Of a DNA stretch of 64,000 nucleotides, positions 1 through 64,000 are shown piece after piece; the stretch's first letter is position 1, and every line of letters begins with the position of its first letter. The position numbers and the translations under genes are program-made. The notes below the pieces were generated by a model. It was not told the origin of the DNA and did no database searches. It worked only from the letters and a program-made list of their open reading frames with translations. The stretch comes from a virus, in the IMG/VR virus record IMGVR_UViG_3300026571_000427, positions 1 through 64,000 of that record. One strand, given 5' to 3'.

Positions 1-4
1 CCTG

Positions 5-33
5 ACTGGTAAGTGTGTTCACTTCCAGTTTCC
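5..33 (+). terminator. Hairpin with short T-run upstream of gp18
   Basis: ACTGG-AAGTG pairs with CACTT-CCAGT around a 4-base loop (one bulged T), followed by TTT. It probably ends the transcript of the gene before the window. The T-run is short, so termination may be partial. Confidence 0.45.
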
Positions 34-53
34 CCTATGTAAAGTATATTTTT

Positions 54-61
54 AATAAATA
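54..61 (+). promoter_or_regulatory. T4-type late promoter box
   Basis: AATAAATA lies 35 bases before the gp18 start. It matches the T4 late consensus TATAAATA recognised by the phage sigma factor gp55, which this window encodes. Confidence 0.6.
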
Positions 62-96
62 TTTTTTAGATAAACTGAGACTTTACGGAGAAAAAC

Positions 97-2304
97 ATGG
101 CGACTCCTCAATTATCTCCAGGCGTACTCGTCAGAGAGGTTGACTTAACAGTAGGAAGAGCTGATAATGTTTTAGATAATATTGGTGCGATTGCTGGCCC
201 TTTTCCAATTGGTCCTGTAAACTACGCTGTTGATATTGCAACAGAGCAGGATTTAATCAATACTTTCGGAAAACCATCACAAAATGATAACCAGTATGAA
301 TATTGGATGAGTGCATCATCCTATCTTTCATATGGTGGTGTTCTAAAAGTTATTAGAACTAAATCACCAAACTTAAACAATGCTAACGCTGGAGTTGGAA
401 TTGGATCCACTGCATCTTTAGACATTGATAACTATGATGATTACAACGCGGAGCATACAGAAGCTCAGAATTTTACATACGCAGCAAAAAATCCAGGAAC
501 TTGGGCAAATGGTCTGAAAGTTTGTGTAATTGATGATTTAGCAGATCAGGTCATCAATGTAACATCCTCAGATTTGTCTTCTGATGGTGTCGCTATTGGA
601 TATGGCGTGACAGCTAACTTAAATGGCATTTCAATTCCAGGATCTGGAACTTTTACCGGATATCTAAAAGGAATTATCACTGGAGTAACAACTGCAGTAA
701 CTGGTAGCAATAGCTCCATCACTGTTAAAGTTGTTTCAAGAGTTTCCAGTGGAGGAACAGAAACAAAAATTGATTATGCAGAAGGGACCGAATTTGCTGC
801 ATTTAAAGGAACACAAACATTAAACTTCATTGACGGTTCGGGTTCATATCAAGGAAACCTCAATTCAGTATCTGTTTCTGATTGGTATAATCAACAAAAA
901 CTTGGTCTAGAAAATAGCACTATTTTCTGGAGTTCAATTGCACCAAAACCAACCACATCTATTCACGCTTTAAACAGAAATGGTAAAGGTGATGGTATTC
1001 ACGTAGTAGTTGTTGATGATAAGGGAACAATCACCCAAAATCCAGGGACTATTCTTGAAAAGCATGTTGGTCTATCAAAAGCACTTGATGCTATTTCGGC
1101 AGTAAATTCGCCACAAAGAATTTACTATAAGCAATTCTTGGCAGATTACTCGTCACAAATCTATGCAGGCAAATCTCCATCATCTGCTGCCGATGGATAT
1201 TGGAGAACAGCACCAAGGGCAGTTTCATTCACTAAAGCTGATGGAACTACTCAAGCATTTATTCCTAATGTAACAGAGAATTCACCATCTAAAGGTGATT
1301 GGGGTCAAAATGCACAAGATGTAACATTTAGTGCAGTAGGTAATGTAACTTATGCATTAAATGGCGGACAAGATTATGGTGCCAATGGTTCAATGGCAGT
1401 GACTCTTGCAGACTTGCAAACTTCGTACAATCTATTCTCAAACAAAGACGATGTTCAGGTTGATTATTTAATCATGGGTCCTGGACTAACCGATGAAAAT
1501 GATTCAATCGCAAAAGCACAATATCTGATTTCAATTGCAGGTCAGAGAAAGGATTGTGTTGCTGTAATTGGACCTCATAGAGGAAATCTAATTGGACAAA
1601 GCAATTCTACTACTCAGACAACAAATCTAATCAAGTACTTTAACTCTGTTGGGTCTTCTTCATCATATGCAATATTTGATAGTGGATATAAGTACACTTA
1701 TGATAGATTTAATAATAAGTTTGTATATATTCCATGCAACGCTGATATTGCTGGGTTAATGTGTCGCACTAATATCATTGCATATCCTTGGTTCTCACCT
1801 GCTGGTCAGCAACGAGGAATCATTAATAATGCAATTAAGTTGGCATATAACCCAAGTAAAGCACAAAGAGACCAACTATATCCAGCAAGAATTAATGCAG
1901 TCATTACTCAACCTGGAATCGGAACTCTTCTCTTTGGAGATAAGACAGCACTTGGATATGCATCAGCATTTGATAGAATTAATGTTCGTCGCTTATTCTT
2001 AACAATTGAACAAGCACTACAGAGCGCAGCACAAGCTCAACTATTCGAATTAAATGATGAACTGACAAGAGCAAACTTTAAGAATATTGTAGAACCATAT
2101 CTACGCGATATTCAAGCGAAGAGAGGTCTGTACGGTTTCTTAGTTGTTTGTGATACAACAAACAATACTCCTGACGTTATTGACAATAACGAATTCAGAG
2201 CAGATATCTTCCTGAAACCAGCTAAGTCTATTAATTATGTAACTCTCACCTTTGTTGCTACACGCACAGGTGTAAGTTTTGAAGAAGTTGCAGGTACTGT
2301 TTGA
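97..2304 (+). CDS. 18: Tail sheath protein gp18
   Basis: Contractile tail sheath subunit of a T4-like myovirus; it polymerises around the gp19 tube and contracts to drive the tube through the host envelope. At 735 aa it is somewhat longer than T4 gp18 (about 660 aa). It opens with the sheath-type segment SPGVLVREVDL and ends with the conserved C-terminal region containing FVATRTGVSFEE. A GGAG sequence before the ATG gives a good ribosome site, and gp19 follows 38 bases downstream. The variable glycine/serine-rich middle (about residues 150-260) is probably the outward-facing insertion. Identity is firm from sequence character and gene order. Confidence 0.95.
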   Translation: MATPQLSPGVLVREVDLTVGRADNVLDNIGAIAGPFPIGPVNYAVDIATEQDLINTFGKPSQNDNQYEYWMSASSYLSYGGVLKVIRTKSPNLNNANAGVGIGSTASLDIDNYDDYNAEHTEAQNFTYAAKNPGTWANGLKVCVIDDLADQVINVTSSDLSSDGVAIGYGVTANLNGISIPGSGTFTGYLKGIITGVTTAVTGSNSSITVKVVSRVSSGGTETKIDYAEGTEFAAFKGTQTLNFIDGSGSYQGNLNSVSVSDWYNQQKLGLENSTIFWSSIAPKPTTSIHALNRNGKGDGIHVVVVDDKGTITQNPGTILEKHVGLSKALDAISAVNSPQRIYYKQFLADYSSQIYAGKSPSSAADGYWRTAPRAVSFTKADGTTQAFIPNVTENSPSKGDWGQNAQDVTFSAVGNVTYALNGGQDYGANGSMAVTLADLQTSYNLFSNKDDVQVDYLIMGPGLTDENDSIAKAQYLISIAGQRKDCVAVIGPHRGNLIGQSNSTTQTTNLIKYFNSVGSSSSYAIFDSGYKYTYDRFNNKFVYIPCNADIAGLMCRTNIIAYPWFSPAGQQRGIINNAIKLAYNPSKAQRDQLYPARINAVITQPGIGTLLFGDKTALGYASAFDRINVRRLFLTIEQALQSAAQAQLFELNDELTRANFKNIVEPYLRDIQAKRGLYGFLVVCDTTNNTPDVIDNNEFRADIFLKPAKSINYVTLTFVATRTGVSFEEVAGTV

Positions 2305-2313
2305 TTATTATTC

Positions 2314-2321
2314 AATAAATA
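2314..2321 (+). promoter_or_regulatory. Late promoter box before gp19
   Basis: AATAAATA 22 bases before the GTG start of gp19, with AAGGAGG between them as Shine-Dalgarno sequence. Confidence 0.6.
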
Positions 2322-2342
2322 ACCTTAAGGAGGTAACGAACC

Positions 2343-2927
2343 GTGGCAAGACTCAAGACAATCTCTCAATTTAAGAGTGCTCTAAGTGGTGGTGGTGCTC
2401 GTCCCAATCTATTTGAAGTTGAATTGACAACTTTTCCATCTGGAATTTCTTGGGACGCAGATAAATTCAAGTATCTATGTAAAGCAGCCGCTTTACCGGC
2501 ATCAAATATTGCAGCAATTGATGTTCCTTTTAGAGGAAGAACATTTAAAGTTGCAGGAGATAGAAGCATTGATGCTTGGACAGTAACCATCATCAACGAC
2601 GAAGACTTCAAACTTAGAAGAGCATTTGAAGCATGGAGTGAACTTATTGCAAAACTTGATAATAACCTTGGAGCGACAAATCCAGCAGCTTATATGAGCA
2701 ATGCAACTGTCTATCAACTTGGAAGAGGTGCTACAGTAAATAGTACCACTAACGCAGGTTCGGACAGTTCTATCTTAGCTGCTTATAAGTTTGTTGACAT
2801 TTTCCCAACAAGTGTTTCTAACATTGATCTTTCATATGATAGTGGAGATACTATTGAAGAATTTACTGTGGAATTCCAAGTTCAGTCTTACGAAATTATT
2901 AGCGGAGCAACCGCATCTAAAGCTTGA
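2343..2927 (+). CDS. 19: Tail tube protein gp19
   Basis: Structural subunit of the inner tail tube, 194 aa (T4: 163 aa). The sequence has the phage tube pattern: an N-terminal FEVELTTFPSG segment, PFRGRTFKVAGDR in the middle, and a C-terminal strand EFTVEFQVQSYE. The start is GTG, supported by the AAGGAGG site just upstream and by position directly after gp18. The late promoter for gp20 overlaps its stop codon. Confidence 0.93.
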   Translation: MARLKTISQFKSALSGGGARPNLFEVELTTFPSGISWDADKFKYLCKAAALPASNIAAIDVPFRGRTFKVAGDRSIDAWTVTIINDEDFKLRRAFEAWSELIAKLDNNLGATNPAAYMSNATVYQLGRGATVNSTTNAGSDSSILAAYKFVDIFPTSVSNIDLSYDSGDTIEEFTVEFQVQSYEIISGATASKA

Positions 2928-2933
2928 TAAATA
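2926..2933 (+). promoter_or_regulatory. Late promoter box overlapping the gp19 stop
   Basis: GATAAATA overlaps the TGA stop of gp19 (TGATAAATA) and lies 29 bases before the gp20 ATG. Confidence 0.55.
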
Positions 2934-2962
2934 GTCAAAAGGCAAAGAACAAAAAATAAATT

Positions 2963-4651
2963 ATGGCAAGACTATTTGGATTCTCTATTGAGGATAAAGA
3001 ACCACTGTCTCCGGGAGTGGTCAGTCCAGTTCCTCCTAATAACGAGGACTCGTCTGACCACTACTTGAGTAGTGGTTTTTTTGGTTCTTATGTTGATATT
3101 GAAGGTGTTTATAGAACAGAGTTTGATTTAATTAAAAGATATCGTGAGATGGCATTACATCCAGAGTGTGATAGTGCTATTGAAGATATTGTAAATGAAG
3201 CGATTGTCTCGGATACAAATGATACTCCCATCCAAATTGACTTAGACAATCTGAATGCGAGTGATGGAATTAAGAAGAAAATAAGGCAAGAATTTAAACA
3301 TATTTTATCATTGCTCGACTTTGATAAAAAGTCCCATGAAATTTATAGAAATTGGTATGTTGATGGCAGATTATATTATCATAAAATAATTGATTTGAAG
3401 AATCCTCACGAAGGAATTCAAGAACTTCGTTATATTGACCCCATGAAAATGCGGTATGTAAGACAGCAGAAAAAAACTGAGAAAGATAAGTATAGATTAT
3501 CAAATATTAATACAGATAATCCAATGGATTTTGAGTTTCCTCAGATTGAGGAATATTTCATTTATAATCCAAAAATGACATATCCAACAGGAAATCCTTC
3601 TTCTATGGGAGGTTCTCAGGGTATCAAAATGTCCAAAGATTCTATCACATACTGCACTTCCGGTCTTGTCGATAGAAACAAAGGATCAACACTGTCATAT
3701 CTTCATAAAGCAATTAAATCACTCAATCAATTAAGAATGATTGAGGACTCTTTGGTAATTTATCGTTTATCAAGAGCGCCAGAAAGAAGAATTTTCTACA
3801 TTGATGTGGGCAATCTTCCCAAGGTAAAAGCGGAACAATATCTTCGTGATGTTATGATGCGCTATCGTAACAAACTTGTCTATGACGCAAATACAGGCGA
3901 AATTCGTGATGACAAAAAGTTCATGGCAATGCTTGAGGATTTTTGGCTCCCTCGTCGTGAAGGTGGTAGAGGAACTGAAATCACAACTCTTCCGGGTGGG
4001 CAAAATCTTGGAGAAATTACTGACATTGAGTACTTCAAGAAAAAACTCTATCGTTCTTTAAATGTTCCCCCATCAAGAATGGATGGAGAAGGTGGATTTA
4101 ATCTTGGTCGTTCATCCGAAATTCTAAGAGATGAAGTTAAGTTCAGTAAGTTCGTTTCTCGTTTGAGAAAGAGATTCTCATACATGTTCCACGATATGCT
4201 GAGAACACAATTAATCTTAAAGAATATTATAACTCCTGAAGATTGGAATATTATGGAAGAACATATTCAATATGACTTCCTATATGATAACCACTTTGCA
4301 GAACTTAAGGATGCTGAGTTGCTAAATGAAAGACTCGGTATGGTTCAAATTGCAGAACCATATGTTGGGAAGTATTTTTCTCAAGACTATGTTCGTCGCA
4401 AAATTCTTCGCCAAACTGATGAAGAAATTATTGAGCAAGATAAAATTATCAAGAAAGAAATAGAAGATGGGATTATTCCAGATCCATCTGCACCAGTCGA
4501 TCCTATGACAGGAATGCCAATCCAACCAGGAATGGAGCAAGGAACTGCTGGAATGGATTTGGGTCAACCAGTAATGGAACCAGAAATTAATGCTGCTCCA
4601 ATGGAACCAAGTACAAAGGCAATGGAAATGCCCAAGGGGGGCGAAATATAA
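2963..4651 (+). CDS. 20: Portal vertex protein gp20
   Basis: Dodecameric portal through which DNA enters and leaves the head, and the initiator of prohead assembly; 562 aa (T4: 524 aa). Recognisable gp20 segments include YREMALHPECDSAIEDIVNE, the RRIFYIDVGNLPK region, and PSRMDGEGGFNLGRSSEI near residues 370-390. The C-terminal 60 residues are rich in proline and methionine, which is normal for marine T4-like portals. A late promoter precedes it and the head genes follow in T4 order. Confidence 0.96.
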   Translation: MARLFGFSIEDKEPLSPGVVSPVPPNNEDSSDHYLSSGFFGSYVDIEGVYRTEFDLIKRYREMALHPECDSAIEDIVNEAIVSDTNDTPIQIDLDNLNASDGIKKKIRQEFKHILSLLDFDKKSHEIYRNWYVDGRLYYHKIIDLKNPHEGIQELRYIDPMKMRYVRQQKKTEKDKYRLSNINTDNPMDFEFPQIEEYFIYNPKMTYPTGNPSSMGGSQGIKMSKDSITYCTSGLVDRNKGSTLSYLHKAIKSLNQLRMIEDSLVIYRLSRAPERRIFYIDVGNLPKVKAEQYLRDVMMRYRNKLVYDANTGEIRDDKKFMAMLEDFWLPRREGGRGTEITTLPGGQNLGEITDIEYFKKKLYRSLNVPPSRMDGEGGFNLGRSSEILRDEVKFSKFVSRLRKRFSYMFHDMLRTQLILKNIITPEDWNIMEEHIQYDFLYDNHFAELKDAELLNERLGMVQIAEPYVGKYFSQDYVRRKILRQTDEEIIEQDKIIKKEIEDGIIPDPSAPVDPMTGMPIQPGMEQGTAGMDLGQPVMEPEINAAPMEPSTKAMEMPKGGEI

Positions 4652-4654
4652 ATA
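4647..4654 (+). promoter_or_regulatory. Late promoter box TATAAATA
   Basis: Exact T4 consensus TATAAATA, overlapping the gp20 stop codon, 26 bases before the small prohead-core gene. Confidence 0.7.
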
Positions 4655-4680
4655 AAAACGATTACTTATAGGTTATTAAA

Positions 4681-4839
4681 ATGGATGAACTTATGGATAT
4701 GATTGTGGGTGATCAGTCACCTTCACAAATCAGCGATAAAATTAAAGAACTACTTTTTAACAAGTCTGCAGAAAAGATTGACGATTTTCGTCCTGCTGTA
4801 GCAAACGCAATGTTTAATAGCGAAACAGAAGAGGAATAA
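4681..4839 (+). CDS. 67: Small prohead core protein, gp67-like
   Basis: A 52-aa acidic, helical peptide (MDELMDMIVGDQSPSQISDK...) in the position of T4 gene 67, between portal and protease. T4 gp67 is a minor prohead-core component degraded by gp21 during maturation. The assignment rests on position, size and character; T4 gp67 is longer (about 80 aa). The stop is separated by one base from the next ATG. An exact TATAAATA late promoter lies upstream. Confidence 0.6.
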   Translation: MDELMDMIVGDQSPSQISDKIKELLFNKSAEKIDDFRPAVANAMFNSETEEE

Positions 4840-4840
4840 T

Positions 4841-5161
4841 ATGAAATCATTCAAGCAATTTATATCTGAATCAGTTAATATTGCTGGTGATTTTACTGGA
4901 AACCTTTACATTAATTCTCAATCAGAACAACCACAGCAGGTTGGTGAAGAGTATATTGCAGATGTTTTGTGGCAAGGGAGCTTATATCGGATGGAATTAA
5001 TGACTAAAAATGGAATTCCATCCAAAAGAGATTTGGGAGAACAACTGCAAAGTAATTATCCGGGGGCAGTAGTTCAACAAATATATCCCACAGAAGAAAA
5101 AAATTTAAACATTAGAAACGCAAGACGATATCACCCATCAAAATTAGAATGGATTGACTAA
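4841..5161 (+). CDS. Candidate internal head protein with capsid-targeting leader
   Basis: 106-aa protein of unknown function. Its N-terminus MKSFKQFISE|S resembles the T4 internal-protein capsid-targeting leader (MKTYQEFIAE), and I-S-E fits the gp21 protease rule (I/L)-x-E. A ribosome site and late promoter are shared with the gp67-like gene one base upstream. The rest is a compact alpha/beta sequence with no enzyme motif I recognise. Inferred role: a small core or packaged protein trimmed after residue 10. The leader is seen; packaging is inferred. Confidence 0.75.
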   Translation: MKSFKQFISESVNIAGDFTGNLYINSQSEQPQQVGEEYIADVLWQGSLYRMELMTKNGIPSKRDLGEQLQSNYPGAVVQQIYPTEEKNLNIRNARRYHPSKLEWID

Positions 5162-5164
5162 TTT

Positions 5165-6748
5165 ATGGCTCAGTGGAATAAGACTACACAAGACTATCTA
5201 AATCAAGAAAGAACTTTGCATGAGGTTTATCTCCGTGCTGATGAGTATGGAAATATTCTAAATGAGAGTGCTTGTTCCAAGTCTGCCTTTGGTGAAAATA
5301 TTTCAATCACAATCACACCAAAAATTCAGGCAGATGCTGTCTATGGATTAGACCCAAGAGAGTTTGAGACATTTACATTTAGTGCAACAGGAGTTGCTAC
5401 TCATGCAAACTCCACATTCATAGTTGGTGCTGGTTCTTCTGCAAATTCTTATGGTGTAATCAGAAGCACTAACTTTATCAGATATCGTCCAGGACAAGGT
5501 GTTGTTTGCAGATTTACTGGTTCGTTCTCAAATAACCCAGTAGGATTTACACAAAGAGCAGGACTATTCAATCAAGAACAAGCAATTCAAATTGGATATG
5601 CACATACCAATGGAAAGTTTGGTGTGCTTCGTGCTAATGGTGGTAAGGCAAGAATTCAAGGATTTGACTTTACTACACTTGATAATGGAGATGTAACAGT
5701 CACTCTCAATGGAACATCTTTCACTGCAGTAACAGTAAATTCAGGAACACTTGCAGGAAATCTTTCTCAACTCGTACAAGGATTAAGAGCACAAGCACTC
5801 TTTAATGCTTTATGGTTGGTTGAGTATGATCAATCAAGATTAAGATTTTTAGCAACATCTCTTGGACCTCAAACTGGAACTTTTAATATCACAAGCACCG
5901 CACCAGCATCTTTTACAAATCAAATAGAACAGGCAGGTGTAGTACAAACAGAAAACTGGACTTTCCAAGAAGATTTTAATTTAGATAAACTTGATGGAAC
6001 TGGATACTCTGGTATTACTCTAGACCCATCTAAGTTAAATGTATATCAAATCAACTTCCGTTGGTTAGGTGCTGGTGAGATTAGATATGCGATTGAAAAT
6101 CCTCTAAATGGGGATATGATTTTCTTCCATAACGAGCACTATTCTAATAGAAACGAACTACCACACCTAGCAAATCCATCAATGAAGATTGGATATGTTG
6201 CTGCAAATTTGAATAATGGTGTGGGTGTTGTTACTTGTAGAGGTTCTTCTTTTATGGGAGCAATTGAAGGTATTGTTGAAAGAACAAAACTTCCATATTC
6301 AGTGACTACAACCAGAAATGATAGTATGAACATTCCTGGTTCTTTATATCATCTCATTTCTCTTAAGAATAAACTAGTCTATCAAGGTAAGATTAATACC
6401 AGAGATTTACTTCCCAGAAGACTTACTGCATCAGTAAATACAACAGGAGACCCAGCAGTTATTCGTATATATTGGAACCCAGTTCTTACAAATTATTTGA
6501 GATGGACTACTCAAAGTGATTTTAATGCATCACTTTATGCAACTCAGGATAGTACTGGATTATTTACTTTAGCAGCACAACCAATTCCTGCTGTTGCTGC
6601 TTTCCATGTATCAGACAACTCAACGATTGATGTTGATTTATCAGAAATTGGACTTCATGTTCCACCAAATAATTTTATAACCGCAGTAATTTCATCAACA
6701 TCTAATATTACTGCTGCTAGTGCTTCGTTCATTTATGTGGAAGACTAA
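5165..6748 (+). CDS. Large beta-rich virion protein, function unknown
   Basis: 527-aa protein rich in Thr, Ser, Asn and Gly with alternating beta-strand patterns and no signal peptide or membrane segment. Segments such as YQINFRWLGAGEIRYAIENP and NGDMIFFHNEHYSN suggest a jelly-roll or lectin-like fold. It lies between the core peptide genes and protease gp21, where T4 has only small core genes, and starts 3 bases after the previous stop. A structural role, for example a head fibre or decoration, is inferred from context. I do not recognise a named family. Confidence 0.8.
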   Translation: MAQWNKTTQDYLNQERTLHEVYLRADEYGNILNESACSKSAFGENISITITPKIQADAVYGLDPREFETFTFSATGVATHANSTFIVGAGSSANSYGVIRSTNFIRYRPGQGVVCRFTGSFSNNPVGFTQRAGLFNQEQAIQIGYAHTNGKFGVLRANGGKARIQGFDFTTLDNGDVTVTLNGTSFTAVTVNSGTLAGNLSQLVQGLRAQALFNALWLVEYDQSRLRFLATSLGPQTGTFNITSTAPASFTNQIEQAGVVQTENWTFQEDFNLDKLDGTGYSGITLDPSKLNVYQINFRWLGAGEIRYAIENPLNGDMIFFHNEHYSNRNELPHLANPSMKIGYVAANLNNGVGVVTCRGSSFMGAIEGIVERTKLPYSVTTTRNDSMNIPGSLYHLISLKNKLVYQGKINTRDLLPRRLTASVNTTGDPAVIRIYWNPVLTNYLRWTTQSDFNASLYATQDSTGLFTLAAQPIPAVAAFHVSDNSTIDVDLSEIGLHVPPNNFITAVISSTSNITAASASFIYVED

Positions 6749-6752
6749 TAAT

Positions 6753-6760
6753 AATAAATA
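6753..6760 (+). promoter_or_regulatory. Late promoter box
   Basis: AATAAATA 24 bases before the 88-aa gene at 6785, followed by an ACTAATAAAG-type leader like several other late leaders here. Confidence 0.55.
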
Positions 6761-6784
6761 ACTAATAAAGTCTTTATTATACAA

Positions 6785-7051
6785 ATGCAAAGAACTAAAA
6801 TAATTGAATCTGAAGTAACTACAGGAACTACTGCTGGTACAGCATCAAGTATTAGTAGTGCAACCTGCGTGAGACTTTGTAATGACACTGGAAGTCTTGT
6901 TACGGTAGGCGTTTCCACAATGGTTGGTGCAGCAACAACAAATTTCTTCACTATGCCAAGTTACGCCGTAGAGTTTTTGGAAAAGTTTCCAAATGATGTT
7001 ATTTGGACATCATCCGCAATTAAAGCTTCCAAAGTAGGATTTACCAACTAA
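6785..7051 (+). CDS. Small conserved virion-type protein
   Basis: 88 aa, rich in Thr, Ser, Ala and Val (SSATCVRLCNDTGSLVTVGV). It reads as one compact beta domain. It sits between the 527-aa protein and the protease gene and has its own late promoter, so expression with head genes is likely. No signal peptide or enzyme motif is visible. A small decoration or accessory protein working with its large neighbour is possible but unproven. Confidence 0.7.
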   Translation: MQRTKIIESEVTTGTTAGTASSISSATCVRLCNDTGSLVTVGVSTMVGAATTNFFTMPSYAVEFLEKFPNDVIWTSSAIKASKVGFTN

Positions 7052-7056
7052 GAAAA

Positions 7057-7707
7057 ATGAAACTAATCAGAGAAGAAATCGAAAAGGTTGAAGTTATTAC
7101 CGAAAATGTAAACGGTAAAAAATCAATGTTTATTAAAGGAATTTTCCTTCAAAGTGAATGCGTAAATCGCAACGGTAGACTTTATCCTTTTTCAATCATG
7201 GAAAGGGAAGTCAATCGTTATAACGAAAACTATGTTCAAAAAGGTCGTGCTCTCGGTGAACTTGGGCACCCAGATGGACCAACCGTAAACCTTGATAGAG
7301 TTTCTCACAAGATTACTGAACTCCATCAAGAGGGCAATAATTTCATTGGTAAGGCACAAATCCTTTCAACTCCAATGGGCAAAATTGCAGAATCTCTTCT
7401 TAAAGAAGGTGTTTGCCTTGGCGTTTCTTCTCGTGGTATTGGTTCTTTAAGAGAGAATCAAAAAGGTTATAGAGAAGTTGGTGAAGACTTTATGCTTGCA
7501 ACTGCTGCTGATATTGTAGCAGATCCTTCAGCACCTGATGCCTTTGTTCAAGGAATCATGGAAGGAAAGGAGTGGATTTGGGATGGTGGTATTCTTAGAG
7601 AGAAGGTAGCGGAAAACACTAAACGTAGAATAAATACTTTAGTTGATCAGGGTATCCTTGAAGAATACAAGTTATCCTTGTTCGATGAGTTTTTAAATTC
7701 ATTGTAA
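7057..7707 (+). CDS. 21: Prohead core protease gp21
   Basis: Maturation serine protease of the T4 prohead, 216 aa (T4: 212 aa). It cleaves scaffold, capsid and internal proteins after (I/L)-x-E. The likely catalytic residues are visible: His71 in ELGHPDGPT and Ser124 or Ser125 in CLGVSSRGIGS. A short N-terminal segment rich in Glu and Lys precedes the fold. It begins 5 bases after the preceding gene and is followed by scaffold gene 22. Candidate substrates in this window include gp22, gp23 and the leader-bearing proteins. Confidence 0.95.
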   Translation: MKLIREEIEKVEVITENVNGKKSMFIKGIFLQSECVNRNGRLYPFSIMEREVNRYNENYVQKGRALGELGHPDGPTVNLDRVSHKITELHQEGNNFIGKAQILSTPMGKIAESLLKEGVCLGVSSRGIGSLRENQKGYREVGEDFMLATAADIVADPSAPDAFVQGIMEGKEWIWDGGILREKVAENTKRRINTLVDQGILEEYKLSLFDEFLNSL

Positions 7708-7717
7708 TTTGTTAATT

Positions 7718-7725
7718 TATAAATA
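7718..7725 (+). promoter_or_regulatory. Late promoter box TATAAATA before gp22
   Basis: Exact TATAAATA 37 bases before the gp22 ATG, with CGGAGAG as ribosome site. Confidence 0.65.
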
Positions 7726-7762
7726 AATATAGTTTATAACTAAGGTTAAACGGAGAGTTCAA

Positions 7763-8950
7763 ATGTCTCGTGGAGATTTACAAGAAATGGAAGTAGGCAC
7801 AAAGCAATCCCGAACCGCTGTTAATGCAAATGCTAAAGCGGCGGAAGCGATGCCAAAACTAACCACAGGAATTCCTGATGGTCAAACTGCTGGTTGGGAA
7901 GATCTTGGTGGTCCCGATCCTTCTAATTATCGTCCTGATGACGATTCTGCAAAACTTAAGACACCTGGCGCAACTCTTAAGCAAGTAAGAGATGTTGTCA
8001 ACAAAGGTGCTAAAGGTGCAGATCCAATGAAGGGTCTTCACAAAGAAGAGGAAGAACTCGAAGATGAAGATTTAATCGAAGAAGAGATTGAAGAGGGTGA
8101 GGAAGAAGAAGTAGTTGCTGAGGCTGCGGAAGAAGAGGAAGAAACACCCAAGAAAAAAGCAAAGAAAGAAGAAGACGAAGACGAAGAAGAAGATGAGGAT
8201 GAGGATGAAGAAGACATGAAGGAAGAGTTTGATATCGAAGAAGATGTCAATGCTCTACTTGAAGGTGAGGAGCTTTCTGAGGAATTCCAAGAGAAAGCAC
8301 GCACTATCTTCGAAGCAGCTCTTCGTTCAAAAGTTGCCGATATTCAAGAGGCACTTGAAGAGCAGTATGCCACTGCACTTGCAGAGGAAGTAGAAGAAAT
8401 TAAGACTGAGCTTGCTGAGCGTGTAGACGCTTATCTTGAGTATGTTGCTGACGAGTGGATGCAAGAAAATGCACTCGTTATTGAGCAAGGTCTTAAGACC
8501 GAAATGACCGAATCATTCCTCCAAGGAATGAAGGGTCTTTTTGAAGAACATTATGTATCAATCCCTGAAGATAAATATGATGTGCTTGAGAGCATGGTAG
8601 ATAAACTTGATGAAATGGAGACAAAACTCAACGAGCAGATTGAGAAGAACGTTTCACTCAACAAGCGTCTCGCAGAGTCGGTTGCTGATGGAATCTTTGA
8701 ACAGGTCGCTGATGGTCTTGCAGACACTCAGAAAGACAAGCTCGCTTCACTTGCCGAAAGTGTTGAGTTTGAAAGTGAAGAAGAATATCGTGAAAAACTG
8801 GAGACTTTGAAGGAATCATATTTCCCTTCAAGAGTTGTATCTCCATCTGCTAAGACTGAAACACTGTCCGAAGGTGCTGACGTTGCGCCCGAATCTTATT
8901 CGGATTCAATGGCTGCATATCTAAGAACGCTTTCAGCATTTGGCAAATAA
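7763..8950 (+). CDS. 22: Prohead core scaffolding protein gp22
   Basis: Main internal scaffold on which gp23 assembles; degraded by gp21 and lost before packaging. At 395 aa it is much longer than T4 gp22 (269 aa) because of an N-terminal linker and a long acidic tract (about residues 94-155) made mostly of Glu and Asp with a short Lys patch. The C-terminal half is helical and coiled-coil-like, as in scaffolds. Several L-x-E and I-x-E sites could be cut by gp21. Position between gp21 and gp23 makes the call firm. Confidence 0.92.
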   Translation: MSRGDLQEMEVGTKQSRTAVNANAKAAEAMPKLTTGIPDGQTAGWEDLGGPDPSNYRPDDDSAKLKTPGATLKQVRDVVNKGAKGADPMKGLHKEEEELEDEDLIEEEIEEGEEEEVVAEAAEEEEETPKKKAKKEEDEDEEEDEDEDEEDMKEEFDIEEDVNALLEGEELSEEFQEKARTIFEAALRSKVADIQEALEEQYATALAEEVEEIKTELAERVDAYLEYVADEWMQENALVIEQGLKTEMTESFLQGMKGLFEEHYVSIPEDKYDVLESMVDKLDEMETKLNEQIEKNVSLNKRLAESVADGIFEQVADGLADTQKDKLASLAESVEFESEEEYREKLETLKESYFPSRVVSPSAKTETLSEGADVAPESYSDSMAAYLRTLSAFGK

Positions 8951-8970
8951 TTGAATTTAATATAATTCAA
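8951..8970. repeat. Palindrome between gp22 and gp23
   Basis: TTGAATT and AATTCAA form a perfect 7-base inverted repeat around TAATAT, 40 bases before the gp23 ATG. No ATAAATA box is visible in this gap, so the palindrome may be a regulatory or RNA-processing site for the capsid gene. Confidence 0.5.
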
Positions 8971-9010
8971 ACCCAAAAAAAACAAACACTTAGTAAAAAG
9001 GTAAAAGCAA

Positions 9011-10456
9011 ATGTTCCATTCCGAGCATCTGCAGGAAAAGTGGGCACCACTCTTAGACTATCAGGGTCTTGATCCAATCAGAGATTCTCATCGTAGAGCT
9101 GTAACCGCTGTCCTGCTCGAAAACCAAGAAAAATTCCTAAGAGAGGAATCAGCATTTAACACAGGTGGTATTACCAACCTGATGGAAGCACCAACCAACG
9201 CTACCGGTTCATACGGAGCTGCTGGTGCATCTGCACACGGATTCAGTGGCGGTGCTGCTGCTGGTGGTCCTACCGCAGGTTTCGATCCAGTTCTGATTTC
9301 ACTCATTCGTCGTTCAATGCCTAACCTGGTCGCTTATGACCTCGCTGGCGTTCAACCAATGAGCGGTCCTACTGGTCTTATCTTCGCAATGCGTTCACGC
9401 TACACTAACCAGAGTGGCTCTGAAACCTTCTATGATGAAGTAGATACTGGATTCTCCGGAAACAATTCAGCATTCGATGCTACCGGTGGATTCAGCGATG
9501 TTGCCGCTGGTATGGGTACAACGACTCAGAAGGGTTCGAACCCATCTGTTCTCAACCCAGTTAGCAGTGCAACCACTTCTGCTTATAATGTCGGTCAAGG
9601 AATGCGTACTAATGACGCAGAAGCCCTTGGCGACGGAGTAGATGGTGATCACTTCAATCAGATGGCTTTCTCAATCGAGAAGGTCACTGTTACTGCTAAG
9701 AGCCGCGCTCTGAAAGCAGAGTACAGCCTTGAGCTTGCTCAAGACCTGAAGGCAATCCATGGTCTGAATGCTGAAGCGGAACTCGCAAATATTCTCTCAA
9801 CTGAGATTCTTGCAGAGATCAACCGCGAAGTTATTCGTACCATCTACAAGGTTGCTGAACAGGGTGCTGCACAAAACGTTGCAACCCCAGGTATCTTCGA
9901 CCTCGACATTGACTCAAATGGTCGTTGGTCCGTTGAGAAGTTCAAGGGTCTTCTATTCCAAATCGAGCGTGATGCTAACGCAATCGCACAAAGAACTCGT
10001 CGCGGAAAGGGCAACATCATCATGTGCTCTGCTGACGTTGCTTCAGCACTGACCATGGCTGGTGTTCTCGATTACACCCCTGCACTCAACGCTAACCTAA
10101 CCGTTGATGACACTGGCAATACTTTTGCTGGTACTCTAATGGGCAAGTTCCGCGTATATATTGACCCATATGCATCTAACCTGACTTCAGGTAATGAGAC
10201 TCCAGGTAACCAGTACTATGTTGTTGGTTATAAGGGTTCTTCACCTTATGATGCTGGTCTCTTCTATTGCCCATATGTTCCTCTCCAAATGGTTCGTGCC
10301 GTTGGTGAGAACAGCTTCCAGCCCAAAATTGGCTTTAAGACCCGCTACGGTCTTGTTGCTAACCCATTCGCTGAAGGCAAGAACCAGGGTCTCGGTAGTC
10401 TTACCGTTAACGCTAACCGTTACTATCGTAGAGTTGCGGTCAAAAATCTCATGTAA
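9011..10456 (+). CDS. 23: Major capsid protein gp23
   Basis: Hexameric shell subunit of the T4-like head, 481 aa (T4: 521 aa). Clear gp23 landmarks are NLVAYDLAGVQPMSGPTG, ALKAEYSLELAQDLKAIHGL and FKTRYGLVANPFAE. The maturation cut by gp21 probably follows Glu59 in NLME|APTN, matching L-x-E. Codons are visibly richer in C-ending and CGT/CTG choices than in neighbouring genes, as expected for the most abundant virion protein. A strong terminator follows. The N-arm segment GPTAGFDPV recurs in a small protein at 42380. Confidence 0.98.
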   Translation: MFHSEHLQEKWAPLLDYQGLDPIRDSHRRAVTAVLLENQEKFLREESAFNTGGITNLMEAPTNATGSYGAAGASAHGFSGGAAAGGPTAGFDPVLISLIRRSMPNLVAYDLAGVQPMSGPTGLIFAMRSRYTNQSGSETFYDEVDTGFSGNNSAFDATGGFSDVAAGMGTTTQKGSNPSVLNPVSSATTSAYNVGQGMRTNDAEALGDGVDGDHFNQMAFSIEKVTVTAKSRALKAEYSLELAQDLKAIHGLNAEAELANILSTEILAEINREVIRTIYKVAEQGAAQNVATPGIFDLDIDSNGRWSVEKFKGLLFQIERDANAIAQRTRRGKGNIIMCSADVASALTMAGVLDYTPALNANLTVDDTGNTFAGTLMGKFRVYIDPYASNLTSGNETPGNQYYVVGYKGSSPYDAGLFYCPYVPLQMVRAVGENSFQPKIGFKTRYGLVANPFAEGKNQGLGSLTVNANRYYRRVAVKNLM

Positions 10457-10477
10457 ATCTCATATGGAGATTACTTG

Positions 10478-10505
10478 GAGGACCTCAAAAAGGTCCTCTT
10501 TTTTT
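10478..10505 (+). terminator. Rho-independent terminator after gp23
   Basis: GAGGACCT pairs perfectly with AGGTCCTC around CAAAA and is followed by a run of Ts. The late promoter TATAAATA begins in the end of the T-run. Confidence 0.9.
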
Positions 10506-10512
10506 ATAAATA
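10505..10512 (+). promoter_or_regulatory. Late promoter box TATAAATA
   Basis: Exact consensus 24 bases before the GIY-YIG gene at 10536, directly after the gp23 terminator. Confidence 0.65.
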
Positions 10513-10535
10513 CTATAGTTAAAAACTTCCGTGAT

Positions 10536-11012
10536 ATGTTTTATATTTACAAATCAACTAATAAAATTAATAATAAATTTTATATAGGTAGATGTAAAGG
10601 TCCTATTGAAAATAGAGAATATAAACACTGGTGGTATGCTTTTAATAAAAATAGTAATGCACCATTTCCAAATGCTTTACGTAAATATGGAAGAGATAAC
10701 TTTACATGGGAAATAATAGAACAAACTGAAGAATATAATAATGGAGAAAGAGAAATTTATTGGATAGATAAACTAAAACCACAGTATAATGCCACTTTAG
10801 GAGGAGACGGAGGAACTCTTGGTCGTTCGTGCCCAGAGCATGTAAAAGAAGCGACAAGACAATCAAGAATTGTATCAGTCAAAGATAAAAAAACTGAAAA
10901 AGTTTATTCGTCTATGAAAGAAGCAAGGAAAGATACTGGAGTATTGGAAAGTAGTATAAGCAGGTCTATAAAATATAATGGTCCTGGCAGTAGATGGGAA
11001 AGAGTTATCTAA
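10536..11012 (+). CDS. GIY-YIG homing endonuclease (Seg-like)
   Basis: 158-aa freestanding homing nuclease. The N-terminal catalytic motif is MFYIYKSTN...FYIGRC, followed by the helix KYGRDNFTWEIIE and YWIDKLKPQYN with the conserved Glu and Asn region. The C-terminal half (SVKDKKTEKVYSSMKEARKD) looks like a NUMOD-type DNA-binding helix-turn-helix. The frame stays open upstream through the end of gp23, but this ATG fits the family N-terminus and the upstream late promoter. The gene separates gp23 from gp3, a typical homing insertion. Confidence 0.88.
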   Translation: MFYIYKSTNKINNKFYIGRCKGPIENREYKHWWYAFNKNSNAPFPNALRKYGRDNFTWEIIEQTEEYNNGEREIYWIDKLKPQYNATLGGDGGTLGRSCPEHVKEATRQSRIVSVKDKKTEKVYSSMKEARKDTGVLESSISRSIKYNGPGSRWERVI

Positions 11013-11028
11013 ATATTTAAAAAATACC

Positions 11029-11580
11029 ATGACGATTGGACAACCAGAGAATAGGAATTTTCTATCTCCAACAGGATTTAAATTTACGTTAAAGAGAACT
11101 CCGAAAGTTGCTTTCTTCTGCAATTCAGCAAATATTCCAGAAATAACTCTTGGTCTTGCATCTCAACCATCGTATCTAAAAGATATTGATGTCCCAGGAG
11201 ATAAAATTGTATTTGGAGATTTGACTCTTAGATTTCTTGTAGATGAAGATCTACAAAACTATATGGAAATTCAAAATTGGATGAGGGGTCTTGGGTATCC
11301 AGAAAGTTTGGAACAAATTTACGATTTCCAAGAAACCGGATTCATAAATCCAAAGATTGAATCCCAGAAACAAATGGGATTATATTCCGATGGAACTTTA
11401 CAAGTACTGACAAGTTCATCAATTCCAAATTTTCAAATTACATTTAAAGATTTATTTCCATACTCATTAGGAACTTTAAGTTTTGATGCAACACAAACTG
11501 ATGTACAATACTTTACAGCAGACGTATCTTTCAAGTATACTATTTACAATATAGTAGATCTTGGTGGAAATCCCTTATGA
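11029..11580 (+). CDS. 3: Tail completion and sheath stabiliser protein gp3
   Basis: 183 aa (T4: 176 aa). T4 gp3 caps the head-proximal end of the tail tube. The sequence has a tube-like beta pattern (FKFTLKRTPKVAFFCNSANI, FLVDEDLQNYMEIQNWM). The frame opens further upstream inside the nuclease gene, but the ATG at 11029 falls after the nuclease stop and fits the family N-terminus. It overlaps uvsY by 4 bases. The order gp23-gp3-uvsY-uvsW is typical of cyanophages. Confidence 0.85.
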   Translation: MTIGQPENRNFLSPTGFKFTLKRTPKVAFFCNSANIPEITLGLASQPSYLKDIDVPGDKIVFGDLTLRFLVDEDLQNYMEIQNWMRGLGYPESLEQIYDFQETGFINPKIESQKQMGLYSDGTLQVLTSSSIPNFQITFKDLFPYSLGTLSFDATQTDVQYFTADVSFKYTIYNIVDLGGNPL

Positions 11581-12014
11581 GTTTTGATCTGGATATGATT
11601 CAAAAGATGTGGGAGCAGGACTCCAAAATTGATATGGATAATTTGCACACAGAGTCCACAAATATTCCAGTTCTTCATGCAAAATATTTTGATTTATACA
11701 ATACAATATTTCTTTTAAGAAAAAAAGCAGAGCAACAGAAAAGAAATATTCGTCACGAAAGATATGAATACTATTCTGGAAAATCAGATCCAGAGGTATA
11801 TGTAGAAAATCCATTCCCCAAAAAGATTCGTGATAAAGACACAATGCAAAAGTATCTTGATGCTGATGAAAAACTTTCGACAGTATGCCTGAAGATTGAT
11901 TACTACGATACAATGTTGACTTATATTGAAAGTATTCTAAAGATGATTCAAAATAGAACTTATCAAATTAAAAATGCAATTGAATTTATGAGATTTAACG
12001 CTGGACTTGGGTAA
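11577..12014 (+). CDS. uvsY: Recombination mediator UvsY
   Basis: Loads the UvsX recombinase onto single-stranded DNA coated with gp32; 145 aa (T4: 137 aa). The family pattern is visible in IPVLHAKYFDLYNTIFLL near residue 30 and in the C-terminal amphipathic helix MIQNRTYQIKNAIEFMRFN. It overlaps gp3 by an ATGA junction, and uvsW follows. Its partner UvsX is at 32079. Confidence 0.92.
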   Translation: MSFDLDMIQKMWEQDSKIDMDNLHTESTNIPVLHAKYFDLYNTIFLLRKKAEQQKRNIRHERYEYYSGKSDPEVYVENPFPKKIRDKDTMQKYLDADEKLSTVCLKIDYYDTMLTYIESILKMIQNRTYQIKNAIEFMRFNAGLG

Positions 12015-12021
12015 ATAAATA
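12014..12021 (+). promoter_or_regulatory. Late-type promoter box before uvsW
   Basis: AATAAATA overlaps the uvsY stop region, 21 bases before the uvsW ATG. An RNA starting about 7 bases downstream would begin inside the left arm of the hairpin at 12024-12044. Confidence 0.5.
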
Positions 12022-12023
12022 AT

Positions 12024-12044
12024 CATAGCAATATTAATGCTATG
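12024..12044 (+). promoter_or_regulatory. Hairpin covering the uvsW start codon
   Basis: CATAGCA pairs perfectly with TGCTATG around a 7-base loop, and the ATG of uvsW forms the end of the right arm. In read-through RNA the start codon would be paired. RNA from the late box just upstream would lack part of the left arm. Confidence 0.6.
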
Positions 12045-13508
12045 AGTGATGTAATCATTGAAAAGAAAAATGAGGTTTACATTAAGCTACATTGTGAACC
12101 TCATATTTTGTACGAACTTCAACCATATTTTACTTTTGAAGTTGAATCTGCGAAATTCATGTCCCAGTATAGAAGCAGGCACTGGGACGGCAAGATTCGA
12201 TTGTTAAGTACTCATACTGGAGAAATATATGCTGGTTTGTTAGATAAAATTATCGACAAACTAAAACTGCATAATTACACCTATGAGTTTAAAGAAAATA
12301 AATTCTATGGATTGCCTTTTGAAATTAACGAGGGCATCTCATATGAAGGTGTAAAAGATTATATGCAATCTATTTGTTCTCATTCTCCAAGAGACTATCA
12401 AATAGAGGGAGTATACGATGCTCTAAGGCATAATAGAAAATTGCTGATATCACCCACAGCCTCAGGTAAATCCTTAATGATTTATTCCCTTGTAAGGTAT
12501 TATGTAGATAAAGGACAAAAAATTCTTTTAGTTGTTCCAACGACATCTCTTGTAGAGCAGATGTACAAGGATTTTGAAGACTATGGTTGGGATGCTGAGT
12601 CATACTGTCACAAAATTTATTCTGGTAGAGAGAAGACAAATAAACATTCTGTCACTATCACTACCTGGCAATCTATCTATAAACTAGAACGCCCATTCTT
12701 TGAAGATTATGGCGTAATCATAGGGGATGAAGCTCACTTATTCAAGAGCAAATCTCTTGTCGATATCATGACCAAACTTCATCATGCAAAATATCGTTTT
12801 GGTTTTACTGGAACTCTTGATGGAACTCAAACACACAAATGGGTTCTTGAAGGACTTTTTGGACCTTCATATAAAGTTACTAGAACTTATGAGTTGATGC
12901 AGCAAGGACATATTTCTCAATTAGATATTCGCTGCCTTGTCCTCAAACATGCTCCACAAAAATTTGAAACCTATGAAGATGAGATACAATACTTAATATC
13001 TCATGACCAAAGAAATAAATTTATTACAAATCTTTCTTTAGATTTAAAAGGTAACACTCTTGTTCTGTTTTCACGAGTAGAAGCTCATGGTGCAATTTTA
13101 TACGAAAAGATAAATACTAACAAGCGAAATGATCGTAAAGTATTTTTTATTCATGGTGGAGTTGATACTGAAGAGAGGGAATTAGTTAGGGAAATTACAG
13201 AAAGAGAAGACAATGCCATAATCGTAGCATCCTACGGAACTTTCAGTACTGGCATCAATATCAAAAATCTTCATAATGTTATATTTGCCTCTCCAAGCAA
13301 ATCAAGAATTAGAAATTTACAAAGTATTGGAAGAGTACTAAGAAAAGGAACTAACAAAACAAAAGCAATACTTTATGATATTTCAGACGACTGCACTTAT
13401 AACTCAAGAAAAAATTATACTCTGAATCACCTCATTGAAAGAATTAAAATCTATAATGAAGAAAATTTTAACTATGAAATAATCACCATACAACTTAAGA
13501 AAAAATGA
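12042..13508 (+). CDS. uvsW: RNA-DNA and DNA helicase UvsW
   Basis: Superfamily 2 helicase that unwinds R-loops and branched DNA and switches origin-dependent to recombination-dependent replication in T4. 488 aa (T4: about 500 aa). Motifs: Walker A SPTASGKS near residue 140, GDEAHLF for motif II, FGFTGTL for motif III, and SIGRVLRKG for motif VI. An N-terminal domain containing SRHWDGKIRLL binds nucleic acid in this family. The start codon sits in a hairpin. It overlaps the next gene by 4 bases. Confidence 0.95.
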   Translation: MSDVIIEKKNEVYIKLHCEPHILYELQPYFTFEVESAKFMSQYRSRHWDGKIRLLSTHTGEIYAGLLDKIIDKLKLHNYTYEFKENKFYGLPFEINEGISYEGVKDYMQSICSHSPRDYQIEGVYDALRHNRKLLISPTASGKSLMIYSLVRYYVDKGQKILLVVPTTSLVEQMYKDFEDYGWDAESYCHKIYSGREKTNKHSVTITTWQSIYKLERPFFEDYGVIIGDEAHLFKSKSLVDIMTKLHHAKYRFGFTGTLDGTQTHKWVLEGLFGPSYKVTRTYELMQQGHISQLDIRCLVLKHAPQKFETYEDEIQYLISHDQRNKFITNLSLDLKGNTLVLFSRVEAHGAILYEKINTNKRNDRKVFFIHGGVDTEERELVREITEREDNAIIVASYGTFSTGINIKNLHNVIFASPSKSRIRNLQSIGRVLRKGTNKTKAILYDISDDCTYNSRKNYTLNHLIERIKIYNEENFNYEIITIQLKKK

Positions 13509-13897
13509 TAGAAGATGATTTTTACTGCACAATCAAGTTAAAAACAGGCGAAGAAATCTTTGCCAAAGTAGCAGCTTCCGAAGAAGAAGATAGGACAATA
13601 TTAATCATTTCAAATCCAATTACTATTTGTGAAATCAAAAATAGAACTAGTGTTGTTGGATATAAACTGGAACCATGGTTGAAAACAACCAAAGAAGATA
13701 TGTTTATAATTAATCTAGAAGACGTACTCACTCTTTCAGAATCTTCTGATATTGAAATGATCATGATGTACCAGTCCTATGTCCGCCACTCAAGTAAGGA
13801 TGGTACGAATCAATCAAAACTTAATCGTAGAATGGGATACCTTGCCAATGTCAACGATGCTAAAGAGATATTAGAGAAGCTTTATAAAAATAGCTAA
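13505..13897 (+). CDS. Small Sm-like fold protein (first of four)
   Basis: 130 aa of unknown function. The first 80 residues follow the pattern IKLKTGEEIFAKV...ISNPI...FIINLEDVLTL, like the Sm1/Sm2 strand pattern of LSm proteins; Sm-like proteins of probable cyanophage origin are known. A C-terminal helix follows. Three shorter relatives with the [KR]-x-G-E-E-[IL]-I-A-[ED]-V strand lie at 24936, 28987 and 29321, all beside replication genes. RNA or protein binding is possible. It overlaps uvsW by 4 bases. Confidence 0.75.
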   Translation: MIEDDFYCTIKLKTGEEIFAKVAASEEEDRTILIISNPITICEIKNRTSVVGYKLEPWLKTTKEDMFIINLEDVLTLSESSDIEMIMMYQSYVRHSSKDGTNQSKLNRRMGYLANVNDAKEILEKLYKNS

Positions 13898-13948
13898 GAT
13901 ATAACTTATCAACCCCGACAAAGGTTATTGTACAGGTATTTGGATACC

Positions 13949-13977
13949 TTGTCAAGCATTTGCATAAATGGTATAAT
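13949..13977 (+). promoter_or_regulatory. Host sigma70-type promoter for gp55
   Basis: TTGTCA, a 17-base spacer and TATAAT, 26 bases before the first gp55 ATG. A perfect inverted repeat AGGTAT-TTGG-ATACCT (13934-13949) abuts the -35 box and may be an operator or stem-loop. Confidence 0.75.
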
Positions 13978-14002
13978 CTATACATAATAATGATAAAAAC
14001 TT

Positions 14003-14500
14003 ATGATAACCACAGCAGTTATGACCAAGAGAAAGAGGTCAGAGCATTACGTAAACAACAAAGAGTTTCTTGCTGCTCTCATTAAGTATAGAGAAGATAA
14101 AGAAATCGCTCTTCTACAGAATAAACCAAAACCTCCCATTCCTCGCTACATTGGAGAGTGTTTTCTGAAGATCGCTAATCATCTTTCCTTCAAACCAAAC
14201 TTCGTGAACTACATGTTCAAGGAAGATATGATTTCTGACGGTATTGAAAACTGCGTTCAGTACATTCACAATTTCAATCCAGAGAAATCACAAAATCCTT
14301 TTGCATACTTTACTCAAATCATTCACTACGCATTCCTTCGCCGTATTCAAAGAGAGAAGCGTCAACTGGAAATCAAAAACAAAATCCTTGAACGCTCTGG
14401 ATTTTCTGAAGTGTTTGCTGACGACAACACTATTGACGGCGGGAACTATTCCGATTATAATAGCATCAAAGATGGTGTCCACTCCAAACTTCGTTATTGA
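14003..14500 (+). CDS. 55: Late transcription sigma factor gp55
   Basis: Phage sigma factor that directs host RNA polymerase to TATAAATA late promoters; 165 aa (T4: 185 aa). Recognisable segments are HYVNNKEFLAALIKY near the start and IENCVQYIHNFNPEKSQNPFAYFTQ, the sigma region-2-like core. An internal ATG six codons in (MTKRKRSEHY) is an alternative start closer to T4 gp55. The gene has its own host-type promoter, consistent with early or middle expression. The many ATAAATA boxes in this window are its probable targets. Confidence 0.93.
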   Translation: MITTAVMTKRKRSEHYVNNKEFLAALIKYREDKEIALLQNKPKPPIPRYIGECFLKIANHLSFKPNFVNYMFKEDMISDGIENCVQYIHNFNPEKSQNPFAYFTQIIHYAFLRRIQREKRQLEIKNKILERSGFSEVFADDNTIDGGNYSDYNSIKDGVHSKLRY

Positions 14501-15535
14501 ATGAAAGTCGCTATTATTACAGACACTCACTACGGTGCAAGAAAAGGTTCAAAACTTTTTCATGATTATTTTGAACTTTTTTATAAGAATGTGTTTTTCC
14601 CGACGCTGGAACAGTACGGGATTGATACAGTTATTCACATGGGTGATGCTTTTGATAGTAGAAAGTCAATTGATTATCAAAGTTTAGAGTGGGCAAAACG
14701 AGTAGTATTTGAACCACTCAAAAAATATCATGTCCATATGATTGTTGGTAATCATGATAGTTATTATAAAAATACCAACAACACAAATTCACCTCAACTT
14801 CTGTTGAAAGATTATCCTAATATTCAAACATATTCTTCACCAACAGAAATCAAGGTTGGAAATCTTGATGTTCTTCTCCTTCCTTGGATTTGCGTGGAAA
14901 ATGAAGAGCAGTCACTTAAAATGATTAAGAAAACAAAGGCAAAAGTTGCCATGGGTCATCTTGAGTTCCAAGGTTTTCGTGTAAACCGTCAAATCATTAT
15001 GGAACATGGACTGGAAGCAAATCTTTTTAAGGACTTCTCTAAGGTATTTTCTGGTCATTACCACACTCGTTCTGATAATGGAACTGTTTTCTACTTGGGA
15101 AATCCTTATGAGATTTACTGGACAGATGTAAATGATACTCGTGGATTTACTATCTTTGATACAGAAACTTTAGAACATACTCCAATCAATAATCCTTATA
15201 AGATGTTTCATAACATTTATTATGAGGATACAAATTATCAAACATTTGATACTCGCGAGTATGAAAATAAGATTGTAAAAGTTGTTGTTCGTAAGAAATC
15301 AGACACTAAGAAGTTTGAAAAATTTGTTGATAAACTTTACGCTTCAAATATTGCAGAACTCAAAATTATTGAGAACTTCGATATTCAGGAACCTGTAGAG
15401 TTTGAAGCATTCGAAAGTGAAGACACTATCTCCATTCTGAATAGATATATTCAGGAGGCTGAAATAAATCTTGATAAATCAATCATTCAAAAAATGATGC
15501 AAGAAATATATCAAGAGGCTTGTGAGTTAATTTAA
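14501..15535 (+). CDS. 47: Recombination nuclease subunit gp47 (Mre11-like)
   Basis: Catalytic subunit of the gp46/gp47 complex that resects DNA ends and degrades host DNA. 344 aa (T4: 339 aa). Metallophosphoesterase motifs in order: TDTHYG, HMGDAFDSR, VGNHDSYYK, MGHLEF and SGHYHTR, supplying the two-metal ligands. It begins at the base after the gp55 stop and is separated from gp46 only by a small gene. Confidence 0.96.
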   Translation: MKVAIITDTHYGARKGSKLFHDYFELFYKNVFFPTLEQYGIDTVIHMGDAFDSRKSIDYQSLEWAKRVVFEPLKKYHVHMIVGNHDSYYKNTNNTNSPQLLLKDYPNIQTYSSPTEIKVGNLDVLLLPWICVENEEQSLKMIKKTKAKVAMGHLEFQGFRVNRQIIMEHGLEANLFKDFSKVFSGHYHTRSDNGTVFYLGNPYEIYWTDVNDTRGFTIFDTETLEHTPINNPYKMFHNIYYEDTNYQTFDTREYENKIVKVVVRKKSDTKKFEKFVDKLYASNIAELKIIENFDIQEPVEFEAFESEDTISILNRYIQEAEINLDKSIIQKMMQEIYQEACELI

Positions 15536-15808
15536 ATGTTTATCTTAACAATTAATGGCAAAGAAACTGAGGGTGCATATTCTGTAATTGACGATGAAGG
15601 AGAACACATTTTATATCTCTTTCAGGAAGAAGATGATGCTACTCGATATGCTATGATGCTAGAGGAAGATGGATTTCCAGAAATGCATGTAATTGAAATT
15701 GAAGATGAAGTAATGGTAAAAACTTGCGAAATGCATGGATACCAGTATACTGTTATTACTCCTGATGATATTGTAATTCCTCCAAACACTGAACATGATT
15801 TTATTTAA
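15536..15808 (+). CDS. DUF3110-like small protein between gp47 and gp46
   Basis: 90 aa, very acidic. The pattern YSVIDDEGEHILYLFQEEDD...YAMMLEEDGFPEMHVIEI resembles the cyanobacterial DUF3110 family, small proteins of unknown function. It starts directly after gp47 and overlaps gp46 by 14 bases, so it is translationally coupled to the nuclease pair. A cyanobacterial family member here supports a cyanophage. Function is unknown. Confidence 0.75.
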   Translation: MFILTINGKETEGAYSVIDDEGEHILYLFQEEDDATRYAMMLEEDGFPEMHVIEIEDEVMVKTCEMHGYQYTVITPDDIVIPPNTEHDFI

Positions 15809-17507
15809 AACTATTAGATGGAAAAACTTCTTAAGTACTGGAAATCAATATACGGAAGTTGATTTTACTGAAAATAAAACTAATCTAATCGTCGGCACAA
15901 ACGGAGCTGGAAAAAGCACCGTTTTGGATGCACTTACATTTTCTTTATTTGGAAAACCATTTCGTAAGATTAATAAACCACAACTAATCAACTCTGTAAA
16001 TGAGAAGGATTGTAGAGTTGAAGTTGAGTTTTCAATTGGAAACACTGATTGGAAAGTTGTAAGAGGAATAAAACCGGCACTGTTTGAGATTTGGAGAAAT
16101 GATACTCCTTTAGACCAGTCTTCAGCTGCTCTAGACCAACAAAAGTGGTTTGAACAGACTGTTCTTAAAATGAACTACAAGTCTTTTACTCAAATTGTAA
16201 TTTTGGGTTCCAGTACTTTTGTTCCTTTCATGCAACTTTCTGCTGCTCATCGTCGTGAAGTGATTGAAGATCTTCTTGATATTAAGATTTTCTCTTCAAT
16301 GAACGCGGTAATTAAAGAAAAGATTCGTCAGGCAAAAGAAGATATTAAAGTTCTTGACTTAAAGAAAGAATCTTTGCTCGATAAGGTTAAGATGCAACAA
16401 GAGTTTATCGAAGAACTTGAGAATCGCGGAAAAGAAAGTATTGATAACAATAATCGGAAAATTTCCGATTTAGATAAAGAAATTCAACAACATATGGATG
16501 AAAATGGTTCTTTAGAAGAACCTCTTTATGAGTATATTAGAGAGCAAGATAAGTTAGTTGGATATGCTGATAAACTTCGTAAGTTGGGAAACTTGAAAGG
16601 TAAAATCTCACAAAAAGTATCTACCATTACTAAAGAGCATAAGTTCTTCACAGAGAATACGGTATGCCCCACCTGCACTCAATCCATTGAAGAGACCTTC
16701 AGAATAAATAGAATTAACGACGCTCAATCTAAAGCAAAGGAGTTGCAATCTGGGTATAAAGAACTAGAGGAGGCAATTAAAGAGGAAGAGGAGCGAGAGC
16801 GTCAATTCAATACTCTGTCGAAGGAGATTTCAAAATTAACGAATGGCATTTCTCAAAACAATATTAAGATTAATGGATTGCGGAGACAAATCCGAAATCT
16901 TGAATCAGAAATTCAAGTTCTTACCGAGAACCTTGCAAACCGAAATTCTGAACATGAGAAGTTAGAATCCTTCAGAGACAACTTAAAAACTACATACGAC
17001 GACCTCGCTTCTAAAAAAGACACAATCAACTATTACGATTTTTCGTATAGTTTACTTAAAGACGGTGGAGTAAAATCCAAAATCATCAAGAAGTATTTGC
17101 CTCTCATCAATCAGCAAGTTAATCGCTATTTGCAGATGATGGACTTCTACATTAACTTTACACTTGATGAGGAGTTTAACGAAACCGTCCAGTCACCTAT
17201 TCACGAAGATTTCTCTTATGCTTCCTTTAGTGAAGGAGAGAAAATGAGAATTGACCTTGCTCTACTCTTCACATGGAGAGAAGTTGCAAGAATGAAGAAC
17301 TCCGTCAATACAAATCTTTTGATTATGGATGAGGTGTTTGATTCTTCACTTGATGGATTTGGAACTGAAGAGTTCCTTAAGATTATTCGTTATGTGATTA
17401 AAGACGCAAACATTTTTGTTATCTCTCATAAGACAGGTCTTGAGGACAGATTTGAAAGTGTCATAAAGTTTGAGAAAGTAAAAGGTTTTTCGCGTATGGT
17501 GGTCTGA
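15795..17507 (+). CDS. 46: Recombination nuclease subunit gp46 (Rad50-like)
   Basis: ATPase partner of gp47, 570 aa (T4: 560 aa). Walker A GTNGAGKST is near residue 35. A long coiled coil is interrupted by the zinc hook CPTC near residue 290. The ABC signature SFSEGEKMRIDLALLF and Walker B LLIMDEVFDSSLD lie near the C-terminus. The complex processes double-strand ends for recombination-dependent replication. Confidence 0.96.
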   Translation: MILFKTIRWKNFLSTGNQYTEVDFTENKTNLIVGTNGAGKSTVLDALTFSLFGKPFRKINKPQLINSVNEKDCRVEVEFSIGNTDWKVVRGIKPALFEIWRNDTPLDQSSAALDQQKWFEQTVLKMNYKSFTQIVILGSSTFVPFMQLSAAHRREVIEDLLDIKIFSSMNAVIKEKIRQAKEDIKVLDLKKESLLDKVKMQQEFIEELENRGKESIDNNNRKISDLDKEIQQHMDENGSLEEPLYEYIREQDKLVGYADKLRKLGNLKGKISQKVSTITKEHKFFTENTVCPTCTQSIEETFRINRINDAQSKAKELQSGYKELEEAIKEEEERERQFNTLSKEISKLTNGISQNNIKINGLRRQIRNLESEIQVLTENLANRNSEHEKLESFRDNLKTTYDDLASKKDTINYYDFSYSLLKDGGVKSKIIKKYLPLINQQVNRYLQMMDFYINFTLDEEFNETVQSPIHEDFSYASFSEGEKMRIDLALLFTWREVARMKNSVNTNLLIMDEVFDSSLDGFGTEEFLKIIRYVIKDANIFVISHKTGLEDRFESVIKFEKVKGFSRMVV

Positions 17508-17521
17508 ACCACTCAAGAACA

Positions 17522-17743
17522 ATGCAAGTCCCAAACTGGAAGCACCATTCCAAGAAAGAACAGAAACGAAAACTTAAACCGCAAGCACTGAGGCAAGCGA
17601 AAGCACGACTCGCCCAGTTCAAAAAGCGTCACATGGGTCGCCCAAAAGGCGACCTTTCGTTTTATGATGGTCTCATACGAAACAAATCCAATGGCAGTCT
17701 CTCACGAAATCAAATCCCAACTTGCCAAACTGCTTGCCACTGA
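17522..17743 (+). CDS. Small very basic protein, uncertain
   Basis: Open frame of 73 aa, strongly basic in its first 45 residues (KKEQKRKLKPQALRQAKARL). It begins 15 bases after gp46 and overlaps the next gene by 80 bases. The basic N-terminal part could bind nucleic acid. The tail is read from DNA that also encodes the metallopeptidase N-terminus, so only the first half may matter. A start of the peptidase at 17691 would shrink the overlap. Real but small, or a by-product; support is moderate. Confidence 0.45.
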   Translation: MQVPNWKHHSKKEQKRKLKPQALRQAKARLAQFKKRHMGRPKGDLSFYDGLIRNKSNGSLSRNQIPTCQTACH

Positions 17744-19880
17744 AGACCTTGTAGTGGAGCACAAGAAAGTTCCTACAGCGTGCTTCAATGTTCATACTCG
17801 TGTTCTCACCCTTCCTTTGTGGGAAAAGGCAAGTGGTCTTGTGTATGACCTTCTGGTGGGTCATGAGGTGGGTCATGCTCTCTTCACTCCTGATGAAGAT
17901 TGGACTGAGACTGCAAAGGTTCCTCAGCAGTTTGTGAATGTGGTAGAAGATGCCCGCATTGAGAAACTGATGAAGCGTAAGTATGCTGGACTTGCTAAGA
18001 CTTTCTTCAATGGTTATAAGGAACTGAACGAAGAAGATTTCTTTCAACTTAAAGAAGAAGATATTTCTACTTTTAATCTTGCCGATCGTGCTAACCTTTA
18101 TTTTAAAGTTGGTAACTTTTTGACTCTTGATTTTGCTCCAGAGGAAAAAGAAATCATTAATATCATTGATGCTTGTGAAAGTTTTGCAGATACATTGATT
18201 GCTGCTGAAGAACTTTATAAGTATTGTAAAAAAGAAAAGGAACAACAGCAGAAGGTTGCTGACTTTGATTCGCAAGAAACTCAAGGGAACTCGCAGTCTC
18301 CTGCAAGCGATTTTGTAGAGACTAATGACTCCTCTTCTGAGCAAGAAGGTGAGAGTGATAACTCCTCCAAAAAAGAGTCTTCTGAGTCCTATGGCGGCAC
18401 TGCTCAAGGTGATGAAACTCCTGTAAAATCTTCTGGGGAAAAAGAAGAACCTGAAGTTCGCACTGCAGAGTCTTTGGAAGATAAGATTCGTGACCTTGTG
18501 GGTAACGATGGATATGAAAATGTTTATATTGAGGTTCCTCAAGTAAATCTTGATACTGTTATTGGTAAGAACTCTGAAGTTCATAAAGATATTGATGATT
18601 CTTTTGCTCATCAACAAAAAATTCATAATGAACACGCACAAGAAAAGGGATATACTCCAGTAAATCTTTATAAAGAATCTGATACTGAGTTCAAGAAGTT
18701 CAAGTCTTCTGCCCAAAAAGAAGTCAATTACCTTGTAAAAGAATTTGAGTGCCGTAAGGCAGCAGACCAGTATGCTCGTGCATCAACTGCTCGCACTGGT
18801 ATTCTCGATACAACTCGTCTTCATACTTACAAGTACAATGAAGACTTGTTCAAGAAAGTATCTGTGATTCCTGATGGCAAAAATCATGGTCTGGTATTTG
18901 TGTTGGACTGGAGTGGTTCTATGTGCGATGTGATGCTTGATACTTGTAAACAACTCTTTAACATTGTTTGGTTTTGTAAGAAAGTTTCCATTCCTTTTGA
19001 GGTTTATGCTTTTACTAGTGAGTGGCGTCGCGGTGAGTATGATTATGAGAATGATCGTTATCTCGCTGCAGACCGTACTCCACATTATCAAAAGAAAGAT
19101 GGTCTTCTGGTTGTAGATGAAACTTTCTCGATGATGAACATTCTTACTAGTAAAGTTTCTGGTAAAGTTCTTGAGAATCAAATGCTCAACATTTGGCGTC
19201 TTGCTTATTGTTTTGGTAGGACTTATAGTTCTTCTTATACCTATCCGAGTCGTCTTTGTCTTTCTGGAACTCCTCTAAATGAGGCACTGATTACTCTTAA
19301 CCAAATTCTTCCTAAGTTTCAAAAAGAAAATAAACTTCAGAAGGTGCAGTGTATTGTTTTGACTGATGGTGAGGCAAATCAACTTGTTTATCACAAAGAA
19401 GTCAAACGCCAGTGGGAAAAGAAACCATTTCTTGGAACTGGATATATTAATCCAGAACTAACCTTCCTGCGTGACCGCAAACTTGGAACTACCTATAAGA
19501 TTGGATATGGTTATCATGAGTTTACTGATGCTCTTCTCAGGAACTTGAAAGATAAGTTTTCTAATACAAACTTTATTGGTATTCGTGTTCTTGAAAGTCG
19601 CAATGCAAGTCGGTTTATTGGTCTTTATCACTCTATCAATGATGGTAAGGTGTATGATAAAATCCTGAGTGATTGGAAAAAACTGAAGAGTTTCACTATT
19701 ACTAACTCTGGATATGATGCATACTTTGGAATGTCTGCAACCGCACTTTCTCAAGATACTGAATTTGAAATTGCTGAAGATGCAACCAAATCTCAAATCA
19801 AATCTGCTTTTGTGAAATCTTTGAAGACTAAAAAACTAAATAAAAAAGTATTAGGAGAATTTATTTCTTTGGTAGCATGA
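17664..19880 (+). CDS. CobT-like vWA protein with zinc-metallopeptidase motif
   Basis: 738 aa. The N-terminal part has LLVGHEVGHALF with HExxH at about residues 67-71, and VVEDARIE at about 94-100 as a plausible third-ligand region. An acidic Ser/Glu-rich linker (about 190-265) follows. The C-terminal part is a von Willebrand factor A domain with MIDAS motif DWSGSM near residue 412. This is the architecture of CobT-like or MoxR-associated proteins. The matching MoxR/CobS-type ATPase is at 20838. Either a cobalt-chelatase-like role or a protein-remodelling and proteolysis role is possible. ATGs at 17664 and 17691 are both plausible starts. Confidence 0.85.
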   Translation: MMVSYETNPMAVSHEIKSQLAKLLATEDLVVEHKKVPTACFNVHTRVLTLPLWEKASGLVYDLLVGHEVGHALFTPDEDWTETAKVPQQFVNVVEDARIEKLMKRKYAGLAKTFFNGYKELNEEDFFQLKEEDISTFNLADRANLYFKVGNFLTLDFAPEEKEIINIIDACESFADTLIAAEELYKYCKKEKEQQQKVADFDSQETQGNSQSPASDFVETNDSSSEQEGESDNSSKKESSESYGGTAQGDETPVKSSGEKEEPEVRTAESLEDKIRDLVGNDGYENVYIEVPQVNLDTVIGKNSEVHKDIDDSFAHQQKIHNEHAQEKGYTPVNLYKESDTEFKKFKSSAQKEVNYLVKEFECRKAADQYARASTARTGILDTTRLHTYKYNEDLFKKVSVIPDGKNHGLVFVLDWSGSMCDVMLDTCKQLFNIVWFCKKVSIPFEVYAFTSEWRRGEYDYENDRYLAADRTPHYQKKDGLLVVDETFSMMNILTSKVSGKVLENQMLNIWRLAYCFGRTYSSSYTYPSRLCLSGTPLNEALITLNQILPKFQKENKLQKVQCIVLTDGEANQLVYHKEVKRQWEKKPFLGTGYINPELTFLRDRKLGTTYKIGYGYHEFTDALLRNLKDKFSNTNFIGIRVLESRNASRFIGLYHSINDGKVYDKILSDWKKLKSFTITNSGYDAYFGMSATALSQDTEFEIAEDATKSQIKSAFVKSLKTKKLNKKVLGEFISLVA

Positions 19881-20275
19881 AAACATTCCAAGAATTTGTG
19901 GTAGAGTGTTACTCTATTCAAGAAACATCTTTGAATAGAGTTCGCTCAAAATCAGAAAAAGGTGGTATGGCAATTATGTCTGCCCAAAGAGGCGATAAAT
20001 CAAAGAAAGAAAATAAAGCGCGTTCAAAACAATTGGAGAAAGATATTAGAGGTGCTGGTCTTCCAGGACCTACTAAGGTATCTGGTAGATATACTGAAAA
20101 CCCAGGAACTCCTCAAGAAAAAAAAGTAGGTGAGAAATCACATGTAGTTTCTTCTGGTAAAATGGGTAAGAAAAAGTTCAAAAAAGCAATCACTAAACTT
20201 GGTAAAAAATATAATCAAGATTCTGTCTTAATTCAAAAAAAAACCAAAGGGTTCTGCTCAACTGGTGGGAACTAA
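19877..20275 (+). CDS. Leader-bearing internal protein, N-terminal part (frame broken)
   Basis: 132 aa up to a stop just after an A9 run. The N-terminus MKTFQEFVVE|C is nearly the T4 internal-protein capsid-targeting leader (MKTYQEFIAE). The body is very basic (KKKFKKAITKLGKKYNQD), suiting a DNA-bound packaged protein. After LIQKK the zero frame reads TKGFCSTGGN and stops, whereas removing one A from the run joins it to the frame ending at 20591. The two frames together look like one protein of about 235 aa. Sequencing error, mutation and transcriptional slippage are all possible. Overlaps the CobT-like gene by 4 bases. Confidence 0.75.
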   Translation: MKTFQEFVVECYSIQETSLNRVRSKSEKGGMAIMSAQRGDKSKKENKARSKQLEKDIRGAGLPGPTKVSGRYTENPGTPQEKKVGEKSHVVSSGKMGKKKFKKAITKLGKKYNQDSVLIQKKTKGFCSTGGN

Positions 20276-20591
20276 TAAGTCTTGGCCAGGAGAGGGTAAG
20301 CGTGTTAAAGTCGGTAAAATGAATCCAGGTAGAACTGGTGAGTTTGATACTAAAGTTAAAAACAAGACATTTACTTATGAACAGAATATGAGTGAGGCGG
20401 GTGACTGGTGGCATCCAGATCCCAAAAAAGATGCTGCTATTAGTGGCGCTGGCAACAAGATGAGAGCTCGAGAAAACAGAGGTCAAAATACATCTGCACA
20501 AACAAAACAAGATTATAGTAATCGCCTAAAACCAGGTGAAACTTATATGCAATTTGCAAAGCGTAAACAAGAAGAACGAAATAAAAAATGA
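20232..20591 (+). CDS. Continuation of the frameshifted internal protein
   Basis: Open in the +1 frame relative to the leader gene, with no good start of its own (a GTG at 20265 is the first candidate). It reads KPKGSAQLVGTNKSWPGEG and then VKVGKMNPGRTGEF, a sequence that continues the upstream reading naturally. The C-terminal part contains KPGETYMQFAKRKQEE, a type of tail seen in basic phage cargo-like proteins. Joined at the A9 tract 20235-20243 it would give one basic protein. If the window is correct, the protein may be split or made by slippage. Confidence 0.6.
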   Translation, partial: FKKKPKGSAQLVGTNKSWPGEGKRVKVGKMNPGRTGEFDTKVKNKTFTYEQNMSEAGDWWHPDPKKDAAISGAGNKMRARENRGQNTSAQTKQDYSNRLKPGETYMQFAKRKQEERNKK

Positions 20592-20773
20592 AAACTAAAT
20601 TTCCATTTGAACATGTAGTAAAATATGATACTAAAGAAGTATGGATTAAATGCAATAGCAGCACAACTGCTATTGGTATTCCTTCTTTAGTTAATAAATA
20701 CTATCCAGGATATACTGGACATATTGCCAGCGAAGAGTATCTCAAAGAACTCAAGAACCAATTGGAGAACTGA
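20588..20773 (+). CDS. Small hypothetical protein
   Basis: 61 aa (MKTKFPFEHVVKYDTKEVWI...). It overlaps the previous frame by an ATGA junction and is followed by a strong terminator, so it is the last gene of the CobT-like transcription unit. It reads as one compact alpha/beta unit, with no cysteine pair or membrane segment. I do not recognise the family. Confidence 0.6.
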   Translation: MKTKFPFEHVVKYDTKEVWIKCNSSTTAIGIPSLVNKYYPGYTGHIASEEYLKELKNQLEN

Positions 20774-20778
20774 CCACT

Positions 20779-20802
20779 GGGGTCCCAAGAGGACCCCTTT
20801 TT
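20779..20802 (+). terminator. Rho-independent terminator before the CobS-like gene
   Basis: GGGGTCC pairs with GGACCCC around CAAGA, followed by five Ts. A TATAAT sequence follows at 20807-20812, but no good -35 box was found at the right distance. Confidence 0.88.
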
Positions 20803-20837
20803 GGTCTATAATGACTATGTTGAAACAAAGCAAACAA

Positions 20838-21941
20838 ATGGCACTCTCCTCTGACTACATCCGCACTTCTCTTCAAAACCTGTATGGTAGCACTATCACT
20901 GGTGCTGATATTCGTGCTTGGTGTAATCTGAACGATGCTAACTATCAAACTGTTACAAAAAAACTTGACCAATTTAAAGTGGGTCGTGGTAAATGGAATC
21001 TTGAAGTTACGCAACAAAAAGTAAAAGAAATTGAACGCACTTTCCAAGCACCTGCTGCGATTCCTGCTGTGGAACAAAACCTTATTCCCGATAAAGATGA
21101 TACCTTCGTCAAGTTTGGTAACTTTGCTGATGTTAAAAAAATTATTCAGTCCCGTCTCTTTTATCCTACGTTTATTACGGGTCTTTCGGGTAACGGTAAA
21201 ACGTTCTCTGTTGAGCAAGCGTGTGCTCAACTTAAGCGTGAACTGATTCGCGTCAATATCACTATTGAGACTGATGAAGACGATCTTATTGGGGGTTTCC
21301 GTCTTGTTGATGGGAATACTGCTTGGCACAACGGTCCCGTGATTGAAGCACTTGAGCGTGGTGCTATTCTTCTGTTGGATGAGATTGACCTTGCTTCTAA
21401 CAAGATTCTTTGTTTGCAATCTATTCTCGAAGGTAAAGGTGTTTTCCTGAAAAAGATTGGTCGCTGGGTAAAACCTGCCGCTGGTTTTAATGTGATTGCC
21501 ACCGCTAATACTAAGGGTAAGGGTTCTGATGACGGACGTTTCATTGGCACCAATGTGCTCAACGAAGCGTTCCTAGAGCGTTTCCCTGTGACCTTTGAGC
21601 AGTCCTACCCTGCTCCTGCTACTGAGCAGAAGATTCTGGAAGGCATCGCTCTGGACCTTGGCGTGGAAGACCGTGATTTCTGCAAGCGCCTGGTTGACTG
21701 GGCAGATATCATCCGCAAGACCTTCTACGATGGTGGTATTGAGGAAATCATCAGCACCCGCCGTCTGGTTCACATCATCCGTGCTTACAGCATCTTCCAA
21801 GACAAGGCAAAGGCAATCCAAGTGTGTGTGAACCGCTTTGATGATGAAACCAAGCAAGCATTCCTTGAACTTTATGACAAAGTGGATGCTGACTTCCAGA
21901 TGCCTGTTGAAGAGTCCATTGACACATACCAGTCTGTTTGA
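20838..21941 (+). CDS. cobS: CobS/MoxR-like AAA+ ATPase
   Basis: 367 aa from MALSSDYIRTSL; upstream in-frame ATGs at 20811 and 20817 are alternatives, but 20811 overlaps a possible -10 box. The N-terminal 90 residues are helix-rich. Walker A GLSGNGKTFS lies near residue 114, and Walker B AILLLDEIDLAS near 175 is followed by sensor and arginine-finger regions. Cyanophage copies are usually called CobS, subunit of cobalt chelatase. With a vWA-metallopeptidase gene nearby, a MoxR-type chaperone acting with that partner fits at least as well. A host-type promoter lies inside its 3' end. Confidence 0.88.
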   Translation: MALSSDYIRTSLQNLYGSTITGADIRAWCNLNDANYQTVTKKLDQFKVGRGKWNLEVTQQKVKEIERTFQAPAAIPAVEQNLIPDKDDTFVKFGNFADVKKIIQSRLFYPTFITGLSGNGKTFSVEQACAQLKRELIRVNITIETDEDDLIGGFRLVDGNTAWHNGPVIEALERGAILLLDEIDLASNKILCLQSILEGKGVFLKKIGRWVKPAAGFNVIATANTKGKGSDDGRFIGTNVLNEAFLERFPVTFEQSYPAPATEQKILEGIALDLGVEDRDFCKRLVDWADIIRKTFYDGGIEEIISTRRLVHIIRAYSIFQDKAKAIQVCVNRFDDETKQAFLELYDKVDADFQMPVEESIDTYQSV

Positions 21942-21947
21942 TATAAT
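21919..21947 (+). promoter_or_regulatory. Consensus sigma70 promoter inside the cobS 3' end
   Basis: TTGACA, 17 bases, TATAAT: a perfect consensus. Transcription would start near 21954, in the left arm of the hairpin at 21950-21971, so the RNA would carry a 5' stem-loop. It would drive the gene at 21983 and the gp45-gp44-gp62-regA series. Confidence 0.8.
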
Positions 21948-21949
21948 TG

Positions 21950-21975
21950 GGGAAGGTAATTGTGCCTTCCCTTTT
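21950..21975 (+). terminator. Stem-loop with T-run after cobS
   Basis: GGGAAGG pairs with CCTTCCC around TAATTGTG, followed by TTTT. It can end the cobS transcript and would also be the 5' hairpin of RNA from the promoter at 21919. Confidence 0.8.
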
Positions 21976-21982
21976 CTTAATT

Positions 21983-22390
21983 ATGGACAAGTATCCTTAC
22001 AACAACTTCACTCTTTATAGAGATGGTGAAGATATTATTGAACTCACAAAAAAGCATTTGAATATGAACGAACCTACTAATCATCTTTGGAAATACAATG
22101 AAGATAAAATTCTGAAAGATATTCAAGACTATGTAACCAGCACTTATGGTAGTCACTACTGTGGTCATGAACAAGATTACAAAGATGTTCAGACAATTGA
22201 CCTAATGGCAGCAAAAGAACTTGCTGCTGGGTTCTGTCAAGCAAACATCATTAAGTATGGTAGTCGCTACGGTGACAAGGATGGACGCAATAAGCGTGAT
22301 TTGCTTAAAGTGATTCACTATGCTATGCTTCTGCTCCACTTTGATGGACACTACACTCGTAAAGATAACGGTCTCTCTGAATTTCGCTGA
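21983..22390 (+). CDS. Conserved phage protein (DUF3310-like)
   Basis: 135 aa from MDKYPYNNFTLYRDG. The segment FCQANIIKYGSRYGDKDG followed by KRDLLKVIHYAMLL resembles the C-terminal motif of DUF3310-type phage proteins (N-A-I-K-Y...R...K-G...DL.K...Y). Function is unknown. It is the first gene after the promoter and stem-loop at 21919-21975 and precedes the sliding clamp, so early expression is likely. The open frame extends upstream, but this ATG follows the hairpin and fits best. Confidence 0.72.
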   Translation: MDKYPYNNFTLYRDGEDIIELTKKHLNMNEPTNHLWKYNEDKILKDIQDYVTSTYGSHYCGHEQDYKDVQTIDLMAAKELAAGFCQANIIKYGSRYGDKDGRNKRDLLKVIHYAMLLLHFDGHYTRKDNGLSEFR

Positions 22391-22395
22391 TTATT

Positions 22396-23061
22396 ATGAA
22401 ACTCTCTGATAAAACTCTCACGCTCCTCAAGAACTTCTCTTCTATTAACCAGTCTATTCTGTTTAAAGAAGGAAATAATCTTCGTACTATTTCTGTAATG
22501 AAGAATATTCTCGCGGAAGCAACAATCGAAGAAGAACTTCCCAAAGATTTTGGTATCTACGATCTCAATCAATTTCTGAATGGTCTCAATCTTCATCAGA
22601 ATGCTGAACTTGATTTCCAGAATGATGGTTATGTAGTTATTAAGGAAGGTCGGTCTCGTTCTAAGTATTTCTTTGCAGACCCTAATGTAATCGTTACTCC
22701 TCCCGATAAATCTATTTCTCTTCCTTCCGAAGATGTTTGTTTCATTCTTGATACCAAGGAACTTGATAAACTCCTTAAAGCTGCTGCTGTGTATCAACTT
22801 CCTGACTTGTCTGTGGTTGGCGAAGCAGGTGTGGTGAAACTGGTTGTTCGTGATAAGAAGAACGATACCTCCAATGATTTTTCTGTTGTTGTTGGTGAAA
22901 CTGATGAAGTGTTCACATTCAACTTTAAGGTAGAAAACATCAAGATTATTCCTGGTGCTTATGAAGTTGTAATTTCTTCCAAACTTTTGTCACGATTCAA
23001 GAATACTGGATTTGATGTGACCTATTATATTGCTTTGGAACCCGATTCTACTTTTGGTTGA
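22396..23061 (+). CDS. 45: Sliding clamp gp45
   Basis: Trimeric DNA polymerase processivity clamp and, in T4, activator of late transcription through gp55/gp33; 221 aa (T4: 228 aa). The N-terminal MKLSDKTLTLLKNFSSINQS and the two-domain beta pattern fit gp45. It overlaps the next gene by one base. The clamp loader genes gp44 and gp62 follow in the same direction. Confidence 0.94.
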   Translation: MKLSDKTLTLLKNFSSINQSILFKEGNNLRTISVMKNILAEATIEEELPKDFGIYDLNQFLNGLNLHQNAELDFQNDGYVVIKEGRSRSKYFFADPNVIVTPPDKSISLPSEDVCFILDTKELDKLLKAAAVYQLPDLSVVGEAGVVKLVVRDKKNDTSNDFSVVVGETDEVFTFNFKVENIKIIPGAYEVVISSKLLSRFKNTGFDVTYYIALEPDSTFG

Positions 23062-23477
23062 TGGAATTTCTTCTTTATCTCACACCTACTGCCAATAAAA
23101 TTATTAATAATGTAATCAAAGCAGGTTATCCAGTTAAAGAAAATATTGGATATTGTAGAGATAAAAATTATTTTGGTTATAGTGACTTTGATAAATTGGT
23201 TATTTGCACCAAAAATATTAAAGAAGGTGGTTATGATCTAAAACATTATGTAAATGAAACGGTTTATCATGAAGCAACACATATTGCCCATATGTGTAAT
23301 GGTTATAAACCATTTTATATTTCATTAAAAGATATGTCACTTTTGCCAGAAAAACTTCAAGATGTTCAAAAATCTGTTGGATTATCTAATGCTTCCGAAC
23401 AAATGGAACATGAAGCATTCTGGATGGAAGATAAACCAGATAAAGTGAATTACGTACTTCAAAAGTATTGTTTTTGA
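23061..23477 (+). CDS. Small putative zinc metallopeptidase (HEATH motif)
   Basis: 138 aa from the ATG at 23061; TTG at 23058 is less likely. The motif VYHEATHIAHMCNG at about residues 69-82 is a classical HExxH zinc-binding helix, and EQMEHEAFWMED near 114-125 could supply the third ligand. No signal peptide is visible, so it would act in the host cytoplasm. It is translationally coupled to gp45. Substrate is unknown. It is the second HExxH protein in this replication region, the other being the CobT-like protein. Confidence 0.72.
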   Translation: MEFLLYLTPTANKIINNVIKAGYPVKENIGYCRDKNYFGYSDFDKLVICTKNIKEGGYDLKHYVNETVYHEATHIAHMCNGYKPFYISLKDMSLLPEKLQDVQKSVGLSNASEQMEHEAFWMEDKPDKVNYVLQKYCF

Positions 23478-23479
23478 TT

Positions 23480-23992
23480 ATGAATATATTTGTTACATCA
23501 CCATGGCCTGCTGAAAGTGCTATCTGTCTCCCCGATAAACATATTGTTAAGATGCCATTAGAGTGTTGTCAGATGCTTTCTATCGTGGCATCTGATAAGT
23601 GGGGATATGGGTATGGCACCCTCCCTAAGGCAGATGGAACCCCCTACAAGACCGAGAAAGGAGCATTCCGCAATCACCCCTGCACAAAGTGGGCTATGGA
23701 GAGTATCCATAATGCCTACTGGTTAATCAAGTGGGGATTGAACTTGTCTGATGAATACTGCCTGCGGTATAATAAAACTCACTCCTGTTATAAAACCCTT
23801 GTGGATGCATACTATTTGTTTCCCAAGGGTAAGATTACGGAGGTGACTCCATTTGCTCGTGCTATGCCTGAGGAATGGAAGTTTGACGACACCATTGATA
23901 CATTTGAAGCATACAAAAGATATATTGCATCCAAACCTTGGGTTGCTGATAACTATCTTCGTATGCCCGAAAGACGACCTTCGTGGATTTAA
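23480..23992 (+). CDS. Conserved phage protein, possibly endonuclease V-like
   Basis: 170 aa from MNIFVTSPWPAESA. Conserved-looking features are LPDKHIVKMPLECCQMLS, FRNHPCTKWAMESIHNAYW and a C-terminal RRPSWI. The DKHxVKMxLE segment and overall helix pattern recall the pyrimidine-dimer glycosylase (T4 DenV, endonuclease V) group, in which an N-terminal residue is catalytic, but similarity by eye is weak. UV repair would suit a phage of sunlit water. Function tentative. Confidence 0.65.
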   Translation: MNIFVTSPWPAESAICLPDKHIVKMPLECCQMLSIVASDKWGYGYGTLPKADGTPYKTEKGAFRNHPCTKWAMESIHNAYWLIKWGLNLSDEYCLRYNKTHSCYKTLVDAYYLFPKGKITEVTPFARAMPEEWKFDDTIDTFEAYKRYIASKPWVADNYLRMPERRPSWI

Positions 23993-23994
23993 TT

Positions 23995-24939
23995 ATGAGC
24001 AGTGATTTCCTTTTCGTGGAACGATACCGTCCTCAAGTAATTGAGGATTGTATTCTTCCTGATGAAACTAAAAAAACATTTAAGGAGTTTGTGGCAAAAG
24101 GTGAGATTCCTAATCTCCTTCTAGCAGGACCTCCTGGTATTGGTAAAACCACCATCGCAAAAGCATTATGTAATGAATTGGGGGCAGACTATTATGTCAT
24201 CAACGGATCCGACGAAGGGCGTTTCCTGGATACTGTACGGAACCAAGCGAAAAACTTCGCTTCGACCGTCTCACTTACGGGATCTTCTAAACACAAAGTC
24301 ATCATCATTGACGAAGCTGACAACACGGGCAACGATGTTCAACTCCTACTACGGGCGAATATTGAGGCATTTTATAACAACTGTCGATTCATCTTCACCT
24401 GTAACTACAAGAACAAGATTATCGAACCTCTTCACTCCCGATGTGCCGTCATCGACTTCACCATCAAAGGGAAGCAAAGAGTTCAACTTGCGGGAAGTTT
24501 CTTTCAACGACTTCAATCAATCTTGGATTCTGAAAGGATTGAGTATGATGAAAAAGTCGTTGCAGAATTGGTTACAAAACACTTCCCAGATTTTCGTAGG
24601 GTCCTCAACGAATGCCAGAGGTATTCTACAGGAGGAAAAATTGACTCGGGCATTCTTGCATCTTTCTCAGACATCTCTGTAAATGAACTTATTAAAAACC
24701 TCAAAGATAAAAACTTTCCTGAAGTCAGAAAGTGGGTGGTCTCCAACCTGGACAACGATGCTTCTAGTCTTCTTCGCAGGGTTTATGACGCCGCTTACGA
24801 TTGCCTTGTTCCCGCATCTATCCCTGCTGCCGTTCTTGTTATTGCTAAGTATCAATACCAATGTGCGTTCGTTGCTGACCAGGAAATAAATCTTCTTGCT
24901 GCCCTTACTGAAATTATGGTGGAGTGTGAATTCAAATGA
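23995..24939 (+). CDS. 44: Clamp loader large subunit gp44
   Basis: AAA+ ATPase that loads gp45 onto primer ends, 314 aa (T4: 319 aa). FVERYRPQVIEDCILP at the N-terminus, Walker A AGPPGIGKTT near residue 45, Walker B IIIDEADN near 105, and LHSRCAVIDF carrying the SRC arginine-finger motif. The ATG at 23995 gives the family start MSSDFLFVERYRP. Its partner gp62 is at 26213, separated by three other genes. Confidence 0.95.
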   Translation: MSSDFLFVERYRPQVIEDCILPDETKKTFKEFVAKGEIPNLLLAGPPGIGKTTIAKALCNELGADYYVINGSDEGRFLDTVRNQAKNFASTVSLTGSSKHKVIIIDEADNTGNDVQLLLRANIEAFYNNCRFIFTCNYKNKIIEPLHSRCAVIDFTIKGKQRVQLAGSFFQRLQSILDSERIEYDEKVVAELVTKHFPDFRRVLNECQRYSTGGKIDSGILASFSDISVNELIKNLKDKNFPEVRKWVVSNLDNDASSLLRRVYDAAYDCLVPASIPAAVLVIAKYQYQCAFVADQEINLLAALTEIMVECEFK

Positions 24940-25229
24940 TTAATGTAAAACTGTTTCGTATTTTAACTGGCGAAGAAATCATCGCAGAAGTTATTTCTGA
25001 AGATGATAGCTTTGTAACCGTAAAGAATGGTCTAGTAGTTCTTCCTACAGGACAAAGCGTTGGATTTGCTCCTTGGGCTACAGTTATTGATAAAGATAAT
25101 CCTGAACTTATTGTTTCTAGGAATCATATTGTCTATATTGCAGAAGTTGATTCTGGAGTTAAGAAAAAATATAATGAGATTTATGGAAGTAAACTCATTA
25201 CTCCAGACGAGAAAAAATTGGTGTTGTGA
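24936..25229 (+). CDS. Small Sm-like fold protein (second of four)
   Basis: 97 aa beginning INVKLFRILTGEEIIAEV, then FVTVKNGLVVL and ELIVSRNHIVYIAEV, the strand order of an Sm-like barrel. It is coupled to gp44 by an ATGA overlap. Relatives lie at 13505, 28987 and 29321. Binding of RNA or of a replication protein is a guess; the family match is by strand pattern only. Confidence 0.72.
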   Translation: MINVKLFRILTGEEIIAEVISEDDSFVTVKNGLVVLPTGQSVGFAPWATVIDKDNPELIVSRNHIVYIAEVDSGVKKKYNEIYGSKLITPDEKKLVL

Positions 25230-25231
25230 AA

Positions 25232-25396
25232 ATGGAAAATAAGCAACATCAAGTAAAATCTAAATGGTATTACATCTTTTGGGGTGCTATGGCAGTTGCT
25301 GTAGTTGGGGGTCAAATTTATGTTGGATCTGGATATCGTGAGATGGCAGAAGCAACTAAAACAACTCAAATATCTGTGAGGTGTATTGTAGAATGA
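25232..25396 (+). CDS. Tiny membrane protein
   Basis: 54 aa with one hydrophobic helix (YYIFWGAMAVAVVGGQIYVG, about residues 14-33) after a basic, glutamine-containing N-terminus. It starts 2 bases after the Sm-like gene and overlaps the dam start by 4 bases. Probably an inner-membrane single-pass protein of unknown role. Confidence 0.65.
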   Translation: MENKQHQVKSKWYYIFWGAMAVAVVGGQIYVGSGYREMAEATKTTQISVRCIVE

Positions 25397-26244
25397 AATC
25401 TCTTAAAACACCTCTAAGATATCCTGGTGGTAAATCCCGCGCATGTGAAAAGATGGGACCATACTTTCCAGACCTTCGTGATTATCGTGAGTTCCGTGAA
25501 CCATTTCTTGGTGGTGGAAGTGTTGCGATTTATATCACAAAGAAGTATCCTAACCTAGATATTTGGGTGAATGATTTATATGAACCTCTTGTAAACTTCT
25601 GGCAACAACTCCAGATGTTTGGGGTGGATATTAAAGATAAACTTGTAGATCTTAAGACGACAAATAATACTCCGGTCCTGGCAAAAGAACTTTTTCTTAA
25701 AGCAAAGGAGCAAGTAAATGACAAGGATTTGCCAAGCATTGATCGTGCTGTGGCTTTCTATGTTGTCAATAAGTGTAGTTTCAGTGGTCTCACGGAGAGT
25801 TCATCATTTTCACCACAGGCATCCAACAACAACTTCAGTTTGCGTGGGATTGAAAAACTGCCTGAGTATTCTAAGATAATTAAGCATTGGCGTATAACTA
25901 ACTATTCATACGATTATCTTTTGGATGGAGACACTACTGCTTTTGTGTATCTCGATCCTCCTTATGATATTAAGGATAATCTCTATGGGCGTAAGGGATC
26001 AATGCACAAAGGATTCGATCATGATAAGTTTGCTGCTGATTGTGATTTTCGTGTTAATATGCATCAATTGATTAGTTATAACTCAGACCAACTCGTAAAA
26101 GACCGATTTAAAGATTGGAACGCTGCCGAGTTTGATTTGACTTATACGATGCGTTCTGTTGGTGAATATATGCGAGAGCAAAAAGATAGAAAAGAATTGC
26201 TGCTATTTAATTATGGAACTCAAAGATTGGCTCAACTCAATTAA
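25393..26244 (+). CDS. dam: DNA adenine methylase (Dam)
   Basis: 283 aa D12-class N6-adenine methyltransferase. N-terminal motif TPLRYPGGKSRA binds S-adenosylmethionine with FLGGGSVAIY, and the catalytic motif is FVYLDPPYDIKD near residue 190. The target is probably GATC-like, as for T4 Dam, protecting phage DNA or marking it. It overlaps gp62 by 32 bases. Confidence 0.92.
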   Translation: MKSLKTPLRYPGGKSRACEKMGPYFPDLRDYREFREPFLGGGSVAIYITKKYPNLDIWVNDLYEPLVNFWQQLQMFGVDIKDKLVDLKTTNNTPVLAKELFLKAKEQVNDKDLPSIDRAVAFYVVNKCSFSGLTESSSFSPQASNNNFSLRGIEKLPEYSKIIKHWRITNYSYDYLLDGDTTAFVYLDPPYDIKDNLYGRKGSMHKGFDHDKFAADCDFRVNMHQLISYNSDQLVKDRFKDWNAAEFDLTYTMRSVGEYMREQKDRKELLLFNYGTQRLAQLN

Positions 26245-26581
26245 TTTTACAAAAGAAGATTTATCCGAAGATATTAGTTCATATCCACCTTTTATTATTA
26301 ATAGGTGTTTATCTGGTCACATTGATTGTGTTCTTTTTTCTAATGAAATGAATATGCATCATCATCTTTCCAAGGATATGCAATATTCGTTTTATCTAAA
26401 TAGTTTGAGGAAAAAGAAGAGATTTTCTCCCTGGCTCCGAAAGGATAAGGTTACAGACTTAGAATGTGTTAAACAATACTATGGTTATAGTAATGAAAAA
26501 GCATCTCAAGCACTGAAAATCCTGACAAAAGAACAACTAACTTTCATCAAAAAACGACTTGATATTGGAGGAAAAAAATGA
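26213..26581 (+). CDS. 62: Clamp loader small subunit gp62
   Basis: 122 aa (T4: 187 aa, so a short form, usual in cyanophages). Gp62-like features are INFTKEDLSEDISSYPPFIINRCLSGH and the MQYSFYLNSLRKKKRFSPWL segment. It forms the clamp loader with gp44. The chosen ATG lies inside the dam 3' end, and the gene is coupled to regA by a 4-base overlap. Confidence 0.9.
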   Translation: MELKDWLNSINFTKEDLSEDISSYPPFIINRCLSGHIDCVLFSNEMNMHHHLSKDMQYSFYLNSLRKKKRFSPWLRKDKVTDLECVKQYYGYSNEKASQALKILTKEQLTFIKKRLDIGGKK

Positions 26582-27015
26582 CTACTACGGTAGAACCTAC
26601 TGTTGAATGGTCTCAGGACCAAATGGTAGAAGTAATTCTTAATGAACCTGACGACTTCCTTAAAGTTCGTGAAACCCTGACCCGTATCGGAGTTGCTTCA
26701 CGTAAGGAGAAAAAACTCTATCAGTCTTGCCATATTTTACATAAGCAAGGTAGGTATTATATTGTTCACTTTAAAGAATTATTTGCTCTTGATGGTAAAC
26801 ATGCCAATCTTACTGTTAATGATGTGCAGAGAAGAAATAGAATCGTCCGTCTTCTTGCTGATTGGGGTCTAATTACAGTTATTAAACCAGATTCTGTAAA
26901 TGATATTGCTCCCCTGAATCAAATCAAAGTCCTTGCTTATAAGGATAAGGGAGATTGGATTTTAGAACAGAAGTATAATATTGGTAAGAAAGGAAAAGCA
27001 GTAGAAACCGAATAA
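26578..27015 (+). CDS. regA: Translational repressor RegA
   Basis: RNA-binding protein that represses translation of many early T4 mRNAs by covering their initiation sites. 145 aa (T4: 122 aa, with a longer N-terminus here). Family segments are DFLKVRETLTRIGVAS, LYQSCHILHKQGRYYIVHFK and RNRIVRLLADWGLI. It ends the clamp-clamp loader unit and is followed by a terminator. Confidence 0.94.
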   Translation: MTTTVEPTVEWSQDQMVEVILNEPDDFLKVRETLTRIGVASRKEKKLYQSCHILHKQGRYYIVHFKELFALDGKHANLTVNDVQRRNRIVRLLADWGLITVIKPDSVNDIAPLNQIKVLAYKDKGDWILEQKYNIGKKGKAVETE

Positions 27016-27063
27016 ATAGTAGTGTGCCATTCGTGCGGCACTCTACAAAAGTCGGAACACCCT

Positions 27064-27099
27064 AAAAAGAGGTTCGGTTTTGCCGATACCTCTTTTTTT
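27064..27099 (+). terminator. Terminator after regA
   Basis: AAGAGGT-CGG pairs with CCG-ACCTCTT around TTTTG (imperfect centre), followed by a T-run. It separates the early unit from the late gene at 27142. Confidence 0.85.
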
Positions 27100-27113
27100 C
27101 GTTTCTTGTATTT

Positions 27114-27121
27114 TATAAATA
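27114..27121 (+). promoter_or_regulatory. Late promoter box TATAAATA
   Basis: Exact consensus followed by CCTAAAAAGTATT, a leader almost identical to those at 35065 and 50212. Confidence 0.7.
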
Positions 27122-27141
27122 CCTAAAAAGTATTATTAAAA

Positions 27142-27690
27142 ATGGACGCGCAAGAATTTCGTAGTCTTCAAGAAGCATATATGGAAGTTGTTGAGGGTGC
27201 CTCAGGAGATGTTGCTGATAGAGCAGCAAAACTTGAAAGGCAAAAAAAGGGACAAACTCCCGAAAGACAGGAGATGTATAGGAAACTTAAAAATAAAGCA
27301 CGATCAAGAGAAGAAGAACCAGAAACTATAAAACGACATCAATCTCTTGGACATAAGGGGGGAGGTACTTTTGGTGCTGGTGGGCATATGAGAACTGGAA
27401 TGACTCAATCGGATAGAGACAGAAACAGAGAAGCAGCAGCAACAAGATCTAGACGACTTTCTCCTTATGATCCAAAATATAAAAAACATACAGAAGGTTC
27501 TGGAACAGTAACCAAAAATCCTAAGAAACTTCGTAAGCAACAAGCGATGGGTGAGATTGGAGAAAACTTTGACCTTTACGATATTATCCTCTCACACTTA
27601 CTTGATGAAGGATATGCTGAAACACCAGAAGCAGCAGAAGCAATTATGGTGAATATGAGCGAAGAGTGGAGAGAGAGTATTATTGGTTGA
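27142..27690 (+). CDS. Cargo-like protein with LLDEGYAE module
   Basis: 182 aa, very basic in the first 135 residues. N-terminus MDAQEFRSLQE|AYMEVVE|G contains L-x-E, a possible gp21 cleavage site. A basic module (about residues 85-135) ends with TKNPKKLRKQQAMGE. The C-terminal domain (about 142-181) reads SHLLDEGYAETPEAAEAIM then NMSEEWRESII. Both modules recur in the protein at 35094, in the opposite order. Its late promoter and basic character suggest a virion-associated protein, but no function is known. Confidence 0.75.
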   Translation: MDAQEFRSLQEAYMEVVEGASGDVADRAAKLERQKKGQTPERQEMYRKLKNKARSREEEPETIKRHQSLGHKGGGTFGAGGHMRTGMTQSDRDRNREAAATRSRRLSPYDPKYKKHTEGSGTVTKNPKKLRKQQAMGEIGENFDLYDIILSHLLDEGYAETPEAAEAIMVNMSEEWRESIIG

Positions 27691-27703
27691 TAAATATTAG
27701 TGC

Positions 27704-27781
27704 TTGTTTGTGGTTATTCAAGCAAAGGATTGGGGGCAGAAATGCTCCTTTTCTTTTATAAATAACTATAACCACAAACAA
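27704..27781 (+). promoter_or_regulatory. 14-base inverted repeat around a late promoter
   Basis: TTGTTTGTGGTTAT (27704-27717) and ATAACCACAAACAA (27768-27781) are perfect complements. Between them lie a terminator-like stem (27725-27755) and the late box TATAAATA (27757-27764). The right arm ends 5 bases before the ATG of the GIY-YIG gene, so read-through RNA would hide the start region. RNA from the late box would start within the right arm. Confidence 0.7.
27757..27764 (+). promoter_or_regulatory. Late promoter box inside the inverted repeat
   Basis: Exact TATAAATA, 22 bases before the ATG at 27787. Confidence 0.65.
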
Positions 27782-27786
27782 AGCAG

Positions 27787-28194
27787 ATGGAAAGGTATTA
27801 CGTTTACGCTTATTTGCGTGAAGATAGATATTCTCCTTACTACATTGGGAAAGGTTCTGGATTTAGAGACACAAATAAAAGAAAGTTAGGATTAGCTCAA
27901 CGACCTCCTGATAGAGATAGAATAGTAAGAATAAAAGAAAACTTAACAGAACAAGAAGCATTATCTTTGGAAATAGCACTCATAAAGTTTTGGGGTAAAA
28001 AAGATAGTGGTGGTGTATTGGTTAATAAAACCGATGGTGGTGAAGGTACTTCTGGATCAAAAAGAGATAAAGCGTCAAGACAGAAAACCGGTATGTCTAT
28101 GAAGGGGAAACCTGCTTGGAACAAAGGTATGAAGTTTCCTCCTGGAACATTTGGAAGACCAGTTAAGAATAATGTAGTAGAAACCACACTTTAA
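27787..28194 (+). CDS. GIY-YIG endonuclease
   Basis: 135 aa. YYVYAYLREDRYSPYYIGKGSGFR holds the GIY-YIG motif and the conserved Arg, and ALSLEIALIKFWG supplies the conserved Glu helix. The basic tail TGMSMKGKPAWNKGMKF is a NUMOD3-like DNA-binding segment typical of homing nucleases. It lies alone between two late genes with its own late promoter and a sequestering inverted repeat. Likely a freestanding homing endonuclease. Confidence 0.85.
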   Translation: MERYYVYAYLREDRYSPYYIGKGSGFRDTNKRKLGLAQRPPDRDRIVRIKENLTEQEALSLEIALIKFWGKKDSGGVLVNKTDGGEGTSGSKRDKASRQKTGMSMKGKPAWNKGMKFPPGTFGRPVKNNVVETTL

Positions 28195-28278
28195 AAATAA
28201 TAAAAACTGTTATAAATTATTAATGATCGCCTTATTGGGATCACAAAATCAAACCTCGCTTTCAAAGGAGCTACTATA

Positions 28279-28713
28279 ATGACTAACCTCATGCGATATA
28301 CCGCGTCGGATCTTCCTGCCCTATTGGAAAGGATTAACCGCAATAGTATTGGAATGGATGAATATTTTGATCGTCTATTTAATCTTCATGAAACAACTTC
28401 TAATTACCCCCCATATAACCTTGTTCAAGTTAGTAATGTAGAATCACGACTCGAACTTGCACTTGCCGGATTTAAGAAGGAGGAAGTACATGTATACACG
28501 GAGTATGGAAAACTTTTTGTCGAAGGACAGAAGGAAGATAGGGAGTCCGATACCAACTACATCCATAAGGGATTGGCTCAACGATCTTTCAAGAGAGCAT
28601 GGACATTATCAGATGATACAACCATTAAAGAAGTTCTATTCGAGGATGGATTGCTAACCGTTGTTCTTGGTAAGATTGTTCCTGAGCACCATGCACGAAA
28701 GGATTATCTCTAA
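28279..28713 (+). CDS. hsp20: Small heat-shock protein Hsp20
   Basis: 144-aa alpha-crystallin chaperone, a typical cyanophage gene. The crystallin domain runs from YPPYNLVQVSNVESRLELAL through EVHVYTEYGKLFVEGQ to FEDGLLTVVLGK. It may protect virion or host proteins during infection. A strong ribosome site AAAGGAG precedes the ATG. A TGATC/GATCA stem and a possible TATAAA -10 box lie upstream. Confidence 0.93.
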   Translation: MTNLMRYTASDLPALLERINRNSIGMDEYFDRLFNLHETTSNYPPYNLVQVSNVESRLELALAGFKKEEVHVYTEYGKLFVEGQKEDRESDTNYIHKGLAQRSFKRAWTLSDDTTIKEVLFEDGLLTVVLGKIVPEHHARKDYL

Positions 28714-28727
28714 ATAAAAATAAAAAA

Positions 28728-28889
28728 ATGAAATCTTTTGACGAGTTCAAAACAATTGCATATAAGGGAGCAATCCCACATACTGTTTATTCTCAAGGAA
28801 AACAAAAGCAAGTTCCAAAAGGAAAAGCAGTTCCTGTAAGAAGTCGTTCAAGTGCTGGTGGTAATGGAGATGGTGACGGTGGGGAATAA
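28728..28889 (+). CDS. Small leader-type protein after Hsp20
   Basis: 53 aa, basic, glycine-rich at the C-terminus. The N-terminus MKSFDEFK resembles the leader of the internal-protein set (M-K-x-F-x-x-F), but no (I/L)-x-E site follows, so it is the weakest member. It starts 14 bases after hsp20. Too short for a confident fold. A packaged peptide is possible. Confidence 0.6.
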   Translation: MKSFDEFKTIAYKGAIPHTVYSQGKQKQVPKGKAVPVRSRSSAGGNGDGDGGE

Positions 28890-28912
28890 ATAGTATTGAA
28901 TATCGTCGGCGC

Positions 28913-28954
28913 GAGGAGCACCTGGCAAAATCCAGGTTGACTCCTCCTTTTTTT
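28913..28954 (+). terminator. Terminator carrying a promoter
   Basis: GAGGAG and CTCCTC enclose an inner CCTGG/CCAGG stem, followed by a T-run. The -35 box TTGACT of the downstream promoter lies in its right flank. Confidence 0.85.
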
Positions 28955-28965
28955 GTTGCTACAAT
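28937..28965 (+). promoter_or_regulatory. Sigma70 promoter overlapping the terminator
   Basis: TTGACT, 17 bases, TACAAT. The -35 box lies between the two right-hand arms of the terminator stem. It would start RNA near 28972, 15 bases before the Sm-like gene that leads into gp43. Confidence 0.75.
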
Positions 28966-28986
28966 AGTAAGAGGTATGGAGTAAAA

Positions 28987-29382
28987 ATGACTGTAAGACT
29001 AATGTTGCTTAAGTCTGGTGAAGACTTGATTGCAGATGTAAAAGAAATGGTAGTTGGTGACGAAGAAAATCCAGTTATGGTTGGATATTTCTTGAATAAA
29101 CCATGCGTTGTTAAAATGACACCCCCATCAAATGTTCCAGAAAAGTTTGATGAAGAGGAAATGAAAGAAGACCCTTCAAAAGCTTCTTTTAGAGTTACCT
29201 TATTCCCGTGGATGCCACTATCTAAAGATAGTGTTATTCCTTTAACAAAGGAATGGGTGGTCACTATGGTCAATCCAAGTGATAAACTGAAAGATATGTA
29301 TTTAAACGATGTTATAAACTATGGAAACGATAACCAAAGTAATAGTTCTACTGAACAATCAAATTCTGATAAGTCAGATTGA
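28987..29382 (+). CDS. Small Sm-like fold protein (third of four)
   Basis: 131 aa beginning VRLMLLKSGEDLIADVKEM, then VMVGYFLNKPCVVKM and FRVTLFPWMPLSKDS, with WVVTMVNPSDKLKDMYL near the C-terminus. The strand order fits the Sm-like proteins at 13505 and 24936. The last 20 residues are Ser/Asn-rich. First gene of the polymerase transcription unit; it overlaps the next gene by 62 bases. Confidence 0.75.
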   Translation: MTVRLMLLKSGEDLIADVKEMVVGDEENPVMVGYFLNKPCVVKMTPPSNVPEKFDEEEMKEDPSKASFRVTLFPWMPLSKDSVIPLTKEWVVTMVNPSDKLKDMYLNDVINYGNDNQSNSSTEQSNSDKSD

Positions 29383-29587
29383 AGAAGTAGGCGCTGATAT
29401 TGGAGAACCTGATTGTAAACTTATCAAACCTTTCTTAATAAGAGATGGTTCTCAGAAAGTTTTAGAACCTTTTTTGATGGGATATACAAAACAAGATTCG
29501 TTTATGATGAGTTCGGATAAGATTCTAACACTTGTTGATCCAACTCCAACTCTACTTGAAAAATATGAGGACTTGATTAAAGAATGA
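29321..29587 (+). CDS. Small Sm-like fold protein (fourth of four)
   Basis: 88 aa beginning TKVIVLLNNQILISQIEEV, then CKLIKPFLI and SDKILTLVDPTPTLLEKYEDL. Similar layout to its upstream neighbour, whose frame it overlaps by 62 bases, suggesting a divergent duplication. Coupled to gp43 by a 4-base overlap. Function unknown. Confidence 0.7.
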   Translation: METITKVIVLLNNQILISQIEEVGADIGEPDCKLIKPFLIRDGSQKVLEPFLMGYTKQDSFMMSSDKILTLVDPTPTLLEKYEDLIKE

Positions 29588-32079
29588 GATTTTACACTAA
29601 TGTTCAATTGATTGGAAATCAGTTTTTGGTTCGTGGAGTAGAAAATGGTAAAAGATTTGAGACAAGAGATGAGTTCTTTCCAACTCTCTTTGTAAAAACT
29701 AAAAAAGATTCTAAGTATAGAACATTAAGTGGAGAATCGGTAGAACCAATTAATCCTGGAACAGTAAAGGACTGTCGAGAGTTCTATAAAAAATATGATG
29801 AAGTTGATGGATTTGAGATCTATGGAAATGATCGATATATCTATCAATACATCTCTGAAAAATATTCGGAGGATGAAATTAAGTTTGATATCAATAAAAT
29901 TAAACTTGTAACTCTGGACATTGAGGTTGCTTCGGAGCAGGGATTCCCTGATGTAGAATCTTGTTCCGAAGAAATCCTTGCAATTACAATTCAAGATTAT
30001 ACAACTAAAAAAATTATTACTTGGGGGGTTCGACCTTTCAAGCATAATCGTAGTGACTTAACGTATCATCACTGCCCATCTGAATATGAACTTCTCAATA
30101 ATTTTATTAATTATTGGATGATTGATGTTCCAGATGTTGTGACTGGTTGGAATATTCAATTATATGATATTCCTTATATCTGCAAGCGTCTGAATCGTGT
30201 TCTTGGCGAAAAACTGATGAAACGTTTTTCTAATTGGGGACTTGTCACAGAAGGTGAAGTGTTTATTAATGGACGCAAACACACCACATTTGATGTGGGT
30301 GGAATGACTCAACTTGACTATCTTGATCTTTATAAGAAGTTTACTTATAAGGCACAGGAATCATATCGTCTTGATTATATTGCTGAGGTAGAACTTGGTC
30401 AGAAGAAACTTGACCACTCTGAGTTTGATACCTTCAAAGATTTCTATACCCAAGGTTGGCAGAAATTTATTGAGTACAACATCGTTGACGTAGAACTTGT
30501 TGACCGTTTAGAAGATAAGATGAAACTGATTGAGTTGGCACTTACGATGGCATATGATGCCAAAGTAAATTATGCCGATGTGTTCTATCAAGTTCGGATG
30601 TGGGACAACATCATCTACAATTATCTTAAGAAAAGAAACATTGTAATTCCGCCAAGAAATAAAACGCAAAAAAATGAAAAGTATGCTGGTGCTTATGTAA
30701 AAGAACCAATTCCTGGAAAGTATGATTGGGTTGTAAACTTTGACCTTAATTCACTTTATCCACACTTGATTATGCAATATAACATCTCACCAGAAACTCT
30801 GGTGGATGAAAGGCATCCCACAGCAACTGTTGATAAAATTCTGAATCAAGAAATCAGTTTTGAACTCTATAAAGATTATGCAGTATGTGCAAATGGTGCA
30901 ATGTTCCGCAAAGACGTTCGTGGATTTCTTCCTGAACTAATGGAAAAAATGTATCAAGACCGAGTAATCTTCAAGAAGAAAATGATTGAAGCGAAAAAAG
31001 AATATGAGAAGACTAAGAACAAGGAACTTGTAAAAGAGATTGCTCGTTGTAATAATATTCAGATGGCAAAGAAGATTTCTTTGAACTCTGCTTATGGTGC
31101 GATTGGTAATCAGTATTTCCGTTATTACAAACTTGAAAATGCTGAAGCAATTACTTTAAGTGGTCAGGTTTCTATTCGTTGGATTGAAGGTAAAATGAAT
31201 TCTTACCTCAATAAAATTCTTAAAACAGATAATGTAGATTATGTTATTGCTTCAGATACTGATTCCATTTATCTTAATATGGGTCCTTTGGTTGAAACTG
31301 TATTCAAAGGAAGAGAGAAAACTACTGAAAGCGTTGTTTCGTTCCTTGATAAGGTCGCTTCGTTGGAACTTGAAAAATATATTGAAAGTTCTTACCAAGA
31401 ACTGGCGGACTATGTAAATGCATATGATCAAAAAATGCAAATGAAGCGGGAGAACATTGCAGACCGTGGAATTTGGACCGCTAAGAAACGATACATTCTT
31501 AACGTTTGGGATAGTGAGGGTGTTCGCTATGAAGAACCTAAACTGAAAATGATGGGTATTGAAGCTGTTAAATCTTCTACTCCAGCTCCTTGTCGCAAAA
31601 TGATTAAGGATGCATTAAAACTTATGATGAGTGGAACAGAAGATGAAGTAATTGATTTTATTGAGAATGCTCGCAAAGAATTTAAAAACCTCCCACCAGA
31701 GCAAATTTCATTCCCTCGCTCTGCCTCTGATGTAGTTAAGTATCAGTCTTCGTCTCAAATTTATATCAAGGGAACTCCAATTCATATTCGTGGAGCACTT
31801 CTCTTTAATCATTACATTAAACAAAATAAACTTACAAATAAGTATTCACTTATCCAAAATGGGGAAAAAATTAAGTTTATCTATCTGAAGAAACCTAATA
31901 GTATTCATGAAAATATTATTTCTTTCATTCAGGAATTTCCAAAGGAACTTAATCTTGACAAATACATAGACTATGAACTACAATTTGAGAAAGCATTTCT
32001 AGAGCCACTCAAAATCATTCTTGATGCAATTGGGTGGAGCGTTGAAAAAACAGTAAACCTTGAATTATTTTTTGCCTAA
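29584..32079 (+). CDS. 43: DNA polymerase gp43
   Basis: Family B replicative polymerase with 3'-5' exonuclease, 831 aa (T4: 898 aa). Exo I motif VTLDIEVAS near residue 113; polymerase motif [13 protein letters not shown] near 388; motif [16 protein letters not shown] near 500; motif [10 protein letters not shown] near 560. It overlaps upstream and downstream genes by 1-4 bases, within a unit Sm-like/Sm-like/gp43/uvsX/gp41. Confidence 0.98.
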
Positions 32080-33086
32080 TGGATTTTCTTAAAGACATTG
32101 TAAAAGAAATCGGTGGTGAGTACACACAACTTGCTTCGGATATTGATGAAACTGAAAAGTATGTTGACACAGGTTCGTACATTTTTAATGCACTGGTTTC
32201 AGGTAGCATATTTGGTGGTGTATCTGGCAATAAGATTACTGCTATTGCTGGAGAGTCTTCTACTGGAAAGACTTTCTTCAGTCTCGCCGTTGTTAAGAAT
32301 TTTTTGGATAATAATCCCGATGGTTATTGCCTCTACTTTGATACTGAAGCTGCTATAACTAAATCTCTTCTAGAATCCCGTGGAATTGATACTTCTCGTC
32401 TTGTGGTTGTTAATGTTGTCACTGTTGAAGAGTTTCGTGGAACGGCACTCAAAGCAGTAGATATGTACATGAAAAAACCTGAAGGAGAGCGCAATCCTTG
32501 CATGTTTGTGCTAGACTCTTTGGGAATGCTTTCTACCAGCAAAGAGATTAATGATGCATTGAATGATAAAGAAGTTCGTGATATGACTAAATCACAACTA
32601 ATCAAAGGTGCATTTCGTATGCTTACCTTAAAACTAGGTCAAGCAAAAATTCCAATGATAGTAACAAATCACACTTATGATGTTATCGGAGCTTACGTAC
32701 CAACTAAAGAAATGGGTGGAGGCAGCGGACTCAAATACGCAGCGTCTTCAATCATTTATCTCAGCAAAAAGAAAGAAAAGGATGGAACAGAAGTGGTCGG
32801 CAATATTATCAAAGCTAAGACTGCTAAGTCGCGTTTGAGTAAGGAGAACAAAGATGTTGAAGTCCGTCTGTATTATGATGAGCGCGGTCTTGATCGTTAC
32901 TATGGTCTTTTGGAACTTGGTGAGATTGGTGGACTCTGGAAGAATGTAGCGGGTCGCTATGAGATTGATGGTAAGAAAATTTATGCTAAACAGATTCTAA
33001 AAGAACCTGAAGTATATTTCACCGAAGAAGTAATGCAACAGTTGGACGAAATCGCACGCAAGGAATTCAGTTATGGAGAAAGTTGA
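32079..33086 (+). CDS. uvsX: RecA-like recombinase UvsX
   Basis: Strand-exchange protein of T4-like recombination and recombination-dependent replication, 335 aa (T4: 391 aa). Walker [12 protein letters not shown] near residue 60, Walker [14 protein letters not shown] near 144, and the [10 protein letters not shown] region near 195. Begins on the last base of the gp43 stop and overlaps gp41 by 14 bases. Confidence 0.96.
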
Positions 33087-34449
33087 GTTTCTAATTCTTA
33101 GAAACCTTTTACACAATGAGCAGTTTATTAGAAAAGTAATACCTTTCATTAAATCAGAATATTTTGAAGATAGTAATCAAAAGATTGTATTTGAAGAAAT
33201 TCTTTCTTTTGTTCAAGAATATAATCAACCAGCAACAAAAGAAGTTCTATGTATTGAAGTAGAAAAAAGAACAGATATAAATGAGCAATCTTTTAAGGAA
33301 ATTGCACAAATCATTTCCTGTCTTGAAGATGTTCCTACAGAGTTTAATTGGTTAGTTGACACAACTGAAAAGTGGTGTCGGGATCGTGCCATTTATTTGG
33401 CACTTATGGAATCTATTCATATTGCTGATGGAAATGATGAAAAGAAGAATCGTGATAGTATTCCTTCTATTCTTTCTGATGCTCTTGCTGTAAGTTTTGA
33501 TAATCATGTAGGGCACGATTATCTTCAGGATTATGAACAACGCTACGAATCTTATCATAAAAAGGAGGATAAAATTGAATTTGATCTTGAATACTTTAAT
33601 AAAATCACGAAAGGTGGTCTCCCTAACAAAACTCTTAACATCGCTCTTGCTGGTACGGGCGTCGGCAAGTCTCTATTCATGTGCCATGTGGCTAGCTCCG
33701 TCTTGCTCCAAGGGAGGAACGTTCTGTACATTACGTTGGAAATGGCAGAAGAACGCATTGCTGAAAGAATTGACGCAAACCTCCTGAATGTCCCTATTCA
33801 AGATATTGTAGACCTCCCCAAGCAAATGTTTGAGAACAAGGTCACGAATCTTGCAAAGAAAACTCAAGGAACTCTAATCATTAAAGAGTATCCAACTGCT
33901 TCTGCACATGCTGGGCACTTCAAGTCTCTCTTAAATGAACTTGCACTTAAGAAATCATTTAAACCAGATATTATTTTCATTGACTATCTGAACATTTGTT
34001 CATCTTCAAGGTATAAGGGCAATAGTAATATCAACTCTTATACCTTTGTAAAGGCAATTGCAGAAGAACTTCGTGGTCTTGCTGTAGAGTTTAATGTTCC
34101 TATTGTTAGTGCTACACAGACTACTCGTTCTGGTTATGGTTCTTCTGATGTGGAACTGACCGATACTTCTGAGAGTTTTGGTCTTCCTGCAACTGCTGAC
34201 TTAATGTTTGCGTTGATTTCTACCGAAGAACTTGAAGGTCTTGGACAGATTCTTGTAAAACAACTTAAGAATCGTTATAATGATCCTACCATTCATAAAA
34301 GATTTGTGATTGGTATTGACCGTGCTAAAATGCGTCTTTATGATTGCGAACAATCTGCTCAACAAGATATCCTTGACAATGGAAAGGATGAAGAGTATGA
34401 TTATGAAGAAAGAAAACCTAAAAAATCATTTGAAGGATTTAAATTCTAA
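33073..34449 (+). CDS. 41: Replicative helicase gp41
   Basis: DnaB-type hexameric helicase of the T4 primosome, 458 aa (T4: 475 aa). Walker [15 protein letters not shown] near residue 194, [12 protein letters not shown] for Walker B near 300, and the later [14 protein letters not shown] segment. The C-terminus is basic and acidic in turn. Its primase partner gp61 is distant, at 43114. Confidence 0.96.
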
Positions 34450-34450
34450 T

Positions 34451-34864
34451 ATGACTCAAGTTATTGATACAAACAAATATATTGAATTCGTTCGTCAAAC
34501 TACAAGTCCAGCAAGCAGTGATTTTGCTCAACTACTTGCTCGTATGACTGAACTTGAAGCAACTAATGATGCTGATGTTCCGCGTCTTCTTACTGCTGCT
34601 CTTGGTATGAGTGCTGAAGCGGGGGAGTTTACTGAGGTTGTAAAAAAAATCATCCTTCAAGGTAAACCATACAATGAAGAGAATGCCTTTCACTTGAAGC
34701 GTGAACTTGGAGATATCTGTTGGTATCTGTCTCAAGCATTTATGGCACTCGATACTAACTTCGAAGAAATTCTTAAGATGAACTATGAAAAACTGAGTGC
34801 TCGTTATCCTGAAGGAGCATTTGATGTTTATCGTTCTGAAAATCGTAAGGAGGGAGACCTGTGA
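34451..34864 (+). CDS. mazG: MazG-like nucleotide pyrophosphohydrolase
   Basis: 137 aa. The core MSAEAGEFTEVVKKIIL and LKRELGDICWYLSQ holds the Mg-binding pattern ExxE and ExxD of the all-alpha NTP-PPase family. MazG is common in cyanophages and has been suggested to alter nucleotide or alarmone pools. Starts 2 bases after gp41 and is coupled to the next gene. Confidence 0.92.
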   Translation: MTQVIDTNKYIEFVRQTTSPASSDFAQLLARMTELEATNDADVPRLLTAALGMSAEAGEFTEVVKKIILQGKPYNEENAFHLKRELGDICWYLSQAFMALDTNFEEILKMNYEKLSARYPEGAFDVYRSENRKEGDL

Positions 34865-35046
34865 CTAAAGAAAAACAAGTAGCAATTAAAATGGATGCTC
34901 GTACAGCAGCAGCAGTTCGTCAAGTTTTGTTTGACGCACAAAAAGGATATACTTATGATGAAGTAAGTGTTCCTCCTCGCGTCTCTGATATTCGTGGAGT
35001 TATTCAACAACTGGATGATAATATTGCTGCCGTTCTTGGTGTTTGA
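34861..35046 (+). CDS. Small conserved protein after MazG
   Basis: 61 aa (KEKQVAIKMDARTAAAVRQV...). It starts with GTG, overlapping the mazG stop, with GGAGGG as ribosome site. Helical with a short variable loop and no motif I recognise. A UUCG-loop terminator follows directly and overlaps its stop codon, so it ends the gp43-uvsX-gp41-mazG unit. Confidence 0.68.
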   Translation: MTKEKQVAIKMDARTAAAVRQVLFDAQKGYTYDEVSVPPRVSDIRGVIQQLDDNIAAVLGV

Positions 35047-35067
35047 CCCTTCGGGGTCTTTTTTTAT
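35045..35067 (+). terminator. UUCG-loop terminator after the replication unit
   Basis: GACCC-TTCG-GGGTC followed by seven Ts. The last T begins the downstream TATAAATA box. Confidence 0.85.
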
Positions 35068-35072
35068 AAATA
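35065..35072 (+). promoter_or_regulatory. Late promoter box TATAAATA
   Basis: Exact consensus, 22 bases before the ATG at 35094, with leader ACTAAAAAAGTATTTG shared with other late cargo-like genes. Confidence 0.7.
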
Positions 35073-35093
35073 ACTAAAAAAGTATTTGTAAAA

Positions 35094-36299
35094 ATGGATT
35101 CTAAAATTTTTAGAGAGGCAGCTCTTGCATATCAAGCAGTTTATGATGAGGAACTCCGCCAAGAGATTAAAGAGCAGCAAGAATTTGAGAACTGGGTCAA
35201 TTCTCTTATTGAAGAAGGTTATGACCTGAGTGAGTATACTTGGGAAGAGATGTATGAGGCATATTTGAGCGAAATTCCCACATCAACACAGATGGGTGGA
35301 AAACCTGCACCTGCAGCAAAACCACAAGCACCTGTAATGACTGCATTTTCTGCTGGTGGTGGTAAAGCAAAAGTTCAAAAATTAATGAAAACTGGAATGA
35401 GTGGTGTTGAGGCAAACAGAAGAGTCTCTACAACTGGTGAATATCTCCAAAAGCAAGCAGCAAAACCCCCTGCAGCAAAACCAGCAGCAAAACCAGCAGC
35501 AAAACCAGCAGCAAAACCAGCAGCAGCAAGACCAGCAGCAGCAAGACCAGCAGCAACCCCAGCAGCAAGACCAGCAGCAGCAAAACCAGCGCCAACTGCT
35601 CCTGCAACAAAACCAGCACCAACCGCTGCAGCAAAACCAGCTCCTGGAACAAAGGCAGCAGGTCCAGAATCAATCAAACCAAAAACTCCAAATCCTTTAA
35701 TGCAAAAGACATTTGGATATCAAACTGGTAATGCTCCAGATCAACAAAAAGCAAAAGCTGATGCTATTGTAAAGAGTGGTGCCGTTGCAGCACTAAAACC
35801 AACCCCAGCAGCAGCCCCTGCTCCAGTAAATAAGGCAACTGGTTCCAAAAAGCCAGGAAGTATTGTTTCTGGATTTGATATGTTCGATATTGTAAAAGGA
35901 TATTTGCTCGATGAAGGATATGCTGAAACTGAAGAGGCAGCAATCGCTATTATGGCAAATATGAGTGAAGAGTGGAGATCTGAAATTATTTCTGAAGCAG
36001 AAGGTTCATACGGCGAAACTCCAAAAGCATATAGTGCAGCATTAAAAACCAAGATGACTGCAAAGAGAAAGCCATTCTTAAAAGCAATGCAAAGGAGAAC
36101 CAATCCTGCCAACAGAAAGGATGCTTATGGTTCTCCAAGAAAGGGTCTAACTGCCGATGATAGAGAAAGAGCAAGAGCAGGTTCTGCTCACGGTGTAGGA
36201 ACTCGTGCCGACCACGATTATCCTTCAGAGGGTCCTGGTGGAATTACTAAGAATCCTAAGAAACTCCGTAAGCAAAAAGCAATGGGTGAGCACGACTGA
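35094..36299 (+). CDS. Large low-complexity cargo-like protein with LLDEGYAE module
   Basis: 401 aa. An acidic helical N-terminus (about 1-65, with WVNSLIEEGYDLSEYTWEEM) is followed by an Ala/Pro/Lys-rich linker (about 118-200) of repeated A-A-K-P units. The helical module YLLDEGYAETEEAAIAIM then NMSEEWRSEII is near residues 260-300. A basic C-terminal module ends ITKNPKKLRKQKAMGEHD. Both modules recur in the 27142 protein in reverse order. L-D-E|G fits the gp21 cleavage rule. Late expression suggests a virion or packaged protein. Function unknown. Confidence 0.8.
   Translation: MDSKIFREAALAYQAVYDEELRQEIKEQQEFENWVNSLIEEGYDLSEYTWEEMYEAYLSEIPTSTQMGGKPAPAAKPQAPVMTAFSAGGGKAKVQKLMKTGMSGVEANRRVSTTGEYLQKQAAKPPAAKPAAKPAAKPAAKPAAARPAAARPAATPAARPAAAKPAPTAPATKPAPTAAAKPAPGTKAAGPESIKPKTPNPLMQKTFGYQTGNAPDQQKAKADAIVKSGAVAALKPTPAAAPAPVNKATGSKKPGSIVSGFDMFDIVKGYLLDEGYAETEEAAIAIMANMSEEWRSEIISEAEGSYGETPKAYSAALKTKMTAKRKPFLKAMQRRTNPANRKDAYGSPRKGLTADDRERARAGSAHGVGTRADHDYPSEGPGGITKNPKKLRKQKAMGEHD
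35461..35645 (+). repeat. Tandem CAGCAAAAC-type low-complexity repeats
   Basis: Repeats of about 12 bases (AAACCAGCAGCA and variants with AGACCAGCAGCA) encode the Ala-Pro-Lys/Arg linker. Such a tract can expand or contract by recombination or slippage. Confidence 0.8.
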
Positions 36300-36322
36300 T
36301 AAATAAGTCGGAAGGTTGCTCT

Positions 36323-36353
36323 AACCCCTTGACTTTTCAGTTGAGGGGTTTTA
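36323..36353 (+). terminator. Stem-loop overlapping the tRNA-Ala promoter
   Basis: AACCCCT pairs with AGGGGTT, with an inner AC/GT pair of bases and a TTTTC loop, followed by TTTAT. It terminates the 35094 gene and contains the -35 box of the tRNA promoter. Confidence 0.8.
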
Positions 36354-36357
36354 TAAT
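36329..36357 (+). promoter_or_regulatory. Sigma70 promoter for tRNA-Ala
   Basis: TTGACT, 17 bases, TATAAT. RNA would start near 36364, 4 bases before the mature tRNA. The promoter lies across the terminator hairpin. Confidence 0.75.
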
Positions 36358-36367
36358 ATCTAAACAC

Positions 36368-36439
36368 GGGGTGTTCGTATAACGGTTATTACTCTGGATT
36401 TGCATTCCAGCAATAAGGATTCGATTTCCTTACACTCCA
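36368..36439 (+). tRNA. tRNA-Ala (UGC)
   Basis: Acceptor GGGGTGT/ACACTCC with the G3-U70 pair that specifies alanine. Anticodon stem CTGGA/TCCAG with loop TTTGCAT gives UGC. T-arm AAGGA-TTCGATT-TCCTT. CCA is not encoded. Confidence 0.92.
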
Positions 36440-36447
36440 TACAGAAT

Positions 36448-36455
36448 AATAAATA
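36448..36455 (+). promoter_or_regulatory. Late promoter box
   Basis: AATAAATA followed by CTTGAAAGAGTATTTG, 22 bases before the ATG at 36477. Confidence 0.6.
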
Positions 36456-36476
36456 CTTGAAAGAGTATTTGTATAA

Positions 36477-37166
36477 ATGGCTGGCGAACAGGGGTTTATC
36501 TACGAAGGTAAAATTCATAGAAAATTGTTGTCTAAAAAATTAGTGCCTCCGGGATTTACTCCAGCAGGTTCTGATTCTAATGCACCAGACGCAATGTTTT
36601 TATATAATAAAAAACCATATAAACTTGAAGTAAAACTTGATTTGAAAGCCGATTATGGTCAAGGAACCTTAGAATATCAGAATGGAAGATGGGTTCTTGG
36701 TGGAGCAAAAACTGCCGCAGCTGAAGAACTTAGAAATTTAATGAGAACTGTTGGCATTGAAAATTTTGCAAATAAGCAATGGGGACCTAAAGGACCACCA
36801 AATAAAGGAATCATTGATAATAAAGCAATGACTGATGATATGGTAAAATCTGACTATGCGAGATTTACTGATGCATTTTTACCAATTAAATCAAGTGCTT
36901 TATGGGGTTACTATGGTTCTAAACAAACTTATTATATTCAAATTGGTGGATATGGATTATATTATATGGCAGCAAACCCTGCCGGTCTTCCAGTTCCTCA
37001 ATTTAATCCTGGTTTGAGAATTAGATTGAGGTTGAAAAGAGGTGGGAGTGGAACAATCTATAATTATAGATTTACAACCGCATTGCAAATCACAAATAAA
37101 CCACCAAAATCAAAGTATGATATTGATAAAGGAGTTGATTTTTTACTTGCACAATATGCAAAGTAA
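36477..37166 (+). CDS. Putative PD-(D/E)xK nuclease-like protein
   Basis: 229 aa, late-expressed. The segment NAPDAMFLYNKKPYKLEVKL (about residues 35-54) matches PD-x(n)-(D/E)xK, with PD near 37-38 and EVK near 51-53, and FIYEGKIHRKL supplies an upstream Glu. The C-terminal half is rich in Tyr and Gly and beta-like. A restriction-type nuclease fold is plausible but rests on the motif alone. It lies beside leader-bearing proteins, though it has no such leader itself. Confidence 0.7.
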   Translation: MAGEQGFIYEGKIHRKLLSKKLVPPGFTPAGSDSNAPDAMFLYNKKPYKLEVKLDLKADYGQGTLEYQNGRWVLGGAKTAAAEELRNLMRTVGIENFANKQWGPKGPPNKGIIDNKAMTDDMVKSDYARFTDAFLPIKSSALWGYYGSKQTYYIQIGGYGLYYMAANPAGLPVPQFNPGLRIRLRLKRGGSGTIYNYRFTTALQITNKPPKSKYDIDKGVDFLLAQYAK

Positions 37167-37172
37167 TAAATA
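37165..37172 (+). promoter_or_regulatory. Late promoter box
   Basis: AATAAATA overlapping the stop of the previous gene, followed by ACTAAAAG, 32 bases before the next ATG. Confidence 0.6.
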
Positions 37173-37203
37173 ACTAAAAGACAGGTAAGTGCGTTAAAAT
37201 ACA

Positions 37204-38505
37204 TTGATGAAAAATTTCTTTCAGTTTTTGTCTGAGGCAACACAATCGCAAGCAGCGATGCAAGCGAAAAAACTTGGATTGGTTGGTGATGGTCATGGTG
37301 GATGGATTGACCGTTCCGGTAAAGTCATTGCGAGAACGGAGAAGGGGAAACTTAAATATATTGATGGTCGCCAAGCAAAAGGTGCAAAACAACCAGAGAC
37401 ACAAGCACCTCAAGCAGCACAAGCACCATCTCCTCAACCAATCGCTACAGCACAAGAACCTGCACCACAACCTCAAGCAGCACCAGGACAAGAACCCGAA
37501 GAGCAACCTGCAGAAGAACTTCCACCACTCACTGTTGTATTTGGTCGCTTCAATCCACCAACAGTGGGGCACGAAAAACTTCTCAAGTCAGCAAAGAGAA
37601 TTTCTGCCGGTGGAGATATTAAGATTTATCCTTCAAGGTCTCAAGATCCAAAGAAGAATCCTTTAGACCCTGATAGTAAAGTTTCTTATATGAAGAAAAT
37701 GTTCCCTGAGTTCGAGGAGAACATTATTAATGATAAGGAAATGAAGACAATTTTTAATGTTCTCATTACCGCTAATGAAGACGGGTATACTAATGTCAAT
37801 ATTGTTGTTGGTTCAGATAGGCAAGCAGAGTTTGAAAATCTGGCACAAAAGTATAATGGAGAACTTTATACCTTTGATCAAATTAGGGTAATCTCTGCTG
37901 GTGTTCGTGATGCTGATGCTGAGGGTGTTGAGGGAATGTCGGCATCGAAGATGAGAAAGGCAGTTATTGATGGCGATTTTAAATCTTTTAGAAGAGGCAC
38001 TCCAAAGTCTCTTGATGATGCAGAAACTCAAGGTTTATTCAATGCTGTTCGTCAGGGAATGGGTGTTAAAAAGTCAGCAATCAAAAAGGAAAGTTTTGCT
38101 TTATGGGAGATTGCTCCAAAGTATGATATGAGAAATCTTCGTGAGAATTATGTGAGAGGTAAAATTTTCAGAATCGGTGATAAAGTTCAAAACCTTAATA
38201 CTGGTTTGATTGGTGAAGTAATGCGTAGGGGAACCAATCATTTAATCTGTGTGACTGAAGAGGGTTATATGTTTAAGTCTTGGATTAAAGATGTGATGGA
38301 ATATACCGAAGTTCAAATGGATAGTCCAATGAGAGACGAAAAGCATCCAAATACTCTTGTTGGTACATTGGGGGCATTTAAGCATTATGCATCAAAAACT
38401 CCCGGTGCAGTGGGAACTAATAAACAATATTTGCAGAAGGGTGGCAAGGCTTATGGTATCAATTTCATAAATAAGTATAAAGCAAAAAAAGCAAGTACTT
38501 TTTAA
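37204..38505 (+). CDS. Nucleotidyltransferase with capsid-targeting leader
   Basis: 433 aa. The N-terminus MKNFFQFLSE|A matches the T4 capsid-targeting leader, and L-S-E fits gp21 cleavage. A small basic domain and a Gln/Ala/Pro linker (about 60-105) follow. A nucleotidyltransferase domain starts at GRFNPPTVGHEKLL (about 113-126, with the GH of HxGH) and ends with GMSASKMRKAV (about 243-253), like NadM/cytidylyltransferases. The C-terminal region (about 300-433) has FRIGDKVQNLNTGLIGEV and a basic tail. It may be carried in the head and injected to act on NAD or another nucleotide. The domain is seen; packaging is inferred. Confidence 0.85.
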   Translation: MMKNFFQFLSEATQSQAAMQAKKLGLVGDGHGGWIDRSGKVIARTEKGKLKYIDGRQAKGAKQPETQAPQAAQAPSPQPIATAQEPAPQPQAAPGQEPEEQPAEELPPLTVVFGRFNPPTVGHEKLLKSAKRISAGGDIKIYPSRSQDPKKNPLDPDSKVSYMKKMFPEFEENIINDKEMKTIFNVLITANEDGYTNVNIVVGSDRQAEFENLAQKYNGELYTFDQIRVISAGVRDADAEGVEGMSASKMRKAVIDGDFKSFRRGTPKSLDDAETQGLFNAVRQGMGVKKSAIKKESFALWEIAPKYDMRNLRENYVRGKIFRIGDKVQNLNTGLIGEVMRRGTNHLICVTEEGYMFKSWIKDVMEYTEVQMDSPMRDEKHPNTLVGTLGAFKHYASKTPGAVGTNKQYLQKGGKAYGINFINKYKAKKASTF

Positions 38506-38506
38506 G

Positions 38507-40807
38507 ATGAACTCCAATAATTTAAAAGATATCTCCAAACTTTATTTGGAGCAGGTTGTCGAATCTGCGGTTCCCGGTAAACCCGCCGAGAGACTTGGTG
38601 CAGTGACTGCTATTCCTAAGTCTGAGCAGGATGCTGCAAGAGAAAGAACTCTTGCTAAAGCAAAGGCAATGAGAGATAAGAAAAAAATAAAAGAAGCACT
38701 TGATCCTGTAGGAAAAGAAGATTCGGATATTGACAATGATGGTGATGTAGATAAGTCAGATAAGTACCTCCATAAGCGTCGTAAAGCAATTGGTAAAGCA
38801 ATTGCAACCCAAAAAGAAGCACTTGATCCTGTAGGAAAAGAAGATTCGGATATTGACAATGATGGTGATGTAGATAAGTCTGATGAATATCTGAAGCATC
38901 GTAGAAAAGTTCGTGGAAAAGCAATTGGCGTTAGAAAAGAGAGTTTTTCAAATTGGAGAGATGATTTAATTGAAGTTGCAGATAAGATTAAAGGTGAAGG
39001 TAAAGAACCAAGAGTAGTTGAAAAGGAAGTTAACAATAAAGTTGACATCAATCCAAAACTTGATCTTGGGGAAAAAATTGAAGAACTTGGTGGAACTCTT
39101 CTTGAAATGAATGAGATTGAAGATTTCAATGGAGTTCTTGATGAAATGTCAGACATGGAAATTTTCCTACTGTCAGATTCTTTAATTGAAGAAGTTGTCC
39201 AAGAATTTTTCTATGAGTGTATTGAAGAAGGATATGATATCAATGATATTGAAAATGAGTTACTTGAATCTCTTGAAATTTCTTCTGCACTTTTAAATGA
39301 GGCAAAAGTTACTTATGGTCACGACACTGATATTAAGAGTGATAGACTTCAAAAAGTCAAAGGTGCTGTAAAGAAAGTTGGTAAAGCAATTGCTGGTGGA
39401 CTTGGATATGCAGCTGGTGCTGCAGTAAGAGGAGCAAGAGCACTGGGTTCTGCAGCAAGAAAAGGTTATGAGAGAGGTAGAAGTGGATCTTCTTCATCAT
39501 CAACTACAACTTCAGGAACTTCAACTACTTCAGATTCTGGTAGTGGTAAATCAACTTCAGATGGAGAAGATAAAAAACCAGGTCTTCTTTCGAGAATTGG
39601 TTCAAAATTGAAGAGAGGTCTTGCAAAAGCCGCAAGGTCGGTATCAAGAGGAGCAAGAAATGTTGCTCGTAAGATTGAAGGTGGCAAACCTTCAAAATCA
39701 AAAGCACAAAAAGAGGCACCAAAACCAACGGCAGCACCTAAGAAAGCAGAAAAACCCGCTGACCCATGGGAAGGAAGTGCAACAACTCCTCCCAAAAAAG
39801 AAGAGGGGAGACCAGCTAAAAAAGCAAGAAAAGGATCTCCATCACCTGCTGAAGTAAAAGCAAAAATTGATGCTAAAGAAAAGACAAAACCAAAAGCAAA
39901 ACCAAAAAGAAAGTCTAAGTTAGATGATCTTCTTGCAAGTGTAAGAAGTGAGGAAGTGCATATTGATGAAGCTGAGTATGCTCCTAATAAATATGGTAGA
40001 ACTGCTGGTGGGCAGTGGTATAGAAAAGATGCACAAAAAACAGGTGGATCTGGTGCATGGGAAGGGGGAATTCCTGGAGATGTTCCTCGTCCAACACCGG
40101 GGTTAAATCTACCTCAGGCAAGTTTAAAGAAAAAGCCTTCTACAATGGTTGCTCATTACGAACCTGATGGAAACATAATTGATGAAAAAACCCTAACCTC
40201 TGCGGAGACTAAAGAAAAGGAAAGAATCGTTAAGTCAATGAAGTCCAAGGCAGGAGACTTTGAGAAGAGATATCCTGGTCGCGGTAAAGAAGTAATGTAT
40301 GCGACTGCTACTAAAATGGCAAAGAAAATCGCAGAGCAAAATATTAACGAATTCTTAGGAACTGGTAGAGTTGTTGCTGGAAAAACTCAAGCAGGATATA
40401 ATTCTGGATCAAAATTTACACAGGCTGGAACGGTTCAGAAAGTTTTTGGTAAGACAGTTCCTGGAAGTTTTAAACCAGGAGTTTCTCAGTCCGATGTAAA
40501 TAGACATAATCAAAGAGTTGGTTCTGGTTCACAGATTAAACCAAATAAACAATCTATGAATCAACTTTTGGGTAAAGAACGTGGTGGTCAAACTACTGTT
40601 GGCGTAACTCCAGATAAGAAACCTCCTGCAGCAAAACCAGTAGCAAAACCTGCTACTGCTAAATCTAAACCACAAACTGCATCTGCAGCACTTGCTAAAG
40701 GTCTCAAGGGAGTTCCTCTTTTAGGAAATGTTGCAGATGTCGCAAATAAGTATGATAGAAGGATTAACTATAGAGATAATCCAGAAATGCAAAAATATAT
40801 GAAGTGA
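38507..40807 (+). CDS. Large multidomain cargo-like protein with duplicated EF-hand loops
   Basis: 766 aa, starting 1 base after its neighbour. Two copies of a 41-aa unit (about residues 60-140) each contain DSDIDNDGDVDKSD, an EF-hand/dockerin-like calcium loop D-x-D-x-D-G-x-x-D. An acidic helical domain (about 200-265) includes FFYECIEEGYDINDIENELL, distantly like the DEGYAE module. Then come a Ser/Thr tract, a long Lys/Ala/Pro-rich region, and RYPGRGKEVMYATATKMAKK near 590. Probably a virion protein of unknown role. Confidence 0.82.
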   Translation: MNSNNLKDISKLYLEQVVESAVPGKPAERLGAVTAIPKSEQDAARERTLAKAKAMRDKKKIKEALDPVGKEDSDIDNDGDVDKSDKYLHKRRKAIGKAIATQKEALDPVGKEDSDIDNDGDVDKSDEYLKHRRKVRGKAIGVRKESFSNWRDDLIEVADKIKGEGKEPRVVEKEVNNKVDINPKLDLGEKIEELGGTLLEMNEIEDFNGVLDEMSDMEIFLLSDSLIEEVVQEFFYECIEEGYDINDIENELLESLEISSALLNEAKVTYGHDTDIKSDRLQKVKGAVKKVGKAIAGGLGYAAGAAVRGARALGSAARKGYERGRSGSSSSSTTTSGTSTTSDSGSGKSTSDGEDKKPGLLSRIGSKLKRGLAKAARSVSRGARNVARKIEGGKPSKSKAQKEAPKPTAAPKKAEKPADPWEGSATTPPKKEEGRPAKKARKGSPSPAEVKAKIDAKEKTKPKAKPKRKSKLDDLLASVRSEEVHIDEAEYAPNKYGRTAGGQWYRKDAQKTGGSGAWEGGIPGDVPRPTPGLNLPQASLKKKPSTMVAHYEPDGNIIDEKTLTSAETKEKERIVKSMKSKAGDFEKRYPGRGKEVMYATATKMAKKIAEQNINEFLGTGRVVAGKTQAGYNSGSKFTQAGTVQKVFGKTVPGSFKPGVSQSDVNRHNQRVGSGSQIKPNKQSMNQLLGKERGGQTTVGVTPDKKPPAAKPVAKPATAKSKPQTASAALAKGLKGVPLLGNVADVANKYDRRINYRDNPEMQKYMK
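38689..38757 (+). repeat. 69-base direct repeat, copy 1
   Basis: Identical to 38812-38880, offset 123 bases (41 codons). Encodes the first calcium-loop unit. Confidence 0.92.
38812..38880 (+). repeat. 69-base direct repeat, copy 2
   Basis: Identical to 38689-38757 at the base level, which suggests a recent duplication or gene conversion within the gene. Confidence 0.92.
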
Positions 40808-40861
40808 ATCTGTTATATAAAAATCCTAAATATCTTTGGATACTCTTTTACGGAGGACATT

Positions 40862-41035
40862 ATGGGCGCAGTAGTAGCAGTGGTAAAACCACTTCTTATT
40901 CAGATTGCAACTCATCCAGCTGTTAAAGGTCTTGTTCTTGACCTACTTAAAAAGTATGTTGATAGCACCGATAACAGTATTGATAATGTCGTTTATGATT
41001 TAGTAAAGGATAAACTCTTTACACCACAAGCATGA
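40862..41035 (+). CDS. Small hydrophobic protein
   Basis: 57 aa (MGAVVAVVKPLLIQIATHPA...), with a hydrophobic first half and a charged C-terminal half. ACGGAGG is a strong ribosome site. It overlaps the next gene by 4 bases. Possibly a membrane-associated partner of that gene. Family not recognised. Confidence 0.65.
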   Translation: MGAVVAVVKPLLIQIATHPAVKGLVLDLLKKYVDSTDNSIDNVVYDLVKDKLFTPQA

Positions 41036-41196
41036 TTACCTGCCTTGTAACTAACTGGGGAGTAACCATTATTCTTGGTCTATTACTAACTACATCCGAG
41101 TGGTTGGCAAAAACAAAAAGATTTGAGGAGAATGGATTGCTTGATTTAACAACTAATTTTTTGAGAGTTGTTTTACATAAGGGAGACCAAAAGTAA
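41032..41196 (+). CDS. Tiny single-pass membrane protein
   Basis: 54 aa with hydrophobic helix NWGVTIILGLLLTTSEWLA (about residues 8-26) followed by a basic tail. Coupled to the preceding gene by ATGA and followed by a terminator. A pair of small membrane proteins at the end of a late unit could be holin-like, but nothing in the sequence proves it. Confidence 0.65.
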   Translation: MITCLVTNWGVTIILGLLLTTSEWLAKTKRFEENGLLDLTTNFLRVVLHKGDQK

Positions 41197-41210
41197 GGTC
41201 TCTTTTTTTT
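41183..41210 (+). terminator. Terminator
   Basis: GAGACC pairs with GGTCTC across the stop codon of the preceding gene, followed by eight Ts that run into the TATAAATA box. Confidence 0.82.
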
Positions 41211-41217
41211 ATAAATA
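41210..41217 (+). promoter_or_regulatory. Late promoter box TATAAATA
   Basis: Exact consensus, 34 bases before the ATG at 41251, with ACGGAAGA as ribosome site. Confidence 0.65.
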
Positions 41218-41250
41218 ATTTTTAGCAAATAACTTTACGGAAGAAAGAAC

Positions 41251-42003
41251 ATGGCACTCTGGGGAAATAATGATGCTAAAGGATCTGGTGGTACAGTATC
41301 TCTTGATTATGCAACCCTTACTGTAACTGGCAGTGGAACTACATTTGGTCAAGTAGGTGCTGCTGCAACTGGAGATGTGATTAGATTTGGTACTGCATTT
41401 GGTGTTCACTACGGTGATGCTGTAATTGTTGGTATTGCAAGTACGACGAGTCTTTCTATTGCATCAACTGCAGGATTAAATGGGTCTGCTATTTCTGGAG
41501 TTGCATTTGAAATTAGCGAATCGCCTAAGTATGCAGTTTTAGATAGTCATTTAAATCAGTCAACTGGGTCAGTAACTGAAAACTATACCTTCCTTAAGAC
41601 ATCCGCAACTTATACTGCAGGTGTTGGAACTGATATAGTTTTAGTTAATAGTGTTGCTGGTGTTGTTGCTGGAGATACTCTTGCCAGTGGAGCTGTTTCT
41701 AAGGTTGTCGCATCTGTTGGATCAACTTCAGTTTCTCTTGCATCAACCATCGCAACTGCAATTACTGCTGGAAACTTAGTTACTTTCTCAAGGGTAACTG
41801 GTGGTCGTGAGACTGCTGTTATTGGTGCTAATGGAACTGTTGTTACTGCGGCATCAGCAACTCGCTATGAGTTAACTCATGGTGGTTGGGTCGGTATTAC
41901 GACATATAAAGATAGTGAAGGTAATCTGAGAGTTAGGAAGGAAGTTCTTGTTGCAATGTCTGGAATTACTACTGGAAATACAAATTATCCACCTGCTCTA
42001 TAA
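41251..42003 (+). CDS. Beta-rich virion-type protein
   Basis: 250 aa, dominated by Gly, Ser, Thr, Val and Ala with short repeated strand patterns (VGIASTTSLSIASTAGL, VASVGSTSVSLASTIATA). This is typical of phage decoration or fibre-like proteins. It has a strong late promoter and is followed by a small gene series. No signal peptide is present. Structural role inferred from composition and timing. Confidence 0.78.
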   Translation: MALWGNNDAKGSGGTVSLDYATLTVTGSGTTFGQVGAAATGDVIRFGTAFGVHYGDAVIVGIASTTSLSIASTAGLNGSAISGVAFEISESPKYAVLDSHLNQSTGSVTENYTFLKTSATYTAGVGTDIVLVNSVAGVVAGDTLASGAVSKVVASVGSTSVSLASTIATAITAGNLVTFSRVTGGRETAVIGANGTVVTAASATRYELTHGGWVGITTYKDSEGNLRVRKEVLVAMSGITTGNTNYPPAL

Positions 42004-42006
42004 TCT

Positions 42007-42420
42007 ATGATTTTTAATGAGTTGAATGAGGATAATTTTATATTATTCGCTATTAAACATTATGAAAATCCTCAAGCAGTAACCAAAGAAGATTTTGAAA
42101 AGGATTTAAATCATTTCAAATATATTAAAAGATTATTGAAACGATATAAGAATACTGGTCAGTTAAAAACTCACCTTCTTCTTAATCATTTTATTATTCT
42201 TTATAATATTTTTGGGGAGGCAGCAACTCCAATGCTTTTCTATAAAATAGAAAGAGAGTTGTGGTCTGCCATGAAAACCTTCATTATTTTTCTTAATAGG
42301 TTACCCGAATATCCAAAATGTTATATACATGATATTCAAGTTGACATAAACTGCCTCTCTGAACTCTATAAAATCTACAATGGAAAAGAAGAAATTGGAC
42401 TGGATAATTCAAATAGTTAG
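42007..42420 (+). CDS. Conserved hypothetical protein
   Basis: 137 aa, mostly helical (EDFEKDLNHFKYIKRLLKRY; LKTHLLLNHFIILYNIFGEA). It starts 3 bases after the preceding gene and overlaps the next by 41 bases. The conserved-looking LLNHFIILYN core has no catalytic motif. It is in a late unit. Family not named with confidence. Confidence 0.72.
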   Translation: MIFNELNEDNFILFAIKHYENPQAVTKEDFEKDLNHFKYIKRLLKRYKNTGQLKTHLLLNHFIILYNIFGEAATPMLFYKIERELWSAMKTFIIFLNRLPEYPKCYIHDIQVDINCLSELYKIYNGKEEIGLDNSNS

Positions 42421-42595
42421 AGAGCAGATGGTAACTGGTTCTTCTGCTGGTGCTCCTGGGTTTAGTGCATCTGCTGAACCAAAAGGTCCAACTGCTGGTT
42501 TTGATCCTGTTATGGGTTTAACGAGAAGAAAAAAATATGCATCTTTAGGAGTGGGATCCCGCAAACGCTGGATGAAAAACAAACCATCGCAGTAA
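42380..42595 (+). CDS. Small basic protein sharing a gp23 N-arm motif
   Basis: 71 aa, basic. Residues 27-50 repeat the pattern of the gp23 N-arm: GFS, nine residues on GPTAGFDPV, then RR. The same elements are at gp23 residues 77-101 with nearly equal spacing. The C-terminus is Lys/Arg/Trp-rich. It may bind where the gp23 arm binds, or derive from it. It overlaps its upstream neighbour by 41 bases and ends 4 bases before the next gene. Confidence 0.7.
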   Translation: MEKKKLDWIIQIVREQMVTGSSAGAPGFSASAEPKGPTAGFDPVMGLTRRKKYASLGVGSRKRWMKNKPSQ

Positions 42596-42599
42596 ACTA

Positions 42600-42947
42600 A
42601 TGTTTGGACAAGACTCAAAGATCAAGGTTGCAGTTCTTGAAGAAAGAGTAAAAATCCATGAGGAAATGGTTGAGCGTGTAGATGCTGCCATCCAAACTTT
42701 GAGTGAAACTAATCAAAACATTTGTAAGATGCTTGCGGTACATGACGAAAGAATTTTTAACTGTGTCAGAAGTGATGAAGATATCAATGAGAAAATGGGT
42801 AAGTTGGAAGTAAAAGTAGACGAACTTTCTAGATTTAAATGGATGGCAGCAGGTATAGTTGCTGTTGCTTTATTATTTGTTCCAGTTGTAACAGATTTTA
42901 TAACTTCTTCAGTAAATTCTCTAACAGAACAAGTAAGAAATAAATAA
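42600..42947 (+). CDS. Coiled-coil membrane protein
   Basis: 115 aa. An N-terminal coiled coil (about 10-80, heptad-rich) is followed by a hydrophobic helix FKWMAAGIVAVALLFVPVVT (about 80-99) and a short polar tail. Layout resembles small phage membrane proteins including some lysis regulators, but no function is established. Last gene before the primase promoter region. Confidence 0.7.
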   Translation: MFGQDSKIKVAVLEERVKIHEEMVERVDAAIQTLSETNQNICKMLAVHDERIFNCVRSDEDINEKMGKLEVKVDELSRFKWMAAGIVAVALLFVPVVTDFITSSVNSLTEQVRNK

Positions 42948-43022
42948 TTGAGTGTTGGCACAAGATGCCAGTGAAAACTAAAAATAAGACGACGATTTAT
43001 TCTCTCCAAAAAATAACAAATT

Positions 43023-43056
43023 CGGTTATAAAATGGACCGCTCTCATAACCGTTTT
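43023..43056 (+). terminator. Stem-loop before the primase promoter
   Basis: CGGTTAT pairs with ATAACCG around a 16-base loop, followed by TTTTG. It likely ends the late unit and lies 5 bases before the -35 box of the primase promoter. Confidence 0.65.
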
Positions 43057-43061
43057 GTGTA

Positions 43062-43089
43062 TTGACAAGACTCAATAATCTGGTAGAAT
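43062..43089 (+). promoter_or_regulatory. Sigma70 promoter for primase and nrdAB
   Basis: TTGACA, 16 bases, TAGAAT, 25 bases before the gp61 ATG. It would express primase and ribonucleotide reductase as an early unit. Confidence 0.75.
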
Positions 43090-43113
43090 AAGTAGACTCC
43101 TAAGTGTATTGTC

Positions 43114-44082
43114 ATGGATTTTGTTGATGTTAAATACATCAATTTGATTTCTTCCAGATTTCAAAAATTTAAAAAGGTAAAGCACAACCTTTATAATTTT
43201 CGTTGTCCTATTTGTGGAGATTCTCAAAAGAATAAGAATAAAGCAAGGGGATATTTGTATCAGGTAAAAAATAATACAAATTTTAAATGTCACAATTGCG
43301 GTCTCAATATATCCTTTAATAACTTTTTAAAACAAATTGATACTGCAATATACAAACAATATACATTTGAAAAGTTTAAGGAAGGTCATACTGGAAAAAA
43401 CTTTACTGTAGAAGAACCAGTATTTAAATTTGAGGCACCTAAGTTCAAACCAAAATTAAATCTACCTAAAGCATCAGCAAATACTGACGCAAAGAGTTAT
43501 TTGGAAAGTAGAAAATTAAATCCAGATAACTATTATTACGCCGAAAAATTTAAGGAGTGGACTAACTCTCTTCACCAAACATTCGACAGCACAGATAAAG
43601 ATGAACCAAGGATTATCATTCCTTTGTTCTATCAAAATAATCTAGTCGGGTTTCAGGGAAGAGCACTTGGTCCCAGCAAGGTAAAATACATTACAGTAAT
43701 GCTTAACGATGACGCACCAAAAATCTATGGTCTCGATGAAGTCCAAAAAAGTGAAACTGTCTACATCACCGAAGGTCCATTCGACTCAACTTTCATTCGC
43801 AACTCGATTGCTCTTTGCGGAGCTGACGGTGATATTACTAAGTGGAATATTCGCGATTGTGTTTGGATATACGATAACGAACCACGTAATGCAGAAATCC
43901 ACTCTAGAATCTCCAGAGTTATTAGTAGTGGACAAAAAGTTGTCATCTGGCCCTCAAGAATAAAAGAAAAAGATATTAATGATATGGTTTTATCTGGACT
44001 AGATGTTCAGTCTGTGATAGAATCAAATACTTACTCTGGATTAGAAGCAAAACTTAAATTTACTACCTGGAAGAAAATATGA
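43114..44082 (+). CDS. 61: DNA primase gp61
   Basis: 322 aa (T4: 342 aa). Zinc-binding domain FRCPICGDSQK...FKCHNCG at about residues 29-69, then a TOPRIM domain with VYITEGPFDSTF near residue 218 (E-G-x-x-D). Makes primers with helicase gp41. Overlaps nrdA by 4 bases. Confidence 0.94.
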   Translation: MDFVDVKYINLISSRFQKFKKVKHNLYNFRCPICGDSQKNKNKARGYLYQVKNNTNFKCHNCGLNISFNNFLKQIDTAIYKQYTFEKFKEGHTGKNFTVEEPVFKFEAPKFKPKLNLPKASANTDAKSYLESRKLNPDNYYYAEKFKEWTNSLHQTFDSTDKDEPRIIIPLFYQNNLVGFQGRALGPSKVKYITVMLNDDAPKIYGLDEVQKSETVYITEGPFDSTFIRNSIALCGADGDITKWNIRDCVWIYDNEPRNAEIHSRISRVISSGQKVVIWPSRIKEKDINDMVLSGLDVQSVIESNTYSGLEAKLKFTTWKKI

Positions 44083-46376
44083 GCAACGGTACAAAGGTTA
44101 AAAAGCGTGATGGTCGAATTGAGTCTCTTGACTTAGACAAGATGCATTTGATGGTCGAAGAGGCATGTAAGGGTCTTGCAGGTGTATCTGCGAGTCAAGT
44201 TGAAATGACTTCTGGCATTCAATTTTATGATGGTATTACTACGGGGGAGATTCAGGAAATTTTGATTCGCTCTGCTAGTGACTTGATTGATTTGGATCAT
44301 CCAAATTATCAGTATGTTGCTGCTCGTCTTCTTTTGTTTGCTGTTCGTAAGCAACTTTATGGAAAGATGAAAGAACTCCCAACTCTAGAGCAACACATTT
44401 ACCAATGTGTTAATCATGAAGTTTATGATAATGACATTTTCAATAAGTACTCGAAAGAAGAGATTGATAGGGCTGATTCATATATTGATCATGACCGCGA
44501 CTATCTCTTCACTTATGCGGGTTTACGTCAAGTCGTTGATAAGTACCTTGTGCAAGATAGAAGCGGCGGTGGAGTATATGAAACTCCGCAGTTCATGTAT
44601 ATGATGATTGCTTTGACTATCTTTGCTGAGTATCCAAAAGAAACTAGAATGTCATATGTAAAGAGGTATTATGACGCAATCTCCAAACACAAAATCAACA
44701 TCCCAACTCCCATCATGGCAGGAGTTAGAACGCCACTTCGACAATTTGCTAGTTGTGTTCTTGTTGATGTTGATGACACCCTCGATTCTATCTTTAGCAG
44801 TGATATGGCTATTGGTCGATACGTTGCACAGAGGGCGGGAATCGGCATCAACGCTGGTAGGATCCGTGGCATCAACAGCAAAATCAGAGGGGGAGAAGTT
44901 CAACACACGGGTGTTGTACCATTTCTCAAGAAGTTTGAAGCAACTGTCAGATGTTGCACGCAGAATGGCATACGAGGTGGATCCGCGACAGTCCACTTCC
45001 CAATCTGGCACCAAGAAATAGAAGATATTTTAGTCCTTAAGAATAACAAGGGAACGGAAGATAATCGTGTCCGCAAACTTGATTACTCCATTCAAATTAG
45101 CAAGTTGTTCTATGAAAGATTTATTCAAGACGGTGAGATCACGCTTTTCTCTCCACATGATGTCCCTGGACTTTATGATAGCTTTGGACTCCCTGAGTTT
45201 GATTCTCTCTACGTACAATATGAAAAAGATCCGTCCATTGCGAAAAAAACTATTAAAGCACAAGAACTCATCCTTAGCCTTCTTAAAGAACGCGCAGAGA
45301 CGGGTCGAGTCTACATTATGAATATTGACCACTGCAATTCTCATTCTTCTTTTAAAGACAAAGTTAATATGAGTAATCTTTGTCAAGAGATTACTCTTCC
45401 AACAGACCCTCTTCAGCATATTGATGACAAGATGGGTGAGATTGCACTTTGCATTCTTTCTGCAATTAATGTTGGAAAGGTAAAGTCTGATGAAGAACTT
45501 GAAGAACTTTGTGACCTTTCTGTTCGCGGTTTGGATGAGTTGATTGATTATCAAAATTACCCCGTGGATGCGGCAGAAATCGCCACCAAGGCGCGTCGTT
45601 CTCTTGGTATAGGGTTTATAGGGTTAGCGCACTATTTGGCAAAACTTGGGTTTAATTATGATTCCCAAGAAGCATGGGATGCAGTTCATGGTTTATCCGA
45701 ATCATTCCAGTATTATCTTCTAAAAGCATCTAATCAACTTGCTAAAGAAAAAGGATATTGCGAATACTTTGGTCGCACTAAGTATGCTGATGGAATTCTT
45801 CCAATTGATACTTACAAAAAAGATGTAGATGAAATTTCTTCTGTTCAACTTCAGCATGATTGGGAAACTCTTAGAGCATCCATCTTGGAACACGGTCTCA
45901 GGCACTCAACACTGTCCGCACAAATGCCTTCGGAGAGCAGTTCCGTTGTGTCAAATGCAACCAATGGAATTGAACCTCCTCGCGGATTCTTGTCCGTTAA
46001 GAAAAGTAAAAAGGGACCACTCAAACAGATTGTTCCACAGTATCATACCCTCAAGAATGCGTATACGCTTCTTTGGGATATGCCTAGTAACCGTGGTTAT
46101 ATTAATATTGTTGCTGTGATGCAAAAATTCTTTGACCAAGCAATCTCAGGCAACTGGTCCTATAACCCGGAGAATTATACGGATAATGAAGTCCCAGTGT
46201 CCGTGATGGCACAAGACTTTTTGACTACATACAAGTACGGGTGGAAGACTTCTTACTACCAAAACACTTATGATATTAAAACTGATGAGGTAGTAGAAGA
46301 GAAACCCAATCTTCAAGATTTGTTAAGTGAGTTAAGTTCAGTAGAGGAGGGAGAGTGTGAATCCTGTGCAGTTTAA
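44079..46376 (+). CDS. nrdA: Ribonucleotide reductase large subunit NrdA
   Basis: Class Ia alpha subunit, 765 aa (T4: about 754 aa). N-terminal ATP-cone VKKRDGRIESLDLDKMHLMV. Active-site cysteines in QFASCVLVD, SNLCQEI and the HCNSHS region. C-terminal redox pair ECESCAV. With NrdB it makes deoxynucleotides from host ribonucleotides. Follows primase in one unit and overlaps nrdB by 20 bases. Confidence 0.97.
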   Translation: MSNGTKVKKRDGRIESLDLDKMHLMVEEACKGLAGVSASQVEMTSGIQFYDGITTGEIQEILIRSASDLIDLDHPNYQYVAARLLLFAVRKQLYGKMKELPTLEQHIYQCVNHEVYDNDIFNKYSKEEIDRADSYIDHDRDYLFTYAGLRQVVDKYLVQDRSGGGVYETPQFMYMMIALTIFAEYPKETRMSYVKRYYDAISKHKINIPTPIMAGVRTPLRQFASCVLVDVDDTLDSIFSSDMAIGRYVAQRAGIGINAGRIRGINSKIRGGEVQHTGVVPFLKKFEATVRCCTQNGIRGGSATVHFPIWHQEIEDILVLKNNKGTEDNRVRKLDYSIQISKLFYERFIQDGEITLFSPHDVPGLYDSFGLPEFDSLYVQYEKDPSIAKKTIKAQELILSLLKERAETGRVYIMNIDHCNSHSSFKDKVNMSNLCQEITLPTDPLQHIDDKMGEIALCILSAINVGKVKSDEELEELCDLSVRGLDELIDYQNYPVDAAEIATKARRSLGIGFIGLAHYLAKLGFNYDSQEAWDAVHGLSESFQYYLLKASNQLAKEKGYCEYFGRTKYADGILPIDTYKKDVDEISSVQLQHDWETLRASILEHGLRHSTLSAQMPSESSSVVSNATNGIEPPRGFLSVKKSKKGPLKQIVPQYHTLKNAYTLLWDMPSNRGYINIVAVMQKFFDQAISGNWSYNPENYTDNEVPVSVMAQDFLTTYKYGWKTSYYQNTYDIKTDEVVEEKPNLQDLLSELSSVEEGECESCAV

Positions 46377-47547
46377 AATTTCTTCAACAGAAGAACCTCA
46401 AACAAATATTAAAGGAATGACTGTTTTTAATACTGAAAAAGTTGACACCAAAAAACAACCAATGTTTTTTGGTAAACCACTTGGGGTTCAAAGATACGAT
46501 TCATACAAATATCCTATTTTTGATAAACTAACCACTCAGCAACTTGGATACTTCTGGAGACCCGAAGAGGTGTCTCTCCAGAAGGATCGTGGAGATTATC
46601 AAACACTTCGCCCTGAACAGAAGCACATTTATACTTCTAACCTGAAGTATCAGATTATGCTTGATTCTGTTCAGGGTCGTGGTCCTGGTATGGCATTCAT
46701 TCCATACTGCTCACTCCCTGAGTTAGAAGCATGTATGGAAGTGTGGGGATTTATGGAGATGATCCATAGTCGCTCATACACTTACATTATCAAGAACGTA
46801 TATTCAGACCCATCTGAGGTGTTTGATACTATTATTGGTGATGAGCGTATTCTGGAACGTGCTAAGAGCGTCACAGAGTCTTATGATGACTTTATTCAAT
46901 CTGCACAGAATTATGGTACTTCCGAAACTTGGAAGCAACAACTTGAAGGAGTCACATACGCAAGGGAAAATCTCAATGATGTCAAACGAAAACTGTACAG
47001 AGCAGTCGCAAACGTTAATATTCTTGAAGGTATTCGCTTCTACGTTAGTTTTGCTTGTAGTTTCGCCTTTGGTGAACTTAAGCTTATGGAAGGATCTGCT
47101 AAAATCATCTCTCTTATCGCAAGAGATGAAAACCAACACTTAGCACTTACTCAGAACATTCTGAATAAGTGGAGAGAAGGTGATGATCCAGAAATGCAAA
47201 AGATTATGAAAGAAGAAGAGGAATGGACTTATAAGATGTTTGATCGTGCTGTAAACGAAGAGAAGAAATGGGCAGATTATCTGTTCAAAGATGGCAGCAT
47301 GATTGGATTAAACGACAAACTTCTTCAACAATATGTTGAATGGGTAGCAAATAGAAGACTTAAAGCAATTGGACTAAAACCCCAATACGATATTTCAGCA
47401 AACAATAATCCACTTCCTTGGACACAGCACTGGATTTCCTCTAAAGGTCTCCAGGTTGCTCCCCAGGAAACGGAAGTCGAGAGTTATGTAGTCGGCGGAA
47501 TCAAACAAGATGTTACCAAAAATACTTTCGCAGGATTCCAATTATGA
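46357..47547 (+). CDS. nrdB: Ribonucleotide reductase small subunit NrdB
   Basis: Class Ia beta subunit carrying the di-iron tyrosyl radical, up to 396 aa (T4: 388 aa). Iron ligands are visible in EACMEVWGFMEMIHSRSY and ARDENQHLALTQ. The GTG at 46357 has a strong GAGGAGGG site, but the ATG at 46417 (MTVFNTEKVDTK) gives an N-terminus closer to relatives and also has AAAGGA. The 3' end is shared with a small gene in another frame. Confidence 0.95.
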   Translation: MNPVQFKISSTEEPQTNIKGMTVFNTEKVDTKKQPMFFGKPLGVQRYDSYKYPIFDKLTTQQLGYFWRPEEVSLQKDRGDYQTLRPEQKHIYTSNLKYQIMLDSVQGRGPGMAFIPYCSLPELEACMEVWGFMEMIHSRSYTYIIKNVYSDPSEVFDTIIGDERILERAKSVTESYDDFIQSAQNYGTSETWKQQLEGVTYARENLNDVKRKLYRAVANVNILEGIRFYVSFACSFAFGELKLMEGSAKIISLIARDENQHLALTQNILNKWREGDDPEMQKIMKEEEEWTYKMFDRAVNEEKKWADYLFKDGSMIGLNDKLLQQYVEWVANRRLKAIGLKPQYDISANNNPLPWTQHWISSKGLQVAPQETEVESYVVGGIKQDVTKNTFAGFQL

Positions 47548-47659
47548 TGAATGGTGTGAACAGGAAATTCTGAACGCATACAAAGAAGCAGCAGAATGTG
47601 ATGAGTTTATGTTTGGAGATTATGACTTTTGCAAAGAATGGTTAGGTGAGAATACTTAA
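47510..47659 (+). CDS. Tiny acidic protein overlapping the nrdB 3' end
   Basis: 49 aa (MLPKILSQDSNYDEWCEQEI...), in the +1 frame, sharing 38 bases with nrdB. It is acidic with three cysteines and an aromatic pattern CDEFMFGDYDFCKEW that looks selected, not random. The terminator after it fits its stop. Function unknown. Confidence 0.55.
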   Translation: MLPKILSQDSNYDEWCEQEILNAYKEAAECDEFMFGDYDFCKEWLGENT

Positions 47660-47672
47660 TCTCATATAGATA

Positions 47673-47697
47673 GGGGAAGTTATCCTTCCCCTTTTTT
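47673..47697 (+). terminator. Terminator after the nrdAB unit
   Basis: GGGGAAG pairs with CTTCCCC around TTATC, followed by six Ts. A weak promoter-like TTAGGT-17-TATAGA (47642-47670) would start RNA in the left arm. Confidence 0.85.
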
Positions 47698-47859
47698 ATG
47701 TCTAAAAATCAACTGACTAAAGATGAAATTAAAGTTCGTGTTTTGAAATTAAAAGACAATCTTTATAAAGATCATATTAGACCCGAAATGGATATGAAAG
47801 GACTTGCTCATAAATATCTGAACGAAGTTCTTGATATTATTGATGAGTACAGATATTGA
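47698..47859 (+). CDS. Small helical protein
   Basis: 53 aa, charged (SKNQLTKDEIKVRVLKLKDN). Its ATG comes immediately after the T-run of the terminator and it overlaps the next gene by 17 bases. All-helical by eye. Function unknown. Confidence 0.6.
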   Translation: MSKNQLTKDEIKVRVLKLKDNLYKDHIRPEMDMKGLAHKYLNEVLDIIDEYRY

Positions 47860-48286
47860 CTATGAGAATCCTTGGACCTACAATGGAAAAGAATTTGGTT
47901 CGAGTGATATTCAGGATTATTTTGGTTTCGTATATCATATTCATTGCAACAAAACTAATCGTGACTATATTGGTCGAAAATATTTCTGGAGCTTCCGCAC
48001 ACCGAGAGGAAAATCTAGAAAGGTTAAGGCAGAATCTGATTGGAAAAAATACTATGGTTCATGTCCAGAACTCAAAGAAGATATAGAGAAATATGGTAGG
48101 GAGAATTTTACGCGCACTATTTTATCATTACATAAAACAAAGGGCAAAACAAACTTTGAAGAAACAAGGCAACTCTTCTTCAACAATGTTCTCACAGAAT
48201 CCCTTGACAGTGGAGTGCCCAGATACTACAATAGCAACATCCTCAACAGGTACTTCCGAAAGGACTATTATGAACGCAACGACTGA
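47843..48286 (+). CDS. GIY-YIG (Seg/UvrC-like) endonuclease
   Basis: 147 aa from MSTDIDYENPW. FGFVYHIHCNKTNRDYIGRK carries the G-x-Y...Y-I-G motif, and KYGRENFTRTILSL the helix typical of phage GIY-YIG nucleases. A late C-terminal FEETRQLFFNNVLTE carries the Glu. It lies within a run of small overlapping genes, without the isolated late promoter of the other nucleases here. Homing or a host-DNA nuclease role are both possible. Confidence 0.8.
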   Translation: MSTDIDYENPWTYNGKEFGSSDIQDYFGFVYHIHCNKTNRDYIGRKYFWSFRTPRGKSRKVKAESDWKKYYGSCPELKEDIEKYGRENFTRTILSLHKTKGKTNFEETRQLFFNNVLTESLDSGVPRYYNSNILNRYFRKDYYERND

Positions 48287-48446
48287 AGATATTGTTGCTC
48301 ATGTTAGGTCATGGTCTCTTGACCGTGCCGCTGATATGAGCATTCCTAAAGAGGATGCACGCGCAATTCTTGCTGAGTTTTATGAGTGGATTGAACCGGA
48401 AGATGATGAACTTGAGATTGTCTCTCTAGAACCTGAAGATTACTAA
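48270..48446 (+). CDS. Small acidic protein
   Basis: 58 aa (MNATTEDIVAHVRSWSLDRA...), ending in a Glu/Asp-rich tail. Overlaps the nuclease by 17 bases. Probably helical. Function unknown. Confidence 0.65.
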   Translation: MNATTEDIVAHVRSWSLDRAADMSIPKEDARAILAEFYEWIEPEDDELEIVSLEPEDY

Positions 48447-48476
48447 ATAAACTTTTAATAAAATTTGAGAAAAAAA

Positions 48477-48659
48477 ATGACAGAACAGCAGCAACATCTA
48501 CAACAACTTTTAGAACAAAGAGTTAAACTTGAATCAGAAATTAATCAAAACAGAGAACTTTTTTGGAAAGTTCAAGGAGCTATTGAGTATCTAACACAAA
48601 TTGGAGTTACTTTGCCAGAGCCAGAATCCAAAGAAACTTCTGAAGAAGTGGAATCTTGA
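48477..48659 (+). CDS. Small coiled-coil protein
   Basis: 60 aa from MTEQQQHLQQLLEQRVKLES, almost entirely one coiled coil, followed by an acidic tail. A poly-A stretch and no clear Shine-Dalgarno lie upstream. Its 3' end contains the -35 box of the next promoter. Function unknown. Confidence 0.68.
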   Translation: MTEQQQHLQQLLEQRVKLESEINQNRELFWKVQGAIEYLTQIGVTLPEPESKETSEEVES

Positions 48660-48684
48660 CAGATTCTAAATAAAAACTTATAAT
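48656..48684 (+). promoter_or_regulatory. Consensus sigma70 promoter with 5' stem-loop
   Basis: TTGACA, 17 bases, TATAAT, overlapping the stop codon of the coiled-coil gene. The predicted RNA start (about 48691) is the first base of the hairpin AACCCACC-ATAA-GGTGGGTT. Confidence 0.8.
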
Positions 48685-48690
48685 GTTTAT

Positions 48691-48713
48691 AACCCACCAT
48701 AAGGTGGGTTTTC
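48691..48713 (+). terminator. Hairpin at the start of the lysozyme-gene RNA
   Basis: AACCCACC pairs perfectly with GGTGGGTT around ATAA, followed by TTCTT. It can act as terminator for upstream RNA or as a 5' stem-loop for RNA from the promoter just before it. Confidence 0.8.
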
Positions 48714-48755
48714 TTGTAATGAGACTTTGAGTGACAATTAGAGCCGTGGAAAGTG

Positions 48756-48783
48756 CCCTTTGAGAAAAGGGTGTACCCCCTTT
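48756..48783 (+). promoter_or_regulatory. Two mutually exclusive hairpins
   Basis: AAAGGG (48766-48771) can pair either with CCCTTT upstream (48756-48761, GAGA loop) or with CCCTTT downstream (48778-48783). Such a three-strand choice is a possible RNA switch in the leader of the lysozyme-like gene. Confidence 0.45.
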
Positions 48784-48813
48784 CTATACGGATGTAGAGT
48801 TCAATTAATTTTA

Positions 48814-49467
48814 ATGCTAAACTTCTTTACTGTAGCCGTTCCTCTTTTAGCAATGGTTACAACCAATACGGCATCACTGCCTTTCTCTAGTTATAAACTG
48901 CAAGGTCCTCCTCCCCCAGTGGATGAAAAACCTTATTCTATTATTAAAGAGTTTGAACCCGAGAAGACAGCAATCCTAGAGGTTGCACCACCAAAGCCAA
49001 AAGAGAAAAGACTAATTTGTAAAGGGTGTAATGAACATGAGAATGCTACCCTGGCATTTTTCCAGGATCGTGGTATTAGAGACAGAAACGCCCTTGCTAC
49101 CATCATGGGCAATATTAGACAGGAATCAACATTCGTGCCTAACATTTGTGAAGGTGGTAGTAGAACCTCATACTATAATTGTGGAAGAGGTTATGGTTTG
49201 ATACAATTTACTTCTGCTTCTCGTTATTATGGACTGGGTGCTTTTGCTAAAAAAATAGGAGGTAATCCTTCTACTGCTGATACTCAACTTCGGTATATTA
49301 CTACTGAACCACAATGGAAGAGTATTGAAAACAGAATGAAAGTTTCTGGAAAATCTATTGATAGGTATATGAATTATGCCTACGAATGGATTGGATGGGG
49401 ACACCATGGAGCAAGAACACAATATGCTTATGACTATGCTAAACGATTGGTTCTTGCTGATGTCTAA
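48814..49467 (+). CDS. Lysozyme-like protein with N-terminal membrane anchor
   Basis: 217 aa. A hydrophobic N-terminus (MLNFFTVAVPLLAMVTTNTA) acts as signal or signal-anchor, then a Pro-rich spacer (about 30-80), then a tail-lysozyme-type domain: LAFFQDRGIRDRNALATIMG, NIRQESTF with a candidate catalytic Glu, and GYGLIQFTSASRY. This domain type cuts peptidoglycan. A signal-anchor would suit an endolysin released without or with a holin, while the domain is commoner in tail-tip proteins. Leader RNA has unusual hairpins. Confidence 0.78.
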   Translation: MLNFFTVAVPLLAMVTTNTASLPFSSYKLQGPPPPVDEKPYSIIKEFEPEKTAILEVAPPKPKEKRLICKGCNEHENATLAFFQDRGIRDRNALATIMGNIRQESTFVPNICEGGSRTSYYNCGRGYGLIQFTSASRYYGLGAFAKKIGGNPSTADTQLRYITTEPQWKSIENRMKVSGKSIDRYMNYAYEWIGWGHHGARTQYAYDYAKRLVLADV

Positions 49468-49507
49468 ATAACTTTACCTGACTTGCTGACACTTTTCAGG
49501 TGGGATT

Positions 49508-49530
49508 GGAGTGCTTCGGCACTCCTTTCT
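49508..49530 (+). terminator. UUCG terminator after the lysozyme-like gene
   Basis: GGAGTGC-TTCG-GCACTCC followed by TTTCTT. Confidence 0.9.
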
Positions 49531-49532
49531 TG

Positions 49533-49540
49533 TATAAATA
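49533..49540 (+). promoter_or_regulatory. Late promoter box TATAAATA
   Basis: Exact consensus, 24 bases before the ATG at 49565, inside the 11-base inverted repeat. Confidence 0.68.
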
Positions 49541-49564
49541 GTAATGTCAGCAAGTTAGAGTAGT

Positions 49565-50224
49565 ATGAAACACTTTTATGTGTATTATTCCTATGAGGAA
49601 TATGGAAGAGGTTATATTGGAAAAAGAGAATGTAAATGTCTTCCAGAAGAAGATGTAAGTTATTTTGGAAGTTTCAAAGATAAAACTTTCAATCCAACTC
49701 AAAAAATAATATTAGAAACTTTTGGGAGTGTTGAAGAAGCACTTGAAGCAGAATGTGCTCTCCACGATTTTTATGAAGTAGATAAAAATCCACACTTTGC
49801 TAATAGGGCAAAACAAACTTCTACTGGATTTTATTGTAATAAAGGTGCTGGTGAAGAAGCAAACAAGAAAAGAAGTGAGTTGATGAAAACAGAATACAAT
49901 CCTATGAGTAATCCAAAACTCAAAGAGAAAGCAAGAAAAAACTTGATTAGAACTTTGAGTAATCCAGAAATGAGAAAACTAAAAAGTAGAGTTGGAAAGA
50001 AAGCACACAATCGTCCAGAAGTAGTTGAGAACCATAGACAGGCAGCACTCAAATCTCATCAAAATCCAGAAACAAAAAGAAAACATATTGAGGCAAAACT
50101 TGGTGAGAAAAATCCTTGTTATGGTAAAAAGTGGATTACAAATGGAAATGAAAACAAATACATAAACTCTATTGATGAAGTTCCAAGTGGTTTTTGGTAT
50201 GGTAGAGTTTTCATAAATACCTAA
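49565..50224 (+). CDS. GIY-YIG homing endonuclease with NUMOD repeats
   Basis: 219 aa. FYVYYSYEEYGRGYIGKREC is the catalytic motif, and EEALEAECALHDFYEV carries the conserved Glu. Two NUMOD3-like units follow (NPMSNPKLKEKARKNL and a second basic repeat), and the C-terminus KKWITNGNENKYINS...GFWYGR is a DNA-binding motif usual in phage homing nucleases. Expression appears limited to the late phase by the inverted repeat upstream. Confidence 0.87.
   Translation: MKHFYVYYSYEEYGRGYIGKRECKCLPEEDVSYFGSFKDKTFNPTQKIILETFGSVEEALEAECALHDFYEVDKNPHFANRAKQTSTGFYCNKGAGEEANKKRSELMKTEYNPMSNPKLKEKARKNLIRTLSNPEMRKLKSRVGKKAHNRPEVVENHRQAALKSHQNPETKRKHIEAKLGEKNPCYGKKWITNGNENKYINSIDEVPSGFWYGRVFINT
50212..50219 (+). 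promoter_or_regulatory. Late promoter box
   Basis: CATAAATA overlapping the end of the nuclease gene, followed by CCTAAAAAGTACTTA, 21 bases before the next ATG. Confidence 0.6.
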
Positions 50225-50239
50225 AAAGTACTTATAAAG

Positions 50240-51442
50240 ATGCAGTTTCAAGAAGAAATCCTTGATGAAAGGACTTTGATGGTAGGGAAAAAAGTTAGAC
50301 CTTCCGGAACTATGAATATGCGTGGATCAGAAGGTGCCGCGAGAAAAGATGTTTCTCGTGCGGGGTTTAGGAAAAAAGGTCCCATTCAAGATCCAAAAGT
50401 AGAAAAGAGTGGAAAAGATGTTCCTGTTTGGGTAAGAACTCATAAGTCTCCTGGAGATTATGCTGCTCATACTGCAAGAAAGCAACATAGAGAGGGTGAT
50501 AAGCCACAGAGTAAAGAATTAAAAAAACAGTTTGGTAAAACTGGTGCTAAGAAAGATTCTCCAGTTCATGATATCACTGTTGGTTCTCCAAAATCTAAAG
50601 TAAAAGATCCCGGACAAAGAGCAAGACAATTTGTTGGTGCTCTCAAAGGCGTAAAAGATACTATGAAGTCAAAGAAAGGAGTTGCTACAAATACTCCTAC
50701 TGCTATTGATTCTGCTAAGTCTAAGGGTAAAAAGAGTAGAAGTGGTGAGGAAGGTGCAGAACAAAGAGGTAGAATTTATAAGAAACTAGGAATGGGAGAA
50801 AGAAATCCCAAGACTGGTGTTCAGATGGCGAAGTTGAGTGATTCCTTTAATGGAAAAACTTTTAGTGAGTTTATATATGAGTGTTATATTATTTTAGAAG
50901 CAAGAAAATATACTAGAATCCGTTCTAGAGAAGATGCTGAGAAAATTCGACAATCACAAGAAAATCCAAATGCTTATAGATTAAAAAATAGACAAACTGC
51001 AGAAACTCCATATTGGGGACTAGAATCCAAAGAAAAAAGAAAAGACCAAGATGAAAGGAGAAAAGAAAATCTAAAAGCGATTAGTCATAAAGAGTTGGAA
51101 GATCATTGTAAAAGAAATTTGCATCCGGGTGATTGTAAAAAAAATGCGAATAGAGCATTAAGAATTGAAAGGGGAAGGAAAAAGTCTCAAAGAGATGAGG
51201 CAAAAAGTAAGTCTCAGGAAACAGGGCAAAAGCATGATGTAGATCATATTCAAGCACAACCAAATAGAAGAAGTGAAACAACAAAATCAAGATTTCAAGC
51301 AATTCATCCGGGTGATTCTTCTGATAATAGGAGAGTAATTCCAAGTAGAGAAAATCGTGAAAAAAATTCTAGTAATACTGAAAAATCAACGACTAGATCT
51401 GGTGCTCTTATGAGAGCCCTTCAAAGAGCTAGACAAAAATAA
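50240..51442 (+). CDS. Basic cargo-like protein with internal leader motif and HNH-like tail
   Basis: 400 aa, strongly basic. The first 200 residues are a low-complexity Lys/Arg/Gly-rich domain. At about residues 206-215, KTFSEFIYE|C repeats the capsid-targeting leader, here inside the protein, with I-Y-E as gp21 site. The C-terminal part has HDVDHIQAQPN (about 332-342) and NRRVIPSRENREK, resembling an HNH nuclease core (D-H...N). It may be a fusion of an old internal protein and a nuclease. Late promoter upstream, terminator downstream. Function inferred. Confidence 0.75.
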   Translation: MQFQEEILDERTLMVGKKVRPSGTMNMRGSEGAARKDVSRAGFRKKGPIQDPKVEKSGKDVPVWVRTHKSPGDYAAHTARKQHREGDKPQSKELKKQFGKTGAKKDSPVHDITVGSPKSKVKDPGQRARQFVGALKGVKDTMKSKKGVATNTPTAIDSAKSKGKKSRSGEEGAEQRGRIYKKLGMGERNPKTGVQMAKLSDSFNGKTFSEFIYECYIILEARKYTRIRSREDAEKIRQSQENPNAYRLKNRQTAETPYWGLESKEKRKDQDERRKENLKAISHKELEDHCKRNLHPGDCKKNANRALRIERGRKKSQRDEAKSKSQETGQKHDVDHIQAQPNRRSETTKSRFQAIHPGDSSDNRRVIPSRENREKNSSNTEKSTTRSGALMRALQRARQK

Positions 51443-51448
51443 TAAATA
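51441..51448 (+). promoter_or_regulatory. Late promoter box
   Basis: AATAAATA overlapping the stop of the preceding gene and directly before a terminator hairpin; 30 bases before the ATG at 51479. Confidence 0.45.
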
Positions 51449-51478
51449 GAGGAGAGCGGTTGCTACTCCTCTTTTTTT
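51449..51478 (+). terminator. Terminator
   Basis: GAGGAG pairs with CTCCTC around an 11-base loop, followed by seven Ts. Confidence 0.85.
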
Positions 51479-51883
51479 ATGTTCAATTTTAACTTCGGAA
51501 AGAAGAAACCTGATAAGAAGCAGATAATCCTTATAAGCGTCATACTCAGTGGTATCGTAGCAACCCTCTCCCAATGCACAGGAGCGCCTCAGGAGCGCCT
51601 CTGGGACCTTCTAGACGAGGTTCAGAGATCTCTGTTCCCAGGCACCGTAATCAACGATGTGCTGCTTCAGGACCCTGCTGTGGTTGGTAGGAGAGTTGAG
51701 CGTGATGTGGATAAAGCAATTCGTGATTATGAGGACTTGACAAGAGACTCAGATCCACCTAGAGTACCTTTGCCCAGGTTGATTGAGAAAGCTCCAGATA
51801 ACTCTGAGGCTCAACGATTACTTGGTGGGGAGATGAGACTATGCGCTCCATGGGTTGACAGTTGCCCCAAAGAACCTATATAA
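51479..51883 (+). CDS. Membrane-anchored protein, lipobox-like
   Basis: 134 aa. A basic N-terminus (GKKKPDKK) is followed by hydrophobic IILISVILSGIVATLSQC (about 15-32), ending at a Cys that could be lipidated (LSQC). A soluble, Pro/Arg-rich domain (about 40-134) follows. It might be an inner-membrane lipoprotein facing the periplasm, possibly with a role in lysis or exclusion; no family assigned. Its ATG directly follows the terminator T-run. Confidence 0.7.
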   Translation: MFNFNFGKKKPDKKQIILISVILSGIVATLSQCTGAPQERLWDLLDEVQRSLFPGTVINDVLLQDPAVVGRRVERDVDKAIRDYEDLTRDSDPPRVPLPRLIEKAPDNSEAQRLLGGEMRLCAPWVDSCPKEPI

Positions 51884-51884
51884 T
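51855..51884 (+). promoter_or_regulatory. Sigma70 promoter for the tRNA array
   Basis: TTGACA, 18 bases, TATAAT at the end of the previous gene. RNA would start near 51891, 3 bases before tRNA-Tyr. Confidence 0.78.
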
Positions 51885-51893
51885 AGAAAAGTC

Positions 51894-51975
51894 GGGTAGG
51901 TGTCCGAGTGGTTAATGGAGGCGGACTGTAAATCCGCTGGCTCTGCCTACGGGGGTTCAAATCCCTCCCTGCCCA
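51894..51975 (+). tRNA. tRNA-Tyr (GUA)
   Basis: Class II tRNA. Acceptor GGGTAGG/CCTGCCC, anticodon arm GCGGA-CTGTAAA-TCCGC, long variable arm, T-arm GGGGG-TTCAAAT-CCCTC. Confidence 0.93.
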
Positions 51976-51978
51976 CCT

Positions 51979-52050
51979 GGTCCCTTCGTCTAGCGGTTAG
52001 GACACCACCCTTTCACGGTGTAGACACGGGTTCGATTCCCGTAGGGACTA
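51979..52050 (+). tRNA. tRNA-Glu (UUC)
   Basis: Acceptor GGTCCCT/AGGGACT, anticodon loop CTTTCAC gives UUC, T-arm ACGGG-TTCGATT-CCCGT. One mismatch in the anticodon stem. Confidence 0.9.
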
Positions 52051-52052
52051 TT

Positions 52053-52141
52053 GGAAGTGTGGCAGAGAGGTCTAATGCAGTGGATTGCTAATCCGCCGAT
52101 GTACCTAAGTGCATCCGTTGGTTCGAATCCAACCACTTCCG
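52053..52141 (+). tRNA. tRNA-Ser (GCU)
   Basis: Class II. Acceptor GGAAGTG/CACTTCC, anticodon arm GTGGA-TTGCTAA-TCCGC, long variable arm, T-arm TTGG-TTCGAAT-CCAA. Confidence 0.92.
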
Positions 52142-52144
52142 CCA

Positions 52145-52216
52145 GGGAGATTAGCTCAGTGGTAGAGCAATGTGCTGATAACGCAGAGGTCGGTGGTTCA
52201 AATCCACCATTTCCCA
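52145..52216 (+). tRNA. tRNA-Ile (GAU)
   Basis: Acceptor GGGAGAT/ATTTCCC, D-arm GCTCAGTGGTAGAGC, anticodon loop CTGATAA gives GAU, T-arm GGTGG-TTCAAAT-CCACC. Confidence 0.92.
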
Positions 52217-52217
52217 C

Positions 52218-52246
52218 TTGACCAGTTTCCAAACAACTGGTACAAT
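52218..52246 (+). promoter_or_regulatory. Sigma70 promoter with overlapping inverted repeat
   Basis: TTGACC, 17 bases, TACAAT. ACCAGTT (52221-52227) and AACTGGT (52235-52241) form a perfect 7-base repeat across the -35/spacer. Confidence 0.7.
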
Positions 52247-52270
52247 ATAAGAGTTGAGAAATCAACTGCG

Positions 52271-52316
52271 GCATTCCCCTTCGGTAGGTTCAGGAATGGC
52301 GGCGATAGGAACCTAC
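52271..52316 (+). ncRNA. Possible pseudoknot RNA element
   Basis: CATTCC (52272-52277) pairs with GGAATG (52293-52298), while GTAGGTTC (52284-52291) pairs with GAACCTAC (52309-52316). The interleaved order is that of an H-type pseudoknot. It lies in RNA from the promoter at 52218, just before tRNA-Arg. Not a tRNA. Function unknown. Confidence 0.5.
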
Positions 52317-52321
52317 TTTAT

Positions 52322-52394
52322 GGGCACATAGCATAATGGATAATGCAACATCCTTCTAAGATGACGATTGGGGGTTCGAGTCCCTCTGTGCCTG
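52322..52394 (+). tRNA. tRNA-Arg (UCU)
   Basis: Acceptor GGGCACA/TGTGCCT, anticodon arm CATC-CTTCTAA-GATG gives UCU, T-arm GGGGG-TTCGAGT-CCCTC. Confidence 0.9.
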
Positions 52395-52429
52395 TTGGAG
52401 TTTATCTCCATACATAAAAGTGATAGAGG

Positions 52430-52470
52430 GTAAGCCTCTGTTATATCCTTATGAGGTATATTACGCTTAC
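52430..52470 (+). other. Hairpin between tRNAs
   Basis: GTAAGC and GCTTAC enclose an inner TATATC/GGTATA stem. It probably shapes the spacer for processing between tRNA-Arg and tRNA-Leu. Confidence 0.4.
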
Positions 52471-52477
52471 TCCATCT

Positions 52478-52560
52478 GCTTCAGTGGTGGAACGGTAGAC
52501 ACAGCGGACTTAGAATCCGCCGCCTTAAAAAGCGTGGAAGTTCAAATCTTCTCTGGAGCA
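52478..52560 (+). tRNA. tRNA-Leu (UAG)
   Basis: Class II. Acceptor GCTTCAG/CTGGAGC, anticodon arm GCGGA-CTTAGAA-TCCGC, variable arm, T-arm GGAAG-TTCAAAT-CTTCT. Confidence 0.92.
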
Positions 52561-52561
52561 C

Positions 52562-52590
52562 TTGACAATCAAACTTAAATAGTTTATGAT
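52562..52590 (+). promoter_or_regulatory. Sigma70 promoter with overlapping inverted repeat
   Basis: TTGACA, 17 bases, TATGAT. GACAATCA (52564-52571) and TGATTGTC (52587-52594) form an 8-base repeat spanning -35 to -10. Confidence 0.7.
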
Positions 52591-52599
52591 TGTCTCATT

Positions 52600-52671
52600 G
52601 CGAAAGTAACTCAACGGTAGAGTCCCTGCCTTCCAAGCAGGTTGTTGCGAGTTCGAATCTCGTCTTTCGCT
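52600..52671 (+). tRNA. tRNA-Gly (UCC)
   Basis: Acceptor GCGAAAG/CTTTCGC, anticodon arm CCTGC-CTTCCAA-GCAGG, T-arm GCGAG-TTCGAAT-CTCGT. Confidence 0.92.
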
Positions 52672-52708
52672 CTTGGTAGTCGTTATGCAGATAGCATAGA
52701 AAGACGCC

Positions 52709-52783
52709 AAAGGAAGTTAAGTCAAAGAATCGAGACAAGCAGACAATGCCCTTTGAACTGGTGTAAGTCCAGTAACTTCCTTT
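52709..52783 (+). ncRNA. Non-canonical cloverleaf element
   Basis: AAAGGAAGTTA pairs with TAACTTCCTTT (11 base pairs), enclosing three small stems: GTC/GAC, GCA/TGC and ACTGG-TGTAAGT-CCAGT. Overall size and the 7-base last loop are tRNA-like, but U33 and the TTC of the T-loop are missing. A decayed tRNA or another structured RNA. Confidence 0.45.
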
Positions 52784-52785
52784 AT

Positions 52786-52858
52786 TCCCATCGACCGAGC
52801 AAGCGAACGGGCCTGACTGTTAATCAGAGATTGGTAGGGGCAGTACCTACGATGGGAG
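52786..52858 (+). tRNA. tRNA-Asn-like (GUU), non-canonical elbow
   Basis: Acceptor TCCCATC/GATGGGA is perfect, and the anticodon loop CTGTTAA gives GUU. The T-arm GTAGG-GGCAGTA-CCTAC has a 7-base loop without TTC, and the D-arm CCG-AGCAAGCGAA-CGG lacks the usual GG. Both sides of the tertiary elbow differ together. Confidence 0.7.
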
Positions 52859-52861
52859 CTT

Positions 52862-52933
52862 GCCCGAATAGCTCAAAGGCAGAGCGTTTCGTTTACACCG
52901 AAAATGTTGGGGGTTCAAGTCCCTCTTCGGGCA
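52862..52933 (+). tRNA. tRNA-Val (UAC)
   Basis: Acceptor GCCCGAA/TTCGGGC, D-arm GCTCAAAGGCAGAGC, anticodon arm TTTCG-TTTACAC-CGAAA, T-arm GGGGG-TTCAAGT-CCCTC. Confidence 0.92.
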
Positions 52934-52944
52934 CTTTACTAAAA

Positions 52945-52979
52945 CGAATACTTGTGTTATAAATAATAAAAGGTATTCG
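52945..52979 (+). promoter_or_regulatory. Inverted repeat around the late promoter of the HNH gene
   Basis: CGAATAC (52945-52951) and GTATTCG (52973-52979) enclose TATAAATA (52958-52965). RNA from the late box would start at about the right arm and lack the left arm. Confidence 0.6.
52958..52965 (+). promoter_or_regulatory. Late promoter box TATAAATA
   Basis: Exact consensus, 22 bases before the ATG at 52988. Confidence 0.65.
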
Positions 52980-52987
52980 GTTCTATT

Positions 52988-53524
52988 ATGACTACTTGTT
53001 TAAACTGCGGGTGTGAGAACGATAAACCTAAGTTCTGCTCCCGTTCGTGTTCTGTAACCTATAATAATAAGAAGTCTCCTAAGAGGAAAAGAACTGGTTG
53101 GGACACCGCCATCTGTAATTACTGCAGTGTAGAGTTTGACTATAAGAAAAAGAGTTCTACTGGCAAGTTCTGTTCTAACAAGTGTAGTGCTGCAGCCAAG
53201 AGACAATGGACAATAGATAAGTGGAAAGTAGGAGAACTGAACCATACAGGGCAGGGTTATGTTCCCAGCGGTGTTCGTGCTTACTTATTAGAAGCGAGTG
53301 GGGGTAAGTGTTCCCTTTGTGGTTGGTCTGGAACAAACATTCATACCGGACGAACCTGCCTTGAGGTGGACCACATAGACGACGACCCTTTCAACCACGC
53401 CCCTGAAAATCTACAAGTGGTCTGTCCCAACTGCCACGCACAAAAAACTTTACCACCCCAAAAGAGTAACGGTGGACGTTACAGTAAGGACAAGCAACAT
53501 CCTAAGTTTTGTATGAATAAGTAA
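52988..53524 (+). CDS. HNH endonuclease with zinc fingers
   Basis: 178 aa. N-terminal treble-clef-like cysteine pairs (CLNCGCENDKPKFCSRSC and ICNYCSVEFDYKKK...FCSNKC), then CSLCGW...EVDHIDDD (HNH His/Asp), and ENLQVVCPNCHAQK. A freestanding homing nuclease or recombination-related nuclease. It follows the tRNA array and has its own late promoter with inverted repeat, like the GIY-YIG genes. Confidence 0.88.
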   Translation: MTTCLNCGCENDKPKFCSRSCSVTYNNKKSPKRKRTGWDTAICNYCSVEFDYKKKSSTGKFCSNKCSAAAKRQWTIDKWKVGELNHTGQGYVPSGVRAYLLEASGGKCSLCGWSGTNIHTGRTCLEVDHIDDDPFNHAPENLQVVCPNCHAQKTLPPQKSNGGRYSKDKQHPKFCMNK

Positions 53525-53551
53525 AAAAATGAATCCCTCTGCTCCCATTTG

Positions 53552-53559
53552 CATAAATA
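53552..53559 (+). promoter_or_regulatory. Late promoter box before dps
   Basis: CATAAATA, 16 bases before the ATG at 53576. Confidence 0.5.
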
Positions 53560-53575
53560 TTTCAAAAAGAGTATA

Positions 53576-54010
53576 ATGGAAAAACTTTATAAACTCTTGA
53601 GTGATGCACAGTCATCGCTTTTTGTTTTATTCCATAAAACTTGGGCATTTCACTGGAATGTTGTAGGTGAAGATTTCACTCAACTACATCAACTCTTTGG
53701 TGGTCAGTATGAGACTATGTTTGAAGAGATTGATCGTCTCTCAGAACATATGCGTTATCTGAATGTAAAACCTCTCAGTTCTCTCTCAAGAATGCTTGAG
53801 GTAACTCAAATCAAAGAGGCAGCAAGTTCAACCGGAGCAAAAGAAATGCTTCAAGAACTTCTTGATAACAATACCAAGTTTTGTGAATTGATGGGAGAAA
53901 TTTCGGAAGAGTCTGAAAATCAAAAGTCATATGCTACAGCAAATTTAGTTCAAGATTTGATGGAATCTCATGGTAAGTTTGTTTGGCAGTTGAGAGCACA
54001 CCTGCAATGA
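53576..54010 (+). CDS. dps: Dps-like ferritin
   Basis: 144 aa. The pattern TWAFHWNVVGEDFTQLHQLFGG, then MFEEIDRLSEHMR, is the Dps/bacterioferritin-like iron site: His, then His/Asp 12-16 residues on, and E-x-x-D. Dps 12-mers oxidise and store iron and protect DNA. A phage copy could scavenge peroxide or iron, or protect phage DNA. A late promoter-like box precedes it. Confidence 0.88.
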   Translation: MEKLYKLLSDAQSSLFVLFHKTWAFHWNVVGEDFTQLHQLFGGQYETMFEEIDRLSEHMRYLNVKPLSSLSRMLEVTQIKEAASSTGAKEMLQELLDNNTKFCELMGEISEESENQKSYATANLVQDLMESHGKFVWQLRAHLQ

Positions 54011-54025
54011 TTAGGATGAAGAATA

Positions 54026-54277
54026 ATGATTTCAATAAGATGCAAAGATTGTAATAGAGAAATAACAGGACATCATTCAAAAACAGTGACCTGTGGTTGT
54101 CCTAATATGGCAACAATTCGTGGAGATAAGATTTCAGCACTTGACTTATCTCGTATTGTTATGTTAAACTCTATTCAGAAAGAACAAAAATCAAATGTTC
54201 TGACTTCACAAGATATTGCCTGGCAAGAGGCAAGACGCCAACGCAAAGTAAAGCGTTTGGATTTTGAGGTTCGTTGA
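54026..54277 (+). CDS. Small zinc-ribbon-like protein
   Basis: 83 aa. N-terminal CKDCNREITGHHSKTVTCGC holds a CxxC...CxC pair suitable for zinc. The C-terminal helix is basic (WQEARRQRKVKRLDF). Possibly nucleic-acid-binding. It lies between dps and tRNA-Ser. Function unknown. Confidence 0.72.
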   Translation: MISIRCKDCNREITGHHSKTVTCGCPNMATIRGDKISALDLSRIVMLNSIQKEQKSNVLTSQDIAWQEARRQRKVKRLDFEVR

Positions 54278-54287
54278 ACCTCCCACT

Positions 54288-54372
54288 GGAAAGGTGGTCG
54301 AGTGGTTGAAGGCTCTAGTCTTGAAAACTAGCGATGTGAAAGCATCCGTGGGTTCGAATCCCACCCTTTCCG
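54288..54372 (+). tRNA. tRNA-Ser (UGA)
   Basis: Class II. Acceptor GGAAAGG/CCTTTCC, anticodon arm CTAGT-CTTGAAA-ACTAG, long variable arm, T-arm GTGGG-TTCGAAT-CCCAC. Confidence 0.93.
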
Positions 54373-54440
54373 TTTTAAGTTAAGTTACAAATTTAATATT
54401 TTCTTCAACAGTGTTACGATATGAACACAAAAAATTGACT

Positions 54441-54477
54441 TTGAAATGTCTGTGATTAGTATATAATAGTATCACAG
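54441..54477 (+). promoter_or_regulatory. Promoter-like region with inverted repeat around the -10
   Basis: TATAAT (54462-54467) lies in the loop of CTGTGAT (54450-54456) / ATCACAG (54471-54477). TTGAAA at 54441 is 15 bases upstream, and TTGACT at 54435 is 21 upstream, so the -35 is not optimal. Confidence 0.5.
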
Positions 54478-54487
54478 GGACAAACCT

Positions 54488-54637
54488 ATGGATCAGCACA
54501 CCTATGATAATTGGGTGAAGATCAAGGCAACTTTTGAAGCCTCTGGCAACACTAATAATATGTTTTATTATCGAGCATGTGAGATTTTAAAAACCCGAAA
54601 AGATCCTCTCGCAAAGTTTCTTGGAGACGAGAAATGA
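54488..54637 (+). CDS. Small hypothetical protein
   Basis: 49 aa (MDQHTYDNWVKIKATFEASG...). Charged and helical. Overlaps the next gene by ATGA. First gene of a series of tiny overlapping genes. Function unknown. Confidence 0.62.
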   Translation: MDQHTYDNWVKIKATFEASGNTNNMFYYRACEILKTRKDPLAKFLGDEK

Positions 54638-54837
54638 TGCACGAACAAGACGAATTTATTACACGTTCTGAAGTTCAGGAGATGATCGATGCAGCAATAC
54701 GACGACACAACCGTAATGCTTCTATCATTAGTATGTGCGTCGGTTGGGTGGTTCTTGCTTTATTTGCTGAAGGACTTTTGAGACTTGTAGGGGTAATTCC
54801 TCCGTTGCTTCCATGGCTCAAAATCACTCTGAACTGA
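54634..54837 (+). CDS. Small membrane protein
   Basis: 67 aa. A helical, charged N-terminus (RSEVQEMIDAAIRRHNRNAS) is followed by hydrophobic IISMCVGWVVLALFAEGLL (about 31-49). Overlaps its neighbours on both sides. Probably an inner-membrane peptide of unknown role. Confidence 0.68.
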   Translation: MMHEQDEFITRSEVQEMIDAAIRRHNRNASIISMCVGWVVLALFAEGLLRLVGVIPPLLPWLKITLN

Positions 54838-55103
54838 TTTTCTTGGTTCCTTGGTTTGTTCTTGTGGTGATTGCACTTACAATGTTCGTGCAGGGTTGGA
54901 TGATTATGAATGCTCATCATGGGTATTCTAAAAGTCCAAAAGTAAAACATCCAGAATTAAACGACGTTAAAGCAGGAGATCCTTTACTAGTGGTTAAATT
55001 CACCGAAGAAGACTTGCAAGAACTGCAACAAAGAATTATACAACAAAAAATGGATGAACTCTTTGAAGAACCATCTACCTATGAGGACGAAGAAGATGAT
55101 TAG
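54813..55103 (+). CDS. Small membrane protein with acidic tail
   Basis: 96 aa. Transmembrane segment FLVPWFVLVVIALTMFVQGW near residues 10-29, then a cytoplasmic or periplasmic part KHPELNDVKAGDPLLVVKFT and an Asp/Glu tail. Function unknown. Confidence 0.72.
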   Translation: MAQNHSELIFLVPWFVLVVIALTMFVQGWMIMNAHHGYSKSPKVKHPELNDVKAGDPLLVVKFTEEDLQELQQRIIQQKMDELFEEPSTYEDEEDD

Positions 55104-55191
55104 GTTAATATTCACTTCAATGACTTTGTTTGGTTCAATTGGACTTTTTATATATTGGGGACTTACGCACGCATATCCAGAGGTTTTATGA
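55096..55191 (+). CDS. 31-aa membrane peptide
   Basis: MIRLIFTSMTLFGSIGLFIY continues to a stop that overlaps the gnd ATG. One hydrophobic helix. The tight overlap on both sides supports translation, though it is very short. Confidence 0.5.
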   Translation: MIRLIFTSMTLFGSIGLFIYWGLTHAYPEVL

Positions 55192-56222
55192 AAGTAGGAT
55201 TAATCGGTTTAGGAAGAATGGGCGAAGGTATGTCTCGCCGCATGATGAAATCGGGTATAGAGGTTTGGGGATATAGAAGAAATTATGAGAAAGCAAACGA
55301 AGCTTTTGAAAAGGGATTTGTTAATGGAATTACGACTGATATTGAAAGCCTTGTTAAAGTAGTTAAACAAAATAAAAACGGTAGACAACAACCAGGTATT
55401 TTTCAAATGGTTGTTCCATCCGAAACAGTAGAGGAAACGATCAATGAGTTACTACGATATTGTGGTGAAGGAGATATTATTATTGATCATGGCAATAGCA
55501 ATTTTAAAGACAGTCGGAAAAGAGCAGAGCGTCTGGCAAAACTTGGTATCCAATATATTGATTGTGGTACTAGCGGCGGTGTTTATGGTTTGGATCGTGG
55601 ATACTGTCTTATGGTTGGTGGCGGAAATACTGCGGTCGCCACTTGTGCGAGGATTTTTGATGCCCTTGCCCCAGGAATCAACGCTGCCCCCAGGACTCAG
55701 TATGACTCGGATGTAACTTCTGCTGAGTTTGGTTGGTTACATTGTGGTGGTCCTGGTGCTGGACATTTTGTGAAGATGGTTCACAATGGAATTGAATATG
55801 GAATGATGCAGGCATATGCTGAAGGATTTAATATCTTAAAGAACGCAAATAACGGAGCACAGTATGTCAAAGAAGGAGATGCTGAAGTTGCTCCTATGGC
55901 AGACCCAGAAAGTTATTGTTACGACATTGATGTTGCTGAGGTGGCTGAGTTATGGCGTCGCGGTAGCGTGGTTGGTAGTTGGTTACTCGATCTTACTGCT
56001 GATGTGCTACGCAGGGATGGTAGCCTTAAACGCTTCTCTGGAGGAGTATCCGATAGCGGTGAGGGTCGTTGGACTGTTTCTGCCGCTGTGGACTTGGGGG
56101 TTCCCGCTCCTGTTATTACTACGGCACTATTTGAAAGATTTAACTCACGCAATCTCGGATCATTTGGAGCAAAAATCCTGAACGGAATGCGTTATATGTT
56201 TGGTGGTCATCATGTTAGGTAA
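55188..56222 (+). CDS. gnd: 6-phosphogluconate dehydrogenase
   Basis: Oxidative pentose-phosphate enzyme: 6-phosphogluconate plus NAD(P)+ gives ribulose-5-phosphate, CO2 and NAD(P)H. 344 aa, the short form. N-terminal GLIGLGRMGEG for the dinucleotide, DHGNSNFKDS, GTSGGVYGLDRGYCLMVGGG, and catalytic GGPGAGHFVKMVHNGIEY with Lys and Asn. An auxiliary metabolic gene of cyanophages that can supply NADPH and pentose for nucleotide synthesis. Start coupled to the 31-aa peptide. Confidence 0.94.
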   Translation: MKVGLIGLGRMGEGMSRRMMKSGIEVWGYRRNYEKANEAFEKGFVNGITTDIESLVKVVKQNKNGRQQPGIFQMVVPSETVEETINELLRYCGEGDIIIDHGNSNFKDSRKRAERLAKLGIQYIDCGTSGGVYGLDRGYCLMVGGGNTAVATCARIFDALAPGINAAPRTQYDSDVTSAEFGWLHCGGPGAGHFVKMVHNGIEYGMMQAYAEGFNILKNANNGAQYVKEGDAEVAPMADPESYCYDIDVAEVAELWRRGSVVGSWLLDLTADVLRRDGSLKRFSGGVSDSGEGRWTVSAAVDLGVPAPVITTALFERFNSRNLGSFGAKILNGMRYMFGGHHVR

Positions 56223-56331
56223 AGCACTTATTTTTGTTGCTATTCCATTTGTATTATCTACACTCTATTTCGGAACAAGAGGCGGATACTATGACTCCAA
56301 AGACTATAAGGGAAATGGAACCGCACATTAG
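56212..56331 (+). CDS. 39-aa membrane peptide
   Basis: A hydrophobic N-terminus (GKALIFVAIPFVLSTLYFGT) is followed by GGYYDSKDYKGNGTAH. Overlaps gnd by 11 bases and the next gene by 41. The polar C-terminus looks conserved. Function unknown. Confidence 0.55.
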   Translation: MLGKALIFVAIPFVLSTLYFGTRGGYYDSKDYKGNGTAH

Positions 56332-56518
56332 GCAGAGATATTGGTTTGCAATGTCTGCCTTTTCAAGAATGTATGGAGTAAAAACTGCTTCTAATGATAT
56401 ACATATTAAACAGTTCTGTATTGAATGGTCATATTGGGATTGTCAAGCTCCTTTACAGGGGCTTGACGAAGCAGACCAATACATGTATTATGAATACAAG
56501 AACTGGAGAGGAAGATGA
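56291..56518 (+). CDS. Small hypothetical protein
   Basis: 75 aa (TIREMEPHIRQRYWFAMSAF...). Aromatic-rich and helical, with KQFCIEWSYWDCQAPLQGLD containing two cysteines. Overlaps genes on both sides. Function unknown. Confidence 0.65.
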   Translation: MTPKTIREMEPHIRQRYWFAMSAFSRMYGVKTASNDIHIKQFCIEWSYWDCQAPLQGLDEADQYMYYEYKNWRGR

Positions 56519-56631
56519 TTTTCCACTTGGTTGAAACCCTAGCAGCAAGTCCTTTCTTTCTTTTTCTTTGTGGATGTGGGTTGACAATCGTACCATTCGC
56601 TGGTATTATGTTTATACATAAAAACAAATAA
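56515..56631 (+). CDS. 38-aa membrane peptide
   Basis: MIFHLVETLAASPFFLFLCG and a second hydrophobic stretch form one or two short helices with a basic end (HKNK). ATGA overlap with the previous gene. It ends 1 base before tRNA-Pro. Confidence 0.5.
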   Translation: MIFHLVETLAASPFFLFLCGCGLTIVPFAGIMFIHKNK

Positions 56632-56632
56632 C

Positions 56633-56706
56633 CGGATATCGCCTAACTTGGTCATGGCACCTGCTTTGGGAGCAGGAATAATTTCAGTTCAAATCTGAAT
56701 ATCCGG
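56633..56706 (+). tRNA. tRNA-Pro (UGG)
   Basis: Acceptor CGGATAT/ATATCCG with C1-G72, anticodon arm CCTGC-TTTGGGA-GCAGG, T-arm TTCAG-TTCAAAT-CTGAA. Confidence 0.92.
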
Positions 56707-56725
56707 ACTCATAAAACTTCACTTT

Positions 56726-56956
56726 ATGAAAATGTATCCAGAACTTTCAGATCTCCAAAAGTTTACAGTTCAAGAGTTTCAAGAAGATTTTGACAACCTA
56801 ATAGAAAGAGTAGAAAATGGTGAATCATTTGTCATTACTGACGGAGAAAGAAACGCAGTGATAGTTCCATACAACGAAACCATAAAGTTTGCAGTAGAAT
56901 CTAAAGTGGACGACGATGTGATACGAATACATACCGACCACGAAGAAGGTTGTTGA
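56726..56956 (+). CDS. Phd/YefM-type antitoxin-like protein
   Basis: 76 aa. FTVQEFQEDFDNLIERVENG then FVITDGERNAVIVPYNE follows the Phd/YefM fold: a short DNA-binding N-terminal helix-strand, then 'verge of G-E-S-F' turn and VxVP strand. The C-terminal part would normally hold the toxin, but no toxin gene is adjacent. It may block a host toxin or act as a regulator. Flanked by tRNAs. Confidence 0.72.
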   Translation: MKMYPELSDLQKFTVQEFQEDFDNLIERVENGESFVITDGERNAVIVPYNETIKFAVESKVDDDVIRIHTDHEEGC

Positions 56957-56990
56957 CACAGAGTTTCAGGTCCTCTATAATAGACCTGAA
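56953..56990 (+). promoter_or_regulatory. Perfect sigma70 promoter with inverted repeat around the -10
   Basis: TTGACA, 17 bases, TATAAT. TTCAGGTC (56965-56972) and GACCTGAA (56983-56990) form a perfect 8-base repeat whose loop holds the -10 box. RNA would start in the right arm. The -35 overlaps the stop of the antitoxin-like gene. Confidence 0.82.
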
Positions 56991-56995
56991 TTTAA

Positions 56996-57083
56996 GCGAG
57001 TGAGACTTGGTAGTCAGAGGAGTCTTATAAACTCTTTCCGCCAGATTAGCGGCTTTGAGGTGGTTCGAATCCACCCACTCGTA
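56996..57083 (+). tRNA. Atypical class II tRNA, apparent anticodon UAU
   Basis: Acceptor GCGAGTG/CACTCGT, long variable arm CCGC/GCGG, T-arm GGTGG-TTCGAAT-CCACC. The D-arm is a tight GACT-TGGT-AGTC hairpin with only 4 loop bases. The anticodon arm GGAGT-CTTATAA-ACTCT reads UAU (Ile), unexpected for a class II tRNA, which are normally Leu, Ser or Tyr. Confidence 0.65.
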
Positions 57084-57087
57084 CCTT

Positions 57088-57160
57088 GCTCCTTTAGCAA
57101 TCTGGTGAATGCAGCGAACTCATAATTCGCCTGAGGCGTGTTCGATCCACGCAAGGAGCA
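57088..57160 (+). tRNA. tRNA-Met (CAU)
   Basis: Acceptor GCTCCTT/AAGGAGC, anticodon arm GCGAA-CTCATAA-TTCGC, T-arm GCGTG-TTCGATC-CACGC. Could be elongator Met, or Ile after modification of C34. Confidence 0.9.
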
Positions 57161-57161
57161 C

Positions 57162-57191
57162 TTGACAGATTACCTGTCAAACCCTTATAAT
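57162..57191 (+). promoter_or_regulatory. Sigma70 promoter with overlapping inverted repeat
   Basis: TTGACA, 18 bases, TATAAT. TTGACAG (57162-57168) and CTGTCAA (57174-57180) are perfect complements, so the -35 box is itself one arm. Confidence 0.78.
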
Positions 57192-57213
57192 ACTAAGGTC
57201 AACATTCAAAACA

Positions 57214-57429
57214 ATGACTCTCACAGCAAAATTCAAGAAAGACGTTCAAACCCTTCGTGGTGCAGCAAACGGTGACTTCTACCTTGATGTAAAGAATCCT
57301 AAACTCTATAAAAAGGTTCGTCGTTTTTATGAGAATGAGGGTGTAGTATTCTCTGGTGATCCACTGGATGATTATGAGATGCTTATGGAATATGTTCTTG
57401 CTGATCTTGAATCCGTTGAAGTTGCATGA
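57214..57429 (+). CDS. Small hypothetical protein
   Basis: 71 aa (TLTAKFKKDVQTLRGAANGD...). Alpha/beta with an acidic C-terminal helix. It is first gene after the 57162 promoter and overlaps the next gene by ATGA. Function unknown. Confidence 0.68.
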   Translation: MTLTAKFKKDVQTLRGAANGDFYLDVKNPKLYKKVRRFYENEGVVFSGDPLDDYEMLMEYVLADLESVEVA

Positions 57430-57674
57430 CAACACGACTTCCTAAGGTTCTTTTGGAACGAGAAGGATATCGCTTCGTAGAAGTTGGTATTCTTGAGATT
57501 AACGGTAAACCCGATTACCGTCTCCAAAAACAAAATGAGTACACCAAACGCTGGAATGACATTTATCTTTTTGATAATGTTCTACAATGCTCTACTGCAA
57601 TGGAGGATATTGAATATGCTAAATGGTTGGACCCAGACCGTGTTCCTTGTTATGTGAAAGACGATGAAGATTAA
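57426..57674 (+). CDS. Small hypothetical protein
   Basis: 82 aa (TTRLPKVLLEREGYRFVEVG...). A beta-rich core RLQKQNEYTKRWNDIYLFDN and an acidic end with a CYVKDDED tail. Ends 5 bases before the oxygenase gene. Function unknown. Confidence 0.68.
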   Translation: MTTRLPKVLLEREGYRFVEVGILEINGKPDYRLQKQNEYTKRWNDIYLFDNVLQCSTAMEDIEYAKWLDPDRVPCYVKDDED

Positions 57675-57679
57675 TTAAA

Positions 57680-58336
57680 ATGTTAAATCATATTGAACGA
57701 ATAAAAATTTGTTCCGAAGTAGCTATTAAACTTTATTACGATTTTAATTTCGAATATAGTCTAAAAGCAAAAGCGGATGAGACAGTAGACTATTCTAAAA
57801 ATCAAAAAGAACAAGTACCCTTAGAAAAAGGAGAAGCAACATCTACTGTTATACATAATATCAATGGGCAACCTCATACTTGGACAGAGAATAGGAAATA
57901 CATTCAATTTTTGAATGCAAATATGCCTTACATTCTCAAAGAATTTGGTCTCTCCAATCAACCAATTGAAGTAGCAAATTCTTGGATTAATCGTCATTCT
58001 AAAGGGGGAAGAACTGTAGAACACAAGCATCAATTTGTTGATATTGTTGTTAGTTCTTACCTTCATTGTCCACCAAATAGTGGAAATCTCTTGATAAGAG
58101 ATCCATTAGAATATCATAGGGCAAATGATGTCGTAGAATCTGCTTTCTCTAAACAAGTAAAATATCAGTATCCTTGGATTGAAGTTCCTGTTAAAACAAA
58201 TGAACTTGTAATCTTTCCTGGATGGGTAAATCACAAAACAGAAGAAAGCAATTCTGATTTTGATAGATATGTTATGACTTTTAATCTCAAGTATATGCAT
58301 GGTCCAATGATGGGTGAAAGTCCCGGGATGACTTAA
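57680..58336 (+). CDS. 2-oxoglutarate/Fe(II)-dependent oxygenase
   Basis: 218 aa. NSWINRHSKGGRTVEHKHQF, LHCPPNSGNLLIRDP, and NELVIFPGWVNHKTEESNSD then DRYVMTFNL follow the putative 2OG-Fe(II) oxygenase pattern (first His, second His, Arg for 2-oxoglutarate). Common in cyanophages with targets unknown; modification of a protein, nucleotide or sugar is possible. Surface-glycan genes follow nearby. Confidence 0.82.
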   Translation: MLNHIERIKICSEVAIKLYYDFNFEYSLKAKADETVDYSKNQKEQVPLEKGEATSTVIHNINGQPHTWTENRKYIQFLNANMPYILKEFGLSNQPIEVANSWINRHSKGGRTVEHKHQFVDIVVSSYLHCPPNSGNLLIRDPLEYHRANDVVESAFSKQVKYQYPWIEVPVKTNELVIFPGWVNHKTEESNSDFDRYVMTFNLKYMHGPMMGESPGMT

Positions 58337-58364
58337 AAAGCGCACTGGTCGGGAGCAACCCCTT

Positions 58365-58601
58365 ATGGCAAAATCTGATCTACTTCGTTGGATTGGAAAC
58401 ATTCTCCTCATAATTGGTTATCAAACTATGCTATGGGGAGAATTTAAATATGGTTTAATGATAAAGGTTGTTGGAGGATTACTCACAGTACCCTTTGCTA
58501 TTAAACTTAAACTTTGGGATGTACTATTCTTATGTGCATTCTTTGGTATTACCGAGATATCAAAGTTAACCCAACTTTTCTTTAGTCCTGGAACGACTTA
58601 A
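58365..58601 (+). CDS. Small multi-pass membrane protein
   Basis: 78 aa with two to three hydrophobic helices (GNILLIIGYQTMLWG; MIKVVGGLLTVPFA; VLFLCAFFGITE). Conserved in character with cyanophage membrane proteins. It is followed by a structured, non-coding stretch. Function unknown. Confidence 0.7.
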   Translation: MAKSDLLRWIGNILLIIGYQTMLWGEFKYGLMIKVVGGLLTVPFAIKLKLWDVLFLCAFFGITEISKLTQLFFSPGTT

Positions 58602-58635
58602 AACTTATACTGGTGGAGTCAAAATGACCCTATTA

Positions 58636-58739
58636 TGAGTTTATTGCCTCTCTCAAGGGCAATTGGTGCGGATGGGACTCTCTCCCGCCTGGTTTCTTGC
58701 CTCCAGTCAAAGGGCAAGTGGCGAGCCTGAGTTACATAA
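58636..58739 (+). ncRNA. Structured leader before the epimerase gene, unassigned
   Basis: TTGCC/GGCAA, a GCGG...CCCGC pair and CTTGCC/GGCAAG make three candidate stems. They are followed by a terminator and a promoter before the epimerase ATG. It could be an attenuator or riboswitch-type leader, or the 3' untranslated end of the previous gene. Confidence 0.35.
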
Positions 58740-58767
58740 GAGGAGTTGCATAAACTCCTCTTTTTTT
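58740..58767 (+). terminator. Terminator overlapped by a promoter
   Basis: GAGGAGTT pairs with AACTCCTC around GCATA, followed by seven Ts. The -35 box TTGCAT of the next promoter lies in the arm and loop. Confidence 0.88.
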
Positions 58768-58774
58768 GTATACT
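58746..58774 (+). promoter_or_regulatory. Sigma70 promoter for the glycan cassette
   Basis: TTGCAT, 17 bases, TATACT, overlapping the terminator stem-loop. RNA would start near 58781, 20 bases before the ATG. Confidence 0.6.
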
Positions 58775-58800
58775 ATATACTAAGAGAAATTTATTGGTCT

Positions 58801-59913
58801 ATGAGTGAGTACAAGAAAACGGCACTTGTGTTAGGTGCTGGTGGCTTTATTGGAAGTCATATGGTAAGAAGATTAAAGTCTGAAGGTTATTGGGTGCGTG
58901 GTGTAGACCTCAAGTATCCAGAATTTTCAATTTCTGAAGCAGATGAATTCATTCAGGGAGACCTGAGGGATATGAACTTTGTTCGCCGTGTTCTTGAATT
59001 TAAAGGAGAGCAAGGAAACTTTTATAACTCAGTTCCTTATCGATATATTCTACCCTTCCATGAAATCTATCAGTTCGCTGCTGATATGGGCGGTGCAGGA
59101 TTTGTTTTCACTGGAGAAAATGATGCTGATATTATGCACAACTCTGCAACCATCAACTTAAATGTTCTTGAAGCACAGCGTCAATTGAATGAAACTTTTG
59201 ATGGTGTTGATAATGGCACCGCTTGTGTTCGCCCAGTATTAGATTATAAAACTAAAATTTTCTATTCTGGATCTGCTTGTATGTATCCAGAACATAATCA
59301 ATTAGATCCAGACAATCCCGATTGTCGTGAAGAGTCCGCTTATCCTGCTAACCCAGATTCCGAGTATGGTTGGGAAAAACTCTTCTCAGAGAGACTCTTC
59401 TTCGCTTATCACCGCAACTATGGTATTCCTGTGCGGGTTGCTAGGTATCATAATATCTTTGGACCTGAAGGAACCTGGACTGGTGGTAGAGAAAAAGCAC
59501 CCGCAGCAATCTGTCGTAAAGTTGCCTACCTTTCAGAGGAAGGTGGAACCATCGAGGTGTGGGGAGACGGGCTACAAACTCGTTCCTTCCTGTATATTGA
59601 TGAATGCATCGAAGCAACCCGCAGAATGATGAATAGTGATTTCATCGGACCTGTTAATATTGGTTCCGAAGAAATGGTAACCATTAATCAACTCGTAGAT
59701 ACTGCTGCTAAAGTTGCAGGTAAAGTCGTAGAGAAGAATCATATTGATGGTCCTCTTGGAGTTCGTGGACGCAATTCAAATAATGATTTGATTCGCGAAA
59801 AACTTGGTTGGGATTATTCACAGACTCTGGAAGAAGGTATCCGCAAGACTTATGAGTGGATTAATACGCAAATGAAAAAGGTGGAAGAGGTGAAAGGTGA
59901 CAGTAAAGAATGA
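58801..59913 (+). CDS. GDP-mannose 3,5-epimerase-like NAD-dependent epimerase
   Basis: 370 aa short-chain dehydrogenase. NAD site VLGAGGFIGSH near residue 10; catalytic Y-x-x-x-K in SEYGWEKLFSE; SACMYPE as the Ser/Thr motif; ARYHNIFGPEGTW and QTRSFLYIDE as in GDP-mannose 3,5-epimerases. Makes an activated sugar for lipopolysaccharide-like or virion glycans. The frame extends upstream, but this ATG follows the promoter. Overlaps the next gene by 17 bases. Confidence 0.9.
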   Translation: MSEYKKTALVLGAGGFIGSHMVRRLKSEGYWVRGVDLKYPEFSISEADEFIQGDLRDMNFVRRVLEFKGEQGNFYNSVPYRYILPFHEIYQFAADMGGAGFVFTGENDADIMHNSATINLNVLEAQRQLNETFDGVDNGTACVRPVLDYKTKIFYSGSACMYPEHNQLDPDNPDCREESAYPANPDSEYGWEKLFSERLFFAYHRNYGIPVRVARYHNIFGPEGTWTGGREKAPAAICRKVAYLSEEGGTIEVWGDGLQTRSFLYIDECIEATRRMMNSDFIGPVNIGSEEMVTINQLVDTAAKVAGKVVEKNHIDGPLGVRGRNSNNDLIREKLGWDYSQTLEEGIRKTYEWINTQMKKVEEVKGDSKE

Positions 59914-60640
59914 TTTGGATATCGACTTTGATTATATTAATCAAAAACTTAAATCTGGACTAAAACTTAGAATTGATGTGGGTCTTTCCTGTGATATGGG
60001 AAGATCTAAACGATGGATTAATTTTATTGATGATGTTTTTGTTATTGGTATTGAACCCCACCCAGAAAATTGTTCTTCCCTAAAGGAACTTTTAGTTAGA
60101 ACAAGAGGTGGAGATAGATTCTATCTTATCGAAGCTGCAATTGATAATGTTGAAGAACCAACTACAAAAGAATTTTATGGATTTGGTTGGGATGTTTGGC
60201 CAAATAATCCAGGATGTTCTTCACTACTCAAACCAAAGGGTAGGTTTGAGAATTCTACAGAAAATGTGTATAATGTGGATGTCATTTCTTTAAAGTCTAT
60301 ATTGGATAATATTGATTATGATGTAGTAGAAGTCTTAAAAACTGACACGCAGGGTAACGATCTTAATGTTATTAAGAGTCTTGGTGACCACATTAAAAAT
60401 GTCGTCTTCATTGATTCTGAATATGATGAATCTGATGACTATGAAAATGCAAATACTGGTGGTGAGTTAGATGAATATTTGGTAGAAAATAATTTTAAAA
60501 AATATCAGATGATTCTTCAACCGACAAGAGATATGATGGTTGAAGATACGCGATATATGAACACTCTAATAGAAGACATAGATAAGTATTCGGATGATTA
60601 TACATTTGAATCTCATGAAGTTATGGTTGATGTAGAATGA
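59897..60640 (+). CDS. FkbM-type methyltransferase
   Basis: 247 aa. LRIDVGLSCDMGRSKRW then IGIEPHPENC for S-adenosylmethionine binding, and VEVLKTDTQGNDLNVIKSLG, the FkbM signature. Likely methylates a sugar or glycan. The start is GTG (GTGACAGTAAAG), overlapping the epimerase by 17 bases. Next gene overlaps by 4 bases. Confidence 0.85.
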   Translation: MTVKNDLDIDFDYINQKLKSGLKLRIDVGLSCDMGRSKRWINFIDDVFVIGIEPHPENCSSLKELLVRTRGGDRFYLIEAAIDNVEEPTTKEFYGFGWDVWPNNPGCSSLLKPKGRFENSTENVYNVDVISLKSILDNIDYDVVEVLKTDTQGNDLNVIKSLGDHIKNVVFIDSEYDESDDYENANTGGELDEYLVENNFKKYQMILQPTRDMMVEDTRYMNTLIEDIDKYSDDYTFESHEVMVDVE

Positions 60641-61488
60641 AAATTACTATTCTTGGTTCCAGTGGGCAAATTGGTGCCTACCTTTCGGAGTATCTTCGAG
60701 AAAAAGGTCATACTGTTATTGACTTTGATAAGGTGGAAACACCCAATCATGATATGACTGTGATACCGAATCAATATCTTGAGAATGCAATTGAGACTGC
60801 AGACTTTGTATTCTTTCTTGCATTTGATGTTGGTGGGTCTCGTTACCTGAAGAAGTATCAACATACTTTCCAGTTCATTGATAATAACGCTCGCTTGATG
60901 GCAAATGCATTTGGACTTCTTAAAAAGTATAATAAGAGATTTGTATTTGCATCATCTCAAATGAGCAACATGAGTTACTCTCCATATGGGGTACTCAAAA
61001 ATGTTGGAGAACTTTATACCAAATCTCTTAATGGACTTATTGTTAAGTTCTGGAATGTATATGGTATCGAAAAGGACCATGACAAAGCACATGTTATCAC
61101 AGACTTCATCCGTAAAGGATTTGAGACTGGTGCAATTGATATGCTTACTGATGGTCAGGAAGAACGGGAGTTTCTATATGCTGAAGACTGCTGCGAAGCA
61201 CTTGAGGCAATTATGGAAAACTATAATGAATTTACCTCAGAAGATAATCTTCATATTACAAGCTTTAAGTCAACAAAAATCATTGACATTGCAAGTATTA
61301 TTTGTGGACAATTTAATTTGATCGGAAAGTATGATGTAAAAGTTCAACCATCTGATCAAAAAGATAGTGTACAGATGGATAAAAGAAATAGACCAGATAC
61401 CTATTTGATGAAATGGTGGACCCCTAAAACCACAATTGATCAAGGTATTGCTAAAGTATTTGAAGCAATGAAAGGAGATTATCTATGA
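60637..61488 (+). CDS. NAD-dependent epimerase/dehydratase
   Basis: 283 aa short-chain dehydrogenase. GSSGQIGAYLSEYL at the N-terminus for NAD, FASSQMSNM, and Y-x-x-x-K in SPYGVLKNVGE. DGQEEREFLYAEDCCEAL fits the substrate-binding segment. Substrate is probably a nucleotide sugar made or used with the neighbouring epimerases. ATGA overlaps on both sides. Confidence 0.88.
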   Translation: MKITILGSSGQIGAYLSEYLREKGHTVIDFDKVETPNHDMTVIPNQYLENAIETADFVFFLAFDVGGSRYLKKYQHTFQFIDNNARLMANAFGLLKKYNKRFVFASSQMSNMSYSPYGVLKNVGELYTKSLNGLIVKFWNVYGIEKDHDKAHVITDFIRKGFETGAIDMLTDGQEEREFLYAEDCCEALEAIMENYNEFTSEDNLHITSFKSTKIIDIASIICGQFNLIGKYDVKVQPSDQKDSVQMDKRNRPDTYLMKWWTPKTTIDQGIAKVFEAMKGDYL

Positions 61489-62477
61489 AGATATTTGTTA
61501 CTGGATGCGCGGGACTCCTTGGGTCCAATTATACTCGACATCTTTTAGCGAACGGTCATAAGGTAATAGGTATTGATGATCTTTCTGGTGGATATAAAGC
61601 GTTTCTTCCAAAGGCAGAAAATTTTACATTTGCAAAATTTGATCTTGAAAGGAGAAAAAAAGTAGTTGAATTGTTCGAAGAACATAAACCAGATGTCCTT
61701 TTGCATTTTGCTGCATATGCTGCTGAAGGACTATCACCTTTTATTCGAAACTATAACTATAGAAACAATCTTATTTGTTCTGCCAATTTAATTAATGAAT
61801 GTATCAAGCACGATACTAAAATGATTTTCACCTCTAGTATGGCAGTCTATGGTGAGCAAGAACCACCATTCACTGAAGATAAGCGTCCTCAACCAATTGA
61901 CCCATATGGTATTGCTAAGTATGCTGTCGAGTGTGATTTAAAATTAGCTCACGAACAGTTTGGACTTCGATACAATATTGTTCGTCCTCATAATGTTCTT
62001 GGAATTTACCAAAACATTTGGGACCGTTATCGAAATGTGATTGGTATTTTCATTCGCAAAACTTTGAATGGTCAACCAATTCTTGTTTATGGTGATGGGG
62101 AACAGACTCGTGCTTTCTCCGATATCAAATATTATATGGAACCATTTGATAAACTTCTTACAGAATATGATGGAGAAATTTTTAATATTGGTGCCGATAA
62201 ACATTTTACTTTGAATGAGGTTGCTGAAACCGTACAGAAGATTGGTAAGAAATATGGATATGAAGTTCCTATTGAACATGGTGAACCAAGACATGAAGTT
62301 AAGCACGCATATTGTGATCATACAAAAGCAAAAAGTATGTTAGAATTCAGGGATGAAACAAAACTTGAAGAACTAATTGAAAGTATGTTTATCTGGGCTA
62401 TGAAGCAACCGAATAGAAAAGTGAAGAGTATGGAATATGAAGTTACTAAAGACATTTACGATTATTGGAGAAATTAA
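61485..62477 (+). CDS. UDP-glucose 4-epimerase-like NAD-dependent epimerase
   Basis: 330 aa. GCAGLLGSNYTRHLL for NAD, FTSSMAVYGEQEPP, and catalytic Y-x-x-x-K in DPYGIAKYAVE. LVYGDGEQTRAFSDIKYY and NIGADKHFTLNEVA are typical of the UDP-sugar epimerase group. Third such enzyme of the cassette. The following gene starts at the next base. Confidence 0.9.
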   Translation: MKIFVTGCAGLLGSNYTRHLLANGHKVIGIDDLSGGYKAFLPKAENFTFAKFDLERRKKVVELFEEHKPDVLLHFAAYAAEGLSPFIRNYNYRNNLICSANLINECIKHDTKMIFTSSMAVYGEQEPPFTEDKRPQPIDPYGIAKYAVECDLKLAHEQFGLRYNIVRPHNVLGIYQNIWDRYRNVIGIFIRKTLNGQPILVYGDGEQTRAFSDIKYYMEPFDKLLTEYDGEIFNIGADKHFTLNEVAETVQKIGKKYGYEVPIEHGEPRHEVKHAYCDHTKAKSMLEFRDETKLEELIESMFIWAMKQPNRKVKSMEYEVTKDIYDYWRN

Positions 62478-63149
62478 ATGACAACTAGAACTATCGAAAT
62501 TACAAAACAAGATTTTGAATCTAAATCGGAACTGCTGGAATATGATTATGAATTTCTTTCCAAATTGGAAGGAATGTTTGATCATAGTGAAGGTGGATTA
62601 TTTAATTGGAGAACAGCTGAAAATATGGTTCACCAATTAAAATTTCATAAAAAATATTTGCAAAAGATTCAACCAAAGTATATCTTGGAAATTGGAACTT
62701 TTAAGGGATTTTATTCTTACGTTGTTAAAAAAGAAATACCTGAAGTAAAAGTTTATACTTTTGGTATTAATGAGGAAAGTCAACTTTGTGTTGATGCAAT
62801 TAATGAACTTTATGGTGAAAATTTTATTACTTTTTTTCCCGGAGATTCTTTAGAAACTTTAACTTCTTTTGACAACCCAGATGACATTCCATTTGATATG
62901 GCATGGGTAGATGGTGGACATAGTTACGAATGTGCTATTTCCGATTTGGTAAATTGTGGAAAATTGGGAATAGAAAATATCTTAATCGATGATTGTGATA
63001 TGGGACAAGTAACCGCTGCCTTAAGAGATTTTTGTAATATGGTTTTTTCCGATAATGAAAATGATTATTCTTATTCTATTAAAGATTATAGTCCAAATGA
63101 AAGAATGATAACCTATTTGTCCAGAGAAAAAATTTATGAAAATATTTGA
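62478..63149 (+). CDS. Class I methyltransferase
   Basis: 223 aa. YILEIGTFKGFYSYVV (S-adenosylmethionine motif I), DMAWVDGGHSYECAISDL and ILIDDCDMGQVTAALRDF. The WVDGGHSY type belongs to the Methyltransf_24-like or cephalosporin-hydroxylase-like group. A glycan or small-molecule methylase is likely. Overlaps the glycosyltransferase by 14 bases. Confidence 0.82.
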   Translation: MTTRTIEITKQDFESKSELLEYDYEFLSKLEGMFDHSEGGLFNWRTAENMVHQLKFHKKYLQKIQPKYILEIGTFKGFYSYVVKKEIPEVKVYTFGINEESQLCVDAINELYGENFITFFPGDSLETLTSFDNPDDIPFDMAWVDGGHSYECAISDLVNCGKLGIENILIDDCDMGQVTAALRDFCNMVFSDNENDYSYSIKDYSPNERMITYLSREKIYENI

Positions 63150-63990
63150 TTCCTTTAGATTTTTTAATGAGTTAGAGATACTTGAAATACGTTTCAATCT
63201 CCTTTATGACTATGTGGATTATTTTGTTATAACAGAATGTCCATATACTACTATGGGTGATGAAAAACCTCTTTATTATTTGGAGAACAAAGAACGTTTT
63301 TCCAAATTTAACGATAAGGTTATTCATGATGTAATGGATGAAATCCCTGTGGATTTTACTGCATTTTTAGAAAAACAAAAATTTCATACTGCATATGAAG
63401 ACATTGATCCAAATTGTGGACAAAGATATATTGATATTCCTCTCCCCTATCAAAGGGATATGTATGCAAGAAATTATACTGCAGTCTCGATTGAAAAAGC
63501 AGGAGTGACTGATGATGATATTGTTATAACAAGTGATGCTGATGAAATTGTAAATCCATTAATTTTAGAAAATCTAAATTGGTTTAATCCTAATAATTTA
63601 TATGTTGCAATGCAGAGAGCATTTTATTATAATCTTAATACTCATTATCATGATAATTGGAGAGGTTCAAGAATTTGTACTTGGAAAAAAATAAAAAATC
63701 TTTCTATAGACAAACTGAGAGATAGTATGTGGAATGAATCTTATCGAATTCAAGATGGTGGATGGCATTGGAGTTATTTTGGTGGTGTGGAAAGATATAA
63801 ACAAAAAATGGTCGCAGGTGCCGATGCTCAACCTTCAATAATAGTGAATGCCGAAGATATAGTCAGTGAAAAGAAAGACCCTTTGGGTAGAGGTGTAAAT
63901 TATTTTCCTGTTCCTATAGATGAATCATTTCCACAGTACATTGTAGATAATCAAGAAAAATATTCAGAATTTATTACGCCATGGAATTGA
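63136..63990 (+). CDS. Family 17 glycosyltransferase
   Basis: 284 aa. KIFDSFRFFNELEILEIRFN, YFVITECPYTTMGDEKPLYY, and VITSDADEIVNP are the GT17 pattern (relatives of beta-1,4-N-acetylglucosaminyltransferase III). DGGWHWSYFGG follows in the C-terminal half. It transfers a sugar to an unknown acceptor, probably a host surface glycan or virion protein. Confidence 0.88.
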   Translation: MKIFDSFRFFNELEILEIRFNLLYDYVDYFVITECPYTTMGDEKPLYYLENKERFSKFNDKVIHDVMDEIPVDFTAFLEKQKFHTAYEDIDPNCGQRYIDIPLPYQRDMYARNYTAVSIEKAGVTDDDIVITSDADEIVNPLILENLNWFNPNNLYVAMQRAFYYNLNTHYHDNWRGSRICTWKKIKNLSIDKLRDSMWNESYRIQDGGWHWSYFGGVERYKQKMVAGADAQPSIIVNAEDIVSEKKDPLGRGVNYFPVPIDESFPQYIVDNQEKYSEFITPWN

Positions 63991-64000
63991 TTGAAGGTGT
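63981..64000 (+). CDS. Possible start of a further gene (cut by the window end)
   Basis: ATGGAATTGATTGAAGG opens a new frame across the stop of the glycosyltransferase. Too little remains to tell what it encodes. Confidence 0.25.

Follow-up and report, generated by a model that had tools for sequence, protein, structure and literature searches.

The locus considered here raises the question of why the start codon of a recombination helicase gene should lie inside an inverted repeat that directly follows a phage late promoter box, and whether this arrangement decides which RNAs are translated. The window, that is, the whole stretch of DNA that was analysed, covers 64 kb of an IMG/VR virus record that is 90 kb long, and its gene content and nearest relatives indicate that the source is a T4-like cyanomyovirus. 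The gene order in this part of the window is gp23-like, GIY-YIG-like ORF, gp3-like, uvsY, uvsW, Sm-like/'methylamine utilization', gp55 and gp47-like, all on the plus strand, with the gp23-like call based on synteny with S-SM2 and P-SSM2 and the GIY-YIG-like ORF named from its own sequence. The assignment of the helicase gene to uvsW in the sequence-only reading is borne out by a match to Pfam UvsW_N (4.5e-12): the 488-amino-acid product (12042 to 13508, plus strand) also contains ResIII and Helicase_C domains, belongs to PHROG 16 (DNA helicase) and is 72% identical to P-SSM2 UvsW. Its ATG occupies positions 12042 to 12044 on the plus strand, and its N-terminus aligns with those of relatives. 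Upstream lies the co-directional uvsY (11577 to 12014, plus strand; Pfam UvsY, 1.3e-42), a possible source of read-through RNA, whose stop codon is found at 12012 to 12014.

The late promoter box AATAAATA (12014 to 12021, plus strand) shares the last base of that stop codon and corresponds to the cyanophage late promoter consensus NATAAATA (PMC2984593). Since T4 late boxes span −13 to −6 (PMC1524935), the same spacing applied here, with the box ending 6 nt upstream, predicts a late transcription start at A12027 on the plus strand. Of 124 distinct uvsW leaders, 116 have an A at nucleotide 6 after the box, a conservation that is evidence, though not proof, for the assumed start. Among the uvsW loci with enough upstream sequence, 154 of 171 carry a late box, which in 144 of these 154 is placed 20 to 23 nt before the start codon. 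Another late box at 10505, further upstream, would read through gp3, uvsY and uvsW. Across the whole window, all 33 matches to ATAAATA are on the plus strand, with about 21 expected over both strands together.

With respect to the hairpin, the left arm TCATAGCA (12023 to 12030) and the right arm TGCTATGA (12038 to 12045), both on the plus strand, form a perfect 8-bp inverted repeat around a 7-nt loop, ATATTAA (12031 to 12037, plus strand), that varies among relatives. The pairing of CATAGCA (12024 to 12030) with TGCTATG (12038 to 12044), including the ATG, is just as it had been described, and the repeat is in fact longer by one pair (T12023-A12045). Within it, the start-codon bases A, U and G pair with 12026, 12025 and 12024, respectively, which are the three positions immediately 5' of the predicted start and would be the last three left untranscribed. 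The leader folds at −9.1 kcal/mol, compared with a mean of −2.3 for shuffled sequences (z about −4; none of 200 shuffles reached so low a value), and in a 47-nt context the fold has z = −2.5. The hairpin is thus confirmed as an observation, and among some 20 late-box leaders in the window, that of uvsW alone encloses its start codon in a strong hairpin internal to the leader; a terminator-like GC hairpin occurs in the leader at 51479, where the start is doubtful. Late-box leaders elsewhere in the window and in P-SSM2 are mostly without structure.

The predicted cost of opening the AUG is about 4 to 7 kcal/mol in read-through RNA and about 0 in late RNA. Computed by RNA 5' end, it is 6.9 kcal/mol for RNAs beginning at 12022 or 12023, 5.2 at 12024, 2.3 at 12025, 1.1 at 12026 and 0.0 at 12027, while an RNA beginning at the uvsY start gives 5.7 kcal/mol. 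In the clade to which the window belongs, mean costs for uvsW are 6.3 for long RNA versus 0.6 for late RNA, and the window's remaining late genes give 1.1 versus 0.9. For the window alone, the opening energy of −8 to +3, a noisy measure, did not differ significantly from that obtained with shuffled upstream sequence (P = 0.19); being uninformative as a single-sequence test, it was replaced by the AUG-only measure, which is borderline for the window alone (P = 0.06). The geometry, these energetics and the covariation described below together lend good support to the earlier proposal that late RNA would start inside the left arm and so free the AUG.

The comparative evidence is much stronger than that from the window's single sequence. 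We surveyed 160 uvsW loci from IMG/VR and 14 named cyanophage isolates, with S-SKS1 and AG-345-E15 added later. In the window's clade, the hairpin is kept in all 17 distinct leaders, with 98.7% of pair cells standard and five double-change cells, a covariation score that none of 500 shuffles reaches. At column pair 16/26, for instance, C-G has changed to U-A and to A-U, and compensated arms include CATAGTA/TACTATG and CATAGA/TCTATG; versions of the stem slid out of register pair at only 20 to 50%. Independently of this clade, the P-SSM2-like clade, whose spacing is 23, carries another stem, which stops 2 nt short of the ATG and is 91.9% paired with 17 double-change cells (0 of 500 shuffles). 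The arms are ATCCTA..TAGGAT just 5' of the ATG in P-SSM2 and CTTATAG..CTATGAG in S-SKS1; these and other cyanophage clades have other arm sequences at the same location. That the repeat arose by chance, as A+T-rich DNA and the lack of a hairpin in some relatives might suggest, is hardly credible given covariation in two clades that no shuffle matched and compensatory changes in independent relatives.

The same data bear on what kind of element this is. When the stem exceptions are read on the plus strand, 32 are G.U and 4 are A.C, a pattern that points to pairing in plus-strand RNA and would be expected neither from a palindromic DNA site nor from RNA of the minus strand. A palindromic site for a DNA-binding regulator, or an intrinsic terminator of minus-strand RNA, in which TTATTTATTT would come after the stem when read on that strand, is therefore improbable, even though a terminator scan flags 12045 to 12023 on the minus strand: the T run in question is the late box itself, pairing is kept while arm sequences differ between clades, and the window's ATAAATA matches include none on the minus strand. 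An intrinsic terminator on the plus strand was also considered and rejected, as no U run follows the stem and only three of its pairs are G-C. No Rfam family matched at the gathering threshold within window positions 9000 to 15000. Furthermore, the left arm starts directly 3' of the late box, and 37 hairpin loci show that the element stays at uvsW when other genes intervene between uvsY and uvsW. The position of the hairpin directly 3' of the uvsY stop codon could point to a 3'-end or stability element of the uvsY message, but we regard this as very improbable, because the element follows uvsW and not uvsY across those intervening genes and its position is fixed relative to the box and the start codon.

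We therefore favour a cis-acting translational gate, and consider it likely that uvsW is translated from the RNA of its own late promoter only and not from read-through RNA. In RNA reading through from uvsY, TCATAGCA would pair with TGCTATGA, burying the AUG and keeping 30S subunits from starting. Late transcription of the gp55 type from the box at 12014 to 12021 would begin at about A12027 and yield an RNA without the three bases paired to the AUG, in which at most a weak 4-bp remnant would form and the AUG would be open. Both the start site and the repression of read-through RNA are predictions, and the mechanism appears well supported by the comparative evidence.

What the gate would be for is a separate matter. 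We infer as its benefit that UvsW is kept off until late infection. The reason offered by the sequence-only reading, protection of R-loop origins from early UvsW, is carried over from T4 by analogy; to our knowledge, R-loop origins have not been established in cyanophages. In T4, where UvsW unwinds origin R-loops, the need for late UvsW is documented (PMC3016281). A timing purpose is not singled out, since read-through arriving from upstream late promoters, such as the box at 10505, would be silenced by the hairpin just as well. The same gate could accordingly act as an insulator and not as a timer: with uvsW in a co-directional array, its dose would be tied to its own promoter and all read-through, late as well as early, would be silenced. 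We give this variant somewhat less than an even chance. In its favour, the box at 10505 would read through gp3, uvsY and uvsW, and an early promoter for uvsW in the window is represented only by a sigma70-like match in gp3 codons. The hexamers of this candidate promoter before uvsY (11512 to 11541) lie within conserved gp3 codons, so that the match does not count as independent evidence for early transcription across uvsW. In addition, T4 uvsW has no hairpin, and in T4, RB16, pKp20 and B614 the gene preceding uvsW (in T4, preceding the inserted segE) has the opposite orientation, and little same-strand read-through into uvsW is therefore expected there; in the non-cyanophage T4 relatives examined, this opposite-strand gene is inh or its counterpart, with segE lying between in T4. 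The location of cyanophage uvsW downstream of co-directional genes would explain why the gate is present in cyanophages. Against the insulator stand the T4 precedents e and I-TevI, which act on early or middle RNAs, and the status of uvsW as a late gene in T4 (PMC3016281).

The hairpin is not universal among cyanophages. Placing the hairpin label (threshold P > 0.5 and MFE <= −4) on a quick UvsW tree requires 25 changes, at least 14 of them forced by well-supported branches, which indicates that the trait has been both gained and lost. In the L092 and L099 groups, the box is present and the stem absent. In the eight examined isolates without a box (P-TIM68, S-PRM1, S-T4, S-ShM2, S-RIM2, S-SSM4, S-CAM1 and ACG-2014h), uvsW directly adjoins the gene before it or overlaps with it, and no such leader exists. 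In the leader of L168 (ACG-2014f), no late box can be recognised, but TAATAGG..CCTATTA forms a hairpin a short distance 5' of the start. For a clade with GTG starts, RNAalifold gave no consensus stem. Its members (L023, L026, L032, L051, L083, L085 and others) share a conserved AGATGNATGG in the 20 to 25 nt after the late box, a possible five-codon leader ORF (MNGSM and variants) that starts 2 nt after the predicted transcription start and whose TGA overlaps the GTG or TTG of uvsW. An ATG two bases past the predicted start is found in 34 of 43 leaders of this clade, and 26 of these 34 frames end at a TGA overlapping the uvsW start, an arrangement that resembles coupling by termination and reinitiation on an mRNA with almost no leader.

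On a broader and more tentative view, to which we give clearly less than an even chance, cyanomyovirus uvsW may have been selected repeatedly for uncoupling from upstream RNA. Clades would have evolved unrelated leader devices in the same 20 to 23 nt after the late box (a hairpin over the AUG, a hairpin over the ribosome-binding site, or a leader peptide AUG(N/H/Y)GA.. with UGA overlapping a GUG start), and others would have dispensed with the promoter and attached uvsW to the gene before it. On this view, late promoters would act as a switch that renders the RNA translatable and not only present.

Related designs occur elsewhere in the window. Two genes with GIY-YIG-like N-termini (27787 and 49565; PHROG 314, 'homing endonuclease') are each preceded by a long-range stem that ends 5 to 6 nt before the ATG and has a late box in its loop, as described for homing endonucleases of T4 (PMC2988022). 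In the first, a 14-bp inverted repeat TTGTTTGTGGTTAT/ATAACCACAAACAA (27704 to 27717 and 27768 to 27781) encloses a terminator-like hairpin and a late box (27757 to 27764), and the ATAACCACAAACAA arm ends 5 nt before the ATG of ORF 27787 to 28194. In the second (ORF 49565 to 50224), the arms lie at 49478 to 49493 and 49546 to 49558 and the box at 49533 to 49540, with a nested terminator-like hairpin, GGAGTGCTTCGGCACTCC, directly 5' of the box. These two designs are an apparent sign, internal to this genome, that the phage uses the late-promoter hairpin trick. Ahead of several late genes, the leaders of 27142, 35094, 36477 and 50240 share ATAAATAC.T.aaa.AGTATTTgTA.AATG, and in these leaders AAATAC, one half of the late box, is complementary to the leader's GTATTT, so that such a hairpin could form in read-through RNA but not in late RNA.

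So far, this T4 trick is known chiefly from genes for lysis, the capsid and homing endonucleases; the gate would extend it to a core recombination helicase of marine cyanobacterial viruses, an unexpected gene for it in an ecologically important virus group. This suggests that UvsW synthesis on read-through RNA must be prevented. It also means that cyanophage RNA-seq can mislead, as read-through uvsW RNA may be untranslated, and the contrasting leader architectures offer natural experiments on why UvsW timing or dose matters. We found no description of the uvsW element in cyanophages in the non-subscription literature searched.

The closest parallels are in T4, where the start regions of e, soc and 49 are sequestered in read-through RNA and an adjoining late promoter yields RNA without the 5' arm (PMC3014915), a logic proven for e and I-TevI (PMC3014915, PMC2988022). 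The uvsW leader, as computed, would likewise pair sequestration of the start region with late RNA lacking the 5' arm. The T4 genes belong to a coliphage, with experimental proof for e, whereas the window's uvsW is known from sequence and computation; here, moreover, the AUG itself is held by three pairs ending exactly at the predicted start, and no clear Shine-Dalgarno sequence is visible. In T4 I-TevI, I-TevII, I-TevIII and segB and in Aeh1 mobE, a late promoter is similarly positioned so that late RNA is free of the inhibitory structure (PMC2988022), but those hairpins guard selfish endonucleases and this one a core recombination and replication helicase. T4 uvsW itself, expressed from a late promoter according to what PMC3016281 relates of Derr and Kreuzer 1990, is orthologous and late-expressed, but it follows segE, its late-like AATAAATA lies about 94 nt ahead of the ATG, and it has no start-codon hairpin. 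An ancestral T4 origin of the hairpin was rejected, as T4, Klebsiella pKp20 and Aeromonas B614 all lack it and the RB16 hairpin differs. The uvsW leader of phage RB16 (L181) has CCTATaTAC..GTAcATAGG directly after the late box, covering an SD-like AGGG, and a similar gate may therefore exist outside cyanophages. Most likely, the cyanophage uvsW element matches the known mechanism of T4 e, soc, 49 and I-TevI, now placed on a core recombination gene.
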